Under the pieces are notes generated by a model that worked only from the letters and a program-made list of their open reading frames with translations, was not told the DNA's origin and searched no databases. From contig NZ_CP099489.1 of assembly GCF_023923225.1 (NCBI RefSeq), positions 2,542,001 through 2,606,000 of the forward strand: 64,000 bases of DNA, given 5' to 3'. This DNA comes from Ornithinimicrobium faecis. GTDB taxonomy: Bacteria > Actinomycetota > Actinomycetes > Actinomycetales > Dermatophilaceae. Positions 1 to 64,000 of this stretch are shown piece after piece (positions within the stretch are counted from its first letter, which is position 1; every line of letters starts with the position of its first letter). The translations under genes were made by a program, and so were the position numbers.

Positions 1-658
1 GCTCGATGACACGCGCCCGGATGTCCGGCTCGAGCTGGTCCCGCAGGCCGATGCCCTCGGCGTGCTGGGTGGACAGCACGATGGTGTCGAGACGCACCGC
101 GCGGTCACCGTCGTATTCGATGGTGACCTGGGTCTTGCCGTCAGGGCGCAGATAGTCCAGCTCGCCGCTCTTGCGCACCTGGGTGAGCTGCTCAGCCAGG
201 CGGTGCGCCAACCAGATCGGCACCGGCATGAGCTCAGGGGTGTCGTTGCAGGCATAACCGAACATCAGGCCCTGGTCGCCCGCACCCAACAGGTCATATT
301 CGTCGGCCGAGGCGTTCTCACGCTGCTCATAGGCCGAGTCGACGCCCTGGGCGATGTCCACCGACTGCTCACCGATCGAGACCTGGACGCCGCAGGTGCG
401 ACCGTCGAAGCCCTTGTTGGAGTTGTCGTAGCCGATGCCCAGGATCGTCTCGCGCACGATGCGTGGGATGTCGGCATAACCCGTGGTGCGCACCTCGCCC
501 GCGACGTGCACCAGACCGGTGGTCACCAGCGTCTCGACGGCCACCCGGGAACCGCTGTCCTGGCGCAGCAACTCGTCCACGATGCCGTCACTGATCTGGT
601 CACAGATCTTGTCGGGGTGACCCTCGGTGACGGACTCGGAGGTGAAGAGACGAGGCAC
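1..658 (-). CDS. metK: S-adenosylmethionine synthetase, N-terminal part (runs off the window)
   Basis: MetK makes S-adenosylmethionine from methionine and ATP in the cytoplasm. The reverse strand reads [20 protein letters not shown] from a GTG codon at 658, which is the family N-terminus; an AGGAG lies 8 bases upstream. About 219 of the usual roughly 400 residues are visible, including [13 protein letters not shown] and [12 protein letters not shown] (the ATP-binding GAGDQG motif). There is no stop before the window edge. It is the last visible gene of the pyr-gmk-rpoZ-coaBC series, 78 bases after coaBC. No SAM riboswitch is apparent in that short gap. Confidence 0.97.
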
Positions 659-736
659 GGACGGAACTCCTGAGGTCGACGGTTGCTGCGAGCTGGGCGG
701 GCGCCGGCACGACATTGCGCCCGACGGTGCTGCAGT

Positions 737-2062
737 CTATCCGTCGCCACCGACAGGGGTTCGGTCGCGCAGCAGGTGCGCCACCTCGTCCCAGACTGCT
801 CCTGCGACGCTGACCTTGCTGGCCGGCCCGACCGTGCGTGCTTCGTCCGTGTCCGGTCGCAGCAGGTGCACTAGGGTGTCGTCCTTGCCAAAGGTGACGT
901 CGCGGCCGACCTCGTTGGCCACCAGCAGGTCACAGCCCTTGCGGGCCAGCTTGGCGCGGGCGTGGCTGAGCACGTCGCCCGAGGCGTCCCCGGTCTCCGC
1001 AGCAAACCCCACGATGAGCGGGCTGGGCGCTGCACCACGATCGGCGACGAGGCCGGCGAGAATGTCGGGATTGCGCACGAGCTCGATGGTCGGGGCGCTG
1101 TGCTCCTCGCCGGGATCGTGCGACTTCTTGATCTTGGCCTCGAGATAGTCGCGGGGCCGGAAGTCCGCCACAGCGGCCGCCATCACCACCACGTCTGCGT
1201 GGTCGGCGCTGGCGTCACGGACCGCGTCCTGCAGGTCCAGTGCCGTCTCGACCTCGACGACATCGACGCCGGAAGGCACCGGGAGGGCAGAGTTGGCAGA
1301 GATCAACGTGACCCGCGCCCCGCGCGAGGCTGCGACCTGCGCGAGGGCATAACCCTGCTTGCCGGAGGACCGGTTGCCCAGGAAACGCACCGGGTCCAAG
1401 GGTTCCCTGGTGCCGCCGGCACTGACCACCACATGGCGCCCCTGGAGGGTCTGTGGGTCCTGGTTCGGTTGGTTCTGGTCCGGTTGGTTCTGGTCCGGTT
1501 CTGCCGCGGACTCGTATGCCGTGTCCTGGCTCGGTGCGCCCCCCGCCAGGGCGATTGCGGCGGCGAAGATCTCCTCGGGTTCCGGGAGGCGGCCCGGTCC
1601 GGTGTCGGTCCCGGTGAGCCGGCCCGCGGCCGGATCAAGGACGGACACGCCGCGCTCACGCAGCACGGCAACATTGGCGACCGTTGCCGGGTGGGACCAC
1701 ATCTCGGTGTGCATCGCCGGGGCCATCAGGACCGGACAGCGTGCGGTCAGCAAGGTGTTGGTCAGCAGGTCATCGGCCCGCCCGTGGGCGGCTCGAGAGA
1801 GCAGGTCGGCCGTGGCGGGGGCGACCACCACCAGGTCGGCCTCCTGGCCAAGGCGCACATGGGGCACCTCGTGGACCGAGGACCACACCTGGGTGGCGAC
1901 CGGCCGGCCCGACAGCGCCGACCAGGTCGCCTCGCCCACGAAGTGCAGGGCGGCCTCAGTGGGCACCACCGTCACCTCGTGGCCGCCCTCGGTGAACAGC
2001 CTCAGCAGCAGGGCCGCCTTGTAGGCAGCGATGCCACCGCTGACACCCAGCACGACTCTCAT
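737..2062 (-). CDS. coaBC: Bifunctional phosphopantothenoylcysteine decarboxylase / phosphopantothenate-cysteine ligase
   Basis: CoaBC performs two steps of coenzyme A synthesis: it joins cysteine to 4'-phosphopantothenate using CTP, then decarboxylates the product. The protein has 441 residues. The flavin-dependent CoaC half comes first (GVSGGIAAYKA start, APATADLL, active-site APAMHTEMW). The CoaB half begins near residue 210 (VSAGGTREPLDPVRFLGNRS) and has AKIKKSHDP. The linker, about residues 190-206, is an imperfect PDQNQ repeat from 15-18-bp tandem units at about 1464-1503. The gene follows rpoZ, and a GGGAG precedes the ATG. Its use of CTP links it loosely to the pyrimidine operon. Confidence 0.96.
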   Translation of the reverse strand: MRVVLGVSGGIAAYKAALLLRLFTEGGHEVTVVPTEAALHFVGEATWSALSGRPVATQVWSSVHEVPHVRLGQEADLVVVAPATADLLSRAAHGRADDLLTNTLLTARCPVLMAPAMHTEMWSHPATVANVAVLRERGVSVLDPAAGRLTGTDTGPGRLPEPEEIFAAAIALAGGAPSQDTAYESAAEPDQNQPDQNQPNQDPQTLQGRHVVVSAGGTREPLDPVRFLGNRSSGKQGYALAQVAASRGARVTLISANSALPVPSGVDVVEVETALDLQDAVRDASADHADVVVMAAAVADFRPRDYLEAKIKKSHDPGEEHSAPTIELVRNPDILAGLVADRGAAPSPLIVGFAAETGDASGDVLSHARAKLARKGCDLLVANEVGRDVTFGKDDTLVHLLRPDTDEARTVGPASKVSVAGAVWDEVAHLLRDRTPVGGDG

Positions 2063-2093
2063 CCGGATCGGTCTCCCTACGGTCGTGGGCGGC

Positions 2094-2145
2094 GGCTCTC
2101 GGGGCTGGCCTAGTTCTCGGGGCTGTCTTAGTTCTCGGGGCTGGT
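2094..2145 (-). repeat. 18-bp tandem repeat spanning the rpoZ stop codon
   Basis: Reading in rpoZ's frame, the gene end gives S-P-E-N-stop(TAA), then D-S-P-E-N-stop(TAG), then A-S-P-E-S. The unit is 18 bases, so each copy keeps the frame. A readthrough product would gain the same tail again. The array fills most of the gap between rpoZ and coaBC. Confidence 0.85.
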
Positions 2146-2391
2146 GGTGTGCAGCTTGCCCTGGTTGATCTCGTGCAGAGCGGTCGACAGCGGCTTGTCG
2201 GTCATCTCCGACTCCACGAGCGGACCGACATACTCCAGCAGACCCTCGGAGAGCTGGGAGTAGTAGGCATTGATCTGGCGGGCCCGCTTGGCGGAGTAGA
2301 TCACCAGGGCGTACTTGGAGTCCGCGTGCTGCAGCAGGTCGTCGATGGGCGGGTTGGTGATGCCTTCCGGCTGGGCGATTGTGCCAATCAC
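2128..2391 (-). CDS. rpoZ: DNA-directed RNA polymerase omega subunit
   Basis: Omega helps assemble and stabilise core RNA polymerase by clamping the beta' subunit. The 87-residue protein contains [18 protein letters not shown] and [14 protein letters not shown], the typical omega core. The GTG start shares four bases (GTGA) with the gmk stop, so translation is probably coupled. The last codons plus the stop (SPEN-stop) are repeated further downstream in 18-bp steps; see the repeat entry at 2094-2145. Confidence 0.96.
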
Positions 2392-3098
2392 GTCAGGTGT
2401 GTCCTCGTCGTCTCAGTGCGCAGTCCGGGATCGTCGACGGCACCCTCTGGGGTCGTGTCGGCGCTGGTGCTGCGGTGGTCAAACATCAATGATACGAGTT
2501 CCTCGCCAGCACGTGAAACGTCGTCGTTCACGATCTGCACATCGAACTCCGAGACCGCGGCCAATTCCGTGCGTGCGGTCTGCAGTCGGATCTCTTGCTC
2601 GGCCTCGGTCTCGGTGCCGCGGCCGATGAGCCGGTCGACCAGATCCTCCCAGGACGGAGGGGTCAGGAAGACGAAGAACGCACCGGGCATGGCCTCGCGC
2701 ACCTGGCGGGCCCCCGCCAGGTCGATCTCGAGCAGGGCCGGGCGTCCCGAGGCCAGGGTGCGCTCCACGGGGCCGCGTGGGGTGCCGTACTTGGCGCGTC
2801 CGTGCACGACGGCCCACTCCAGGAACTCCCCCGCCTCACGCAGTCGCTCGAACTCCTGGTCGTCGACGAAGTGATAGTGCACCCCGTCGACCTCGCCGGG
2901 CCTGGGCTCGCGGGTGGTCATCGACACCGAGAGCCACACCGTGGGGTGGTGCCGGCGCACATAGGCCGCGACCGTTCCCTTGCCGACCGCGGTCGGGCCG
3001 GCCAGGACAACAAGACGGGGGCCGACGCTTCGCAGCTCCTCGTCCTCCGGGTGTCCCGTGGTCTCCGGGTGCCCCGTGCCCTCCGGGGCGCTGGTCAA
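2388..3098 (-). CDS. gmk: Guanylate kinase
   Basis: Gmk phosphorylates GMP or dGMP to the diphosphate using ATP. It shows the P-loop [10 protein letters not shown], the GMP-binding [20 protein letters not shown] region, and the lid [11 protein letters not shown]. The open frame runs back through mihF, but no ATG or GTG lies after the mihF stop. The TTG at 3098, eight bases after that stop, is the best start and gives 236 residues. The SD there is weak, so the exact start is uncertain. The N-terminal tail before the P-loop has a duplicated GHPE(T/D) unit. The stop overlaps the rpoZ start (GTGA). Confidence 0.92.
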
Positions 3099-3105
3099 GG
3101 GGTGA

Positions 3106-3423
3106 TCAACCCTGGTTGAAGTAGGCGAGCAGGTCGCGCGTCTGGTTGGCGCCCAGCCCGCGCACGCGGCGACTCTCGGAGATCCCCACCGTCTCCATGA
3201 TCTGACGGGCCCGCACCCGCCCCACACCGGGCATCGACTCCAGCAGCGCGGACACCTTCATCTTGCCCACGATGTCGCTCTCCTTGCCCTCTGCCAGGAC
3301 GTCCGTCAGGGACCCCTGCGCGTTCTTCAGCCGGTTCTTGACTGCGGCGCGCTCACGACGCGCGACCGCTGCCTTGGCGAGAGCCTCGGCTCGCTGCTCG
3401 GGTGTCAGCTGGGGAAGTGCCAC
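3106..3423 (-). CDS. mihF: Actinobacterial integration host factor
   Basis: MihF is the actinobacterial nucleoid protein (sIHF/mIHF) that binds and bends DNA; it is unrelated to proteobacterial IHF. The sequence has ALPQLTPEQRAEALAKAA, the charged VARRERAAVKNRLK helix and the HhH-like SMPGVGRVRARQIM segment. The GTG at 3423 is chosen because AAGGAG sits five bases upstream and it yields 105 residues, the family's usual length. A further ATG 45 bases upstream would add an unconserved tail. The gene lies between pyrF and gmk, its normal place. Confidence 0.95.
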   Translation of the reverse strand: MALPQLTPEQRAEALAKAAVARRERAAVKNRLKNAQGSLTDVLAEGKESDIVGKMKVSALLESMPGVGRVRARQIMETVGISESRRVRGLGANQTRDLLAYFNQG

Positions 3424-3593
3424 AGTTGCTCCTTGATCGGTCTTCGACAAAGTCGTCTCTTGGGTCAATCACTTGCGTCATTCAACAATCATTACTGCGT
3501 CGGTCACGCTGCCGGCGGCGCCCGTGGTGCCCTCCCACCGAGTCAAGCCACACACCGAACTTAGCGACTTGGGGACAGCCTGCCAACCCGGGG

Positions 3594-4442
3594 TCAGCTC
3601 CACAACTTCGACGTCAGTTCTGCACTGAACCTAGCCGCTATGGCTCGGATCCGCTCCGGTGCGGGTCCGGCGGAGAGGATACCCCGACTGATCGGCACCA
3701 GGACGCGCCGCTCCAGCCCAGCGAAGGTCAAGGCCACGTCCTCGGCCTGCGCACCCTGCGCACCGACGCCTGGCGCCAGCACGACGGCGTGTGCTGCCGC
3801 CAGGTCGATGCCGAGCTGAGCAGGGGTGTCCCCCACCGTGGCTCCGACCACCAGTCCGACGTCACCGACGGGCTCGACGCCGGCATTGAGTCGCGCGACA
3901 TCGTCGACGACGGAGCGAGCCACCGGCGGCTCCCCGGCGTGCTGCAGCGCCGCGGCCTCCGGGTTGGAGGTCAGCGCGAGGACAAACAGTCCGCGCCCGG
4001 TCTCGCGAGCGAGGTCCAGGGCCGGTGCCAGCGCTCCGGTCCCCAGATAGGGCGTGACAGTGATCGCATCGGCTGCCAGCGGCGCCCCGTCCTGCAGGTA
4101 GGCCTGGGCATAGGCGCGCATCGTGGACCCGATGTCGCCCCGCTTGACGTCGAGCACACTGAGCGTGCCGCTGCTGTGCAGGTCGGCGAGCAGGCGCTCG
4201 AGCACGGCGATGCCAGCGGATCCGTGACGCTCGAAGAAGGCCGACTGGGGTTTGACGGCAGCGACCTCACCGGCGACCCCCTCCAGGACCGCGTCGGTGA
4301 AGCGCGCCACGCCGTCCGCGGTGTCCGGCAGGCCCCACTGAGCGAGCAACTCCGGGTGGGGGTCGATGCCGACGCAGAGGGGGCCGCGCTCCTGCATCGC
4401 CGCGACCAGGCGGGCTCCGAAACGTGGTGAGTCAATGGCCAT
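3594..4442 (-). CDS. pyrF: Orotidine 5'-phosphate decarboxylase (mycobacterial type)
   Basis: PyrF decarboxylates OMP to UMP, the last step of de novo UMP synthesis. The 282-residue protein carries VGIDPHPELLAQWG near the N-terminus, the catalytic VLDVKRGDIGST segment (Asp-x-Lys-x-x-Asp) and a C-terminal VPISRGILSAG phosphate-binding region. The ATG at 4442 has a good AAGGAG and overlaps the end of pyrD by 11 bases. A 163-bp gap separates its end from mihF and may hold a promoter for mihF; I see no strong -10/-35 pair there. Confidence 0.96.
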   Translation of the reverse strand: MAIDSPRFGARLVAAMQERGPLCVGIDPHPELLAQWGLPDTADGVARFTDAVLEGVAGEVAAVKPQSAFFERHGSAGIAVLERLLADLHSSGTLSVLDVKRGDIGSTMRAYAQAYLQDGAPLAADAITVTPYLGTGALAPALDLARETGRGLFVLALTSNPEAAALQHAGEPPVARSVVDDVARLNAGVEPVGDVGLVVGATVGDTPAQLGIDLAAAHAVVLAPGVGAQGAQAEDVALTFAGLERRVLVPISRGILSAGPAPERIRAIAARFSAELTSKLWS

Positions 4443-5364
4443 CGTCTGCTCCTTGGTGGTCCGGGTCGCTGAAGCCCTCACGGGCAGGAGGGTGTGGTGC
4501 CTGGGTCGCCGGGTCCGCGCCGGTCAGGGTCGCATGCACCCGCCACAGGGTCTCGGGATCGGTGAGTATGCCGCAGCCCACCTGGACCCCGTCCGCTCCG
4601 GCCCGGCGTGCCGCCAGTGAGCTGGGGCCGTCGTGCACACCGCCGACGGCCACGAGCGGCACCTCTGGCACCCGCCCGGCGGCGATGGCCGCTCGTAGAG
4701 CGGTGACCAGGCCGACGGTGACCGGCCCGACGGCAGGTCCCACCAGGTGCTGGCCGGGGCCCGAGGCTGGCACAGCGCCGCTGAGGACCAGGGCGCGGGC
4801 ACCGCCGCCGACCGCTGCTCGGGCAGCGGCCACCGGGTCGGGACACTCGCCACCCAGCTTGGCCTGCAGCAGCAGGTCTCGCGGGAGCTGTTCTCGCGCA
4901 ACGGAGAGCAGTTTGAGGCAGGCCTGTGGGTCGGCTGACCAGGGCCCGACCGGCCCGGATCCCAGCAGTCCTCCGAGCGCCGGACGCGTCCCCTCCCGCT
5001 GCGCTGCCAGGTCGATCTCCACACCGACCACGGTGCTGAAGTCCAGGGACCGTCTCAGGCGCTGCAGGGTGTCGGTCACGACCCCAGTGGTGCTGCCCCG
5101 GACCGCACACACCACGGGCAGCCCCCGTGCCCGGAACCACGGCAGCAGGTCCTCGACGACCTGGTCCACCGGCAGCACGGGGGCCGGCCGGTGCACCAGG
5201 CCCGAGGGGCTGGCGGTGATGCTCGCGCGCGGCTGGGCACCGCCGGGCAGCCCGATCGGCCCGAGCAGGAAGGCGTCCAGGGTGCTCAGGTCGCCGAAGC
5301 GCGCCAGCTCACGGCCCGTCCCGCCACAGCCGGCCGCGACCGTGACCAGGGGCACCCGGGTCAT
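4432..5364 (-). CDS. pyrD: Dihydroorotate dehydrogenase-like protein (PyrD 1B position) lacking the canonical catalytic Cys motif
   Basis: By position and fold this is the PyrD subunit that pairs with PyrK. The 310-residue protein keeps DHOD landmarks: AQPRASITASPSGL (NPPPR...P-x-G-M/L region), QAKLGG (VKLSP region), LVGPAVGPV, and the FMN-phosphate segment VAVGGVHDG...GADGVQVGCGI. The usual catalytic motif N-L-S-C-P-N is replaced by D-L-A-A-Q-R in VVGVEIDLAAQREG, so the base Cys is absent. The ATG at 5364 forms an ATGA overlap with pyrK, which fixes the start. The homology is clear, but activity as a DHO dehydrogenase is doubtful. A class 2 enzyme elsewhere in the genome is possible. Confidence 0.8.
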   Translation of the reverse strand: MTRVPLVTVAAGCGGTGRELARFGDLSTLDAFLLGPIGLPGGAQPRASITASPSGLVHRPAPVLPVDQVVEDLLPWFRARGLPVVCAVRGSTTGVVTDTLQRLRRSLDFSTVVGVEIDLAAQREGTRPALGGLLGSGPVGPWSADPQACLKLLSVAREQLPRDLLLQAKLGGECPDPVAAARAAVGGGARALVLSGAVPASGPGQHLVGPAVGPVTVGLVTALRAAIAAGRVPEVPLVAVGGVHDGPSSLAARRAGADGVQVGCGILTDPETLWRVHATLTGADPATQAPHPPAREGFSDPDHQGADDGH

Positions 5365-6160
5365 CGGACCTTCTCCCAGTCCACCAGGTCGCCGCGCACC
5401 ACCGGGCCGTCGGCGCACGGGCGCAGCCAGGCCTCCCGCTGACCCGCCAGGGGGAGGTCGCAGGCCCCACACAGGCCGTGGCCGCAGACGTCGGTGCCGA
5501 CGTCGTCCCCGCCCAGGTGGACCCCCGTCACCTGGCTGACCACGCCTGCCTGCTCGGCCACCCCGGCAACGGTGGCCGACAGGGAGACCGGCCCCACGGC
5601 ATACAGCACCGCGGCGTCCGTCGATGAGGTGAGCGCGGTCAGCGCCTCGAGCACACTGTCCGGCTCCACCAGCACGACCCCGTCGGCGCTGCGCCGGGCC
5701 CGCACCAGGTCAACATGCTCCTCGGGGTTGGGTGCCACCGACAACAGGTGCGCCGAGCTGCCTCTGGCGCGCAGCCGCTCACACAACCAGCGCCCGGTCG
5801 CCCCGGCATCGCCCTGCGCCACCACGACTGCGGTGACGGGCGTCGTGGGCAGTCCGAAGCCCCGGCCCAGCGGCCCGGTGAGCGCAAGGCTGTCGCCCGC
5901 CTCCGGGAGCGTCACACCCGCTGGCCCACCCTCGCGCAGGACCAGGTCGAGCGTGCTGCCGAACCCCGGCTCGGTGCGCTCGTCGGCGATCCACCAGGTG
6001 CGCGGCAGGACCCGGTCCGAGGCGTCCGGCGGCGCGATCACAAACTGCCCCGGCCGCGCCCGCCTCGGGAGGGTGGGCACGACCACCGACAGCTGTCGGT
6101 AGTTGCCCAGGGCCCGGTTGGCCACCACCTCCCCGACGCGTCGGCGCAGCTGGGGGCTAC

Positions 6161-6164
<4 letters not shown>
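5361..6164 (-). CDS. pyrK: Dihydroorotate dehydrogenase electron-transfer subunit (PyrK-like)
   Basis: PyrK passes electrons from dihydroorotate, through FMN on PyrD, a 2Fe-2S cluster and FAD, to NAD+. The 267-residue protein ends with a ferredoxin-like Cys set, [12 protein letters not shown]...RPC, spaced C-x4-C-x2-C-x14-[11 protein letters not shown] matches the family's GPLGNGF. Two motifs are altered: the FAD-binding R-P-x-S is R-T-W-W, and the nucleotide loop GGGIGVPP is QGDAGATG. The ATG at 6164 shares ATGA with the carB stop. The open frame continues upstream inside carB, but that part is a shadow. It fits the PyrK family, but NAD reduction is uncertain. Confidence 0.82.
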
Positions 6165-9494
<3,330 letters not shown>

Positions 9495-9502
<8 letters not shown>

Positions 9503-10670
9503 GGTCGCCCTCCTCCCCCTCGTGGCTCGGTTGCTCGTGGCTGGCGGACTGCATCAGGTCCGCAAAGCGGTCAAACAAATCGCTGGCATCGTGCGGACCC
9601 GCGGCCGCCTCCGGGTGATACTGCACCGAGAAGGCGGGGATGTCGGAGCAGGCGATGCCCTCCACCACGTCGTCGTTAAGCGCCACGTGCGACACCCGCA
9701 CCGAGCCGTATGCCGAGTCCACGGCCTGGGTGGTGTCGCCACCTGGCCAGGCGATGGCAAAGCCATGGTTGTGACTGGTCACGGCGACCTTGCCGGTCGC
9801 CCGGTCCAGCACGGGCTGGTTCATGCCCCGGTGCCCGAACGGCAGCTTGTAGGTGTCCAGCCCCAGGGCACGGCCCAGCAACTGGTTGCCGAAGCAGATG
9901 CCAAAGAACGGGAGTCGGGCCTCCAGGGCCTGACGCAACAGGTCGATCTCACTGTCTGCGGTCGCCGGGTCGCCCGGTCCGTTGGAGAAGAAGAGTCCGT
10001 CGGGCGCGAGCTCGCGGACCCGCTCGAAGGTGGTGGCCGCTGGCAGGACGTGCACACGGATGCCCTGCTCGGCCATCAGGGCGGGGGTGCTGCCCTTGAT
10101 GCCCAGGTCCAGTGCCGCAACGGTGAACCGGTGCTCGCCCACCGGCTCCACGACATACTCCTGCTGGGTGCTGACCTCGGCGGCCAGGGCCGCCCCCGCC
10201 ATCTGGGGCGCGGCGTGCACCCGGGCCAGGAGGGACTGGACAGACTCCAGCGCCAGCTGGCCGGAGAAGATGCCCGCGCGCATGGCCCCCCGGTCGCGGA
10301 TGTGCAGGGTCAGGGCCCGGGTGTCAACGCCGGAGATCCCGACCACGCCGTGCTCGGTCAGCGAGGTCTGCAGGTCGCCCTGGGAGCGCCAGTTGGACGG
10401 GCGGATCGCGGGGTCGCGCACCACGAAGCCGGCCGCCCAGATACGCTGGCTCTCCATGTCGAGCGCGTTGACGCCGGTGTTGCCGATGTGCGGCGCGGTC
10501 ATCACCACGACCTGACGGTGATAGCTGGGGTCGGTGAGGGTCTCCTGATAGCCGGTCATGCCCGTGCAGAAGACCGCCTCGCCGACGGTCTCACCGACGG
10601 CGCCGTAGGCCTCACCCTCGAAGACGCGACCGTCCTCGAGGACCAGGATCGCTGGTGACTGCTCGCTCAT
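9495..10670 (-). CDS. carA: Carbamoyl-phosphate synthase small (glutaminase) subunit
   Basis: CarA hydrolyses glutamine and sends ammonia to CarB. The 391-residue protein has the class I amidotransferase triad: Cys in [12 protein letters not shown], and His and Glu in YHPEAAAGP. The N-terminal [13 protein letters not shown] is typical. ATG at 10670 is chosen over an ATG-like codon five codons earlier because it forms ATGA with the pyrC stop and has GGGGAG seven bases upstream. Confidence 0.97.
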
Positions 10671-12004
10671 GCGCTCGCTCCCCACACGAGGCCCTCACGG
10701 GCGGTCACTCGCCCGCGGAGCATGGTCAGGTGCACCCCGCCGGTCAGCTCACGACCGTGCCAGGGGTTGTTGCGCGACAGCGACTGTGAGGTGGCGGCGT
10801 CCACCACGACCTTGCGGTCGGGGTCGATGAGGGTGATGTTGGCGGGGGCGCCCACGGTGAGTCCTTGTCCCTGGTCGGTGAGTTGTGCGATGCGTGCGGG
10901 GTCGGTCGACATGGTGCGGGCGACGTCGGCCCAGGTCATGCGGCCCTGCGCCACCATCACGGTGCTGACGACCGACAGGGCGGTCTCCAGGCCGAGCATG
11001 CCGAACGCGGCGTCCACGAAGGCGTGCTCCTTGTCCTGGCGCACGTGCGGGGCGTGGTCGGTGGCGACGATGTCGATGGTGCCGTCGGCCAGGGCCTCGC
11101 GCAGGGCCTCGACGTCCTCCTGCGGGCGCAGCGGCGGGTTGACCTTGAAGACGGGGTCATAGCCGCTGAGCAGGTCCGTGGTGAGCAGCAGGTGGTGCGG
11201 CGTCACCTCGGCCGTGACGTCGATGCCCTGAGCCTTGGCCCAGCGCAGCACCTCGACACTGCCGGCGGTCGAGACGTGCGCGACGTGGACACGGGAGCCG
11301 GTGTGCCGGGCCAGCATGACGTCGCGGGCCACGATCGACTCCTCGGCAACGCCGGGCCACCCGGGCAGACCGAGTCGGCCGGAGAGCTCTCCCTCGTGGC
11401 AGCACGCGCTCGAGCCGGCTAGCGTCGGGTCCTGCGAGTGCTGGGAGATCACGCCGCCGAAAGACTTGATGTATTCGAGCGCCCGGCGCATCACGCGGGC
11501 GTCGTGGACGCACTTGCCGTCGTCGGAGAAGACGCGCACGCGGGCGCGAGAGCGTGCCATCAGGCCCAGCTCCGCGAGCTCCTCGCTGGCCAGGGCCTTG
11601 GTGACTGCCCCCACGGGGTGCACGTCGACATAGCCCGCGCGCTGGCCCAGGTCCCAGATCCGCTCGGCGTTCTCGGCCGTGTCGGTGACCGGGCTGGTGT
11701 TGGCCATCGCCAGGACCGCTGTGAAGCCGCCTGCGGCTGCGGCTGCCGATCCGGTCTCGATGGTCTCGGCGTCCTCGCGTCCGGGCTCACGCAGGTGGGT
11801 GTGCAGGTCGACCAGACCAGGCAGGGCGATCAGGCCCTCGCCGTGATAGCGCTGGGCGCCCTCGGGAGCCTGGTCGGCCGCGTCGGCCCCGGCTGCGGCG
11901 ATGCGGCCGTCGACGACCAGGAGGTCCCCGGCCCCGGCACCGGCCAGGTCGGCCCCGGTGATCAGCAGCGGGGAGGTGTTGGTGGGACGGTCATCGGCGC
12001 TCAT
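10667..12004 (-). CDS. pyrC: Dihydroorotase
   Basis: PyrC cyclises carbamoyl aspartate to dihydroorotate. The 445-residue class I enzyme shows the zinc ligands in [10 protein letters not shown], the [12 protein letters not shown] segment and the C-terminal ATDHAPH. The true start is ATG 12004, which overlaps the pyrB stop as ATGA and has GGGAG six bases before it. The longer open frame upstream is a shadow of pyrB. Confidence 0.97.
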
Positions 12005-12957
12005 GAGGCGCTCCCTTCGCCGGACTGGTCTCCGGATCGTTCGCCGGACAGCAAGTGATAGAGGATCGACATCCGGATCGCGACACCGGCGGAGACCTGG
12101 TCCAGGACCAGGGACTGGGCGGCGTCCGCCGCGTCCCCGGAGATCTCCAGGCCGCGGTTCATCGGCCCCGGGTGACAGATCACCGCGTGGTCCGGGAGGA
12201 GACCCAACCGGGCCTTGGTGAGGCCGTAGGTCACGGCATACTCCCTGGCCGTGGGGAAGAACCCGCCGGACATCCGCTCTCGCTGGACCCGCAGCATCAT
12301 GACGGCGTCCACGGTGGGCAGCACCGCATCGAGGTCGTGGGAGAGCTCGATGCCGTCGGCCTGCGCCCAGGCACCGATGCCAGCGGGCATCAGCGTGGCC
12401 GGGGCGACCAGGGTGACCTTGGCCCCCAGCGTGGTCAGGCACAGGACGTTGGAGCGGAACACACGGGAGTGGGTGAGGTCTCCGACCAGGGCCACGTGCC
12501 TGCCCTCGAGGTCGCCGAGGCGCTGGCGCATCGTGTAGGCGTCGAGCAGGGCCTGGCTCGGGTGCTCGTGGGTGCCGTCGCCGGCGTTGACGATCGAGCA
12601 GTTGGTCCACTGGGCGATCTGGGCCGGCGCACCGGAGGCCATGTGGCGGATGATCATCATGTCCACCCCCATCGCGTCGATCGTCTTGACCGTGTCGCGC
12701 AGGGACTCTCCCTTGGACACCGAGGTGCCCTTGCCGGTGAGGTTGATCGTGTCGGCCGACAGCCACTTGCCGGCCAGCTCAAAGGAGCTGCGGGTGCGGG
12801 TGGAGTCCTCGAAGAAGAAGTTGATGATGGTGCGCCCGCGCAGCGTCGGCAGTTTCTTGACGTCGCGGTGCTGGACCTCGTGCATGCTCACGGCGGTGTC
12901 GAGGATCTCGTTGATCTCGTCCCGGGAGAGGTCGGCGATGGACAGCAGGTGCTTCAC
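12001..12957 (-). CDS. pyrB: Aspartate carbamoyltransferase catalytic subunit
   Basis: PyrB condenses carbamoyl phosphate with aspartate, the committed pyrimidine step. The 318-residue protein has the carbamoyl-phosphate loop [22 protein letters not shown] and [11 protein letters not shown]. No pyrI regulatory chain follows, as expected in Actinobacteria. The start overlaps the pyrR stop (ATGA). The short acidic C-terminal tail ([15 protein letters not shown]) contains a repeated SGxxSG unit. Confidence 0.98.
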
Positions 12958-13553
12958 AGCGTCTCCCCTCCGCTCGCCGGCGCGGAGATGACGACCTGGT
13001 CACTGCCGTCTGACTCCGCGAGCCGCACGGACACGCGCTCGGCGTGGGCCGTGGGGAGGTTCTTACCGACATAGTCTGCGCGGATCGGCAGCTCGCGGTG
13101 CCCGCGATCGACCAGCACGGCGAGGCGGACCGCGCGCGGGCGGCCCAGGTCCGCGAGGCTGTCGAGGGCTGCGCGCACGGTGCGGCCGGAATAGAGCACG
13201 TCGTCCACCAGGACCACCACCTTGCCGTCGACACCGCCCTCGGGCACCTGGCTGCGCTCCATGGCGCGGACCGGTTGGGAGCGCAGGTCGTCGCGATACA
13301 TCGTGATGTCGAGAGTGCCCACCGGGATCTCGACGCCCTCGACGTCGTGCAGCGCGTCGGCCAGTCTGCGGGCCAGGGGGACGCCGCGCGTGGGGATCCC
13401 CATCAGCACCAGGTCCTCGGAGCCCTTGTTGCCCTCGAGGATCTCGTGGGCGATCCGGCGCAGTGCGCGGGAGATCTCGGCCTGGGCCAGCACCACCCGT
13501 CCACCGGTGTCGTCAGTTGGCCCCTCGGGGCCTCGGTCACGGGCAGGGCTCAT
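12954..13553 (-). CDS. pyrR: PyrR pyr-operon regulator / uracil phosphoribosyltransferase
   Basis: PyrR binds a hairpin in pyr mRNA when UMP/UTP is plentiful and lowers expression; many PyrRs also make UMP from uracil and PRPP. The 199-residue protein has the PRPP loop [18 protein letters not shown] and [15 protein letters not shown] 13553 is supported by AAGGAG seven bases upstream. It is the first gene of the operon, and the hairpin at 13562-13593 overlaps this SD. That arrangement suggests autoregulation by translational repression. Confidence 0.97.
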
Positions 13554-13561
13554 GGCCCACT

Positions 13562-13593
13562 CCTTCCCCGCCTCACAGGACGGTGGTTAAAGG
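13562..13593 (-). promoter_or_regulatory. PyrR-binding hairpin that sequesters the pyrR Shine-Dalgarno
   Basis: On the minus strand the pyrR leader contains GTCCTGTGAGGC (13570-13581), a near match to the PyrR binding-loop consensus ARUCCNGNGAGGYU, with the outer A and U replaced by C and G. It folds as CCUU-(UAA)-CC-(A)-CC-G(U)CC-loop-GGC-GGGG-AAGG. The 3' arm includes the AAGG of the pyrR SD (13560-13565). Mycobacterium smegmatis PyrR is known to repress translation through such a structure. The fold was drawn by eye. Confidence 0.82.
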
Positions 13594-13655
13594 ACGTCGT
13601 TGTATCTGGTGTGGTGCCCCGTACTCTACGCTCCCCGCCACCCCCACCTCCGACC

Positions 13656-13860
13656 GGGCGCGCGGTGTTGCGACCCTGACCCCCACCGAGCGCGCCGGCG
13701 ACTGACAATCCGGCCCACTGAGCGCGCCGGCGACTGACAATCCATCCGACCGAGCGCGCCGGCGACTGACAATCCATCCGACCGAGCGCGCGGGCGCCTG
13801 ACAATCCGGCCCACTGAGCGCGCGGGCGCCTGACAATCCGGCCCACTGAGCGCGCGAGGA
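13656..13860. repeat. Left array of 32-bp tandem repeats
   Basis: Six units start at exact 32-base steps (13656, 13688, 13720, 13752, 13784, 13816), with a partial seventh at 13848. The first is degenerate. Units read gagcgcg(c/cg)ggcg(a/c)ctgacaatcc followed by two variants of a short spacer. Read on the minus strand the core is caggcgcccgcgcgctcggt, which is nearly the core of the right array at 15066-15282. The array lies between the pyrR leader and the plus-strand gene at 13985. The rest of 13594-13984 shows no gene; part of it should hold the pyr promoter, for which I see only a weak TAGAGT candidate near 13622-13627. Confidence 0.93.
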
Positions 13861-13984
13861 CCCGGGTCGGGAACCGAGCCGTATGCCGAGTCGCTGGCTC
13901 TCCCAGCGCCTCACCCCATCACGGGGTCGACCAGGCTGTGGACAACTTCAGCGCGCAGTGGTGTCTTTCCCGCACCCTGTGCAG

Positions 13985-15025
13985 ATGCGACTCCCCCACG
14001 AACTGCGGTCATTAGGCCCCATCTTCACAAGGTCGAGCGCTCTGGAGGCCGGCTCCTCGGCATACGTCTTGGAGCGCACCACCGCTGACGGCGCACTGGT
14101 CCGCTTCGGGCGTGGCCTCTATCGGGTCCCGGTCGAGCTGGAGGATGGCCAGCCCTGGGAGGTTGCACGTGCCGAACACCTGCGGCGGTGTCGGGAGGCT
14201 CAGGCAGTCCACCCAGGACATGTCATCAGCCACCAGAGCGCCGCGGTCGTCCACGGCATGCAACTGCGGCTGCACCCAGCGATGAGCGTGCACCTCACGT
14301 CGGTGGACCGTGCTCCGTGCTCCCGTCGCGAGCCCGGGCTCGTCATGCACCACGCCGACTCGGTCTCAAACGATGTCGCGGTCGTGGACGGCATCCGCAC
14401 CACGACGCCGGCTCGCACCATTGCCGATGTGCTGAGGACCTCGCGCCCGCCCAACTCCGTGGCACTGTTCGACGCTGCTGTGCGCGATGGGCTGGTCACC
14501 GCTCAGGCCGTTCGGCGCGTGCTGGACACCCAGGTGCGTTGGCGTGGTCGACCTCGAGCACGCCAGGCCATGCAGCTGCACGATCCGAGGCGGGAGTCCT
14601 GGCTGGAGTCGTTCTCGTTCGTCGCCCTCCACGAACTCGGTGTCCCCCTGCCGGAGCCCCAGGTGCAGGTGCTCGACGAGGGATTTCACTTTGTCGGGCG
14701 AGTCGACGGGCTGCTGGGCAGCGTGTTCCTCGAAGCCGATGGCGAGTCCAAGTACTACCTGCTGACCGAGGAGCTGGGACTCACCCCGGCAGAGTCAGTG
14801 GCCCGGGTCCTCGAGAAGCAGTCCGATCGTCATGAGCGACTCGTTGGGCTGGGTCTGCAGGGCGTTCGCTGGACAACCCGGGAGATCCAACGAGAGCCCG
14901 GGCTGGTTGCTCGACGAATATGGGCTGCCGTCAACACCGCCAATCCCGCTGACTTCAACGGCTGGCTGCGCATCGGTGACCGCATCACTCGACCCCAGCC
15001 CCTCCCGCACCGCGCTGCAGGTTGA
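13985..15025 (+). CDS. AbiEi-type antitoxin-domain protein with C-terminal nuclease-like (DUF559/Vsr-fold) region
   Basis: The 346-residue protein starts with a winged-helix AbiEi-like segment (IFTRSSALEAG...VRFGRGLYRV). The family motifs HVISHQSAAVVHGM and TTPARTIADVL follow. The C-terminal third has GRVDGLLGSVFLEADGESKY, a D...ExD...K pattern like the DUF559/Vsr PD-(D/E)xK fold. ATG 13985 is used because the conserved part begins there; an earlier ATG at 13883 reaches into the repeat-rich leader. No AbiEii toxin is adjacent. The gene sits on the opposite strand to the nusB-pyr backbone and is bracketed by inverted 32-bp repeat arrays. Its target and role are unknown. Confidence 0.8.
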   Translation: MRLPHELRSLGPIFTRSSALEAGSSAYVLERTTADGALVRFGRGLYRVPVELEDGQPWEVARAEHLRRCREAQAVHPGHVISHQSAAVVHGMQLRLHPAMSVHLTSVDRAPCSRREPGLVMHHADSVSNDVAVVDGIRTTTPARTIADVLRTSRPPNSVALFDAAVRDGLVTAQAVRRVLDTQVRWRGRPRARQAMQLHDPRRESWLESFSFVALHELGVPLPEPQVQVLDEGFHFVGRVDGLLGSVFLEADGESKYYLLTEELGLTPAESVARVLEKQSDRHERLVGLGLQGVRWTTREIQREPGLVARRIWAAVNTANPADFNGWLRIGDRITRPQPLPHRAAG

Positions 15026-15065
15026 GTGGCGCAGATCCGCTCACAGGCGGCGCGGCAAACGGCTC

Positions 15066-15282
15066 ATCGGGCGCCCACGCGCTCGGTCGATCCAGAAACC
15101 AGGCGCCCACGCGCTCGGTCGACCCTGAGACCAGGCGCCCACGCGCTCGGTCGACCCTGAGACCAGGCGCCCACGCGCTCGGTCGACCCAGAAACCAGGC
15201 GCCCACGCGCTCGGTCGACCCTGAGACCAGGCGCCCACGCGCTCGGTCGACCCAGAGACCAGGCGCCCACGCGCTCGGTCGA
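15066..15282. repeat. Right array of 32-bp tandem repeats (inverted relative to the left array)
   Basis: Seven copies of gcgcccacgcgctcggtcga begin at 15071, 15103, 15135, 15167, 15199, 15231 and 15263, exactly 32 bases apart. The full core is caggcgcccacgcgctcggt. The roughly 12-base spacers alternate between ccctgagac and ccagaaac forms. The array ends directly at the nusB stop codon (15283), so it is also the nusB 3' untranslated region. Confidence 0.95.
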
Positions 15283-15696
15283 TTAGGCGAGGGTGGCCTT
15301 GACGTCGGAGACGCGGGCCAGCAGGCCGTTGACGAACTTCGGGGACTCGTCGGTGGACATGCCCGTGACGAGCTCGACGGCCTCAGAGATCGCGACCGGG
15401 TCGGGCACCTCGTCGTTCCAGACGATCTCCCAGGTTGCGACGCGCAGGGCAGCGCGATCGACCGAGGGCATGCGCTCCAACTGCCAGCCCTGGCTGTAGG
15501 TCTCCAGGACCTCGTTGATCTCGCCCCAGTGGGCCAGGACGCCCTCCACGAGGGTCACGGTGTATTCCGGGAGCGGGTGCTGGGTCGTCGGCGCGGCGAC
15601 CCGCTCGGCCAGCAACTGACCGATGTTGAGCTCGCGGGCCTCCGCCTCGAACAGGATCTCCAGCGCCCGTTTGCGCGCCTTGGTGCGTGCTGCCAC
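15283..15696 (-). CDS. nusB: Transcription antitermination factor NusB
   Basis: NusB binds boxA RNA with NusE (S10) and supports antitermination in rRNA operons. The 137-residue protein opens AARTKARKRALEILFEAE and has VDRAALRVATWEI and DESPKFVNGLLARV, all typical. The GTG start lies six bases after the efp stop, without an obvious SD, so coupling to efp is likely. Its stop codon abuts the right 32-bp repeat array. Confidence 0.96.
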   Translation of the reverse strand: MAARTKARKRALEILFEAEARELNIGQLLAERVAAPTTQHPLPEYTVTLVEGVLAHWGEINEVLETYSQGWQLERMPSVDRAALRVATWEIVWNDEVPDPVAISEAVELVTGMSTDESPKFVNGLLARVSDVKATLA

Positions 15697-15702
15697 CGAG
15701 GG

Positions 15703-16266
15703 TCAGTCGTTCACACGGCCGAGGTAGGACCCGTCGCGGGTGTCCACCTTGACCTTCGTGCCGGACTCCAGGAACAGCGGCACCTGGATCTCGGCGCCAG
15801 TCTCGAGGGTCGCCGGCTTGGTGCCACCGGTGGAGCGGTCGCCCTGCAGGCCCGGGTCGGTGTGGGTGATCTCCAGGACGACGCTCGGCGGGAGCTCGAC
15901 ATACAGGACGGCGCCCTCGTGCTGGGCGATCATCGCCTGACCGTTCTCCAGCAGGTAGTCCTTGGCCGAGCCCATGATCTCCGCAGACACCGGGATCTGC
16001 TCGTAGGACTTGCTGTCCATGAAGATGAAGTCGGTGCCGTCGTTGTAGAGGTACTCGAAGTCGCTGCGGTCAACCGTGGCGGTCTCGACCTTGGTGCCGG
16101 CGTTGAACGTCTTGTCGATGATCTTGCCCGACGTGACGTTCTTGAGCTTGGTCCGCACGAAGGCCGGTCCCTTGCCGGGCTTGACGTGCTGGAACTCCAG
16201 CACCTGCCACAGCCCCTGGTCCATCGACAGGACCATGCCGTTCTTGAGGTCGTTCGTGGTTGCCAC
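15703..16266 (-). CDS. efp: Elongation factor P
   Basis: EF-P relieves ribosome stalling at polyproline stretches by entering the E site. GTG 16266 gives 187 residues, the standard length; an upstream in-frame start would add 20 unconserved residues. The modified-loop region reads [17 protein letters not shown], and the C-terminal OB domain ends GSYLGRVND. Several proteins in this window are Pro-rich, for example the repeat protein at 19896, and could depend on it. Confidence 0.97.
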
Positions 16267-16378
16267 AGGCGTCTCTTTCGTATGTCGTGTGCCGCCCCGG
16301 CGCACAGGTTCACCCAGGTGGGGCACCAGTGGGGGGCTTGGGATCGTCGGTCAGTTTAACGGCTGGTCCCCTGCAGTG

Positions 16379-16837
16379 CTAATGACCGGCGAGGGCACGG
16401 AGGGCGAGCAGGTAGGAGGCGGCCCCGAAGCCGGCGATCGTGCCGGTCGCCGAACGCGCGACGACCGAGGTGTGCCGGAAGGTCTCGCGGGAGGCGGGGT
16501 TCGACAGGTGCACCTCGATGAGCCGGGACCCCATCCCGGCCAGGTGCGCGCACGCGTCTCCCACGGCATACGAGTAGTGGGTGAACGCCGCAGGGTTCAG
16601 GATGACGTCCCAGCCAGCCACCGCCGCCTCGTGCAGCCACCCGACCAGCTCACCCTCGTCATCGGTCTGCCGGCAGGTGGCCTGCAGCCCCAGCTCCTCA
16701 GCCTGCTCGACCACCTGCCGCTGGATGTCGTCGAGGGTCAGCGTGCCGTAGATCTCTGGCTCGCGGCTGCCCAGGGCCGCGAGGTTGGGGCCGCTGAGGA
16801 CCAGGACGTGGCGTGTTGGACTGACTGGTTGGGACAC
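16379..16837 (-). CDS. aroQ: Type II 3-dehydroquinate dehydratase
   Basis: AroQ dehydrates 3-dehydroquinate to 3-dehydroshikimate. The 152-residue protein has LSGPNLAALGSREPEIYG (with the catalytic-loop Arg and Tyr), NPAAFTHYSYAVGDA (His base) and IEVHLSNPASRETFRHTS. GTG 16837 begins just before the conserved region. The start is only 30 bases from the divergent start of the FMN protein, so the two promoters must overlap or lie inside the coding sequences. It precedes efp in the aro-efp-nusB order. Confidence 0.95.
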   Translation of the reverse strand: MSQPVSPTRHVLVLSGPNLAALGSREPEIYGTLTLDDIQRQVVEQAEELGLQATCRQTDDEGELVGWLHEAAVAGWDVILNPAAFTHYSYAVGDACAHLAGMGSRLIEVHLSNPASRETFRHTSVVARSATGTIAGFGAASYLLALRALAGH

Positions 16838-16867
16838 GAAGACATCGTATGCGGCAGAGTGTCGGGC

Positions 16868-18433
16868 ATGAGTTGGAGCAAGACCCTCGGAATCGGAGCG
16901 GCCGGGCTGGCTGCCGTCGCCACCCACGATCTGCTGCAGCGCCGACACGCCATCCTGCGGACCTTCCCGGTCGTCGGCCACGCGCGCTATCTCCTGGAGA
17001 AGGTGGGTCCGGAGCTGCGGCAGTACATCGTCACCGACAACGACGAGGAACGGCCGTTCAACCGGGACCAACGCCGGTTCATCTATGCCAGCTCCAAGCT
17101 GGAGAACCCCTATTTTGGCTTCGGCACCGACAACAACGTCGAGCGTGACGAGGGCTATGCGGTGCTCAAGCACCGCACGTTCGCCCCGGTCTCCCCCAGC
17201 ACGTTGGTCCACTCCGGCGAGCATGACGTGCTGCCGTGCGCGAAGGTGATGGGTGCCGCGCGCGGTCGCCGCCTGGCCTTCCGGCCGCAGTCGGTGATCA
17301 ATGTGTCCGCCATGAGCTACGGCTCCCTGTCCGCACCTGCCGTCGCATCCCTCAACCGGGGGTGCGCCGAGGCCGGCGTGCTGCACAACACCGGTGAGGG
17401 CGGCATCTCGGAGCACCATCGCCAGGGCGGCGACCTGATCTTCCAGATCGGCACGGCCTATTTCGGCTGCCGGGACGAGGACGGGGCCTTCAGCCTGGAC
17501 AAGCTCAAGGCGCTGGTGGCCTCGGCTCCGGTGCGCGCGATCGAGGTCAAGCTCAGTCAGGGCGCGAAGCCGGGGCTGGGCGGCATGCTCCCGCAGGCCA
17601 AGATCACCGACGAGATCGCGCAGATCCGGGGCATCCGCAAGGACCGCGACTGTGCCAGTCCCTCCCGCCACGCCGAGTTCGACTCGGTCGACACGATGCT
17701 CGACTGGATCGAGCTGATCGCGGACGAGACCGGCCTGCCGGTCGGCATCAAGTCGGCGGTGGGTGACCTGCAGTTCTGGGAGCACCTGGCCGAGCAGATG
17801 GCCACGACCGACCGTGGCGTGGACTTCATCACCATCGACGGTGGCGAGGGCGGCACCGGCGCCGCCCCGCTGTCCTTCGCCGACTCGGTCGCGCTGCCCT
17901 TCCGCCTCGGCTTCCCACGGGTCTACCGGCTCTTCGCTGAGCGCGGTCTGGCCGACCAGATCGTCTTCATCGGCGCAGGCAAACTGGGGCTGCCGGACAA
18001 CGCCGCGGTCGCCTTCGCCCTCGGCGCGGACATGGTCAACGTCGCACGCGAGGCGATGATCTCGATCGGCTGCATCCAGGCCCAGCGCTGTCACGACGAC
18101 CACTGCCCCACCGGCGTCGCCACGCAGAACGCCTGGCTGACCCGCGGCATCGACGTGCCGCTCAAGGCGAGCCGCGCTGCGAACTATCTGCGGGCCTGGC
18201 GCCGGGAGATGCTCAAGCTCGCCGAGGCCTGCGGCGTCGTGCACCCGGCCCTGCTCGACGCCGATGACATCGAGATCCTGCTCGGGACCCGCAGCGCGAC
18301 GCCGCTGCGCGAGGTCGTCGGCTATGAGCCGGGTTGGGCGCTGCCCAATCAGGAGCAGTGCGCCGCCCTGCAGACCCTGATGGCAACCGCCTCACGCGGT
18401 GGCAGCGCGCAGCGGTCGGCGACCTCCCGATGA
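16868..18433 (+). CDS. FMN-binding glutamate synthase family protein (GltS central/FMN domain)
   Basis: The 521-residue protein matches the FMN-binding half of glutamate synthase. It has SVINVSAMSYGSLSAPAV, HNTGEGGISEHHRQGGD, VKLSQGAKPGLGGMLP, FITIDGGEGGTGAAP and the Cys-rich CIQAQRCHDDHCPTGVATQ (Fe-S ligands in true GltS). There is no glutaminase or GltD partner nearby, so the substrate is unknown. A hydrophobic N-terminus (GIGAAGLAAVATH) is seen. The start is ATG 16868. The gene begins a three-gene plus-strand block that separates aroQ from aroB. Confidence 0.88.
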   Translation: MSWSKTLGIGAAGLAAVATHDLLQRRHAILRTFPVVGHARYLLEKVGPELRQYIVTDNDEERPFNRDQRRFIYASSKLENPYFGFGTDNNVERDEGYAVLKHRTFAPVSPSTLVHSGEHDVLPCAKVMGAARGRRLAFRPQSVINVSAMSYGSLSAPAVASLNRGCAEAGVLHNTGEGGISEHHRQGGDLIFQIGTAYFGCRDEDGAFSLDKLKALVASAPVRAIEVKLSQGAKPGLGGMLPQAKITDEIAQIRGIRKDRDCASPSRHAEFDSVDTMLDWIELIADETGLPVGIKSAVGDLQFWEHLAEQMATTDRGVDFITIDGGEGGTGAAPLSFADSVALPFRLGFPRVYRLFAERGLADQIVFIGAGKLGLPDNAAVAFALGADMVNVAREAMISIGCIQAQRCHDDHCPTGVATQNAWLTRGIDVPLKASRAANYLRAWRREMLKLAEACGVVHPALLDADDIEILLGTRSATPLREVVGYEPGWALPNQEQCAALQTLMATASRGGSAQRSATSR

Positions 18434-18482
18434 CTGGACCAGTCAGGCTCCCGATGACCAGGCGACGCCAGGCCCTCGTGCG

Positions 18483-19706
18483 ATGAACCGGCCCATCCCG
18501 CTCACCGACCGGCAGTGGACCGCCTCCCTGACCGACGAGTCCCTCCCGGTGCTTCCGGAGCTGCTCACCGACCAGGTGCCCGGCCCACTGGCCGCTGTGG
18601 CAGCCGCCGCGGGCGGCAGTGTCACTGCCGTGGTGGTGAGCCAGGTGACCTGGTGGCCCGGGCGGAGTGCCACGGTCTCCTGGGACAGCATCATCGAGGG
18701 TGGTTCACTGGCCGGTCGAGCAACCTTCGTCGGCACGACGCTGAAGGCACCACCCGAGGCCGTCACGGTCGGCGACGGCGAGGAGAGCGTCGCGGTCTGG
18801 CGCGTGCCGCACGACCCGTTCCTGCCGGCGCTGGCCCACGTGCTGCAGCCCGAGGTCGCTGCCTCCGTCGTGGCGGGTCTGGGTGGGCAGATCACCGAGC
18901 CGCACACCCGGCTGCGGGCCTACCGGCCCAGTCGCCGAGCAGTCATCGAGGTCACCGGGCAGGGCCACAAGGTCTATCTGAAACTGGTGAAACCACGCCG
19001 GCTCGCTGCCCTGCACCAGCGGCACCTCGACCTCGAGGGTGTTCTGCCGGTGCCCGAGCCGCTGGGGATCAACCGCGACCTGGGGTTGCTGGCGATGCGC
19101 AGCATGACGGGATCGACGTTGCGCGACGTCCTCGAGGACCCGAACGGCCGGCTGCCGCGTCCTGAGGTCATTGCCGGGCTGCCGGGCACGCTGCCGAGGT
19201 TGGCCAGGACCGCTGACGTGCACTCCTCGATCGAGGCCCTGCCGCGGGTGGCCGAGCTGTTGCGGCGCCTGCTCCCGATGGAGGCCGACCGGATCGACCG
19301 GCTCGAGGAGGCGATTGGCACCGACGACGTCACGGACCGGGTGCCCGCCCACGGCGACTACCACGAGGCGCAGCTGCTCGTCGAGGATGGACGGGTCAGC
19401 GGCATCCTCGACGTGGACACCCTTGGCGTCGCACGTCCCGGCGACGATCCCGGCACGATGCTCGGACACCTGGCCGTCTGGCACACGATGTCCGCACAGC
19501 CGGATCGGATCGCGGCGTATGCCACCGACCTCCAGCAGCGGTGGGAGTCCACCCTGGACCCGCGGGACCTCCGGCTGCGTGCCGCCGCACGCATCCTGGG
19601 ACTGGCTGCCGGCCCGTTCCGCGTGCAACAGGAGGGCTGGCCCGTGGAGACCTCCCGGCGATTGGCCCTGGCTGAGCAGTGGGTGCAGTCCGCCGAGTCA
19701 GCCTGA
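18483..19706 (+). CDS. APH-like phosphotransferase family protein
   Basis: The 407-residue protein has a kinase-like C-terminal half. VPAHGDYHEAQLLVEDGR is the Brenner motif with the catalytic Asp, although the usual Asn is Gln. GILDVDTLGVARPGDD is the metal-binding DxD region, and VYLKLVKP is the putative ATP-Lys strand. The N-terminal 150 residues are unassigned. The family includes small-molecule and sugar kinases, and no substrate can be named. ATG 18483 follows the FMN protein by 49 bases, so they may be co-transcribed. Confidence 0.72.
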   Translation: MNRPIPLTDRQWTASLTDESLPVLPELLTDQVPGPLAAVAAAAGGSVTAVVVSQVTWWPGRSATVSWDSIIEGGSLAGRATFVGTTLKAPPEAVTVGDGEESVAVWRVPHDPFLPALAHVLQPEVAASVVAGLGGQITEPHTRLRAYRPSRRAVIEVTGQGHKVYLKLVKPRRLAALHQRHLDLEGVLPVPEPLGINRDLGLLAMRSMTGSTLRDVLEDPNGRLPRPEVIAGLPGTLPRLARTADVHSSIEALPRVAELLRRLLPMEADRIDRLEEAIGTDDVTDRVPAHGDYHEAQLLVEDGRVSGILDVDTLGVARPGDDPGTMLGHLAVWHTMSAQPDRIAAYATDLQQRWESTLDPRDLRLRAAARILGLAAGPFRVQQEGWPVETSRRLALAEQWVQSAESA

Positions 19707-19710
19707 CTGG

Positions 19711-19758
19711 GGTCTGTGTCGCCGCACCCGCGCGGGTCTGTGTCGCCCTGCCGGCGCG
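19711..19758. repeat. Two tandem 24-bp repeats after the phosphotransferase gene
   Basis: The unit ggtctgtgtcgcc plus 11 variable GC-rich bases occurs twice in a row, starting five bases after the stop codon. It resembles the other short tandem duplications in this window. The rest of the gap to 19896 should hold the promoter of the repeat protein; I see no consensus -35/-10 pair. Confidence 0.75.
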
Positions 19759-19895
19759 GGACCGCGAACAGCGACTGCCCTCCCACTTCGGATCGTGAGA
19801 GTTTCCTCACCGTCGTCCAACAATCTGCTCATCTCGACTCTCGATGATGGATGTATCAACAACCCAGTGCATCGGTTCTCGAAAGGACGATCATC

Positions 19896-20666
19896 ATGAG
19901 CTCCAACACCCCCAAGTCCCGCGCGTGGACCGTTGTCGTTGCTGCCACCGCCGTCACCGCGATCGGCGGAGCCAGTGTCGCCGCGGCCTGGACCACGCAG
20001 GCGGCCAGCCCCGAGACGACGGCTGTCACCAGCGCGGTGACCCTGAGTGAGCAGCGGAGCCTCACCGCGGACGACACCACCGCCAGCGCCGCCACCTGGG
20101 AGCGTCTGGGCAGCCAGGCCGGTGAGTGGAACGCAGCCAGCGTGTCCACCGCAGGCAGTGTGTTCGCCAAGGTGGGTGACATCAGCGCCGCCGAGGACGT
20201 CCAGTCCGCGAGCGTCCAGTCCGTCCAGTCGGTGGCCTCGGCGGTCAGTGCCCAGTCGGCCGTGAGCGCTCAGTCGGCACAGTCGCCGATCAGTGCCCAG
20301 TCCGCACAGTCGCCGATCAGTGCCCAGTCCGCGCAGTCGCCGATCAGTGCCCAGTCCGCGCAGTCGCCGGTCAGCGCCCAGTCCGCACAGTCGCCCATCA
20401 GCGCCCAGTCAGCTCAGTCGCCCATCAGCGCCCAGTCGGCACAGTCACCGATCAGTGCCCAGTCCCCGGCATCGCCGGACTCCCCCGCGTCCCCCGACTC
20501 GCCTGACTCCCCCGCGTCCCCCGACTCGCCTGACTCCCCCGCGTCCCCGGCATCGCCGGACTCCCCCGCGTCCCCCGACTCGCCGGACTCCCCCGCGTCC
20601 CCCGACTCGCCGGACTCGCCGGCGTCCCCCGACTCGGTCGACTCCCCGGACAGCGACGACGCCTGA
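19896..20666 (+). CDS. Secreted low-complexity Ser/Ala/Gln/Pro/Asp repeat protein
   Basis: I recognise no family. The 256-residue product has a Sec-like N-terminus: KSR, a hydrophobic run VVVAATAVTAIGGASVAAA, and a likely AXA cleavage near TTQAAS. About 70 ordinary residues follow. Then come roughly seven copies of the 9-residue unit SAQSAQSP(I/V) (27-bp DNA repeat, about 20262-20463) and a C-terminal tract of S-P-D and S-P-A units to DSVDSPDSDDA. There is no LPxTG, no C-terminal membrane helix and no Cys. ATG 19896 has AAAGGA upstream. It may be an acidic disordered wall or matrix protein. Confidence 0.8.
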   Translation: MSSNTPKSRAWTVVVAATAVTAIGGASVAAAWTTQAASPETTAVTSAVTLSEQRSLTADDTTASAATWERLGSQAGEWNAASVSTAGSVFAKVGDISAAEDVQSASVQSVQSVASAVSAQSAVSAQSAQSPISAQSAQSPISAQSAQSPISAQSAQSPVSAQSAQSPISAQSAQSPISAQSAQSPISAQSPASPDSPASPDSPDSPASPDSPDSPASPASPDSPASPDSPDSPASPDSPDSPASPDSVDSPDSDDA

Positions 20667-20676
20667 CCGGCAGGCC

Positions 20677-21822
20677 TCAGGGCGCAGCCACTGCCTCGAA
20701 GGCCTCGATGAGCACCTGCTCGTCGGGGCCTTCGAGCCGCTGCGGAGACCCCACAGCGGACAGCACAATGAAGCGCAGGGTCGCGCCCCGCGCCTTCTTG
20801 TCCCGCCCCATCGCCCGGCGCAGCGGCTCCCAGCCGCTGCCCGCATAACTGGTGGGCAGTCCCACCGCGGACAGCACGGTCCGGTGCCGATCCAGCACGT
20901 CCTGGCCCAGAACACCGGACCGCACCGCCAACTCAGCGGCAAAGATCATGCCCACGGCGACGGCGTCACCGTGGCGCCAGCGATAGTCCTCGACCTGCTC
21001 GATCGCATGGGCGAAGGTGTGGCCGTAGTTGAGGATCTCGCGGATGCCAGCCTCGGTCAGATCGTTCTCGACCACATCGGCCTTGACCTGCACGGCCCGG
21101 GCGATCAACTCACTGACCACCGGGGCGCTCGCCTCGCACGCGGCAGCCGGGTCGGCCTCGACCAGCTTCAGGATCGCGGGGTCAGCGATGAAGCCGCACT
21201 TGATGACCTCAGCGAGACCGGACACAAAGTCAGCCCGAGCCATCGAGCCCATCCACGTCGGATCACACAGCACCGCTCGCGGCTCGTGGAAGGCACCGAC
21301 CAGGTTCTTGCCCTCAGCCGTGTTGATGCCGGTCTTGCCGCCAACGGCCGCATCGACGACACCGAGCAGCGAGGTCGGCAACTGCACGACGTCAACCCCT
21401 CGCAGCCAGCTCGCCGCGACAAAACCGGCCAGGTCCGTGGCCGCCCCTCCCCCGACGCCAACCACCAGGTCGTTGCGGGTGAACCCTGCCTGCCCGAGCG
21501 CACCCCAGGCACCGGCCAGCACCCTGACGTCCTTGGCGGCCTCCGCGTCCGGGACCTCGTGCACGTGCGGCTCGCCACCGGCGGCTCGCACAGCCTCCAC
21601 CACCTCGGCCACCAGGTCGGTGCGCCCGCGCTGGTGGATCACCATGACCCGTCGCCCCTCGCTCACGTGCTCGGCCAGTCGGGTCAGCGCACCGACCCCG
21701 ATGTGGACGCCATAGCGTCCACCGACCGAGATGCTGCGTATGCCGAGGCTCGCCGCATCCTGCCCGTCACCATCATCCTGGGCACCATGATTCTGGGCAC
21801 CATCCTGCGTGGAACCGGTCAC
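20677..21822 (-). CDS. aroB: 3-dehydroquinate synthase
   Basis: AroB converts DAHP to 3-dehydroquinate using NAD+ and a divalent metal. The 381-residue protein has VGVGGGAATDLAGFVAASW, LGVVDAAVGGKTGIN, GLAEVIKCGFI and the metal-site NYGHTFAHAIE. GTG 21822 forms GTGA with the aroK stop. The first 25 residues are a duplicated GAQ(N/D) tail that is not part of the domain. It ends ten bases from the convergent repeat-protein gene. Confidence 0.97.
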   Translation of the reverse strand: MTGSTQDGAQNHGAQDDGDGQDAASLGIRSISVGGRYGVHIGVGALTRLAEHVSEGRRVMVIHQRGRTDLVAEVVEAVRAAGGEPHVHEVPDAEAAKDVRVLAGAWGALGQAGFTRNDLVVGVGGGAATDLAGFVAASWLRGVDVVQLPTSLLGVVDAAVGGKTGINTAEGKNLVGAFHEPRAVLCDPTWMGSMARADFVSGLAEVIKCGFIADPAILKLVEADPAAACEASAPVVSELIARAVQVKADVVENDLTEAGIREILNYGHTFAHAIEQVEDYRWRHGDAVAVGMIFAAELAVRSGVLGQDVLDRHRTVLSAVGLPTSYAGSGWEPLRRAMGRDKKARGATLRFIVLSAVGSPQRLEGPDEQVLIEAFEAVAAP

Positions 21823-22334
21823 GACGGGTCCAGCTCGGCGAGGACATCGTCAACAACCTCTGCCGGGGTCCGCCCTGCGGTGTCGACGCGGTGCGAGCCC
21901 ACGGCCTCGTAGACGGGCCGACGCGCCTTCATCATCCGGGTCCAGGACGCGCGGGGGTTGACCGCCAACAGTGGTCGCGAGCCATCAAACCCGACCCGCT
22001 TCGAGGCGTCGGCAATGCTTACATCGAGGAAGACCACGCGGTGTCCGGACAGGGCGGCCTGCACGTCCGCGTCGAGCACGGCTCCTCCGCCGAGTGCCAG
22101 CACGCCACCGCCCTCCTGGAGTGCCGCGAGCACGGTCTCCCGCTCGATCACCCGGAAGGCAGCCTCCCCGTCATCGACAAAGATGTCGGAGATCGAGCGC
22201 CCCTGGGCCTGCACGATGAGGTCGTCGGTGTCCCGGAACCCGGTGCCCAGTCGGTCGGCGAGCAGCGCCCCGACCGTCGATTTGCCGGCCCCAGGGGGCC
22301 CGATAAGCACCGCGTGGGGCGCCTGTGTGCTCAC
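21819..22334 (-). CDS. aroK: Shikimate kinase
   Basis: AroK phosphorylates shikimate at the 3-hydroxyl. The 171-residue P-loop kinase has [23 protein letters not shown] (DxD), and [10 protein letters not shown] (shikimate-binding GGG). The R-P lid motif appears as SRPLLA. It is coupled by GTGA overlaps to aroC upstream and aroB downstream. Confidence 0.97.
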
Positions 22335-23662
22335 GAGTCGCTCTCCTGGGCGTGGCTCTCCTGCGCATCGCCCTCCTGGGCGTGGCTCTCCTGGGCCTGG
22401 AGGTCATCCACCACGGAGGCCTGGCCACCCATCAGGCGGGGAATCGCGGCGAGGTAGGACTCGACGTTGCGGCGCACCTCGGCCACTGAGTCACCGCCGA
22501 ACTTCTCCAGCACGGCGTCCGCGAGCACGAGGGCGACCATCGCCTCGGCCACCACCCCGGCTGCCGGGACGGCACACACATCGGAGCGCTGGTGGATCGC
22601 CGTGGCCGACTCACCGGTCGCGACGTCGATCGTCTGCAGGGCACGTGGCACGGTGCTGATCGGCTTCATCGCCGCCCGCACGCGCAGCACCTCACCGGTG
22701 CTCATGCCGCCCTCAGTGCCACCGGAGCGCAGGGTCTGGCGCTGGATGGCACCGCTGTCGTCTCGCACGATCTCGTCGTGGGCCTGGCTGCCGCGTCGGG
22801 CCGCCGTGCGGAAACCCTCTCCGAGCTCGACACCCTTGATCGCCTGGATGCCCATCAGGGCGCCCGCCAGACGGGAGTCGAGCCTGCGGTCCCAGTGCGT
22901 GTAGGAACCCAGGCCCGGCGGCACGCCCCAGGCGAGCACCTCCACGACGCCACCCAGGGTGTCACCGTCCTTCTTGGCGGCGTCGATCTCGGCGACCATG
23001 GCGGCCGACAGATCGCCGTCGAGGGTCCGCACCGGATCGGCGTCGATGGCCACGACGTCGTCGGGGCGGGGCAGGCTGGCCGACGCAGGGGCGTCGATGT
23101 CACCGGCCACCTGGGGCACCGATCCGATGGCAACGGTGTGGCTCACCAACCGGATCCCGGCAGCCTGCTCCAGGAAGGCCGCCGCAACGGCGCCGAGGGC
23201 CACGCGGGCGGCCGTCTCACGGGCGCTGGCCCGCTCGAGCACCGGGCGTGCCTCGTCGAAGCCATACTTCTGCATCCCCACCAGGTCGGCGTGGCCCGGG
23301 CGCGGCCGGGTGAGGGCCTTGTTGCGGGCGATCTCCTGCGGTGCCCCGACGTCGCTGGCACGCTCGAGGTCGCTGCGATCCACCGGCTCGGGGTTCATCA
23401 CCGCCGTCCACTTGCCCCACTCGGAGTTGGCGATCTGCAGGGCGATCGGGCTGCCGAGCGTCAGCCCGTGGCGCATTCCGCCCTGGAAGGACAACTGATC
23501 AGCCTCGAACGACATCCGGGCACCACGGCCATATCCGAGCCGGCGGCGCGCCAGGGCGCCCTCGACGGCCGATCGTTCGACCCGCACACCGGCGGGGAGT
23601 CCCTCGAGCAGAGCGGTGAGCGCGGGACCATGCGACTCACCGGCGGTCAACCAGCGCAGCAT
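22331..23662 (-). CDS. aroC: Chorismate synthase
   Basis: AroC makes chorismate from EPSP using reduced [24 protein letters not shown] is split here into the standard N-terminus; [26 protein letters not shown] and [12 protein letters not shown] are further signatures. I start at ATG 23662 because the family begins MLRW; ATG 23671 would add three residues, and neither has a strong SD. The last 25 residues are an acidic AQE(S/G)(H/D) repeat from tandem DNA at about 22335-22396, beyond the usual C-terminus. Confidence 0.96.
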
Positions 23663-23682
23663 GGCTCGCATCTTGTCACGCG

Positions 23683-24432
23683 TCAGAACAACGCAGTCAA
23701 CGCACCCGGGCCAACGAGCACCCCGATGAGGGCGCCCACCATCATCGGTGGGCCATAGGCCAGCTCACCCGAGCGCCCCACCTTGCGCGTCACCAGGAGG
23801 TAGACGGCATAGAGCCCGCCAACCAGGAACCCGGCGTACATGCCCACCAGGACCGTCTGCCAGCCAAACCAGCCCAGCCCCATGCCCAGCAGCGCGGCCA
23901 GCTTGACGTCTCCGAGCCCCACAGCCAGCGAGCCCCGTGCGAGCGAGAGCAGCGCGAGCGCGAGATAGGCAGCGCCGCAGGTCAATCCGGCCAGCACCAC
24001 ACGGGCGATCGCGCCCCACTCGGAGGCCACCACACCGGCGATGGCGAGCCCAAGCAGCAGCGTCCCCATGGACGGCCACATCAACCGGTCGGGCAGTCGG
24101 TGGACGTCAAAGTCCATGGCGGCCAGGCAGATACACGACAACGCGATGACCATGGCGGTCACCATGACAATCGTCCGCACCACCCACGCATGATCGGAGT
24201 CAGCGCCCGGGTCGGCGCCACCAGGCAGGGCCGCGTCGGTGAGCAGGATCCGCCAGGCCAGGACCCCCCAGGACACAGCGAGCGCCGGCACCACCCACCA
24301 CCGGGAGCCCGGGATCGGCAGGTCCTCCTCGTCGGGCTTGCGATAGGTGACCCAGCGCAGCCAGCGCGCCACGGGCACCCCGACGACGACGCCGGCCGCC
24401 ACCACCAGCCAGGGAATGATCTCGGCGCTCAC
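23683..24432 (-). CDS. A24-family prepilin peptidase-like membrane protease
   Basis: The 249-residue protein has about seven hydrophobic segments and both catalytic aspartate motifs of A24 aspartic proteases, [11 protein letters not shown] and [12 protein letters not shown]. It lacks the N-terminal methylase Cys domain of PilD, so it is the short TadV/CpaA-like or minimal type. Such genes often lie between aroE and aroC in Actinobacteria. No pilin genes are in the window. It probably cleaves type IV/Flp prepilins at the membrane. Confidence 0.85.
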
Positions 24433-24445
24433 CGCGCCCGCCCCA

Positions 24446-25264
24446 TCACGGCCGCGCGTCCACGGCGGCGGCCAGGGCCGCAGCCATCGCGACGACCGGT
24501 GCGTCGTGGCCGGTCATCAGCTCGACCTGCCGCACGCCCTGGTGCAACAGCATCGCGTCACCCCGACCCACCGAGACCCCCTGTGCGTTCCATTCCGTGG
24601 CCCACGGCGTGGGCCACCCTGCATACACCACATCAAACACCACGGCGCCGACCGGCAGCGACCAGCCGTCCACAGGCGGGGTCCCACCCGCCGGGACCGT
24701 GTTCACCACGACGCCGGGCGTGCCCCACGAGGCCGGCCCCTCGGCATACGGGCTGGTCGTGACCCGCAGTCCCAGCTCGTCGGCGAGCTCAAGGGCCCCT
24801 GGCCGGACCTGATCACGCACGATCAGCGTCACCTCACTCACCCCGAACCTGCTCAGGGTGAGCAACGCCGACCGGGCCGTCGCTCCGGAGCCGATCACGG
24901 CGGCCGTGGACGCGGTCTCCAGACCCTGGGCGCGCAGCGCCTGCTCCAGCCCGTGCACGTCCGTGTTCTCGCCGTGCCAGCCGTCGTCGCGGCGCAGCAG
25001 GGTGTTGGCCCCACCGACCAGGCGTGCCTCAGGCCCGACGTGGGTGGCCAGGGCCAGGGCCTCCTCCTTCAGTGGCATCGTGACGGCCAACCCGACCCAG
25101 TCACCCGGCAACCCCTCGACGTATGCCGCGAGGTCACCTGCCTCGACCTGGTCCCGGTGGAAGGACCACCCCTCCAGACCGAGGGCGTCATAGGCAGCCC
25201 GGTGCAGGACCGGTGACATCGAGTGGGTGATCGGCGAGCCGACGACCCCAGCACGCCAGGTCAT
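24446..25264 (-). CDS. aroE: Shikimate dehydrogenase
   Basis: AroE reduces 3-dehydroshikimate with NADPH. The 272-residue protein has GVVGSPITHSMSPVLHRAAY, VTMPLKEEAL (catalytic Lys), GANTLLRRDDGWHGENTD (Asp) and the nucleotide loop VIGSGATARSALL. It begins three bases after the mltG stop and continues the alaS-ruvX-mltG-aroE chain. Confidence 0.95.
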   Translation of the reverse strand: MTWRAGVVGSPITHSMSPVLHRAAYDALGLEGWSFHRDQVEAGDLAAYVEGLPGDWVGLAVTMPLKEEALALATHVGPEARLVGGANTLLRRDDGWHGENTDVHGLEQALRAQGLETASTAAVIGSGATARSALLTLSRFGVSEVTLIVRDQVRPGALELADELGLRVTTSPYAEGPASWGTPGVVVNTVPAGGTPPVDGWSLPVGAVVFDVVYAGWPTPWATEWNAQGVSVGRGDAMLLHQGVRQVELMTGHDAPVVAMAAALAAAVDARP

Positions 25265-25267
25265 CGA

Positions 25268-26554
25268 TCAGCAGCGGTCCGGGTTGTCTTCACACCACTG
25301 CAGGAACTCCGCCTCATATTCCTGGTGCTCCTCATAGCTGTTCGTGAAGACGGTCTCACCGGTGTCCGGGTTGACCGTGACGAAATACTCCCAGTCGCCC
25401 TCCGCCGGGTTCATGGCCGCCTCGATCGCCGCGGCGCCGGGGCTGTTGATCGGCCCGGGGGGCAGCCCCTGGTGCAGATAGGTGTTGTAGGGACTCTCGT
25501 CCTCGCGCTGCTCCTTGGTGGTGCCGGCCAGGCCGCGCTGCTGGTGGATGAAGTGGATCGTGGAGTCCATCTGCAGCTTGCCGTCGGTCTCGGACCCCTC
25601 CTTGAGGCGGTTCTCGACGACCCGGGCGATCTTGGGGAGGTCCTCGGCAAACAGCCCCTCGCCCTGCACGATGCTGGCCTTGATGATGATGTCGTGCATC
25701 GCGTCGGGCTCGAGGCCAAGGTCGGCGTAGCGCTGGGCCCCCAGGTCGAGCATCGCCTGAAGCTGCTCCTCGGGCGTCGAGTCCTGGCCGAACTCATAGG
25801 TGTCGGGCCACAGATAGCCCTCGAGCTCGCCGTTGGCCGCCTCGGGCAGATTGAGCGACGCGGGATCGATGGCCTCATAGTCCGCGACGTCGTTGCCCGT
25901 CGCGTCGGCGAGCAGGGCGAAGACCTCCGCCGTCCACAGACCCTCTCGGATCGTGACCCCGGCCACCTGGCGGGCCTCGGGGTCGACCAGGCGTTCCAGG
26001 GCTGCTGCCGAGCTCATCTCGTTGGACATCAGATAGGTGCCCGGTTGGATGCCGGTGGCGCGCGGGTCGGCGGCAGCGGTGTTGGCGAAGCCCTCGGCCG
26101 AGGCCACCACGCCCGCGTCGAAGAGGATCTGGCCGATCTGGCCGCCGCCGGCGCCCTGCGGGATCTCGACGGTGACCTCGCCGCTGCCCTCACCCTCGAA
26201 GTCCTCGGGGGCGGAGCTGCCGAACGACAGGTCCGGGATCATGCCGCGGACCGCGTTGAACCCGATGATGCCGCCGACGATGACCACGGCTGCGGCCACG
26301 ACGATGGCGCCGATCCGCAGCAGCGGGTTGTGGTGCTTCTCCGGACGACGCGGACGGAAGTCGTCGTGTCCCTCCGGGGGGCCCTGGAGCACGTCGTGTG
26401 CCAGAGACTCGTCGTGCTCCTCGGGGAAGAGTTCATCGTGGTGGGTCTCACCGTGGTGGGTCTCGTCATGGTGGGTCTCACCGAGGAGGTCCTCGGCGTG
26501 CACCTCGCCCGGAGTCTGGTCCTCAGCCCAATCGTCCGCCGGGGGTCGGCTCAT
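25268..26554 (-). CDS. mltG: Endolytic murein transglycosylase MltG
   Basis: MltG cleaves nascent glycan strands at the outer membrane face and sets their length. The 428-residue protein has a cytosolic tail, one membrane helix (IGAIVVAAAVVIVGGIIGF, about residues 82-100), a LysM-like part and the YceG domain with ASIVQGEGLFAED (catalytic Glu) and VVENRLKEG...LQMDSTIHF. The cytosolic tail contains a GETHHDETHHGETHHDE repeat, an unusual His-rich segment. The ATG overlaps the ruvX stop (ATGA). Confidence 0.94.
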   Translation of the reverse strand: MSRPPADDWAEDQTPGEVHAEDLLGETHHDETHHGETHHDELFPEEHDESLAHDVLQGPPEGHDDFRPRRPEKHHNPLLRIGAIVVAAAVVIVGGIIGFNAVRGMIPDLSFGSSAPEDFEGEGSGEVTVEIPQGAGGGQIGQILFDAGVVASAEGFANTAAADPRATGIQPGTYLMSNEMSSAAALERLVDPEARQVAGVTIREGLWTAEVFALLADATGNDVADYEAIDPASLNLPEAANGELEGYLWPDTYEFGQDSTPEEQLQAMLDLGAQRYADLGLEPDAMHDIIIKASIVQGEGLFAEDLPKIARVVENRLKEGSETDGKLQMDSTIHFIHQQRGLAGTTKEQREDESPYNTYLHQGLPPGPINSPGAAAIEAAMNPAEGDWEYFVTVNPDTGETVFTNSYEEHQEYEAEFLQWCEDNPDRC

Positions 26555-27168
26555 GGTTGGGTTCCTTCGCTCGTCGTCGAGGTCCGCTTCGCCCGTGGCT
26601 TGCGGCCCGCGATGCTCTCACCGGGGGGGCGACCGGTGCTTCGTTCCGTGTCCAGTGCAGCCTGCAGTATGACGACTGCCGCCGCCTGGTCGACACGCGC
26701 ACGGTGTCGCCGGCCGGGCACCCCGCTGGCGTGCAGGGACCGGTGTGCGTCCACCGTGGACAGCCGCTCGTCAACCAGTCGCACCGGGATCCCGCCGAGA
26801 CGGCGGTGCAACGCAGAAGCGTAGCCCCGGATCGCCCGAGCGGCCACACCTTCACCCCCGGAGAGGGTGCGGGGCAGGCCCACGATCACCTCGATGGCCG
26901 ACCGATCACGGGCCTGGGAGGCGATCTCAGCGAGATCGCTCAGCGTGTCGGTGTCACGCCGCAGCGTGGCCACCGGGGTCGCCAGGATCCCTGCCGGGTC
27001 ACTGGCGGCCAGGCCGACGCGGGCGTCACCGACGTCGACCCCCAGTCGCACACCTGGACGTATGCCGTGGCGTGTGTCCGCGGGCTCGTCACCGGGGTGC
27101 GTGGCCCGGGAGGGCGACGCACCCGGTGGGGGCCCGGGGGGCTGCGGCTGCGCGTCAGGCGCTGCCAA
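26551..27168 (-). CDS. ruvX: Putative Holliday junction resolvase / pre-16S nuclease YqgF
   Basis: RuvX/YqgF is an RNase H-fold nuclease implicated in 16S rRNA 5' maturation and possibly recombination. It has GVDVGDARVGLAASDP, VGLPRTLSGG, RLVDERLSTVDAH and DQAAAVVILQAAL (acidic site). The start is uncertain. TTG 27168 overlaps the alaS end by 14 bases and gives 205 residues with a Pro-rich leader; GTG 27051 gives 166 residues and starts directly at the fold. I list the longer form because its third-codon GC is coding-like. The C-terminal 30 residues are basic and variable. Confidence 0.85.
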   Translation of the reverse strand: MAAPDAQPQPPGPPPGASPSRATHPGDEPADTRHGIRPGVRLGVDVGDARVGLAASDPAGILATPVATLRRDTDTLSDLAEIASQARDRSAIEVIVGLPRTLSGGEGVAARAIRGYASALHRRLGGIPVRLVDERLSTVDAHRSLHASGVPGRRHRARVDQAAAVVILQAALDTERSTGRPPGESIAGRKPRAKRTSTTSEGTQP

Positions 27169-29848
27169 GGGCCTGCTCGATCTGGGTGAGGGCCTCGCCG
27201 ATCTTCGAGGCGTCCTGTCCCCCACCCTGGGCAAGGTCGTCCTTGCCGCCACCGCCGCCGCCAAGGGTCTGGGCAGCGACCTTGACCAGCTGCCCTGCCT
27301 TGACTCCCCGATCGCGCGCACCCTGGTTGGTCGCGACGACGACCACCGGGCGATCCTTCACCGCAGACGCCGCGGCGACCACCGTGGCACGCTCGTCCCC
27401 GAGGCGGGCGCGCAGGTCGGTGACCAGTCGGCGCAGGTCATCACCGGACACGCCAGCGCCGGCGTCGTGCCCGAGCCAGGTGACGCCGTTGACGTCCTTG
27501 GCCGAGGCGACCAGGCTCGCGGCGTCGGACATGACGGCCGCCTGACGCATGGTCGTGATCTCCTTCTCGGCCTCCTTCAGGCGGGCCAGCAGTTGGCCGA
27601 TCCGGTCGGTGAGGTGCTCGGGGCGCGCGCCGACCAGCCCGGAGATCTCGCTGACCAGGGCACGCTCGCGGCCCAGGAACTGCAGGGCGTCCAGGCCCAC
27701 CAGGGCCTCGATGCGGCGCGACCCGGAGCCGACTGACGACTCACCCGTGAGGGTGAGCGCACCGATCTGGCTCGAGTGCCGCACGTGCGTGCCACCGCAG
27801 AGCTCGCGCGACCAGGGGCCACCGATCTCCACGACGCGAACCTGCTCGTCATAGGTCTCGCCGAACAGTGCCAGCGCACCGGCCTCGCGGGCCTCCGGCA
27901 GCGTCATATAGGCCGCGGCGACCGGCAGGTCCTGGCGCAGCGCGAGGTTGGCGACCTCCTCGATCTCCGACCTGGTCTCCGGTGACAGCGCGGAGTTCCA
28001 GGCAAAGTCGAGGCGCAGATAGCCGGGCTTGTTGTAGGAACCGCTCTGCAGCGCCGTCGGGCCGAGCACCTGACGCAGGGCCGCGTGCACCACGTGGGTG
28101 CCGGAGTGCGCCTGACAGGCCTGGACGCGCCACTCGGGGTCGACCTGGGCATTGACGGCGGTGCCCACGGTGAACTCCCCGGACTCCACCTCGACGGTGT
28201 GCGCGATCAGGCCCTTGACGGGCCGCTGCACGTCGCGGACGCGCAGGATCGCTCCCGACGCGGTCTCGATGACACCCTCGTCGGCGATCTGCCCGCCGGA
28301 CTCGGCATAGAACGGGGTGCGGTCCAGCACGACCATGCCGCGCTGGCCCTGGCTCAGGGCCGGCACCGTGGCGCCGTCGACCACCAGACCTCGCACGGAG
28401 GCCTCGGCGCTCAGCGTCTCGTAGGCGAGGAAGTCGGTGGGGCCCTGGTCGCGCAGCTCGCGCCACACCTCGGTGGAGGCGTGCCCGGACTTCTTGGCCC
28501 GGGCGTCGGCCTTGGCCCGCTCGCGCTGCTCGGTCATCAGGCGGGTGAAGCCGTCGCGGTCGACCTCCAGCCCCTGCTCGGCGGCCATCTCCAGGGTCAG
28601 GTCGATCGGGAAGCCATAGGTGTCGTGCAGGGCAAACGCCTGGTCACCGGCGAGCTTGCTCTCGCCGTTGTCCTTGGCGCGCTTGACCGCCTGGTCAAGG
28701 ATGGTGGTGCCCGAGGCGAGCGTGCGTCGGAAAGCCTCCTCCTCGGCATACGCAATCTGACTGATCCGGCCGAAGTCGGCCTCCAACTCCGGATAGGACG
28801 CCTTCATCACGTCCTTGCTGACCGGCAGCAGGGCCGGCAGCGTCGGGTCCTGGACACCGAGCAGCCGCATCGAGCGCACGGCACGGCGCAGCAGGCGGCG
28901 CAGGACATAGCCGCGGCCCTCGTTGCCCGGGGTGACCCCGTCGGACATCAGCATCAGGCCGGACCGCACGTGGTCGGCGACGACCCGGAACTGGACGTCG
29001 GTGCGCTCGTCGTTGCCGTAGGTCAGACCGGACATCTCCTCGGCACGCTCGATGACGGGATAGACCTCGTCGATCTCGTAGAGGTTGTCCACGCCCTGCA
29101 GCAGGTAGGCGACGCGCTCCAGGCCCATGCCCGTGTCAATGTTCTTGGACGGCAGCTCACCGGCCACGTCGAAGTCGACCTTGGAGCGGACCTCGGAGAG
29201 AACCTCCTGCATGAAGACCAGGTTCCAGATCTCCAGGAAGCGCTCCTCGTCGACCTCCGGACCACCGTCCGGGCCGAACTCCGCGCCGCGGTCGACGTAG
29301 ATCTCGCTGCACGGCCCGCCGGGACCGGGAACGCCCATGTGCCAGTAGTTGTCCTCCAGGCCGCGGCGCTGGATCCGCTCGTCGGGCAGGCCGGCGATCT
29401 CGCGCCAGAGGGAGGCAGCCTCCTCGTCGCCGTCAGGCAGGTGCGGGAGCAACCCCGGTCCGAGCACGGTGACCCAGATCTTGTCCGGGTCGAAGCCCAG
29501 TCCGCCCTCCTGCTGGGAGCCGGTGATCAGCTTCCAGGCGTTGGTGATGGCCCCCTCCTTGAAGTAGTCACCGAAGGAGAAGTTGCCGTTCATCTGGAAG
29601 AACGTGCCGTGGCGGGTGGTCTTGCCAACCTCCTCGATGTCGAGGGTGCGCACGCACTTCTGCACCGACGTGGCGCGTGTCCACGGCGGGGTCTGCTGCC
29701 CGAGGAAATAGGGCTTGAACGGGACCATGCCGGCGTTGACGAACAACAGGTTCGGGTCGTCGTAGACCAGCGGGGCGCTGGGCACGACTGTGTGACCGCT
29801 GCCTTCAAAGAAGGACAGCCAACGTCGTCGGATCTCGGCGGTTTCCAT
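27155..29848 (-). CDS. alaS: Alanyl-tRNA synthetase
   Basis: AlaRS charges tRNA-Ala and clears mischarged Ser/Gly. The 897-residue protein has the class II core (NAGMVPFKPYFLG, RHGTFFQMNGNFSFGDYFK). The editing-domain zinc motifs are HSGTHVVHAA and CGGTHVRHSS. The C-Ala domain ends GGGGGKDDLAQGGGQD. The family-typical ATG start at 29848 is 32 bases after rarA. No T-box is visible in that short gap. Confidence 0.98.
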   Translation of the reverse strand: METAEIRRRWLSFFEGSGHTVVPSAPLVYDDPNLLFVNAGMVPFKPYFLGQQTPPWTRATSVQKCVRTLDIEEVGKTTRHGTFFQMNGNFSFGDYFKEGAITNAWKLITGSQQEGGLGFDPDKIWVTVLGPGLLPHLPDGDEEAASLWREIAGLPDERIQRRGLEDNYWHMGVPGPGGPCSEIYVDRGAEFGPDGGPEVDEERFLEIWNLVFMQEVLSEVRSKVDFDVAGELPSKNIDTGMGLERVAYLLQGVDNLYEIDEVYPVIERAEEMSGLTYGNDERTDVQFRVVADHVRSGLMLMSDGVTPGNEGRGYVLRRLLRRAVRSMRLLGVQDPTLPALLPVSKDVMKASYPELEADFGRISQIAYAEEEAFRRTLASGTTILDQAVKRAKDNGESKLAGDQAFALHDTYGFPIDLTLEMAAEQGLEVDRDGFTRLMTEQRERAKADARAKKSGHASTEVWRELRDQGPTDFLAYETLSAEASVRGLVVDGATVPALSQGQRGMVVLDRTPFYAESGGQIADEGVIETASGAILRVRDVQRPVKGLIAHTVEVESGEFTVGTAVNAQVDPEWRVQACQAHSGTHVVHAALRQVLGPTALQSGSYNKPGYLRLDFAWNSALSPETRSEIEEVANLALRQDLPVAAAYMTLPEAREAGALALFGETYDEQVRVVEIGGPWSRELCGGTHVRHSSQIGALTLTGESSVGSGSRRIEALVGLDALQFLGRERALVSEISGLVGARPEHLTDRIGQLLARLKEAEKEITTMRQAAVMSDAASLVASAKDVNGVTWLGHDAGAGVSGDDLRRLVTDLRARLGDERATVVAAASAVKDRPVVVVATNQGARDRGVKAGQLVKVAAQTLGGGGGGKDDLAQGGGQDASKIGEALTQIEQALGSA

Positions 29849-29880
29849 GGGCTCCTCGTCGTTCGGGGTGACGCTGCACT

Positions 29881-31254
29881 CTATCTGCCGGGGCGGGTTC
29901 CCCGGATGATGGCACGCAGCTCGCGCCAGCGTGGGCCCAGCCGCTCTTCCCAGCCACGGTCGCTCGGGCGGTAGTACTCCGCCTCGACCAGGTCGTCCGG
30001 CAGGTATTGCTGTGGCCCGACAGCGTTGGGCTCGTCGTGGCTGTAGCGATAGCCCACGCCGTGGCCAAGTTGCGCCGCTCCGGAATAGCTGCTGCCGCGC
30101 AGGTGCGCTGGCACCGCGCCCCCGTGGCCGGCGCGGACGTCCGCGATGGCCGCGTTGATGCCGTTGTAGGCCGCGTTGGACTTCGGGGCCAGCGCGTTGT
30201 GCACCACGGCCTGGGCCAGGATGATCCGCGCCTCAGGCATGCCGATCTGAGCGACAGCGTGCAGGGCCGCGACCGCAGTCTGCAGGGCGGTCGGGTCGCC
30301 CATCCCGACATCCTCACTGGCAGAGATCACGATGCGCCGCGCGATGAAGCGCGGGTCCTCCCCCGCCTCGAGCTGCCGCGCCAGATAGTGCAGTGCCGCG
30401 TCCACGTCGCTGCCCCGCATCGACTTGATGAAGGCGCTGGCCACGTCATAGTGCTGGTCGCCGGTCTTGTCGTAGCGCACTGCCGCCTGATCGACGGCCT
30501 GCTCGGCAACCGCCAGGGTGATCGCGACGGTGTCCCCCTCCCGCCCGGCAGGGACGCTGTCCAGGGCAACCCCCGCGGCTGCCTCGAGGGTCGTCAGGGC
30601 CCGTCGTGCGTCTCCCCCGGCGATCCGGATCACGTGCTCGCGTGCCGCTGGGTCGAGCTCGAACCCACCGTCGAGGCCGCGCTCGTCCTGCAGTGCCTGG
30701 TCGATCACGTCACCGACCTGCGCATCGTCCAGCGAGGTGAGGCGGATCAGCATGGACCGGGACAACAGCGGTGCGATGACGCTGAACGACGGGTTCTCGG
30801 TGGTGGCGGCGACGAGGATGACCAGGCGGTTCTCCACGCCGGGCAGCAGCGCGTCCTGCTGGGCCTTGCTGAACCGGTGGATCTCGTCGAGGAAGAGGAC
30901 GGTCTGTCTGCCGTGCAGCGATCGCTCCTGAGTCGCTCGCTCCATCACGGCGCGGACGTCCTTGACGCCAGCGGTGACCGCGGAGAGCTCGACGAAGGTG
31001 CGTCCGGCGGCCTGGGCCACCAGGTGGGCCAGGGTGGTCTTGCCGGTCCCCGGAGGCCCCCACAAGATGGCGGACAGCGGTCCGGCAGCACCGGCGTGCC
31101 CCTCGATCAGACGCCGCAGTGGGCTCCCTGCCCGGAGCACGTCGGCCTGGCCACGGACCTCCTCGATGGTGCTCGGGCGCATCCGGACCGCCAGGGGCGG
31201 TTGCAGGTCTGGGTGATCGACGGGAGTCGCGCTGAAGAGGTCCTGATCCGCCAT
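29881..31254 (-). CDS. rarA: Replication-associated recombination protein A (RarA/MgsA AAA ATPase)
   Basis: RarA is a clamp-loader-like AAA+ ATPase acting at stalled forks. The 457-residue protein shows Walker [16 protein letters not shown], Walker [21 protein letters not shown], sensor 1 AATTENPSF and arginine-finger region [10 protein letters not shown]. The C-terminal tetramerisation domain has [19 protein letters not shown]. It starts the minus-strand alaS series and is divergent from the GNAT gene, 106 bp away. Confidence 0.96.
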
Positions 31255-31360
31255 GGGCCCAGCGTATGCGGACGTGCCGACGGAACATCACCGACAGAGC
31301 ATCACCCGCTGGCAGCTTCACCCACTGGCACCTTGACCCACGGTGCCCGATTAGCATGCC

Positions 31361-32137
31361 GTGGTGGCCTCGGACACCCTGCTGCGCAACATCACCTCGC
31401 ACCCTGACCTTCTTGAGCTCTGTGGCGGCGACCCGTTCGTCCGCTGGGGCATCCCTGACCCGTTCACCGGAGCTGTCCTGGCTGGCCCCGGAGCAGTCGC
31501 CGTCGAGCGCTTCGGGCGGCGCGGGCGCGGATTGTGGGTGTTCCCGCACTCAGGTGGGCACAGCGTCGCGATCCGCGACCTGCTCGAGGCCCTGGGTGGC
31601 CCCGTCGCAGAGCGCGGGATCACCGGCATCTCCGTGCCCCAGGAGTATGCGGATCAGTTGGCTGCGACCTTCGAGCTCGGCTCAGGGGGTGAGTGGGACT
31701 GGATGTGGACCGACCAGGCTCCGCCGCCCGTGCTGTTCGAGGATCGCCTCATCACCCTCGATGACACCCGCGACGCGGCAGAGCTAGAGGCCCTCTCTGC
31801 GGTTCACAGCCCCACCGGGGAGGGTGACCCTGGCACGGGTCGGACCGACCTGTGGTTGGGCATCCGCACTCCGGAGGGCCAGCTCGTGGCGGCGGGAGCG
31901 ATGCAGTCCCTGGAGTCCGGGGCGCCGCACCTGGCCGGGATCGTCACTCACACGGACCACCGTGGTCTGGGCCTGGCCCGCGCGGTCACGGCTGGGCTGA
32001 CCCGCCACGCGGTCGACGAGCACGGCGTGTGCACGCTGGGGATGTACTCAGCCAACCCACCTGCCCGGGCGATCTATTACGGACTGGGTTACCAGACGGC
32101 ATACGCCTGGCACTCCCGCAGACTCGCCACCGACTGA
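31361..32137 (+). CDS. GNAT-family N-acetyltransferase
   Basis: The 258-residue protein has a C-terminal GNAT fold. VAAGAMQSLESGAPHLAGIVTH is split across strands 3-4, then THTDHRGLGLARAVTAGLTRH gives the acetyl-CoA loop (R-G-x-G-x-A), and GMYSANPPARAIYYGLGY is the family end motif. The N-terminal 120 residues are an unassigned domain. The substrate is unknown. The GTG-GTG start at 31361/31364 has no SD, and a TAGCAT box at 31352-31357 could give a leaderless mRNA (weak inference). Confidence 0.85.
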   Translation: MVASDTLLRNITSHPDLLELCGGDPFVRWGIPDPFTGAVLAGPGAVAVERFGRRGRGLWVFPHSGGHSVAIRDLLEALGGPVAERGITGISVPQEYADQLAATFELGSGGEWDWMWTDQAPPPVLFEDRLITLDDTRDAAELEALSAVHSPTGEGDPGTGRTDLWLGIRTPEGQLVAAGAMQSLESGAPHLAGIVTHTDHRGLGLARAVTAGLTRHAVDEHGVCTLGMYSANPPARAIYYGLGYQTAYAWHSRRLATD

Positions 32138-32145
32138 GGCTCCGC

Positions 32146-32224
32146 ACCCTCAGCCCGCCGACGCCTGCACCTCAGCAGACCCACACCCGCGCCCTCAGCC
32201 CGCCGACGCCTGCACCCTCAGCGC
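32146..32224 (-). repeat. 45-bp-spaced duplication of the pepN 3' end including the stop codon
   Basis: The last pepN codons VQASAG-stop and the bases after them recur 45 bases downstream, in the same frame, as VQASAG-stop again. The copied block is about 30 bases (ccctcagcccgccgacgcct on the plus strand, at 32147 and 32192). It fills the 57-bp gap between convergent GNAT and pepN ends. Confidence 0.85.
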
Positions 32225-34813
32225 ACGCCGGAGGTGGTCGGTCTGCTCGATGACGATGCGCCGCAGGGCCTTTGGAGCCTCCGGGTGCTGCTCCAACCAG
32301 GTCTGCGCAGCGAGCAGCGATGGAGCCTCGTCGGGCTGGTTTCCTGCGACCAGGTCCCCGCGCGGGAACAAGCCGGTCACCAGAATGCTGGCCATCACCA
32401 TCGAGCGCTGCTGCCACCAGTTCGAGATCGAGGCGTAGTAGTCGTCGGCATACGACTGCGTCGCGGGCCCGCCCGACGGCTCGGTAAACCCAGCCACCAG
32501 GGCGCGCAGGTGATCGTTGGTCAGAGACTCATCCGCGACCATCGCCTCCCAGGCCGCAGCCTTCGCCGACGCAGAGGGGCGGGCTGCCGTTGCTCGCAGG
32601 TGCGCGGTTCGTCCAGTCATCGTGTCGTCCGCTGCCAGCTCGGCGGCCAGCGCGTCGTCCGAGACCGCGTCCTGGGCGGCCAACGCGGCGACCGCGCCCC
32701 ATCGCAGGTCCTGATCGACCACCAGTCCATCGGGCACCGAGGTTCCGTCGAGGAGTCCGCCCACCACCTCGACACCCTCTGCGGTGGAGGCGGTCGCCCG
32801 CACCAGGGCACGGGCCAGGACGGCCTGCCGGTCCGAGTCCGCCTCTGCTGCCCACAGCGCGTCGCGCAACATGGCCACCTGCTCGCCTCGCCAGTCCGAG
32901 CGACGGGCAACGGGGGCAAAGGACTCGATGGCCGAGTGCAGATTGGTCAGGCCCGAGGCGAGGAGTGCCGCATCAGCCTCATCGGGCAGTTGCTGCAGGG
33001 CACCGCGCACATAGCGGTCGACGGGAAGCTCGCTGTCGCGCACAGAGTTCCAGAGCGAGGACCACACCACGCCGCGGCTGAGCGGCGACTCGATCGAGCT
33101 GACGTGAGCCAGCGCAGTCTCGGTTGAGACGGGATCGAGGCGGACGGTGGCATAGGTCAGGTCGTCGTCGTTGATCAGCACCAGGTCGGCGTGCTCGCCC
33201 GCCGCTTGGGGCACCTGGGTCTGCTGACCGGTGACATCGATCTCGTGGGCTGCCACCCGGGACAGGCGGTCCCCTTCCAACGCATAGCAACCCACCACCA
33301 GGCGATGAGGTCGGTCGATGAAGGCCCCAGCAGCCGGACCCTCTCCACGTGCGTCGCTAGCCAGTGGGTCGCTTGCCCTCTGACGGATGAGCAAGCTGGT
33401 CAGCGTGCCGTCCTCAGCCCGTTCCACCACCGGGGTCAGTTCCGAAATGCCGGCGGTCTCGAGCCACACCCGGGACCACGACGTCAGGTCGCGGCCGGAG
33501 GCCGCCTCCAGGCACTCCATCAGGTCGCTGACCTCGGTGTTGCCGAACGCGTGGCGACCGAAGTAGTCACGGGACCCGGCAAAGAAAGCCGACCGGCCGA
33601 CATACGCCATCAGTTGCTTGAGGGTTGCCGCACCCTTGGCATAGGTGATGCCGTCGAAGTTCTGCCGGGCCGCCTCCATGTCATCGATCACCGCGACGAT
33701 CGGGTGAGTCGTGGGCAGCTGGTCCTGTCGATAGGCAAATTGCTTGCGGTCCATGGCAAACCGCGTCCACGTGTCGGTGTACTCAGTGGCCTCCGCGGTC
33801 ACGTGATAGCCCATCAGATCGGCGAAACTCTCTTTGAGCCACAGGCCGTCCCACCAACGCATCGTCACCAGATCCCCGAACCACATGTGGGCCATTTCGT
33901 GCATGAGCGTGTTGGCCAGTCCCTGACGCTGTGCCCGGGTGGTTCTGCCGCGGTGCAGGTATTGCTCGGTGAAGGTCACCAGGCCCGGATTCTCCATCGC
34001 GCCAATGTTGTACTCCGGCACGAAGATCTGGTCGTACTTGCCCCACGGGTAGGGATAGTTGAAGTGCTCGTCGAAGAAGTCCAGGCCTTGCCGGGTCAGC
34101 CGGAGGACCTCGTCGGCGTCCAAATAGTCCACCATCGAGGCACGGCAGAGAACACCCAGTGCGATCTCCTGCGAGGTGCCGTCAGCACGCTCGGTCGACC
34201 AGGTCCCGTCCACGCGGTGATAAGGCCCGGCAGCCACTGCCGTGATGTAGCTGGACAACGGTGGGGTGGGCGCGAAAGTCACTGTCGCAGCGTCCCTTTC
34301 CTGCGTGCGCTCGACCTCAGGCTGCCCGGACAGGATCACCCATTCTGCCGGGGCAGTCACGACGAAAGTGACCTCGGCCTTGAGGTCCGGTTGCTCGAAG
34401 ACTGGATAGAGCCGGCGGGCATCGGTGGGCTCAAAGTGGGTGTAGAGGTAGGTGTTCCCGTCCTGCGGGTCGGTGAACCGGTGCAGTCCCTCGCCACTGC
34501 GGCTGTAGACGCAGTCCGCCTCGATGCGGACCTCGTTGTCCCGTGCCAGGCCGGTCAGCGGGACACGCGCACCGTCATAGGAGAGGTCGACCGGGGCGCC
34601 GTTCAGGGTCACCTTGACAACCTGGTCGGCGATCAGGTCCACCCAGGTCTCCTCGCCGGTGGCTGTGAAGGCGATGGTGCTGACCACCCGGAAGGTCCGC
34701 GCTGTCGGGTCGGTGGCTGATCTGAGGTCGAGCTCAACTCGCTGCTCCCCCACAGCAATTGTCCTGGCGCGCTCGGCGCATTCGGCGTGGGTCAGGTTCG
34801 TCGTGGCAGTCAC
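32195..34813 (-). CDS. pepN: Aminopeptidase N (M1 metallopeptidase)
   Basis: PepN removes N-terminal residues from peptides in the cytoplasm. The 872-residue protein has the exopeptidase motif YNIGAMENPG and the zinc site HEMAHMWFGDLVTM...LKESFADLMG (HExxH-x18-E). An N-terminal beta domain and a C-terminal helical ERAP1-like domain flank the core. GTG 34813 gives the usual TNLTHAE start, but no SD is visible. The open frame extends 60 residues upstream without conservation. The gap 34814-35122 to the divergent HNH gene holds no gene. A TTGACA-like box on the minus strand (34903-34908) lacks a matching -10. Confidence 0.95.
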   Translation of the reverse strand: MTATTNLTHAECAERARTIAVGEQRVELDLRSATDPTARTFRVVSTIAFTATGEETWVDLIADQVVKVTLNGAPVDLSYDGARVPLTGLARDNEVRIEADCVYSRSGEGLHRFTDPQDGNTYLYTHFEPTDARRLYPVFEQPDLKAEVTFVVTAPAEWVILSGQPEVERTQERDAATVTFAPTPPLSSYITAVAAGPYHRVDGTWSTERADGTSQEIALGVLCRASMVDYLDADEVLRLTRQGLDFFDEHFNYPYPWGKYDQIFVPEYNIGAMENPGLVTFTEQYLHRGRTTRAQRQGLANTLMHEMAHMWFGDLVTMRWWDGLWLKESFADLMGYHVTAEATEYTDTWTRFAMDRKQFAYRQDQLPTTHPIVAVIDDMEAARQNFDGITYAKGAATLKQLMAYVGRSAFFAGSRDYFGRHAFGNTEVSDLMECLEAASGRDLTSWSRVWLETAGISELTPVVERAEDGTLTSLLIRQRASDPLASDARGEGPAAGAFIDRPHRLVVGCYALEGDRLSRVAAHEIDVTGQQTQVPQAAGEHADLVLINDDDLTYATVRLDPVSTETALAHVSSIESPLSRGVVWSSLWNSVRDSELPVDRYVRGALQQLPDEADAALLASGLTNLHSAIESFAPVARRSDWRGEQVAMLRDALWAAEADSDRQAVLARALVRATASTAEGVEVVGGLLDGTSVPDGLVVDQDLRWGAVAALAAQDAVSDDALAAELAADDTMTGRTAHLRATAARPSASAKAAAWEAMVADESLTNDHLRALVAGFTEPSGGPATQSYADDYYASISNWWQQRSMVMASILVTGLFPRGDLVAGNQPDEAPSLLAAQTWLEQHPEAPKALRRIVIEQTDHLRRALRVQASAG

Positions 34814-35122
34814 GATGGCCCAGTCAAACAGAACGCACCGCTTGACGACACCCCCTGGCGTCTCCGCATGTCTGAGTTGCCCCGTTGGGTGGACATCCTG
34901 ACTGTCAAGTTTGCATGGCCGGAGAGAGGCTGGCGTCACCCCGCACGAGGGCCCTTGCCGTTCCTGAAGCTGTCCGTTCCTCGGCCTTCCCATGTATGTT
35001 TCCGCAGGTCAAGACGATCTGCTGGGAGTGTCAGACGTCATCCCTAATGTTGTAGGTAGCTGATCAGGACGCAGTGAGTTTCCTGGCCAGGACGGGTTCG
35101 CGATGGAGCGGAAGGAGGGGTG

Positions 35123-37756
35123 ATGGACACCAAGGTCGTGCAGCGGAGGATCCGGGAGAGCCTGCGCCGTCCTCCGGTCGTGCGGGCCCGTTCGTCGCGT
35201 CCTGCCGGGCGCAAGGACCCGTCAACCTCCCCCGAGCTCACGGACGCCACGGAAACTCCGGAGTCTGTGGAGTTCACGGACGCAGCGGACTCTCCGGAGT
35301 TCACGGACACTGCGGACTCTCCGGAGTTCACGGACACTGCGGACTCTCCGGAGTTCACGGACGCTGCCGGGGTCCCTACTGAGTTGTGGGTGACCTCCTT
35401 TGCCGACCTGATCGCACCGCCGGCCAAACCCACCTCCGAGGCCCCACCAGAACAGGGGCACCCCGATCAGGAACCAACCGATCTCGACACGCCCGCACGT
35501 CTGCGCTCCGTCCTGAACGACTTCGGGCTGGACGAGTCGATGGTCGAGTCCCTGACTGGCCTGGTCGAATCCTGCGCGACCGTGGCCACCGTTGACGAGC
35601 AACCCTCCGTCGTCGCCCGGGGGCAGGCGCTGTTGTCCAGCATGGAGTCGTCGAACGCGACCGCTGGGCGGTTGGATGCGGTCCTGCTCTCCGCGACCAG
35701 GGAGCTGACCGCCGTGCAGGGCCAGATGCTGCTCCTGGACAAGGGTGGCACCACCCCGGACGACCTCACCCCAACGCAGTGGGAGAAGTGGCGGGCCCAG
35801 GCCAAGCGGGCGACACGCAAGGAAGTGGAAGCCCTGATGGGGTGGTGTCCCGGGGAGGTCTCTGACCTGGTCGCGGTCGCGAACCTTCCCGCCTCGGTCA
35901 CTGCCCCGGTGGCCCACTCTCTGAAGTCGGGCGAGTCGACGTGGCGGCTGGTGCGCCGCTACTTCCGGGCCTGCTCCACGTTCAGCACCGAGGACTCGGC
36001 TGCGGTGGCCAACGGGCTGTTCGGCGACGACCCGGCAGCGTCGGTGTCTGAGCGGCTCGACTCTGCCGGTGAGTTCCTCGGTGGGCCGTGGCGCCACCGC
36101 GAGTTCTACCGTGCGCTGGACCGTGAAGTGCACAAGATCAAAGGTCGCGACCCGCAGTCCACGAAGAAGACTCGTGAGGATAACCTCGCCGCCAACGACA
36201 CGAGGGTGTTGGTCGAGGACAACGGCACCGCGCAGGTCATGATCGGGTGCACCGCCACCCAGGGCGCCGCGGTCGCTGACCGCATCGACAAAGCGGCCCG
36301 GGCTGCCCGCAAGGCCGGCGACCCACGCACCCTGTGCCAACTCCGTGCCGCGGCCGGCATCGCCCTGCTGCTGCACGGCACCGCCGACCTGACCGGACTA
36401 CCCGACGACCCAGCCCTCGTCACGGTCGAGCAGTCCGAGCAGCTCACCAAAATCCTCCACGGCCTCCCAGCCGCGCAACTCAACGTCATCGTCCCGCTCA
36501 ACGCCCTGATCGGCACCACCCCAGGCGGCATGACCCCCACAGGGTCTAGCCCCGGCACGAGTGTCGATGCCGAGGGGAACCCGATCCCCGCCGCCTTCGC
36601 TACCGCTGGTGCTACCCCTGGCCAGTCTGGCAGCCGACCCTCCGGCTCCGGTGGCGTCAGCTCCTGCACCTGTGAGTGCACCTGCGGCGCAGAGACCGCC
36701 TCAGATCAAGCGCCCGGAGACGCTTCGAGGGGACAAGACCGCCCTGACTCAGGCCCGCCAGGACCAGACTGCCCACCCCAGCAGGCAGCATCAGGAACCC
36801 AGCCACCAACTCCCGGTGAACCGGATGGTGAGGTCGGTGTCGGCGAAGTGATCGGCAAGCACAGTGTGTTCCTGTCCCCCGATGAGGTCCGCACCCTCGC
36901 GCTCACCCCTGGGTCGACGATGTACCGGCTACTGACCGACCCCGCCACCGGCGTCCTGGTGGAACGCTCGATCAAGGCCTACCCCTTCGATGCGGGCATG
37001 CGCGCGCACATCATCGCCGCGGATGTTTTCTGTCGCATGCCTGGCTGTCTGAAGCCGGCGTCGGTGGCGCAGATTGATCACGTCCAGGAACACGGCACCC
37101 CCGGCGGGCACACGTGTATCGCCAACGGACAACCACTGGACACCCCGGACCATGATCTGAAGACCAAGAAACTCTGGGACGCGGTGATCCACGCCAACAG
37201 GGACGTCACCTGGACTACCCTGCTCGGGCGGATCTACACCACCAAGGCCCATGACTACAACCAGTACACCAAGCTATTGACTGCAGCCACCACACAGGTC
37301 CACGAAGCCATAGCGTCAGGGGATGATCCTGCTGCGGCTGTCGATGCAGCGGTGTATCAGGCGTTGTCCTACCGTCCAGCCGGGGCCAAGCTCGAAGCCG
37401 AGGATGACGACGACTTCAGCGAACTCTTCACCGGCTGGGACTCCGTCACCCTGACCCACACCCCCGAGAGCGGACGCCGGACCTACCACCCCGCCCCGGA
37501 CGCCATGCGCGCCGAGGCACAACGCCACCACGACACCGACGACCGAGTCACCCACGACCAGCAGGACACCGAGGACGACCAGACCACCAGGGCCGACCAG
37601 CAGGACACCGGGCACGACGAGAGTGCTGGCGCGACTGGCCAGACCCACCGAGGCCAAGACGACCAGACTCCGGGCCACAGCACCGGGTCCGAGCAGCCCG
37701 ACGACGGACCCACCACACCCTGGACCCACGACCCCGACGAACCACCACCCTTCTAG
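35123..37756 (+). CDS. DUF222 / HNH endonuclease-domain protein
   Basis: This 877-residue protein has an N-terminal low-complexity tail with about three 8-residue units DSPEFTDT (24-bp DNA repeat, 35264-35366). A DUF222 (13E12-type) helical region follows, about residues 130-440. A linker has a Cys cluster CTCECTCGAE. The HNH domain is near residue 640 (FCRMPGCLKPASVAQIDHVQEH...DHDLKTKKLW). An acidic Gln/Asp/Thr-rich C-terminus ends it. ATG 35123 has GGAGG upstream; GTG 35120 is an alternative. These proteins are multicopy in Actinobacteria, and their function is not established. The tails are longer than usual. Confidence 0.85.
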   Translation: MDTKVVQRRIRESLRRPPVVRARSSRPAGRKDPSTSPELTDATETPESVEFTDAADSPEFTDTADSPEFTDTADSPEFTDAAGVPTELWVTSFADLIAPPAKPTSEAPPEQGHPDQEPTDLDTPARLRSVLNDFGLDESMVESLTGLVESCATVATVDEQPSVVARGQALLSSMESSNATAGRLDAVLLSATRELTAVQGQMLLLDKGGTTPDDLTPTQWEKWRAQAKRATRKEVEALMGWCPGEVSDLVAVANLPASVTAPVAHSLKSGESTWRLVRRYFRACSTFSTEDSAAVANGLFGDDPAASVSERLDSAGEFLGGPWRHREFYRALDREVHKIKGRDPQSTKKTREDNLAANDTRVLVEDNGTAQVMIGCTATQGAAVADRIDKAARAARKAGDPRTLCQLRAAAGIALLLHGTADLTGLPDDPALVTVEQSEQLTKILHGLPAAQLNVIVPLNALIGTTPGGMTPTGSSPGTSVDAEGNPIPAAFATAGATPGQSGSRPSGSGGVSSCTCECTCGAETASDQAPGDASRGQDRPDSGPPGPDCPPQQAASGTQPPTPGEPDGEVGVGEVIGKHSVFLSPDEVRTLALTPGSTMYRLLTDPATGVLVERSIKAYPFDAGMRAHIIAADVFCRMPGCLKPASVAQIDHVQEHGTPGGHTCIANGQPLDTPDHDLKTKKLWDAVIHANRDVTWTTLLGRIYTTKAHDYNQYTKLLTAATTQVHEAIASGDDPAAAVDAAVYQALSYRPAGAKLEAEDDDDFSELFTGWDSVTLTHTPESGRRTYHPAPDAMRAEAQRHHDTDDRVTHDQQDTEDDQTTRADQQDTGHDESAGATGQTHRGQDDQTPGHSTGSEQPDDGPTTPWTHDPDEPPPF

Positions 37757-37794
37757 GCGGTGGGATCGATCTGATGTCGGGTCGAGTTGGCGCC

Positions 37795-38052
37795 CTAGCC
37801 GAGGTTGCGGCGCACGGATCGACGCTTCAGCATCCAGCCCACGGCCACCCCGATCAGCGCCACCAGCGTGAGCGCCAACCACAGTGGTGCGGTGAAGGTC
37901 ATCCAGAGCAACCGCAGGTGGAGGTCATCGGTGTTCTGGGCGATAAAGGTAATGGCCAGCAGTGCCAGGACGATCGTGATCCAGTGAGCCTTGAGCAGGG
38001 TGACGACCGGGCTCTGTTCTTGCGCCCGCTCGGACCGACGCTGTTCGGACAT
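37795..38052 (-). CDS. LapA/DUF1049-family small membrane protein
   Basis: The 85-residue protein has two membrane helices (WITIVLALLAITFIAQN and APLWLALTLVALIGVAVGW) and a basic C-terminus LKRRSVRR. The N-Q-N/F-I-x-Q-N pattern between helices is typical of LapA-domain proteins. In E. coli the LapA/LapB proteins act in LPS control, which does not apply here; the actinobacterial role is unknown. ATG 38052 has GGGGAG upstream. It ends 38 bases from the convergent HNH gene. Confidence 0.8.
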   Translation of the reverse strand: MSEQRRSERAQEQSPVVTLLKAHWITIVLALLAITFIAQNTDDLHLRLLWMTFTAPLWLALTLVALIGVAVGWMLKRRSVRRNLG

Positions 38053-38186
38053 CGATGACTCCCCTCCTGAGGACACGGAACGATCTGAGCCGCGCCCTGA
38101 GGTCTCATCGTGTCACCAGATCAGCGGAGATGGCGACTCGACCCGATTGTCGACATGGCCTTGCCAGGGTGCTCCCCAGGCCGTCG

Positions 38187-38220
38187 ACGAGCGCTTAGTT
38201 GTGACGAGCGCTCAGTTGTG
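38187..38220 (-). repeat. 17-bp direct repeat across the metI stop codon
   Basis: The end of metI, CACAACTGAGCGCTCGT, is followed immediately by CACAACTAAGCGCTCGT (minus strand). It is a perfect tandem unit apart from one base. The copied block contains the His-Asn codons and the stop triplet, but 17 bases is out of frame. Confidence 0.85.
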
Positions 38221-38883
38221 GTGCATGGCCCTGCGGGACAGGCGGTTGCCAAGTGCTTGAGCCAGTTGCACCAAGATGATGATGACGATGACCGTGACCC
38301 AGACGACGCCGAAGTTCCAGCGCTTGTAGCCATAGTCCAGGGCAAAGGCACCCAGGCCCCCGCCATCCAGAGTTCCTGCCAAGGCCGACATGTCCACGAC
38401 AGCGATGCAGATGAAGGTGTAGCCCAGGATCAATGGACCAAGGGCCTCCGGGACCAGGAGGGTCGTGATGATCCGCCAGCGCGTCGCACCGGTGGCTCGG
38501 GCTGCCTCGATCACGCCGGGGTCGATCGCCACCAGATTCTGCTCCACGATGCGTGAGACGCCGAAGGTGGCGGCCACAGACATCGGCACGATCATCGCCG
38601 TGCTGCCCAGCCGGGTCCCGACGATGCCCACGGTCAGTGGGGCCACCGCAAAGAGCAGGATCAGGAACGGGATCGGCCGGAAGATGTTGACGACCAGGTT
38701 GAGGACCCCGAAGACCCAACGGTTCTGCAACAGTCCGCCCCGTCGGGTCGTGTAGAGCCCCATACCGAGGGTCAATCCCAGCAGGCCGCCGATGACAAGG
38801 GTGGCCGAGACCATATAGAGCGTCTGCCCGGTGGCCTCGATCAGGCTGGAGCCGTGCTCGCTCCACTCGAATCCGTCATTCAT
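38212..38883 (-). CDS. metI: Methionine ABC transporter permease
   Basis: MetI is the membrane channel of the methionine importer. The 223-residue protein has about five helices and the ATPase-coupling EAA loop EAARATGATRWRIITTLL followed by VPEALGP. Family signatures NIFRPIPFLILL and DMSALAGTLDGGGLG are present. The ATG shares one base with the metN stop (TGATG), so translation is coupled. It is the last gene of metQ-metN-metI. Confidence 0.95.
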   Translation of the reverse strand: MNDGFEWSEHGSSLIEATGQTLYMVSATLVIGGLLGLTLGMGLYTTRRGGLLQNRWVFGVLNLVVNIFRPIPFLILLFAVAPLTVGIVGTRLGSTAMIVPMSVAATFGVSRIVEQNLVAIDPGVIEAARATGATRWRIITTLLVPEALGPLILGYTFICIAVVDMSALAGTLDGGGLGAFALDYGYKRWNFGVVWVTVIVIIILVQLAQALGNRLSRRAMHHN

Positions 38884-39956
38884 CAGGCGACCTCCTCGAC
38901 CTCGGTGACCCCGCGCAGCTGTGCGACCACCTGGTCAACAGCAGCCTCGGGGCCGGACAGCTCCAAGGTCAGCGACCCAAACGAGCGTGCTTGCAGCGTG
39001 CCGATGCCGCCGTAGACGATCTCGAAGCTCACACCCTGGGCACCAGCCCCTGCCAACACCGTGCCCAGACGAGAGCCGTCGTGGACTGTGGCAGTGACGA
39101 TCCTCCCGGGGTGAGCCTGCCTGATCCGGGCCAGGTCATCTCCGATCGGCTTGTCGTGGATCACGGTCGAGACAAACTTCCGCCCGACCTCAGACTGCGG
39201 GTTGGTGAAGACCTCAAAGACAGTGCCGATCTCAGCGACGTGACCGCTCTCCAGGATGGCGACGCGATCAGCAATGGCGCGGACAATCTCGAGCTCGTGG
39301 GTGATGACCACGACGGTCACGCCCAGCTCGCGGTTGACCTTGCGGAGCAGCCGCAACACGTCCTGAGTGGTCTCGGGGTCAAGGGCGCTCGTGGACTCGT
39401 CCGCCAGCAGGATCTTCGGACCGGCGGCCAGCGCACGGGCGATGCCGACGCGCTGCTTCTGCCCGCCGGACAGCTGATCCGGATAGGAGTGCGCACGGTC
39501 CAGCAGACCGACAAAGTCCAGGAGCTCGGCGACGCGAGCGTCACGGCGCTCCTTTGACCAGCCCGCAACCTTCAGCGGAAAGGCCACATTGCCGGCGATC
39601 GTGCGCGACCCAAAGAGGTTGAACTGCTGGAAGATCATCCCGATGTCGCGCCGTTTGCGTTCCAGTTGCGACTCCGACATCTGCACCACGTCCTGCCCGT
39701 CAACAACGAGCTCTCCGGAGGTGACCCGCTCCAGTCCGTTGATGAGCCGCACCAGGGTGCTCTTGCCAGCTCCGGAGTAGCCGATGACCGCAAAGATCTC
39801 CCCCGCGTTAACGCTCAGATCAACATGGTCGACCGCGGTGACGTCGCCACTGCGACCGGTGAAGACCTTGGAGACGTCCCGGAACTCGATGATCGAGGAC
39901 CGGTCAGCTCTCGCGGTCACGTCAGCTCTCGAGGAACCCTCAGCTCTCGCGGACAC
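38883..39956 (-). CDS. metN: Methionine ABC transporter ATP-binding protein
   Basis: MetN powers methionine import. It shows Walker A GYSGAGKSTLVRL, signature LSGGQKQRVGIARAL, Walker B ILLADESTSALDP and the switch His in VVITHELE. The C-terminal 90 residues form a NIL domain (FEIVYGGIGTLQ), which in homologues binds methionine and shuts the transporter (trans-inhibition). GTG 39956 is one base after the metQ stop; GTG 39920 is a second candidate. The N-terminal tail is a SRA-DV-ARA duplication. The gene is 357 residues with this start. Confidence 0.94.
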   Translation of the reverse strand: MSARAEGSSRADVTARADRSSIIEFRDVSKVFTGRSGDVTAVDHVDLSVNAGEIFAVIGYSGAGKSTLVRLINGLERVTSGELVVDGQDVVQMSESQLERKRRDIGMIFQQFNLFGSRTIAGNVAFPLKVAGWSKERRDARVAELLDFVGLLDRAHSYPDQLSGGQKQRVGIARALAAGPKILLADESTSALDPETTQDVLRLLRKVNRELGVTVVVITHELEIVRAIADRVAILESGHVAEIGTVFEVFTNPQSEVGRKFVSTVIHDKPIGDDLARIRQAHPGRIVTATVHDGSRLGTVLAGAGAQGVSFEIVYGGIGTLQARSFGSLTLELSGPEAAVDQVVAQLRGVTEVEEVA

Positions 39957-39957
39957 G

Positions 39958-40923
39958 TCAGTTGCTGGCCTGGAGGTTGGCCTCGGTCTCCCCGAGCACC
40001 TCCTGCAGGCGCTCGGTGTCATAGCCCTCAACGATCACGGCAGTGCCGCCGAACGAATCCACAACAGACTGCAGGACCTCCGGGTCGTGGTAGAGCTCAA
40101 CGATCTTCAGGTAGGTCTCGTTGTCCAGGTCACCGGGCCTGGCGGCGAAGATGTTGATGTAGGGCTGGGCGCCCTGCGACTCGGGGTCGTCTGCATAGAC
40201 GTAGTCCTCCAGGTCAAACCCGGCGTCCTTGGCGAAGTTGTTGTTGGTGATCACCCCAGCCACATCGGCATCGTGGATCAGTCCCGCCGTCTGGCTCGCC
40301 TCGACCGGTCGCACAACCACGGTGGAGGCATCCTCGTCGACGTCCTCGGGCGTGGGCGTTGTCGGCTCACCCTCAAAGGTGATCAGCCCGGCACTCTCCA
40401 GCACGAAGAGGGCTCGAGCCTGGTTGGTGGAGTCGTTCGGGATGGCGACCTGATCACCAGCACTGAACTGGTCGACCGAGTCGTGCTGCAGGGAGTACAG
40501 CGGGAGCGGCACGATCATCGTGGACCCGATGGGCTGCAGGTCGTCACCGGTGTTGACGTTGTGGTCGGCCAGATAGAGCAGGTGCTGGAAGGAGTTCAGG
40601 TCGATCTCGCCCTCGGCCAGTGCCGGGTTCGGCAGCGTGTATTCGCTGAAGTTGACGATCTCCAACTCGATGCCCTCCTCGGCTGCCTTGTCCACCAGGA
40701 CATCCCAGTAGGGCTGGCTGGCCTCGGTCGTGCCGATCTTGATGACATCGCTGTCATCGTCACCGCCGGCCAGAGCCCAACCCCCGGCGGCGAGGGCAGC
40801 CACCAGGACGAGTCCGCCGGCGATCAACGGGGTTCGGCTGCGCTTGGGCTTCGCGGGGAGGACGGGGGTGCTGGCGTTCTCAGACGGAGCGGTGTTTTCA
40901 GATGGCGTGGTGTTCTCAGACAT
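39958..40923 (-). CDS. metQ: Methionine ABC transporter substrate-binding protein (NlpA family)
   Basis: MetQ captures methionine for MetNI. The 321-residue protein has IKIGTTEASQPYWDVL, LNSFQHLLYL, TMIVPLPLYS, IPNDSTNQARALFVLE and ITNNNFAKDAG, all NlpA-family landmarks. The ATG at 40923 has AAAGG upstream. The N-terminus is odd: 30 residues of SENTTPSENTAPSEN repeats and a basic PKRSR precede one hydrophobic helix (PLIAGGLVLVAALAAGGWAL). No lipobox Cys follows. It would be tethered by an uncleaved helix rather than a lipid. It is the first gene of metQNI. Confidence 0.93.
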   Translation of the reverse strand: MSENTTPSENTAPSENASTPVLPAKPKRSRTPLIAGGLVLVAALAAGGWALAGGDDDSDVIKIGTTEASQPYWDVLVDKAAEEGIELEIVNFSEYTLPNPALAEGEIDLNSFQHLLYLADHNVNTGDDLQPIGSTMIVPLPLYSLQHDSVDQFSAGDQVAIPNDSTNQARALFVLESAGLITFEGEPTTPTPEDVDEDASTVVVRPVEASQTAGLIHDADVAGVITNNNFAKDAGFDLEDYVYADDPESQGAQPYINIFAARPGDLDNETYLKIVELYHDPEVLQSVVDSFGGTAVIVEGYDTERLQEVLGETEANLQASN

Positions 40924-41027
40924 GGGACTGCCTTTCAGGCACAGGAAATCAACGGGGCACGGCGTGGACGGCACGGCGTGAGCGGCCGACGGCAACGATG
41001 CCGGGGCCAGGGAATGCGGAGAGGTAT

Positions 41028-41055
41028 GCCGCGTGGCCGGCAAGGCCGTCGCGGC
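41028..41055 (-). terminator. Strong hairpin between the Met/Cys leader ORF and metQ (possible attenuator)
   Basis: The minus-strand RNA reads GCCGCG-A-CGGC-CTT-GCCG-GCCA-CGCGGC, a 10-bp GC-only two-part stem starting 20 bases after the leader ORF stop. No U-run follows, so it is not a classic intrinsic terminator. It could pause polymerase, act with Rho, or simply be a structural element of an attenuator. Confidence 0.5.
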
Positions 41056-41075
41056 GAGTGTTCAGTGGATGCGGC

Positions 41076-41174
41076 TCAGCAGCGACACATCATGGGGTCG
41101 GCAGACATCACGCAGCACATGTCGCGGCGTCCCTGGGGACGGACCGGGACTGGGTGCACAGCGTGGCTGCTCAT
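41076..41174 (-). CDS. Met/Cys-rich leader peptide upstream of metQNI
   Basis: A 32-codon ORF starts at ATG 41174 with GGAG four bases upstream and stops at TGA 41076-41078. It encodes MSSHAVHPVPVRPQGRRD followed by MCCVMSADPMMCRC. The last 14 residues hold four Met and four Cys, a composition very unlike neighbouring coding. It lies about 65 bases downstream of a good promoter and 150 bases before metQ. The layout resembles Cys-responsive leader ORFs of actinobacterial sulfur genes. A role in sensing charged tRNA-Met or tRNA-Cys is inference. Confidence 0.7.
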   Translation of the reverse strand: MSSHAVHPVPVRPQGRRDMCCVMSADPMMCRC

Positions 41175-41240
41175 GACTCTCCATCTCATCGCCTGGTCAA
41201 CCACTCGGAGGCTGACGCGGGGACGGGCTGACGGCCCGAC

Positions 41241-41277
41241 CTCACCTATTAGAGGTGAGTCGCGCGCGGCCTGTCAA
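41241..41277 (-). promoter_or_regulatory. metQNI promoter with a palindrome over the -10 box
   Basis: On the minus strand TTGACA (41272-41277, perfect -35) and TCTAAT (41248-41253, one mismatch to TATAAT) are 18 bases apart. A perfect inverted repeat CTCACCT-N5-AGGTGAG (41241-41259) covers the -10 box and the expected start. This is the position of a repressor operator. The regulator is not in the window. The rest of 40924-41325 holds the leader ORF and hairpin and no other gene. Confidence 0.8.
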
Positions 41278-41325
41278 ACCGACAGTGACGAAGAACCATC
41301 GGCAGACACGGGGACTCCACGCAAG

Positions 41326-42828
41326 CTAGTCAGTGATTCTTTCCGTTGACTGCGGTGCCAGCGAAGGAATCTGCGGAATCTTGAATTCTCGACGCAGGAC
41401 CCGTCGGGCCATGTGCACTCCCGCCATGCCGTGCACACCAGGGCCTGGAGGTGTGGATTGTGAGCAGAGATACACCCCGGGGGCCACGGCATACGGGTCC
41501 AGAGCCGGGCCGGGGCGAGCCACCATGTGCCACATGCTGATCAAGCCACCGGCGATGTCACCGCCCGGATAGGCCGCGTTGTGATCGGCCATGCGTGACG
41601 CGGGGGTGACCAGACAGTCCACCACCAGGTCTCGGAAGCCCGGGGCGAAGCGCTCGAGCTGGGCCTCCACTGCGGGGCGCACATCTTGCGTCGAACCGTG
41701 TGGCACGTGCGCATAGGCCCAGACCGGCCGCAGTCCGCTGTGCCCGAGACGTGAGTCGTCGTGTTGGGCAGGGTCACTGAGCAACACGACCGGACGCTCC
41801 GCGTGGCGGCCAGCCGCAACGTCTGCCTCTGCGAACCGCATCTGCGCGAGCGAACCGCCGATGTGCTGGGTCCCCGCGCGCACAACCTCCGGGTCCGCCC
41901 AGGGCACGGGACCGCTGAGGACATAGTCGAGTTTGCAGACACCGGCACCGAGGGGCAACTGACGCAGCCGCGAGCGATACGGCTCTGCCAGCAAGTCCGC
42001 GGCGACGCGGGCATGCGTGTTGAGCACGTGGACACGGGCCGGCGGCAGGTCACGCGGGCTGCGCACCGAGTGATCGGTGATCACCTCGCCGCCGTGAGCC
42101 AGCAGGTCGGCCACCAATGCCTGGGAGATCGCCCCGATCCCGCCGCGGACCAACGGCCACCCGGCCGGTGCGTGCGCCAGCGCCCCCAGATAACTGGCTG
42201 TGCCGGCAGCGGCGAGCGACGGGAGCGTCGAGATGGTGTGCGCCGCGACACCGCCGATCAGGCTGCGGGCCTCCTCGGTGCGCCAATAGCCATCGCCCCA
42301 GGAGCCAGCCATCAGGGCGGTACTCCTCCCCAGAGCGGCGCCCGCTCTCGCCATTCGGAGCGGATCGCCTCGCGGCACAGATCGCTTGTCAGACAGGGCG
42401 ATTGCGGCAACTTCGGCGGCATGTGTCGACAGCGGCCCCAGGAGACGTCGCCATCGTGGGCCGTCCACTCCCAGACGCTCGACCGTCCGCTCGAGGTCGC
42501 GATAGGCGATGCCCGCCCGTCCGCCCTCCAGCGGCTGAGCATAGGACGCCTCGGGGACGATCAACTCAACCCCGCGGGCCGCCAGGTCAAACTCCGCAAA
42601 GAAGGGCGAGGTCGGTGCTGCCGCGGGCACGGCCGCACAGACATCGCGCAGCAGCCCCTCGGTCTCGGCAACCCGGTCGGTGATCAGCGGCAGGGAGCGC
42701 ACTCCCCCACCGCTGCTCGGTTGTCCCTCCAGGACCGTCACGGACAGCCCGGCCCGAGCCAGGATCACCGCGGCCGCGAGTCCGTTGGGCCCGGACCCGA
42801 CCACGACCACGTCCCTGACTGAGCTCAC
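41326..42828 (-). CDS. FAD-dependent oxidoreductase (phytoene-desaturase-like NAD(P)/FAD family)
   Basis: The 500-residue protein starts with a dinucleotide-binding fold, VVVVGSGPNGLAAAVILARAG, split by the GxGxxG-x3-A motif, then VLEGQPSSGGGVRS. C-terminal segments PGGDIAGGLISMWHM and GVYLCSQSTPPGPGVHGMAG match the FAD-contact ends of CrtI/amine-oxidase-like enzymes. No carotenoid genes are adjacent, and the substrate is unknown. GTG 42828 gives VSSVRDVVVVG; TTG one codon earlier is possible. The 275-bp gap to aspS shows only short direct repeats such as ggacgggg-cagcca and no gene. Confidence 0.87.
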   Translation of the reverse strand: MSSVRDVVVVGSGPNGLAAAVILARAGLSVTVLEGQPSSGGGVRSLPLITDRVAETEGLLRDVCAAVPAAAPTSPFFAEFDLAARGVELIVPEASYAQPLEGGRAGIAYRDLERTVERLGVDGPRWRRLLGPLSTHAAEVAAIALSDKRSVPRGDPLRMARAGAALGRSTALMAGSWGDGYWRTEEARSLIGGVAAHTISTLPSLAAAGTASYLGALAHAPAGWPLVRGGIGAISQALVADLLAHGGEVITDHSVRSPRDLPPARVHVLNTHARVAADLLAEPYRSRLRQLPLGAGVCKLDYVLSGPVPWADPEVVRAGTQHIGGSLAQMRFAEADVAAGRHAERPVVLLSDPAQHDDSRLGHSGLRPVWAYAHVPHGSTQDVRPAVEAQLERFAPGFRDLVVDCLVTPASRMADHNAAYPGGDIAGGLISMWHMVARPGPALDPYAVAPGVYLCSQSTPPGPGVHGMAGVHMARRVLRREFKIPQIPSLAPQSTERITD

Positions 42829-43103
42829 CAACCCAGTCTTTCACCGAGCCGTCCCGAAGGGGACGGTGGACGCACACTCCAGCCATGCACGCTCCAGCCA
42901 TGGACCGCTGACGCTGTGACCCTGGGTGCAGTCCGGCGGGGAGTGCCAGGTGCACGCATCCTTCGCGCGACACGCAGGGCGAGGCGAGAAGGATGCGTGC
43001 AGTTGGACGGGGCGGTCAGAGGGGGGCTGCCAGTAAGTGGACGGGGCAGCCAATGGACGGGCAGCCAGTGGACCGGGCCGACCCGTGGCGGCCAGCTGAC
43101 GCC

Positions 43104-44930
<1,827 letters not shown>

Positions 44931-45137
44931 GTGGTCTCCTCTCGGGTGCAAGACGCCGAGGAGACTGCCCACGACGCTTGCTAGGCAGCCCGGAAGGTGT
45001 GGGCGGGGGCTAGGTCGCGGTGCCACCACACCTTTGCCGAGGGGACCTCGGCCTCTCGTCGGGACCGCCGGACGCGCGGCGCGCGGGCAAGCCGGCCCCA
45101 GGCCGTCTCGGCGGATCGTCACTCCGCCCCGCACACG
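44931..45137 (-). promoter_or_regulatory. T-box leader of aspS (tRNA-Asp sensing)
   Basis: Reading the minus strand, a -10 TAGAAT (45144-45149) starts a leader of about 207 bases. GGCGGA-GTGACGA-TCCGCC (45110-45128) shows the Asp codon GAC in its loop. Stem III is GCCGAGG-TCC-CCTCGGC (45036-45052). Then comes AAGGTGTG-GTGGCACC-GCG...CGC-C-CACACCTT, a T-box antiterminator-type fold with the invariant TGGNACCGCG (45016-45025) and arms at 45027-45034 and 44994-45001. UGGC pairs with GCCA, fitting the G73 of tRNA-Asp. Finally GTCTCCTC (44958-44965) pairs with GAGGAGAC (44934-44941), hiding the SD. No U-run exists, so control is probably translational. Confidence 0.87.
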
Positions 45138-45340
45138 GGTGACATTCTACGGTCCGCCAGCCCCTCGGCATACCCAAAAATGGGCGGGTTGGCGTGACCC
45201 GCGCCACCTGCCACCGAAACGGGTGGCGCCCGCAACCTTTGGGCTGACCAGGGCGTGTGGAGAGGTGAGCAGCAGAAATCATCGGCCGCTCACCACCACC
45301 GGATCACAGAGGGGGCCACAATGAGGGGCAGGAGGGACCG

Positions 45341-45841
45341 ATGAGCCGAGGGCAGGCGGAGCGAGACTTCGAGGAGTTCTATACCGCGGCGGCACCAAAG
45401 GTGGTCCACCTGGTGTATGCGAGCACCGGGGACATGACGGTCGCCCAGGACGCCGCCCAGGAGGCGTTTGCGCGCGCCTGGCAGCGGTGGTCGACGATCA
45501 GCACGTATGACGAGCCGCTGGCTTGGGTGCGCACGGTCGCCCGACGCATCGCGATCTCTGCGTGGCGCAAGCAGAGCGCCCAGGACCGGGCGTATGTCCG
45601 GCACGGCGCCCCCGCCACGATCGAGGGGCCCGGCGTGGACCGGGTGGCGGTGCTCGAGGCGCTGCAGACCCTCAGCGATCCGATCCGCGAGTCGGTCGCG
45701 CTGTATTACATCGCCGACCTGTCGATCGAGGCGATCGCCCAGGAGACCGGGGCTGCGGTCGGCACCATCAAGTCCCACCTGCATCGGGGCCGGCGACAGC
45801 TCGCCGCAGCCCTTGAGATCAAGGAGAACGACCATGCGTGA
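45341..45841 (+). CDS. ECF-type RNA polymerase sigma factor
   Basis: The 166-residue protein has sigma region 2 (DFEEFYTAAAPKVVHLVYA, AQDAAQEAFARAWQRW) and region 4 with a helix-turn-helix (IAQETGAAVGTIKSHLHRGR). The layout resembles the SigE-type (SigE/TIGR02983-like) ECF group of Actinobacteria. ATG 45341 has GGAGG five bases upstream. It overlaps the next gene by eight bases, the usual sigma/anti-sigma arrangement. An inverted repeat ggtgagc...gctcacc (45264-45294) lies upstream. Its signal and targets are unknown. Confidence 0.92.
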   Translation: MSRGQAERDFEEFYTAAAPKVVHLVYASTGDMTVAQDAAQEAFARAWQRWSTISTYDEPLAWVRTVARRIAISAWRKQSAQDRAYVRHGAPATIEGPGVDRVAVLEALQTLSDPIRESVALYYIADLSIEAIAQETGAAVGTIKSHLHRGRRQLAAALEIKENDHA

Positions 45842-46769
45842 GGACCAGGAGTTCCAGGACTGGGGTCCAGAGGGGGACTCGGGGTGGACCCAGGAGCAGG
45901 ACGACCGACTGCGCGCCTCGCTGGGGGCACTGCGCCACGACGTGGACGCTGCAGGGATCCCAGATGTGCGCTTCGTGATGCGACGGGCGGGCCGTCAGCG
46001 GCACCGGGCCGTGGCCGGCATCGCGGCGGGGGCCGCGGCGGTGCTCGGGCTCTCGTGGATCGGTTTTCAGTCGCTGGAGGACGGGGCCACGACAGCGCCG
46101 CCCGCCGGGACCAGCACGCCGACCACGGAGCGGGACGACGCGACGCAGGAGCCGACGGATGAGCCCACGGGGACCGACGGGGAGAGCCCCGACGCGGCCC
46201 TCGTCGCCCCCGACGACCTGGTGCTGGCCGCGTCGGGCGGGCCCGAGCTCAGTCTGTTCGTGCCGCCAACCTTGTGGGAGTCCGAGGCCTTCACCGGCGG
46301 CGCGGCGACCGAGGCTGGGATGGGTGAGTTCGAGTCGACCGCACTGTTCGACTGCGACCCTGATGATGTGACGTGGGGCGCCGAGGACGAGGGCACCTTC
46401 GGCATCATGGGCGTCTGGTCGGGTGGCTCGGCCTTCGCCAACCAGCGTGTGCGGGTGCTCGACTCACCGGATGCCGCGGCTGACTATGTCAATGACCTCG
46501 ACGCGGCCCTCGCCACCTGCGAGGCGCCTGCTGAGGCGGACAACATCGTGCTGGACGTGCAGCCGTTGGAGCTCTCGGGTGCCTTCCGGATCACCACCAC
46601 CTTCAAGGACGGGACAGACCCGATGACGGACTTCTACTACGTCGTCCAGCACGACGGCACGCCGGCGGCAGTCTCGACGTTCCGGCTGATCGACTGGTCC
46701 AGCGAGGCGACCGACGCTGAGGCCGTCTCGGAGTTTGAGCGGCTGGCTGACCTCGTGACCGGCAACTAG
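45834..46769 (+). CDS. Membrane anti-sigma-like protein paired with the ECF sigma factor
   Basis: The 311-residue protein has a 70-residue cytosolic N-terminus (DDRLRASLGALRHDV), a membrane helix (AVAGIAAGAAAVLGLSWIGF) and a Thr/Glu-rich stalk. An extracytoplasmic domain with two or three Cys follows (FDCDPDD, LATCEAP). No HxxxCxxC zinc anti-sigma motif is present. ATG 45834 with AAGGAG overlaps the sigma stop. Position and topology suggest it holds the sigma factor at the membrane; the family itself is not recognised. Confidence 0.7.
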   Translation: MREDQEFQDWGPEGDSGWTQEQDDRLRASLGALRHDVDAAGIPDVRFVMRRAGRQRHRAVAGIAAGAAAVLGLSWIGFQSLEDGATTAPPAGTSTPTTERDDATQEPTDEPTGTDGESPDAALVAPDDLVLAASGGPELSLFVPPTLWESEAFTGGAATEAGMGEFESTALFDCDPDDVTWGAEDEGTFGIMGVWSGGSAFANQRVRVLDSPDAAADYVNDLDAALATCEAPAEADNIVLDVQPLELSGAFRITTTFKDGTDPMTDFYYVVQHDGTPAAVSTFRLIDWSSEATDAEAVSEFERLADLVTGN

Positions 46770-46782
46770 TCGCAGGACAGCG

Positions 46783-46818
46783 CACCGCGCACGGGGACTT
46801 CAGGGTCCGTGCGCGGTG
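46783..46818. terminator. Bidirectional hairpin terminator overlapping a CDS end
   Basis: caccgcgcacgg and ccgtgcgcggtg form a perfect 12-bp inverted repeat with a 12-base loop between two convergent genes. It lies partly inside the last codons of the minus-strand lipoprotein gene (stop 46800-46802). There is no U-run on either side. A flanking gacag/ctgtc pair extends it to about 46777-46825. Confidence 0.7.
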
Positions 46819-47588
46819 TCTGCTGTCGCCATCTGCCCCTCCTCGAGCACGACCGCATCCCGCAGGTCAGCCGACAGGTCAGCTGGCAGGCCGGCTTTCA
46901 GGTCACGGAGGAACGCATCGTGCCCGCCACCAGCTGCGATGGCCTCGGGCGTGGCGACCACCCGCACCGCGTTGTGTTGGAAGTCCGAGCCGAGGCCGAT
47001 GATCTCGTGGTCCTCCATCCTCGGACCCAACAGGTCCATCACGCGTTGCAGGTCGGTCGCCGAGTGGGCGACGGTCGTGAAATGCACCATGTGCACCTGG
47101 TCGTCGGGCACGCGCTCCCGGACCGAGTCGACCTCCGGCGCATCCAGGTGGTCCTCGGCCACCTGGATGGTGAAGTGCCAGGAGTTCTCCCCCGTCCACC
47201 CCACCCCGGCGAAGACGTCCGGGTGGTCGTAGACGTGCTTGGTGGCCTCCTGCGCGAAAGTCTCCCTGACCTTGTTGAGCGGGCTCCTCGACCCGGTGAG
47301 CGTCGAGCTCGCCGTGTCAGTTCCTGGTGTCGGCGGTGCAGCCTCGGACGCGGTCTCGGGTGCAGGAGCGGACGGCCCCGCGGTGCTCCTCATCGGAGTG
47401 TCCCGTGACGTCGGGGCCGCATCAGAGTGTCCTGTCGCTGCTGGCTGGTCGCTGCCAGGCTCCGCACCGCACCCTCCCAGGCCCACGAGCAGGGCGGCAG
47501 CGGTCACCGCCACCGTGCCCCGAAGAATCCTGCGCAGCAGATTCCCGCGCGGAAGAATCCCGCGCGACGAAGGCCTCACGAAAGCCAT
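46800..47588 (-). CDS. Predicted lipoprotein of unknown function
   Basis: The 262-residue product has a lipoprotein signal peptide with lipobox LLVGLGGC (Cys about residue 40). A Pro/Thr/Ala-rich stalk reaches about residue 105, and a soluble domain follows (SWHFTIQVAEDHLDAPEV, VHMVHFTTVAHS, IIGLGSDFQHNAVRVVA). I do not recognise the domain. ATG 47588 has AGGAG upstream. The n-region repeats RGILPRGNLLRRILRG from duplicated DNA. The gene is transcribed away from the NUDIX gene, which ends 12 bases before... its start lies just downstream of it on the same strand, so they may share a transcript. Confidence 0.75.
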   Translation of the reverse strand: MAFVRPSSRGILPRGNLLRRILRGTVAVTAAALLVGLGGCGAEPGSDQPAATGHSDAAPTSRDTPMRSTAGPSAPAPETASEAAPPTPGTDTASSTLTGSRSPLNKVRETFAQEATKHVYDHPDVFAGVGWTGENSWHFTIQVAEDHLDAPEVDSVRERVPDDQVHMVHFTTVAHSATDLQRVMDLLGPRMEDHEIIGLGSDFQHNAVRVVATPEAIAAGGGHDAFLRDLKAGLPADLSADLRDAVVLEEGQMATADTAHGP

Positions 47589-47600
47589 CGGACGCTCCTG

Positions 47601-48220
47601 TCAGCCGTGGACATCCTCCACCCGGCGGGCGGACAGGGCTAGGACGCCCAGGATCATCGGAGCGTTCCGCACCTGCCCGGCCAGCGCCGCCTGGACGGCC
47701 ACGGACAGGGGAACCCAGCCCGTCGGCATACCGGCTTCTTCGTGCTCTCGCTCAAACCGGTCGCCCTCGGCGACATCGGACAGGTCGGTGGCCACGAAGA
47801 TGGTGATCACCTCGTCGAGACCACCGGGAGAGGTGGTGATCGAGATGAGCTGCTCCCAGGTGTCGGCCTGCAGGTCGGTCTCCTCGGCCAGCTCTCGGCG
47901 GGCCGCCTCGACCGGGTCCTCCCCCGGCACGTCGAGCAGTCCGGCGGGCAGCTCCCAGTCCTGGGCGCCGACCGGGTGGCGATACTGCCGGATCAGCAGG
48001 ACCTCCGGCTCGCCGCGGTCCTCGCGCAGGGCGATGACGGCGACGGCACCGGGGTGCGCGACATACTCACGGACGACGGTCCCGGCGTCACCGAGGTCGA
48101 TCGTGTCGCTGCGCACGTCCCACACGCGGCCGGCGAAGGCCACCTCGGACGCCGAGACAGGTCGACGCTCCAGGACGTCGACGACGTCGGTCAGGGCGAG
48201 CTGCGGCGCGTCGAGCGACA

Positions 48221-48221
<1 letters not shown>
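47601..48221 (-). CDS. NUDIX hydrolase (ADP-ribose pyrophosphatase type)
   Basis: The 206-residue protein carries the Nudix box GLLDVPGEDPVEAARRELAEE (G-x5-E-x7-REUxEExGU) preceded by RQYRHPVGAQDWELPAG, typical of ADP-ribose pyrophosphatases. In Mycobacterium tuberculosis the homologous position after pyrG (Rv1700) is an ADPRase. The substrate here is inferred from that context. Its start overlaps the pyrG stop by one base. Confidence 0.9.
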
Positions 48222-49909
<1,688 letters not shown>

Positions 49910-51016
49910 TCAGTCTACGTCACGTGACTCGGTGGTTGACAAGGCACGCCGGTATGCCGTGAGCGCGGCTTGGGCGGCATCCTCGGCTGTGGGGAGCTCG
50001 GCCGCCCTGACCAGTGCTTTTGCCCGGAGGTCCTCGCGCAGCACCTCGTCCTGGAGCAGCGCGGTCAGCGCCGCGCCCAGCGCCTCGGCGTCGTCGCCGG
50101 GCACGAGCAGACCGGCCCCGTCCAGCACCTGCTCGGTGCCGCCCACATCAGTCGCCACGACCGGTGCCCCGACACTGAGCGCCTCCTGCAGCCAGACCGG
50201 CTGACCCTCCCAGCGTGCCGCGGAGATCACCACGTCGGCCGTGGCCAGCAGGTCGGGGACGTCGCTGCGGTGCCCGAGCAGACGCACCGGCAGATCGGCC
50301 CGGTCAATGCGGCGCTGGAGTGCCTCTGCCTGCGGGCCCTCCCCGGCGATCACCACGAGCGCGTCCTCAGCGGTGGTGCCGGCCGCCACCAGGGCGTCCA
50401 GCAGCCGGTCAAAGCCCTTCTGCGGGGCCAGCCGCCCGACGGCGACAGCCAGCGGTGTGTCGTCCTGCAGCCCGAGCTCGCGCCGCACCTCAGCACGGTC
50501 CCTGGCCGGCTCGGCCGTCGCGGCCGGCACGACGGCCACGCCGACGTCCCGGGCGCCGCGCTCACGGGCCATCTCGCACAGGTCCTGCGAGACACCGAGG
50601 ATCAGATCTGCTCCTCGGCAGACGACGCGGTCCAGGTTCCAGTGGACGACCGCAGCCAGGCGCCCCTCGGGTGCCGCGTTGTGCGTGGTGACCACCAGCG
50701 GGGGCCGGTCACCGGTGCGCGCCAGGACCGACAGGGCACCCGCCCGCACCCCGTGGGCGTGCACGACATCGACGTCGGCCATCGCCTCACGCAGCGCCGC
50801 CACCGTGCGGCGGTCCCGCTGGGGGCGCGGTTTGGAGTCGATCTCAAGCGGGATGTGCTGCGCCCCGGCCTCGCTCAGGCCGAAGCGCGCGGCGACGACG
50901 GGCGGGCACGCCACCACGACGGTGTGGCCCAACTCGACGAGGCTGCGGGACAGCTGCTCAACGTGCCGGCCCACTCCCCCAGCGACGACACCGGTCACCA
51001 TCAGGATCCTGCTCAC
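49910..51016 (-). CDS. GT4-family glycosyltransferase
   Basis: The 368-residue GT-B enzyme has the N-terminal glycine loop VAGGVGRHVEQL, VVHAHGVRAG, and the C-terminal nucleotide-sugar site AVGRLAPQKGFDRLLDAL, GEGPQ and EGQPVWLQEALSVGAPVVATD (the usual E-G-x-x-x-x-x-x-E motif). GTG 51016 begins VSRILMVTG, four bases after the murJ stop. Donor and acceptor are unknown; the neighbours suggest a cell-envelope glycan. Confidence 0.9.
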   Translation of the reverse strand: MSRILMVTGVVAGGVGRHVEQLSRSLVELGHTVVVACPPVVAARFGLSEAGAQHIPLEIDSKPRPQRDRRTVAALREAMADVDVVHAHGVRAGALSVLARTGDRPPLVVTTHNAAPEGRLAAVVHWNLDRVVCRGADLILGVSQDLCEMARERGARDVGVAVVPAATAEPARDRAEVRRELGLQDDTPLAVAVGRLAPQKGFDRLLDALVAAGTTAEDALVVIAGEGPQAEALQRRIDRADLPVRLLGHRSDVPDLLATADVVISAARWEGQPVWLQEALSVGAPVVATDVGGTEQVLDGAGLLVPGDDAEALGAALTALLQDEVLREDLRAKALVRAAELPTAEDAAQAALTAYRRALSTTESRDVD

Positions 51017-51020
51017 CCCG

Positions 51021-52673
51021 TTATCTAACCCCACGGCGCGCGATCCCTCCCACCACGTCACGATAGGCGGCCGGTGCACCAAGGCGCAGCGACACCAGGG
51101 CAGCGGCGATCACGGCGACTCCGGTGAGCAGTCCACTGACCAGAGCGACGCCCCAGTGCGACACGTCGACGCCTCCGGCAAGCTCGCGGACCACCAGCAC
51201 CAGCAGCGTGCCCCCGAGCGCCCAGAGGGCCGGTCCCCAGACGCCACGGAGCGTGTCCGGGCCCCAGTGCCGTCGGACCAGCAGGACCAGCAGGACCCCG
51301 GTCAGCGACATCCCGAGCGAGCTGCCCAGCCCCAGGGCCACCAGGGCACCACCCGGGTTGGGCGTGCTGCCCGTGAGCCGGATCACGGGCACGGCGGCGG
51401 CGACCAGCCAGCCCAGGGCCACGACGCCACCAGCAGCGAGCGCCGAGCCACGGGCATACAGGGCCCGCGAGAGCAGGGCGGTGAGGGCAAAACCCACCAG
51501 GCCTGGGGCATACCAGGCCAGTGCCGTGGGCAGCGCGCGCAGCGCCTGCTCCCCCGCCCCCTCGCTCCCGGCGTCGAGGGCCAGGAACAGGGCACCGACC
51601 TCGCGGCGCACCGCGACCAGGGCCACCGCCCCCACCACCCCGGCCACGGCCACCGACAGCAGGGTCCGGCGCAGCACCGGGCTGGCGTCCTCAGCGGTGA
51701 GCCGGGGGAAGGCGGCGGTCGCCAGGGGGACGGCTAGCACGGCATACGGCAGGAGGTAGGCCGTCTGGGCGTAGGTGTAGACGTTGAGCGTGCCGACGCC
51801 CTCGGCCGAGTTGGCTAGCCAGACGGTGACCAGCACGCACACCTGCTGGGCGGCCACCGCGACCAGTCCCGCAACGGCCAGGGTGCCCACGCGGCGACCC
51901 GCGCCCTCGGGGAAGCGCCAGGTCGGCCGCAGGCGCACGCCCGCCCGCCAGGTGGGCACCAGCAACGGCACACTCAGGGCGACCACGCCTGCCGTCGTGC
52001 CCCACGCCAGGAGCTGGATGGCTGCGGCCGGTGTCTCCTCCAGCCCGACGCTCGGAGCGACCCACGCGCCATAGGCCAGGTAGACACCGATGACGACCAG
52101 GCTGGACAGCAGCGGAGCCACGGCAGCGGCCAGGAACCGCCGGTGGGCCTGCAGGACGCCGGAGAGGATGATGCCCGCGCCGTAGAGGACCACCTGGGGA
52201 GCAAAGACCATCAGCATCGTGGCCCCGGTGTCGACGGCGGCACTGCCACACCCCGGGTCGTTGCCCAGCAGTAGGGAGGCGATGGGACGGGCCAGCAGCG
52301 CGACCAACAGCGCCAGGGGCAGGAGAGCGGCCATGGCCCAGGTGAGCAGCGCGGAGGCAGTGCGGTCAGCGTCATCCTCACGCCCCCGGTTGAGATAGCC
52401 CGAGACCAGCGGGACCACCACGGCCGCCAACGCTCCGCCGGCAGCGATCTCATAGAGGGCGTTGGGGACCTGGTTGGCGGTGGCATAGATCTCGCCGACG
52501 CAGGTGGCGCCGACCCCGTTGCTGAAGGCCAGCCAGCGGCCGAGGCCGACCGCTCGCCCGACCAGCGTGACGACCGCAATGAGTCCGGCCGCGCCAGCGA
52601 TGCTGCCGGCGAGCAGCCGCGGGCTGGGTGCCCCAGAGTGTCCAGAGCTCTCGGGGTCTCCGGAGCCGCTCAC
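51021..52673 (-). CDS. MurJ-like MOP-superfamily flippase
   Basis: The 550-residue protein has about 14 hydrophobic segments and MurJ-like features: GRAVGLGRWLAF at the first helix, ANQVPNALYEIAAGGALAAVVVP split at helix 2, and ALYARG. MurJ flips lipid II; MOP relatives flip other lipid-linked sugars. Actinobacteria normally have a separate MurJ with a kinase-like C-terminus near the chromosome end, so this may be a paralogue for another lipid-linked glycan. It lies between GT4 and a PNPT-like gene, which supports that reading. Confidence 0.85.
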   Translation of the reverse strand: MSGSGDPESSGHSGAPSPRLLAGSIAGAAGLIAVVTLVGRAVGLGRWLAFSNGVGATCVGEIYATANQVPNALYEIAAGGALAAVVVPLVSGYLNRGREDDADRTASALLTWAMAALLPLALLVALLARPIASLLLGNDPGCGSAAVDTGATMLMVFAPQVVLYGAGIILSGVLQAHRRFLAAAVAPLLSSLVVIGVYLAYGAWVAPSVGLEETPAAAIQLLAWGTTAGVVALSVPLLVPTWRAGVRLRPTWRFPEGAGRRVGTLAVAGLVAVAAQQVCVLVTVWLANSAEGVGTLNVYTYAQTAYLLPYAVLAVPLATAAFPRLTAEDASPVLRRTLLSVAVAGVVGAVALVAVRREVGALFLALDAGSEGAGEQALRALPTALAWYAPGLVGFALTALLSRALYARGSALAAGGVVALGWLVAAAVPVIRLTGSTPNPGGALVALGLGSSLGMSLTGVLLVLLVRRHWGPDTLRGVWGPALWALGGTLLVLVVRELAGGVDVSHWGVALVSGLLTGVAVIAAALVSLRLGAPAAYRDVVGGIARRGVR

Positions 52674-52703
52674 CGTGAACTCATCACGTGGGTCACCGGG
52701 TCC

Positions 52704-53678
52704 TCACGCCCCAACGGGCGGCTCGGCAGCTCGTGAGCGTCCCAGCGCGTCCAGCTCACGCAGCAGGGGCGTCGCCTCGATGACCTTGGTGAAGCTCACC
52801 CGCTCGGAGGCGAGGGTGAGCGCGCACACCACGGCCAGGGAGGCCGTGCGGGCCGCCAGCCCCTGCCGCTGGACCAGCGCCAGCCCGAGCACTGCGCCAA
52901 GGGGGTTGGCCCCGGTGTCACCGAGCATGCTGCGGCCGGCCAGGTCGTCTGGCAGCAGCGCGAGGCTCGAGCCCAGAGCCACCGCGGCACCCGGGGATCC
53001 CGCACCAGTCAGGACGAGGGGGACGCCAGTGAGGACACCGACCTTGAGCGCTCGACCTGGGCGCAGGTCAAACAGATTGGCGAGGTTGGCAGCCCCCGCG
53101 ACGACCGCGCCGCCGACCAGCGTGCCGCACACCGCGCTCGCCACAGACCCGCCTGCCACTGACCCACTCGCCACAGACCCGCGTGCCACAGGCCCGCCTG
53201 CCCCACCATCGTGACGGTCCTGCAGGGTGACCGCCACGAGACCGGTCCCCGCCAGACCAATGATCTTGATGGCCCCCGTGGTCACCCTCCGGTGGGCGAG
53301 CGCCCGCAGGTGGCCAGCCAGACCCTTGCGGTCGGTGTCCTGGCGCAGGTCATCCAGCGCGCCGAGCGAGCCTGCGCCGAGGGATGCGACGGCAGTCGGG
53401 ATGGCGGTCGGGATGGCGGTCGTCCCCCACGCCCCTCCGGTGACGAGCGCGGTCCCTGCGGTCCCCGCGACGAGGGCGACGCCCTCGAGCAGGGTGACCG
53501 ACGCCCCGGCGTGGTTGGTCCGCTCCCACCGAGCCGCCGACGGGTGGTCGCGGCGCGTCTGCAGCGCGCGCCACACCAGCGTCGTGGCGGCGGCGCCCGC
53601 TGCGGTCAGCAGACCGTCCCGCAGCAACCCGTCCCCCAGCTGACCGTCGCGCACCAGCCCGTCACGCAGCGGCCTCAC
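52704..53678 (-). CDS. PNPT-like membrane protein (MraY/WecA-related glycan phosphotransferase)
   Basis: The 324-residue protein is hydrophobic. Its segments parallel the MraY/WecA family: LGALDDLRQDTDRKGLAGHL (DDxx...KG), AANLANLFDLRPGRALK (the N-x-x-N-x-D loop), and MLGDTGANPLGAVLG (GDxGS-like). These sites bind undecaprenyl phosphate and metal in the family. Two tracts are short duplications: N-terminal LRDGLVRDGQLGDGLLRDG and the loop ARGSVASGSVAGGSVAS. It overlaps steB by ATGA. A lipid-linked sugar synthase feeding the MurJ-like flippase and GT4 is a reasonable inference. Confidence 0.68.
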   Translation of the reverse strand: MRPLRDGLVRDGQLGDGLLRDGLLTAAGAAATTLVWRALQTRRDHPSAARWERTNHAGASVTLLEGVALVAGTAGTALVTGGAWGTTAIPTAIPTAVASLGAGSLGALDDLRQDTDRKGLAGHLRALAHRRVTTGAIKIIGLAGTGLVAVTLQDRHDGGAGGPVARGSVASGSVAGGSVASAVCGTLVGGAVVAGAANLANLFDLRPGRALKVGVLTGVPLVLTGAGSPGAAVALGSSLALLPDDLAGRSMLGDTGANPLGAVLGLALVQRQGLAARTASLAVVCALTLASERVSFTKVIEATPLLRELDALGRSRAAEPPVGA

Positions 53679-54940
53679 GGGGCCGGGGCGCCCGTGGTGG
53701 ACTCCGCGTCGTCGGGCGGCGCTGGTGCCAACGGCCCGACGGGGGTCGTCTGCTCGTCCGCCGGTGCCGACCCCTCCGCGCCCCCAGGCTCCGCGCCGCT
53801 GGACTCGCCAGCGCCAGTCTCGTCACCGCCAGACCCGTCACCGCCAGACCCGTCACCGCCAGACCCTGGGCTGCCCGACTCCTCTCCGCTGCCCGGCAGC
53901 GTGGGCTCGAGCGGCAGCGTCGGCCCGGGCACGGACTCCTCGTCCTCCGCGGCCGGTGGTTCGGGGATGTTGGGCAGTGGTGCGACCGCATCGGTGCCGA
54001 CACCCCAGTGCCCAGCCTCACCGTCGATCATCCACCGCAGTCCGAGGACGACAGCCAGCTGGCCAGCCGGCCCCTCCGCGTTGTCGACGCTGGCCACCGT
54101 CTCGGCCATGGCCGACTCGGCGCGCAGCCCGCGGACGACAGGCGACTCGGCCGCCTGCACGGGGTCGGCATAACTCTCGGTGCCCGAGCCAGCAACGAGA
54201 GTCGGGACCTCAAGCTCGCCCAGGGCCGCGATCAAACCCAGACTCTGCTGCAGGCGCGGCGCGCCGGCCTCGTCCTCCTCAACCTGCTGGACCTTCAGGT
54301 CACCAGTGACCACGACGAAGGTGTCAGGCGGCTCAGGAAAGTCCGAGGGCTCGCTGTCGGCCCAGTTGGTCGAATAGAAGTTGAGCTCCTCCAGCCGGTC
54401 CGAGGCCATCCGCCACGCACCGCTGGCCGTCCCCTCATCACGTCCCGCGAGTGCGGCAGCCATCACCGTCTCCAGGGTGGGCTCCGCACCCTCCCGCGGC
54501 TCGGGGTCGTCAACCTCCGGTGCCAGCTCGGCGGCAGCCTCGTGCCGGGTGTCCGCGGCCTCCGGGTCGTGCCAGGCGTCGTCGAGCCGCACGGTCAGCA
54601 CCACCGCCGCACCAGCGCTGGTCAGCTGATCGTGCACCTGACCGACGATGTTGCGGTCCGCACCGGGCAGCGTGATGATCGCCACCCGACGGTCCGTCAG
54701 CTGGTTGGCGGTCAGCGTCGGCGTCGCGATGGCGAACGCCTGGTCCTTGAGCTGCTCGCGGTCGTGGGCCTGGTCGAGCTGGGCGCGCAGACCATTGCGC
54801 TCCTCGCGCAGGTCCTTGACCTGGCCCTCGAGGGTGGAGGAGATCTCCTGGCCCAGCGGCCCGGCACCCAGGACGATGCCGACGGCGAGCGCCATGAACA
54901 CGGCCACCAGGGAGACCAGGTGGTAGCGGAAGTCGATCAC
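53675..54940 (-). CDS. SteB/MctB-family (copper transporter-annotated) cell-envelope protein
   Basis: The 421-residue protein starts DFRYHLVSLVAVFMALAVGI, a membrane helix diagnostic of the family. A coiled coil follows (LREERNGLRAQLDQAHDREQ), then an extracytoplasmic domain (RRVAIITLPGAD, GLRWMIDGEAGHWGVG). In Corynebacterium SteB works with SteA in daughter-cell separation. In Mycobacterium the homologue Rv1698 (MctB) affects copper resistance. The C-terminal 90 residues are a Gly/Ser/Glu tail with three GSGGD units (15-bp repeats, about 53816-53865). It couples to steA by ATGA. Confidence 0.85.
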   Translation of the reverse strand: MIDFRYHLVSLVAVFMALAVGIVLGAGPLGQEISSTLEGQVKDLREERNGLRAQLDQAHDREQLKDQAFAIATPTLTANQLTDRRVAIITLPGADRNIVGQVHDQLTSAGAAVVLTVRLDDAWHDPEAADTRHEAAAELAPEVDDPEPREGAEPTLETVMAAALAGRDEGTASGAWRMASDRLEELNFYSTNWADSEPSDFPEPPDTFVVVTGDLKVQQVEEDEAGAPRLQQSLGLIAALGELEVPTLVAGSGTESYADPVQAAESPVVRGLRAESAMAETVASVDNAEGPAGQLAVVLGLRWMIDGEAGHWGVGTDAVAPLPNIPEPPAAEDEESVPGPTLPLEPTLPGSGEESGSPGSGGDGSGGDGSGGDETGAGESSGAEPGGAEGSAPADEQTTPVGPLAPAPPDDAESTTGAPAP

Positions 54941-56124
54941 CCGAAGAGTCCTCCGATCAGAGCGAGCAGGTCGTCCCAGCGCACGGCCAGCACACCCATG
55001 GCGGTGCGGCCTCCCGGAGTTGCGGCCAGTGCGGCCAGCACGGCCAGCATCCCGGCCAGCACCAGCCAGGTCAGGGCCGCCGACGAGATCCGACTGCGAT
55101 AGAGCAGGCTCACGCCCTTGGCGTCGACCAGCTTGCTGCCCAGCCGCAGCCGCGTCAGGAACGTGGAGGCCATGCCCTGTCGCCCCTTGTCCAGGAACTC
55201 GATCAGCGTCGCGTGTGTGCCGACGGCGACGATCAGCTCGGCGCCCTTGCCGTCGGCGAGCAACATCGCGACATCCTCGCTGGTGCCGATGGCGGGCAGC
55301 GCGATCGCATCCTCGATGCCCAGCGCCTCGACCCGCTCGAGACCCGGAGCCCTGCCGTCACGATAGGCGTGCACGATGATCTCGGCCCCGCTCTTGAGGG
55401 CGGCGTCCCCGACCGAGTCCATGTCGCCGACGATGATGTCCGGACGATAGCCGAGCTCCATCAGGGCATCGGCTCCCCCGTCCACGCCGATCAGCACCGG
55501 ACGTGCCTCACGGATAAAGGGCCGCAGCGTCTGCAGGTCCTCCTTGTAGTGGTAGCCGCGCACCACCACCAGGACGTAACGGCCCTCCAGCTCGGTGCGC
55601 ACCTCGGGGAGCCGGATCCCGTCGAGGAGCAGCTCGCGTTCCTCGCGGACATACTGCATGGTGTTGCGGGAGAAGGCCTCGATCTGCTCGGAGATGTTGC
55701 CCCGAGCGTGCTCCATCGCCTCCTCGACCATCGCCAGATCGAGCCGCTTGCCCTCAGCGATGAGGCGGCCCTCGACGATCACCTGGTCGCCGACGACGCG
55801 TCCGGTCGCTCCCTCGGTGATCTGGGTCAGCAGTTCCTCGCCCGCCTGGTCGATCAGCGGCACCCCCGCCTCGACGAGGATCTTGGGGCCCAGGTTGGGA
55901 TAGGCACCGCTGATGGACGCGGCCGCGTTGACGACGGCTGCCGGCTTGCAGGACACCAACGCATAGGCGCTCACCTGGTCCAGGTCCTTGTGGTTGATGA
56001 CCGCAATGTCACCGTGGGCGAGCCGTTTGGTGAGGTTCTTGGTGCGGGCATCCACCCGGATGGGTCCCTCGACCGTGGGACCGTCGGGGACGGCCTCGGG
56101 CACGGGGGATCTGGACAGGCTCAT
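54937..56124 (-). CDS. steA: SteA-like cytokinetic protein (thiamine pyrophosphokinase-like fold)
   Basis: The 395-residue protein has a TPK-like domain, GVDGGADALMELGYRPDIIV then GDMDSVGDAALKSGAE. EDVAMLLADGKGAELIVAVG and a C-terminal membrane helix pair (LTWLVLAGMLAVLAALAA) follow. Family members localise to the division site with SteB. ATG 56124 starts MSLSRSP; an upstream ATG at 56220 adds unconserved sequence. It follows recN after 144 bases. Confidence 0.85.
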   Translation of the reverse strand: MSLSRSPVPEAVPDGPTVEGPIRVDARTKNLTKRLAHGDIAVINHKDLDQVSAYALVSCKPAAVVNAAASISGAYPNLGPKILVEAGVPLIDQAGEELLTQITEGATGRVVGDQVIVEGRLIAEGKRLDLAMVEEAMEHARGNISEQIEAFSRNTMQYVREERELLLDGIRLPEVRTELEGRYVLVVVRGYHYKEDLQTLRPFIREARPVLIGVDGGADALMELGYRPDIIVGDMDSVGDAALKSGAEIIVHAYRDGRAPGLERVEALGIEDAIALPAIGTSEDVAMLLADGKGAELIVAVGTHATLIEFLDKGRQGMASTFLTRLRLGSKLVDAKGVSLLYRSRISSAALTWLVLAGMLAVLAALAATPGGRTAMGVLAVRWDDLLALIGGLFG

Positions 56125-56268
56125 GGTGGCCCCATCGTGCCACGGTTCGGTGGTGCGATGGCCCTGACCTGCCGAGCAACAGCCGTATGCCGTGCACGTC
56201 ACCCGGGCGGGGTGACACACCTCACCGGGACGGGCGGGTCACCACGGTGGGCGTGCCAGTGAGACAGG

Positions 56269-58011
56269 TCAGTTGCTCAGCCGGCTCGGCGCGTGTTCCT
56301 CCACCAGCTCGCGCGCGTGGTCGAGCGCGGCGCGGCTGTCGGTCACACCACCGATCATGCGGGCAATCTCGGCGACCCGGTCCTCCCCCGTGACCGAGCG
56401 CACGTCACTGGCGGTGATCGCGCCGTCGGAGCTCTTCAGCACGACGTGGTGGCTGTCGGCGAAGGCGGCGACCTGGCCGAGGTGGGTGACGACGATGACC
56501 TGCGCGTTGCGGGCCAGCGCGGCCAGCCGGGCGCCCAGGTCGAGAGCCGCCGCACCGCCCACGCCGGCATCCACCTCGTCAAAGACATAGGTGGGCACGT
56601 CACCCTGGGCGGTGACGACCTCCAGCGCCAACATCACGCGCGAGAGCTCACCACCAGAGGCCGCCTTGCTGACCGTGCGTGGTGGCGCACCGGCGTTGGC
56701 AGCGAGCATGATCTCGACCTCGTCCAGGCCGTGGGACCACGCGCGCACCCGCTCCCCGTCCGCCAGCTCCACGCCCTCGTCGTCCGGCTTGTGTCGCACC
56801 GCGATCTGCACCCGGGCACCGCCCATGGCCAGGTGCGCCAACTCATCCTCAACCCGGGTGCCCAGGGTCTTCGCGGCGGCCTGCCTCGCGCCGGTCAGAG
56901 CGGTCCCCGTCGTGACCAACTCCTGACTCAGCCGTGCCAGCTCGACCGTGAGCTCGGCGATCCGGTCGTCGGATCCGTCGAGTTCGGCGACCTCTGCGGC
57001 AGCCTGACCGGACCACGCGAGCACCGCCGACGTGCTCTCGCCGTATTTGCGCAGCAGGGCGGTCAGCGCGGACCGGCGCTCCTGCACCCACCCCAGTCGG
57101 GAGGGGTCCACATCGATGCCCGAGGAATAGGCCGCGAGCTCGCCGGCGAGGTCCGAGGTCAGATAGCTGAGCTCGTCCAGCCTCTTGCTGAGATCGGCCA
57201 GCGCCGGGTCGTGCTCGGCCACCGGCGCGAGCGCCTGACGTGCCGAGGCCAGCTGTTCGACGACGGGTCGAAAATCGTCCACGACCGCATCGTCACCGCC
57301 GGACAGCACACCATGGACGGTGTCCGCGGCCTGGCGCAGCCCGTCCCCGTGCGCCAGACGCTGCTCCTCGACGAGGAGCTCGTCCTCCTCACCCTCCTGC
57401 GGGTCGACGGCCTCAATCTCCTCGAGCGCGGTGCGCAGCAGGTCGGCCCGCAGCGTCCGCTCGGCCCCGGCAGTGCTCAGCCGGTGCAACTCCTCGCGGG
57501 CCGCGGTCCAGGCCCGGTGGGTGTTGGTGTAGGCGCCCAGGGCCTTAGCGAGCTTGGCACCGCCGAAGGCGTCCAGCAGGACCCGGTGCTGCTCGGGGGC
57601 CCGCAACCGCCATTGGTCCGCCTGGCCGTGCACGGCCATCAGATGCTCGCCCACCTCGGTCAGCACGCCGACGGGCGCCGTCCGGCCACCGACGTGCGCC
57701 CGCGATCTGCCCTCGGCACTGACGGTGCGCACGAGGATCAACCCGTCCTCGATCTCGCCGCCAGCAGCCTCCACCCGTTGGGCGGCAGGGTGATCCGGCG
57801 GCACGTCCACCTCGCCCTCGACCACCGCAGCGGTCGCCCCCGAGCGCACCATGGTCGAGTCCGCGCGGGCGCCGAGCAACAGCCCCAGACCGGAGACGAC
57901 CATCGTCTTGCCGGCCCCCGTCTCGCCGGTGATGACGTTCAGGCCCGGGGACAGCTCGAGCTCGGCGTCCTCGATGACGCCGAGTCGTTGGATCCGGATG
58001 CGGGTCAGCAC
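56269..58011 (-). CDS. recN: DNA repair protein RecN
   Basis: RecN is an SMC-like ATPase acting at double-strand breaks. The 580-residue protein has the N-terminal RIQRLGVIEDAELELSPGLN, Walker A GETGAGKTMVVSGL, a central coiled-coil region, the ABC signature ASGGELSRVMLALE and Walker B YVFDEVDAGVGG. It lies nine bases after nadK in the conserved tlyA-nadK-recN order. Confidence 0.97.
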   Translation of the reverse strand: MLTRIRIQRLGVIEDAELELSPGLNVITGETGAGKTMVVSGLGLLLGARADSTMVRSGATAAVVEGEVDVPPDHPAAQRVEAAGGEIEDGLILVRTVSAEGRSRAHVGGRTAPVGVLTEVGEHLMAVHGQADQWRLRAPEQHRVLLDAFGGAKLAKALGAYTNTHRAWTAAREELHRLSTAGAERTLRADLLRTALEEIEAVDPQEGEEDELLVEEQRLAHGDGLRQAADTVHGVLSGGDDAVVDDFRPVVEQLASARQALAPVAEHDPALADLSKRLDELSYLTSDLAGELAAYSSGIDVDPSRLGWVQERRSALTALLRKYGESTSAVLAWSGQAAAEVAELDGSDDRIAELTVELARLSQELVTTGTALTGARQAAAKTLGTRVEDELAHLAMGGARVQIAVRHKPDDEGVELADGERVRAWSHGLDEVEIMLAANAGAPPRTVSKAASGGELSRVMLALEVVTAQGDVPTYVFDEVDAGVGGAAALDLGARLAALARNAQVIVVTHLGQVAAFADSHHVVLKSSDGAITASDVRSVTGEDRVAEIARMIGGVTDSRAALDHARELVEEHAPSRLSN

Positions 58012-58020
58012 GCTCGCACT

Positions 58021-58908
58021 CTAGGCGGGTGCACCGTCAGGTTTGCCACGCCACCCGGCAACCGGCAGCGCAAACTTGGCCACGAGCCGGTCGGTGAACG
58101 GTTGCGAGGACAGTCTGGCCAGACGGACGGGAGTCTCGCTACGGCATACCTCGATGCGGGCCCCCGGCGGCAGGTCGACCGTGCGCCGACCGTCGCACCA
58201 CATGACCCCGTGCGTCGTGGCGTGCGGCACGACCTCGACCGCGACGCGCGTGTCGGGTCCGAGCACCACCGGGCGGGCGAACAGGGCGTGCGCAGAGATG
58301 GGGACGACGAGCATCGCCTGCACGTCGGGCCAGACGATGGGGCCGCCGCCGGAGAAGGCATAGGCCGTGGAGCCGGTCGGTGTCGCCACGACCACGCCGT
58401 CACACCCCCAGGTGGACAGCGGCCGGCCGTCGACCTCGACGGTGAGCTCGAGCATCCGCTCGCGGGCGGACTTCTCGATGGAGGCCTCGTTGAGCGCCCA
58501 GGTGTGCGAGACCAGGTCGCCGTCCTGATAGACGTCGACCTCGAGGGTCATCCGCTCCTCGACCTCGTAGTCGCGCGAGACGATGCGGTCCACGACGGCA
58601 GCGGTCTCATCGCGCTCGGCCTCGGCGAGGAAGCCGACCCGCCCGTGGTTGATCCCGAGCAGGGGGATGCCCGCGCCCCGGGAGACCTCCGCCCCCCGCA
58701 GGATCGTGCCGTCACCTCCGAGGATCACGACGAGCTCAGCGTCGGCCGCCAGGGCGGCCACGTCCGGATCGTCCTCGAGGCTGTCCCAGCCCTGCTCGAG
58801 CTCGTGCACCTCGATGCCGTGGTCGCGCAACCGCCTGGCCATCTCCGTGGCCAGAGCGGGCAGGTCGGGGCGGTTGGCGTGGGTGACGACCAGGATGCGA
58901 CGGGTCAT
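58021..58908 (-). CDS. nadK: NAD kinase
   Basis: NadK makes NADP+ from NAD+ using ATP or polyphosphate. The 295-residue protein has VILGGDGTILRGAE (GGDG motif), GINHGRVGFLAEAE, LNEASIEK and the C-terminal VVATPTGSTAYAFSGGGPIV. It is directly adjacent to tlyA (no gap) and followed by recN, the usual actinobacterial order. Confidence 0.98.
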   Translation of the reverse strand: MTRRILVVTHANRPDLPALATEMARRLRDHGIEVHELEQGWDSLEDDPDVAALAADAELVVILGGDGTILRGAEVSRGAGIPLLGINHGRVGFLAEAERDETAAVVDRIVSRDYEVEERMTLEVDVYQDGDLVSHTWALNEASIEKSARERMLELTVEVDGRPLSTWGCDGVVVATPTGSTAYAFSGGGPIVWPDVQAMLVVPISAHALFARPVVLGPDTRVAVEVVPHATTHGVMWCDGRRTVDLPPGARIEVCRSETPVRLARLSSQPFTDRLVAKFALPVAGWRGKPDGAPA

Positions 58909-59787
58909 CTAGTCGTCCTCCCGGGTCAGGTCACGGATGCGGGCGGTCGCCTCATCCGCACTCATCATGCCTGGTTGGTATGCCGCGAGCCACAGCAGGT
59001 ATTCGGTGTTGCCGTGGGCGCCGGTCACCGGGGACGGCTCGATGCCGTGGACGTGCCAGCCCAGCTCGGCGGCGGCCAGGGTGATGTCGCTGAGCACCCT
59101 GGCGTGCTCGGCGGCGGACCTGACCACTCCCCCGTGTCCCAGGTGGTCGCGGCCCACCTCGAACTGCGGCTTGACCAGGAAGACGACGTCGCCGTCCGGC
59201 TCGAGCAGGGGTGCAACGGCAGGCAGGACGAGGGACAGGGAGATGAAGGAGACGTCACCGACGATCACCTCGAAGGTGCCGAGCTGCGCTGCTGACACGT
59301 CACGGATGTTCGTGCCGGGCAAATCAGTGACCCGGGGGTCAGCGACGAGATCTGCGACGAGTTGGTCGTGTCCGACATCGAGGGCAGTGACGTGAGTGGC
59401 GCCGTGCTCAAGCAGCACCTGGGTGAAGCCACCGGTCGAGGCCCCCACGTCCAGGCACCGACGACCGCTGACCCGCAGCCCGCCGCTGCCCACCTGCTGA
59501 CCCGCGTCGCTAGCCGGTTGCCCCGGGTCGCCTGCTGGCTGGCGAGCGTCGGCCTCCCAAACAGTCAGAGCATGCAACAACTTCAGGGCACCCCGCCCGA
59601 CCCAACGGGAGGCATCGTCGTCGGTGACCATGACCTGCTGCCCCGGCGCCACGGCATACGAGCTCTTGTGCACTACCTGGCCGTCGACGCAGACCGAGCC
59701 CCCGCGGATGAGTCGCTGAGCGAGCGTGCGCGAGCGCGCGAGACCCTCCCGGACCAGGTGCTGGTCCAGGCGCTCTTCGCCTCTCAT
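58909..59787 (-). CDS. tlyA: TlyA-family rRNA 2'-O-methyltransferase
   Basis: TlyA methylates 2'-hydroxyls in 16S and 23S rRNA and sensitises mycobacteria to capreomycin. The S4-like domain reads RLDQHLVREGLARSRTLAQ, and the Rossmann methyltransferase has CLDVGASTGGFTQVLLE and DVSFISLSLVLPAV with VKPQFEVGR. ATG 59787 sits just after the small gene's stop; GTG 59820 is an alternative overlapping it. An insert of about 25 residues rich in P, A, G, Q separates the two domains. Confidence 0.94.
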   Translation of the reverse strand: MRGEERLDQHLVREGLARSRTLAQRLIRGGSVCVDGQVVHKSSYAVAPGQQVMVTDDDASRWVGRGALKLLHALTVWEADARQPAGDPGQPASDAGQQVGSGGLRVSGRRCLDVGASTGGFTQVLLEHGATHVTALDVGHDQLVADLVADPRVTDLPGTNIRDVSAAQLGTFEVIVGDVSFISLSLVLPAVAPLLEPDGDVVFLVKPQFEVGRDHLGHGGVVRSAAEHARVLSDITLAAAELGWHVHGIEPSPVTGAHGNTEYLLWLAAYQPGMMSADEATARIRDLTREDD

Positions 59788-59791
59788 GAGG

Positions 59792-60016
59792 TCACGCAGA
59801 CTGTGGGCCGCCGGCGACACGCTGCATGGCCGCGGCCGGGGTGTTGCCCGGAGAGGACTCGCTCAACCGCTCCTGCAGACGCCGCTGCGCCTGCAGTGCC
59901 GCCTCCGCACGCTCGGGGAGGGGCTGCTGCTCGGTGCCGCGGAAAGTCTCGAGCACCTCGTCGACCACGGGGTCGCCTGTCGTGGGGTCGCCTGTCGTGG
60001 GGGTCGGCTCGCTCAT
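59792..60016 (-). CDS. Small conserved protein between HAD phosphatase and tlyA (Rv1693-like position)
   Basis: The 74-residue product reads MSEPTPTTGDPTTGDP then VVDEVLETFRGTEQQPLPERAE, a single amphipathic region with no known motif. A small ORF at this spot is usual in Actinobacteria (Rv1693 in Mycobacterium tuberculosis). The TTGDP pair comes from a 15-bp tandem duplication. ATG 60016 is preferred; a longer form from 60088 covers the hairpin region. Function unknown. Confidence 0.65.
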   Translation of the reverse strand: MSEPTPTTGDPTTGDPVVDEVLETFRGTEQQPLPERAEAALQAQRRLQERLSESSPGNTPAAAMQRVAGGPQSA

Positions 60017-60073
60017 GACAGGCAGCGTATCGCGGCGCACCGCTGCTCCGGCGATCCATCCACAACCTGCACC

Positions 60074-60119
60074 GGTGAGTGTCGCCACCGCCCCGGACGG
60101 GGCGTTTCACGCACTCACC
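60074..60119 (-). terminator. Long hairpin between the HAD gene and the small tlyA-upstream gene
   Basis: ggtgagtg and cactcacc (8-bp perfect) enclose an inner cgcccc/ggggcg stem. The structure lies in the 121-bp gap between the HAD stop (60138) and the small gene's ATG (60016). It has no U-run on the minus strand (a ttt lies on the plus-strand side). It may terminate the TPR-HAD transcript or fold its 3' end. Confidence 0.5.
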
Positions 60120-60137
60120 AGCCCGCGAGACGTCCGC

Positions 60138-60965
60138 TCAGGCGCCGTGGCTCCAGTGGGGGGCCAGATCGCCGATGACCTCGACGATGTGGTCGGGCTG
60201 CTGGTCCTCCCCCGCGCTCTCCACATCGGAGCGACCGTGCACGCCGGTGAGGACCAGGGCAGTTGCCAGGCCAGCACCCTTCGCGCCCTCGATGTCGGTG
60301 TCCAGACGGTCGCCGATCATGAGGACCTCGGCTGCGGGCAGGCCCAGTCGTTGCAGCGCGATCTCGAACGCCGGCGCGTGCGGCTTGCCGGTGATCAGAT
60401 CGGGTTGACGTCCCGTGGCGTGCGCGACCGCTGCGATGAGGGAACCGTTGCCGGGTGCCTGGCCTCGCTCAGTGGGCAGCGTGGCGTCCGTGTTGGTGGC
60501 GACCCAATGGGCTCCCGCAGCGACGGCATAGGTCGCCTCGGTCAGCTCGGCCCACCCCAGCTCCTTGCCGAGGCCCTGCACGACGACCGACACCTGCTCG
60601 CTGCCACCGTGATCCACCACCTCGCGGGGCGTGATCGCGGGCAGCCCCTCCTCCACGAGTGCTGCAGCCACTCCAGGCCCGCCGATCGCCAGGACCACCG
60701 TCCCCTCGGGCACCGGGTGGTGTTGGCGCAGATGGCTGGCGGCCACCTGAGAGCTGTTGAGGACCTCATCCGGGTGCGCCTCAACCCCCAGAGACACCAG
60801 GTGCTCGGAGACCTCAGCGGGCAGACGGGCAGCGTTGTTGGTCAGGAACAGCACCAGCAGGCCAGCGGCTCTCGCCGCAGCCAACCCCTCAACCGCTCCG
60901 TCACACGCCGAAGCCCCCCGGTAGACGACGCCGTCAAGGTCGCACAACAGACCGCGGTAGGTCAT
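60138..60965 (-). CDS. HAD-IIA family phosphatase (Rv1692-like)
   Basis: The 275-residue protein has the catalytic LLCDLDGVVYRGAS, motif II LFLTNNAARLP, GKPHAPAFEIAL (Lys) and motif III VLMIGDRLDTDIEGAKGAG, with the HAD-IIA cap between. The homologue at the same position in Mycobacterium tuberculosis (Rv1692) is a glycerol-3-phosphate phosphatase, so that activity is plausible here. The ATG overlaps the TPR gene's stop (ATGA). Confidence 0.9.
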   Translation of the reverse strand: MTYRGLLCDLDGVVYRGASACDGAVEGLAAARAAGLLVLFLTNNAARLPAEVSEHLVSLGVEAHPDEVLNSSQVAASHLRQHHPVPEGTVVLAIGGPGVAAALVEEGLPAITPREVVDHGGSEQVSVVVQGLGKELGWAELTEATYAVAAGAHWVATNTDATLPTERGQAPGNGSLIAAVAHATGRQPDLITGKPHAPAFEIALQRLGLPAAEVLMIGDRLDTDIEGAKGAGLATALVLTGVHGRSDVESAGEDQQPDHIVEVIGDLAPHWSHGA

Positions 60966-62203
60966 CGATCAGTCTCGCCGACCGGGCCCGTTCCTGGCCC
61001 AGCAACGCCATCAACGTCGGCCTCATCAGCGTCAGGCGCATCAGCGTCAGGCGCATCAGCGTCGGCCTCATGAGCGTCGGCCTCATCCGTGCCCGATTCC
61101 TCATCCTCGCCATAGTCAACGATGTCGATCCCGTCGAGCTCGCTGAGACGGTCAGGAGCGTTGGTGACTCCATCGCGATCAATGTCCACCGTTCTGGCGA
61201 ACCATTCGCGGGCGCCGGCCTCGTCGTCAACCCCGAGGAGCGACTCCGCATAGGCGTAATAGAGCCGTGGCGACCAGGATCGCTGGGGAGGGCTGGCTCG
61301 CACGAGCTCACGCAGGATCTGCACACCAGCCTCATGCTGACCCAGGTCCCGTCGCGCGCCGCTGACCACGATGGCCAGCTCAACCCGGTCGGCCGCGCTC
61401 AGCGATTGAGCGGCCGGCTCCTGTGACAACTCGATCGCCCGGTCGGGCCGACCCAACCCGCGCTCCACGTCTGCGATGTGCGGCAACAGGTGGTTGGACC
61501 CGCTGAGCCGCCGCGCGGTGCGGAACTCGCGCAGTGCCTCTGCCCACTCTGCCCGGCGGTAGTAGACGAAACCGAGCACCTCGCGCACGACAGCCACGCG
61601 ACCCGCTCGGCGTGACGCGTTTTCCGCGTGGGCCAGAGCACCGTCCAGGTCCTCCGCTGCCAGGCACTCTGCCGAGGCCACCAAGTGCCGCGCCACGCCG
61701 TCCGCGTTCTCCTTGCTCAGCGTGAGCAACTCGCGACGTGCAGCCCGGTCCAACTGACCGGCCTCGATGTGCTCGGGGATCTCCGGCTCTGGCTTGCGAT
61801 CCGGTCGGGGCCGGTAGACCCGGGTGTCGTCCTCACGGTAGGGGCGATCAGCGCCACCGCGAGCCGCGTGGCCGCGGTAACCTCCAGCGCGACGGTCGTC
61901 ATCACGACGAGGACCACGATCATCCGACCCGCGGTAACCCCCACCACGACGGTCGTCATCACGACGAGGACCACGATCGTCGCGTGGACGCCCCTCACTC
62001 CCGCGCCAGTTCCGTCCTTCACCGGACGCACCGTCACGCCGCCGGCCATCGCGATCCTGGCGACGCTCACCGCCGCGGTAACCGCCGCCACGGGGCGCGC
62101 CACCGCGACGATCATCGCGACGGTTGGGCCCGCCGCCCTGGCCGGTCTCGCGGTCACTCTTCCGGTCCTCCGGACCAGGGGTGTCCGGCGTCTCGTCAGC
62201 CAT
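60962..62203 (-). CDS. TPR-like protein with an RGG-rich disordered N-terminus
   Basis: The 413-residue protein has about 130 residues of Arg/Gly/Asp repeats, including DDRGPRRDDDRR...GGGYRG twice (a 45-48-bp DNA duplication, about 61865-61980). A helical-repeat region follows (GVARHLVASAECLAAEDLDG, AVVREVLGFVYYRRAEWAEA, YYAYAESLLGVDDEAG), consistent with TPRs. An acidic C-terminus of DADAPDADAPDADEAD ends it. The RGG tract is typical of RNA-binding disorder. AGGAGG precedes ATG 62203. The same position in Mycobacterium tuberculosis (Rv1691) is also a TPR protein. Its function is unknown. Confidence 0.8.
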   Translation of the reverse strand: MADETPDTPGPEDRKSDRETGQGGGPNRRDDRRGGAPRGGGYRGGERRQDRDGRRRDGASGEGRNWRGSEGRPRDDRGPRRDDDRRGGGYRGSDDRGPRRDDDRRAGGYRGHAARGGADRPYREDDTRVYRPRPDRKPEPEIPEHIEAGQLDRAARRELLTLSKENADGVARHLVASAECLAAEDLDGALAHAENASRRAGRVAVVREVLGFVYYRRAEWAEALREFRTARRLSGSNHLLPHIADVERGLGRPDRAIELSQEPAAQSLSAADRVELAIVVSGARRDLGQHEAGVQILRELVRASPPQRSWSPRLYYAYAESLLGVDDEAGAREWFARTVDIDRDGVTNAPDRLSELDGIDIVDYGEDEESGTDEADAHEADADAPDADAPDADEADVDGVAGPGTGPVGETDR

Positions 62204-62308
62204 GCGGCCTCCTCGTTTCAGTTCTCGGGCAGTCTACGCGGCATTCCGCCGGGGGCCCGCGTTCCTGACCGCCTTCTCGACGGTCATCTGACGGGCCCAG
62301 AAATGCGT

Positions 62309-62346
62309 CTAGCCCCACCCGAACCAGAAGGTTTGGGTGGGGCTAG
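62309..62346 (-). terminator. Terminator of the rRNA operon
   Basis: ctagccccacccgaacc and ggtttgggtggggctag form a 17-bp stem (two G-U pairs) around an AGAA loop, about 12 bases downstream of the 5S 3' end. On the minus strand it is followed by ACGCATTTCT, a weak U-tract. Confidence 0.85.
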
Positions 62347-62357
62347 AGCCAATGTTT

Positions 62358-62475
62358 GTCCGGCGGTGTCCTACTCTCCCACACCGTCACCAGTGCAGTA
62401 CCATCGGCGCTGAGAGGCTTAGCTTCCGGGTTCGGTATGTGTCCGGGCGTTTCCCTCTCGCTATGGCCGCCGTAA
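62358..62475 (-). rRNA. rrf: 5S ribosomal RNA
   Basis: The reverse strand contains TACGGCGGCCATAGCG, the conserved GGGAAACGCCCGG...CCGAACCCGGAAG loops, GATGGTACTGCA and GTGGGAGAGTAGGACACCGCC. It has a length near 118 and follows the 23S gene in the usual 16S-23S-5S order. Ends are estimated to within a few bases. Confidence 0.95.
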
Positions 62476-62593
62476 CTCTATGGAAATATAAACCAACCGT
62501 GTTGCGGGTTACACGCACCGGGGCTTTAGGTCGGTGCGTGTGGGTTGTGGTTCGTATCTCGGGAACCACACAGTGGACGCGTAGCATCTTTGT

Positions 62594-64000
<1,407 letters not shown>

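What the first reader, a model, noticed from the sequence alone, without database searches (positions are those of the whole stretch)
13656..15282. A lone AbiEi/nuclease-like gene bracketed by two inverted arrays of the same 32-bp repeat
The left array (six units plus a partial, 13656-13860) and right array (seven units, 15066-15282) both have an exact 32-base period. The left core read on the minus strand, caggcgcccgcgcgctcggt, differs from the right core, caggcgcccacgcgctcggt, by one base, so the arrays are inverted around the gene at 13985-15025. Short spacers of about 12 bases differ between arrays. The gene interrupts the nusB-pyrR neighbourhood on the opposite strand. Such a gene-plus-inverted-arrays unit could be a mobile or self-marking cassette whose wHTH or nuclease domain recognises the repeat, a regulatory binding array, or simple repeat expansion.
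Basis: partly seen in the sequence, partly recalled or inferred. Interest (0 to 1): 0.82.

Follow-up and report, generated by a model that had tools for sequence, protein, structure and literature searches.

The report
Nuclease gene with its own repeats
A bacterial gene for a DNA-binding, nuclease-like protein is bracketed by mirror-image repeat arrays, and the same repeats are scattered through the chromosomes of species that carry that gene type, which suggests an unrecognised enzyme-and-repeat partnership like the known REP elements but built around an unrelated enzyme.

Summary
In detail: seven 32-bp units on the minus strand (13653-13855), an AbiEi_4 gene (13985-15025), seven units on the plus strand (15068-15282). 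The core is not private to the gene: pairs of cores 32 bp apart (up to 2 mismatches) occur 208 times in the genome, 4 in the reversed control. This does not dissolve the finding. All 24 genus homologues examined (41-74% identity, and the window's own) have a 21-23 or 32-33 bp array on at least one side, against 2 of 19 distant AbiEi loci. Repeat sequence and period follow the gene's clade. Units from arrays of two other clades are scattered almost only through genomes with that clade's gene. The pairing recurs in another family with 19-bp and palindromic repeats. The C-terminal region aligns with DUF559-bearing homologues and keeps an invariant E..Q..D..ExDG set (52 of 52). Arrays favour gene 3' ends. 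Best reading: a REP-RAYT-like system with an unrelated, PD-(D/E)XK-type enzyme. Enzyme action on the repeats is inferred, not shown; no structure model was obtained.

The parts
13653..13855 (-). left array, 7 cores (GCGCTCGGT read on the minus strand, up to 1 mismatch) at exact 32-bp steps
13985..15025 (+). gene for a 346-aa AbiEi_4 wHTH plus DUF559/PD-(D/E)XK-like protein; the start at 13985 is inferred from homologues (the longest ORF starts at 13883)
13985..14131 (+). N-terminal AbiEi_4 domain, residues 1-49 (28.1 bits, cut-off 25)
14582..14872 (+). nuclease-like region, residues 200-296, with invariant E204, E208, Q226, D241, E250, D252, G253, K256, Y257, R282
   Evidence: alignment with DUF559-bearing homologues
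15068..15282 (+). right array, 7 units of 32 bp with plus-strand cores; it ends at the nusB stop codon
15283..15696 (-). nusB, whose 3' end abuts the right array
   Evidence: adjacent to efp and pyrR homologues in several relatives, (the names nusB, efp and pyrR are recognised from sequence, not from a family search)
12954..13553 (-). pyrR, whose 5' end faces the left array
   Evidence: one strong match in each of 31 genus genomes

Best explanation
The gene encodes the cognate enzyme of a REP-like repeat family. Shown: (a) close homologues are flanked by tandem arrays, mostly on both sides and in inverted orientation; (b) array sequence and period are clade-specific (32/33 or 22/23 bp in the genus, 19 bp or a palindrome in another family); (c) the same units are dispersed, mostly at gene 3' ends and mainly in genomes with that gene clade, often as inverted pairs around a short centre; (d) the nuclease-like residues are invariant and the gene is under purifying selection. 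Inferred: the wHTH binds the unit, neighbouring molecules bind side by side at the fixed spacing, and the C-terminal domain nicks or cuts there. Repair from another copy, or tandem duplication of one unit, then lengthens and re-seeds arrays. Gene 3' ends are where such arrays survive because they do little harm, or because a bound array also blocks transcription.
For: Flanking arrays: 24 of 24 close homologues against 2 of 19 distant AbiEi loci, Fisher p 4e-10; both sides 18 of 24 (two of these counting a 41- or 44-bp period as doubled units) against 1 of 19; 4 of 546 other genes in 600 kb of three relatives are bracketed by inverted arrays. Clade-period link: clades of 3, 3, 8 and 8 genes (ultrafast bootstrap 99-100) each have one period class. 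Dispersal tests: the 22-bp unit of G011/G028/G029/G017 has 121/172/97/131 hits, otherwise only G004 21, G030 17, G007 1, G021 1, and 0 in 23 of 31 genomes, controls 0; the unit of G007/G026 has 71/87, otherwise G021 7, G002 4, and 0 in 27 of 31, controls 0. 32-bp type: 11 of 12 genomes with a clade A or D gene have hits, against 5 of 19 others. Other family: G039 83 hits against 4 control, G057 23 against 0. Ruler: 95 of 112 same-strand core distances up to 45 bp are exactly 22 in 600 kb. Catalytic set invariant in 52 of 52. One site with 3 units in G028, 1 in G011 and none in G017 (by eye) fits tandem growth in place.
Against: No binding or cleavage was tested and no structure model was obtained. 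Most array sites are shared by descent (64 of 88 comparisons), so spread is slow. Repeats occur without a gene of the matching clade in G016, G018 and G021 (32-bp type, 3, 3 and 6 hits), in G030 and G021 (22-bp types, 17 and 7), and in G008 (23) and G006 (4) beside gene remnants. Six of 19 distant AbiEi loci have some TRF array of period 18-45 within 700 bp if the period window is opened. Fisher tests ignore phylogeny; genomes and orthologous sites are not independent. A 19-bp period does not fit whole helical turns. Whether these genomes also carry a RAYT was not searched. Of the four best homologues outside the genus, G035 shows no array and G051 only one-sided 17-bp direct repeats (by eye).
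Confidence: 0.6

Rival explanations
1. Architectural or regulatory system: the protein binds the phased arrays as a cooperative filament that acts as a one-way transcription roadblock or insulator at gene 3' ends, and the arrays are kept by selection on the host. The nuclease fold is used only for binding or regulation.
For: Fixed orientation: the GGTG edge faces a gene 3' end in 45 of 53 arrays of three relatives and in 41 of 61 in G000. No array site in a divergent promoter region among 39 intergenic sites of those relatives, 9.5 expected by length. No terminator-like site in the window locus (0, shuffle mean 0.4).
Against: Catalytic residues invariant in 52 of 52. In G000 20 of 61 arrays do not follow the rule, and 7 of 61, the left array here among them, lie between two gene 5' ends. 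Avoidance of promoters alone could give the same pattern.
Confidence: 0.25
2. Self-marking, toxin-antitoxin or defence: the nuclease cuts DNA unless arrays titrate or restrain it, or the protein restrains a partner.
For: AbiEi proteins appear in PADLOC defence models (72.3 bits at best). In G012 a nucleotidyltransferase-like ORF (PF10706, 35 bits, cut-off 21) lies between the homologue and the array near pyrR.
Against: In the window the neighbours are pyrR and nusB, with no such partner; no match in phage records; the pairing of each gene clade with its own repeat type looks like target recognition.
Confidence: 0.06
3. Passive hitch-hiking: another machinery (for example an unseen RAYT) spreads the repeats and the gene merely lies among them.
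For: Other single genes are bracketed too (GNAT and DUF2516-like in G011 and G028; larB-like and VOC-like in G000; names from reading).
Against: 4 of 546 other genes bracketed against 18 of 24 homologues with arrays on both sides; three repeat types follow three sets of gene clades; recurrence in another family.
Confidence: 0.06
4. Simple repeat expansion without link to the gene.
For: Tandem growth in place is suggested at one site.
Against: Gene-clade link, fixed period, intergenic placement and orientation.
Confidence: 0.03

Closest known systems
RAYT (TnpA-REP) with REP, BIME and REPIN repeats (REPtron)
   Same: Gene flanked by its repeats in inverted orientation; repeats dispersed between genes; gene and repeat co-vary; repeat abundance follows gene presence; inverted doublets around a short centre (PMC2817692 abstract and its section on RAYTs, REPs and BIMEs; PMC3116915 abstract).
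   Different: The enzyme shows no HUH/Y1 domain in Pfam but AbiEi_4 plus a DUF559/REase-like region. In the genus the units are head-to-tail and strictly phased (22 or 32 bp), not palindromes.
AbiEi antitoxins of type IV toxin-antitoxin systems
   Same: N-terminal AbiEi_4 domain above the Pfam cut-off. AbiEi binding of repeats in its own promoter is recalled, not looked up.
   Different: No toxin gene beside it in the window; C-terminal nuclease-like region; dispersed repeats.
DUF559 / REase_MTES_1575 nuclease-like domains
   Same: Five distant homologues, picked because their domain lists showed it, all reach DUF559 above its cut-off over the region aligned with D241-E250-D252.
   Different: Of 27 nearer family members only 1 matches DUF559 (E 0.061) and 2 MTES_1575 (best E 0.028); the window protein matches neither.
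MIRU/VNTR-type intergenic tandem repeats (recalled)
   Same: Copy number varies between relatives.
   Different: Here sequence and period follow a gene clade.

Membership tests
RAYT/REP (REPtron) | HUH-superfamily Y1 tyrosine transposase | tested here: not met
   Pfam scan of 27 family members: AbiEi_4 in 22; no Y1 transposase among the six families matched
RAYT/REP (REPtron) | gene flanked by two repeats in inverted orientation | tested here: met
   18 of 24 with arrays on both sides; the inverted match exceeds the direct match in 13 of the 14 genus genes whose left and right consensus had equal length (exception L083)
RAYT/REP (REPtron) | repeat abundance correlates with presence of the cognate gene | tested here: met
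   Fisher values, with the exceptions listed under evidence against
RAYT/REP (REPtron) | palindromic 20-40 bp repeat unit | tested here: not met
   six units of the window folded alone: none stands out from shuffles (z -1.3 to +1.6); units are direct repeats; only the G057 repeat is a palindromic pair
RAYT/REP (REPtron) | enzyme processes its repeat DNA | not testable with these tools
   needs biochemistry
AbiEi/AbiEii type IV toxin-antitoxin | AbiEi wHTH domain | tested here: met
   PF13338 27.1-28.1 bits, cut-off 25
AbiEi/AbiEii type IV toxin-antitoxin | neighbouring nucleotidyltransferase toxin | tested here: not met
   window neighbours are pyrR and nusB; one relative, G012, does have a nucleotidyltransferase-like ORF beside the homologue; the others were not checked for it
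PD-(D/E)XK / DUF559 nuclease | conserved acidic catalytic set in a restriction-endonuclease fold | tested here: inconclusive
   residues invariant in 52 of 52 and aligned with DUF559-bearing homologues; the fold was not modelled because the job never finished

The most novel reading that the evidence does not exclude
An independent, second class of repeat-making enzyme in bacteria: an AbiEi wHTH fused to a PD-(D/E)XK-type nuclease that writes and maintains strictly phased arrays of its own binding site (period 22 or 32 bp, set by the enzyme clade) at the 3' ends of genes across the chromosome, with REPIN-like forms in a second family.
Probability: 0.5. Interest if true: 0.92.

Novelty: categorically new. 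Interest (0 to 1): 0.85.

Why it matters
How short intergenic repeats arise and persist in bacteria is explained so far, to my knowledge, mainly by one enzyme class, the HUH-type RAYTs. A convergent system with an unrelated nuclease would show that gene-plus-dispersed-repeat partnerships evolved more than once. It would also give a function to proteins now named only as orphan AbiEi antitoxins. Because natural enzyme and repeat pairs of different period coexist in one genome (G011, G017, G028, G029), target recognition and the spacing rule are directly testable.

Tried and rejected
Rejected: a private cassette (the core is genome-wide); a phage or plasmid gene (no phage match, two weak plasmid matches); a known RNA family in 13400-15400 (none at E<=0.1); a hairpin in each unit (a weak stem in the right-array units, no better than shuffles). 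A replichore effect was only glanced at, not counted. My first reading, 'not gene-bound', was overturned. PDB sequence search with the family profile: no hit. Literature searches for AbiEi, DUF559 or this genus together with repeats gave no listed title or abstract that reports such a link: (listings only; open-access library; preprints on bioRxiv not held). Papers opened: PMC2817692 (abstract, one section), PMC8266576 and PMC3116915 (abstract and outline only).

Full report
OBSERVATION. The window holds two 32-bp arrays of seven cores each, minus strand at 13653-13855 and plus strand at 15068-15282, around an AbiEi_4 gene at 13985-15025. All steps within both arrays are 32 bp. Chance is excluded: 12 core matches against a shuffle mean of 0.18.

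THE CORE IS GENOME-WIDE. In the 4.62-Mb genome (G000) the 20-mer with up to 3 mismatches has 136 hits against 7 for the reversed pattern. The pair GCGCTCGGT-N23-GCGCTCGGT with up to 2 mismatches has 208 against 4. Only the first hundred or so rows of each list were shown, so the places fetched are not all. In them, with the window, a script that allowed steps of 31-33 found 61 arrays with 243 units: 171 steps of 32 and 11 of 33. 217 of the 243 units are distinct. Five of the 61 arrays lie inside predicted ORFs, with 8 of the 11 33-bp steps.

THE GENE IS NEVERTHELESS TIED TO THE ARRAYS. The genus is Ornithinimicrobium-like, judged from source names of close homologues. A protein search of 58 genomes listed 24 full-length genus genes at E<=1e-60, the window's own included. 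I examined all 24: 17 among the 30 loci returned and 7 fetched by place. TRF finds an array of period 21-23 or 32-33 within 700 bp on at least one side in 24 of 24, and arrays on both sides in 18 of 24 (in L096 and L142 one side has period 41 or 44, taken as doubled units). Of 19 distant AbiEi loci, 2 have a period of 20-24 or 31-34 (L109 weak, 2.1 copies; L110 on both sides); four more have other periods on one side (L111 27, L150 39, L151 19, L152 18) (Fisher p 4e-10 and, for both sides, 18/24 against 1/19, 6e-6). Left out of the 24: pieces at contig ends. In G023 the visible side has an 18-bp TRF array, and by eye three cores 32 bp apart before it. In G005 the visible 3' side has no TRF array, and by eye two copies of GACCGGCGACACGGTCGGT, close to the unit of a 34-bp array near its pyrR. 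In 600 kb of three relatives 7 of 549 genes are bracketed by inverted arrays: the 3 homologues and 4 others, two orthologue groups.

REPEAT TYPE FOLLOWS GENE CLADE. The tree has clades A (3 genes, 32/33 bp), B (3, 22 bp), C (8, 22 bp) and D (8, 32 bp), each with ultrafast bootstrap 99-100; G001 (32) and G025 (23) are unplaced and the deep order is unresolved. All 12 proteins with 22-23 bp arrays carry a C-terminal extension, mostly rich in basic residues; of the 12 with 32-33 bp arrays, 10 lack it and 2 (G004a, G012) have unrelated-looking tails (read by eye). I then predicted that units from arrays beside other clades' genes would be dispersed in those genomes. The 22-bp unit of the G011/G028/G029/G017 gene gives 121, 172, 97 and 131 hits there, 21 in G004 (also clade C), 17 in G030 (no such gene seen), 1 each in G007 and G021, and 0 in 23 of 31 genomes, controls 0. 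Three other clade C genomes (G002, G016, G024) have none; their gene-side units differ. The unit of G007/G026 gives 71 and 87, 7 in G021 (no close gene), 4 in G002 (clade B), and 0 in 27 of 31. The exact 32-bp pair pattern is in 16 of 31 genus genomes and in 0 of 27 others. Of 12 genomes with a clade A or D gene (G023 counted by its 72% identity, not in the tree) 11 have it; the exception, G012, has a 33-bp type of its own. Of the 19 others 5 have it (G008 23, G021 6, G006 4, G016 3, G018 3). The Fisher test put G012 among the others (11 of 11 against 5 of 20, p 7e-5). G008 and G006 keep gene remnants at the nusB end (E 1e-15 and 3e-4; best of five shuffles 0.007).

ANOTHER FAMILY. G039 and G057 (same order, other family) carry 38%-identical homologues. 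That of G039 is flanked by inverted 19-bp doublets and that of G057 by inverted 22-mers on each side. The G039 19-mer has 83 copies against 4 control in G039, 13 against 3 in G057, 2 against 4 in G000 and 1 against 6 in G011. Of neighbours within 120 bp in G039, 22 are minus-then-plus at offsets 33, 34, 52 or 53, 27 are tandem at exactly 19, and none is plus-then-minus. Of 20 sites fetched, taken in contig order and not all, 10 are convergent, 9 co-directional and 1 divergent. The G057 22-mer has 23 copies against 0, 16 of them in 8 inverted pairs 51 bp apart. The two other best homologues outside the genus gave less: G035 no array, G051 one-sided 17-bp direct repeats (by eye).

PLACEMENT AND GEOMETRY. 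In G011, G028 and G017 the 39 intergenic sites are 13 convergent, 26 co-directional and 0 divergent (9.5 expected by length); 6 more sites lay inside predicted genes. The GGTG edge faces a gene 3' end in 45 of 53 arrays. These genomes are close relatives, so sites are not independent. In G000 the rule is weaker: 41 of 61 arrays follow it, 34 of 61 end within 35 bp of a stop codon, and 7 of 61 lie between two gene 5' ends. Genes were called by my own script. All 13 neighbouring array pairs closer than 1.7 kb in G000 are minus-then-plus; two single cores at 645529 and 645800, not counted as arrays, are the other way round. Four pairs have a centre of exactly 50 bp, and those four hold the palindrome GTATGCCG...CGGCATAC. 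Orthologous sites carry arrays in 64 of 88 comparisons, with differing unit counts. One site has 3 units in G028, 1 in G011 and none in G017 (by eye).

THE PROTEIN. Pfam: AbiEi_4 at residues 1-49. Ten residues besides H83, among them E204, E208, Q226, D241, E250, D252 and K256, are invariant in the 52 sequences aligned (the window's and 51 of the 120 homologues listed). Five distant homologues reach DUF559 over the aligned region; in that wider set K256 is not invariant. That this is a PD-(D/E)XK nuclease is inference from the motif; no model was obtained (job, last polled). dN/dS is 0.13-0.48 in 16 pairs of clade C and D genes. The gene lies next to pyrR also in G019, G012, G007, G026 and G025: clade A, clade B and an unplaced gene at one locus. 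So either period changed within a lineage or genes replaced each other there.

MECHANISM AND COMPARISON. The layout matches what linked RAYTs to REPs: inverted repeats around the gene, cognate dispersal, and abundance tracking gene presence (PMC2817692, abstract and one section read). The enzyme is not a RAYT by domain and the genus units are not palindromes, so this is a functional analogue, not a member. I favour enzyme-driven growth and spread (0.6) over a purely architectural role (0.25). The orientation rule is the best evidence for the latter, and both may hold. The spacings 22 and 32 lie near two and three turns of B-DNA (recalled), 19 does not.

Noticed in passing
G000 563573, 1605440, 3699554, 4423571 and 12 other places: A second repeat, the palindrome GTATGCCG-N-CGGCATAC (16 places, reversed control 0), sits in the exact 50-bp centre of four inverted array pairs; other copies lie elsewhere.
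   Followed up: partly
nusB-pyrR gap in relatives, L114, L115, L117, L118: The gap is a variable site: besides the AbiEi gene it holds what reads to me as a MerR-type regulator gene (G006, G008, G018) or another ORF (G014); identities by eye.
   Followed up: partly
L071 2930-3100 (G000 about 3688448): An array inside a predicted ORF that reads in frame as HRAHGVATSDP repeats; 8 of the 11 33-bp steps in G000 lie inside ORFs, as if the array had been fitted to the codon frame.
   Followed up: partly
L110 1138-1282 and 2285-2360 (G015): A distant AbiEi homologue (34% identity) also flanked by 32-bp arrays on both sides, perhaps another subfamily with the same habit.
   Followed up: no
G011 2917571-2918144 and 2780681-2781011; G000 L041, L077: Single unrelated genes (GNAT-like, DUF2516-like, larB-like, VOC-like, named by eye) bracketed by inverted arrays.
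   Followed up: partly
L119 575-1228 (G012): A nucleotidyltransferase-like ORF (PF10706) between the AbiEi homologue and the array near pyrR, a possible partner in that one genome.
   Followed up: partly
window 19896-20666: ORF with long SP-rich repeats (ISAQSAQSP, DSPASPDSP), TRF arrays at 20251-20651.
   Followed up: no
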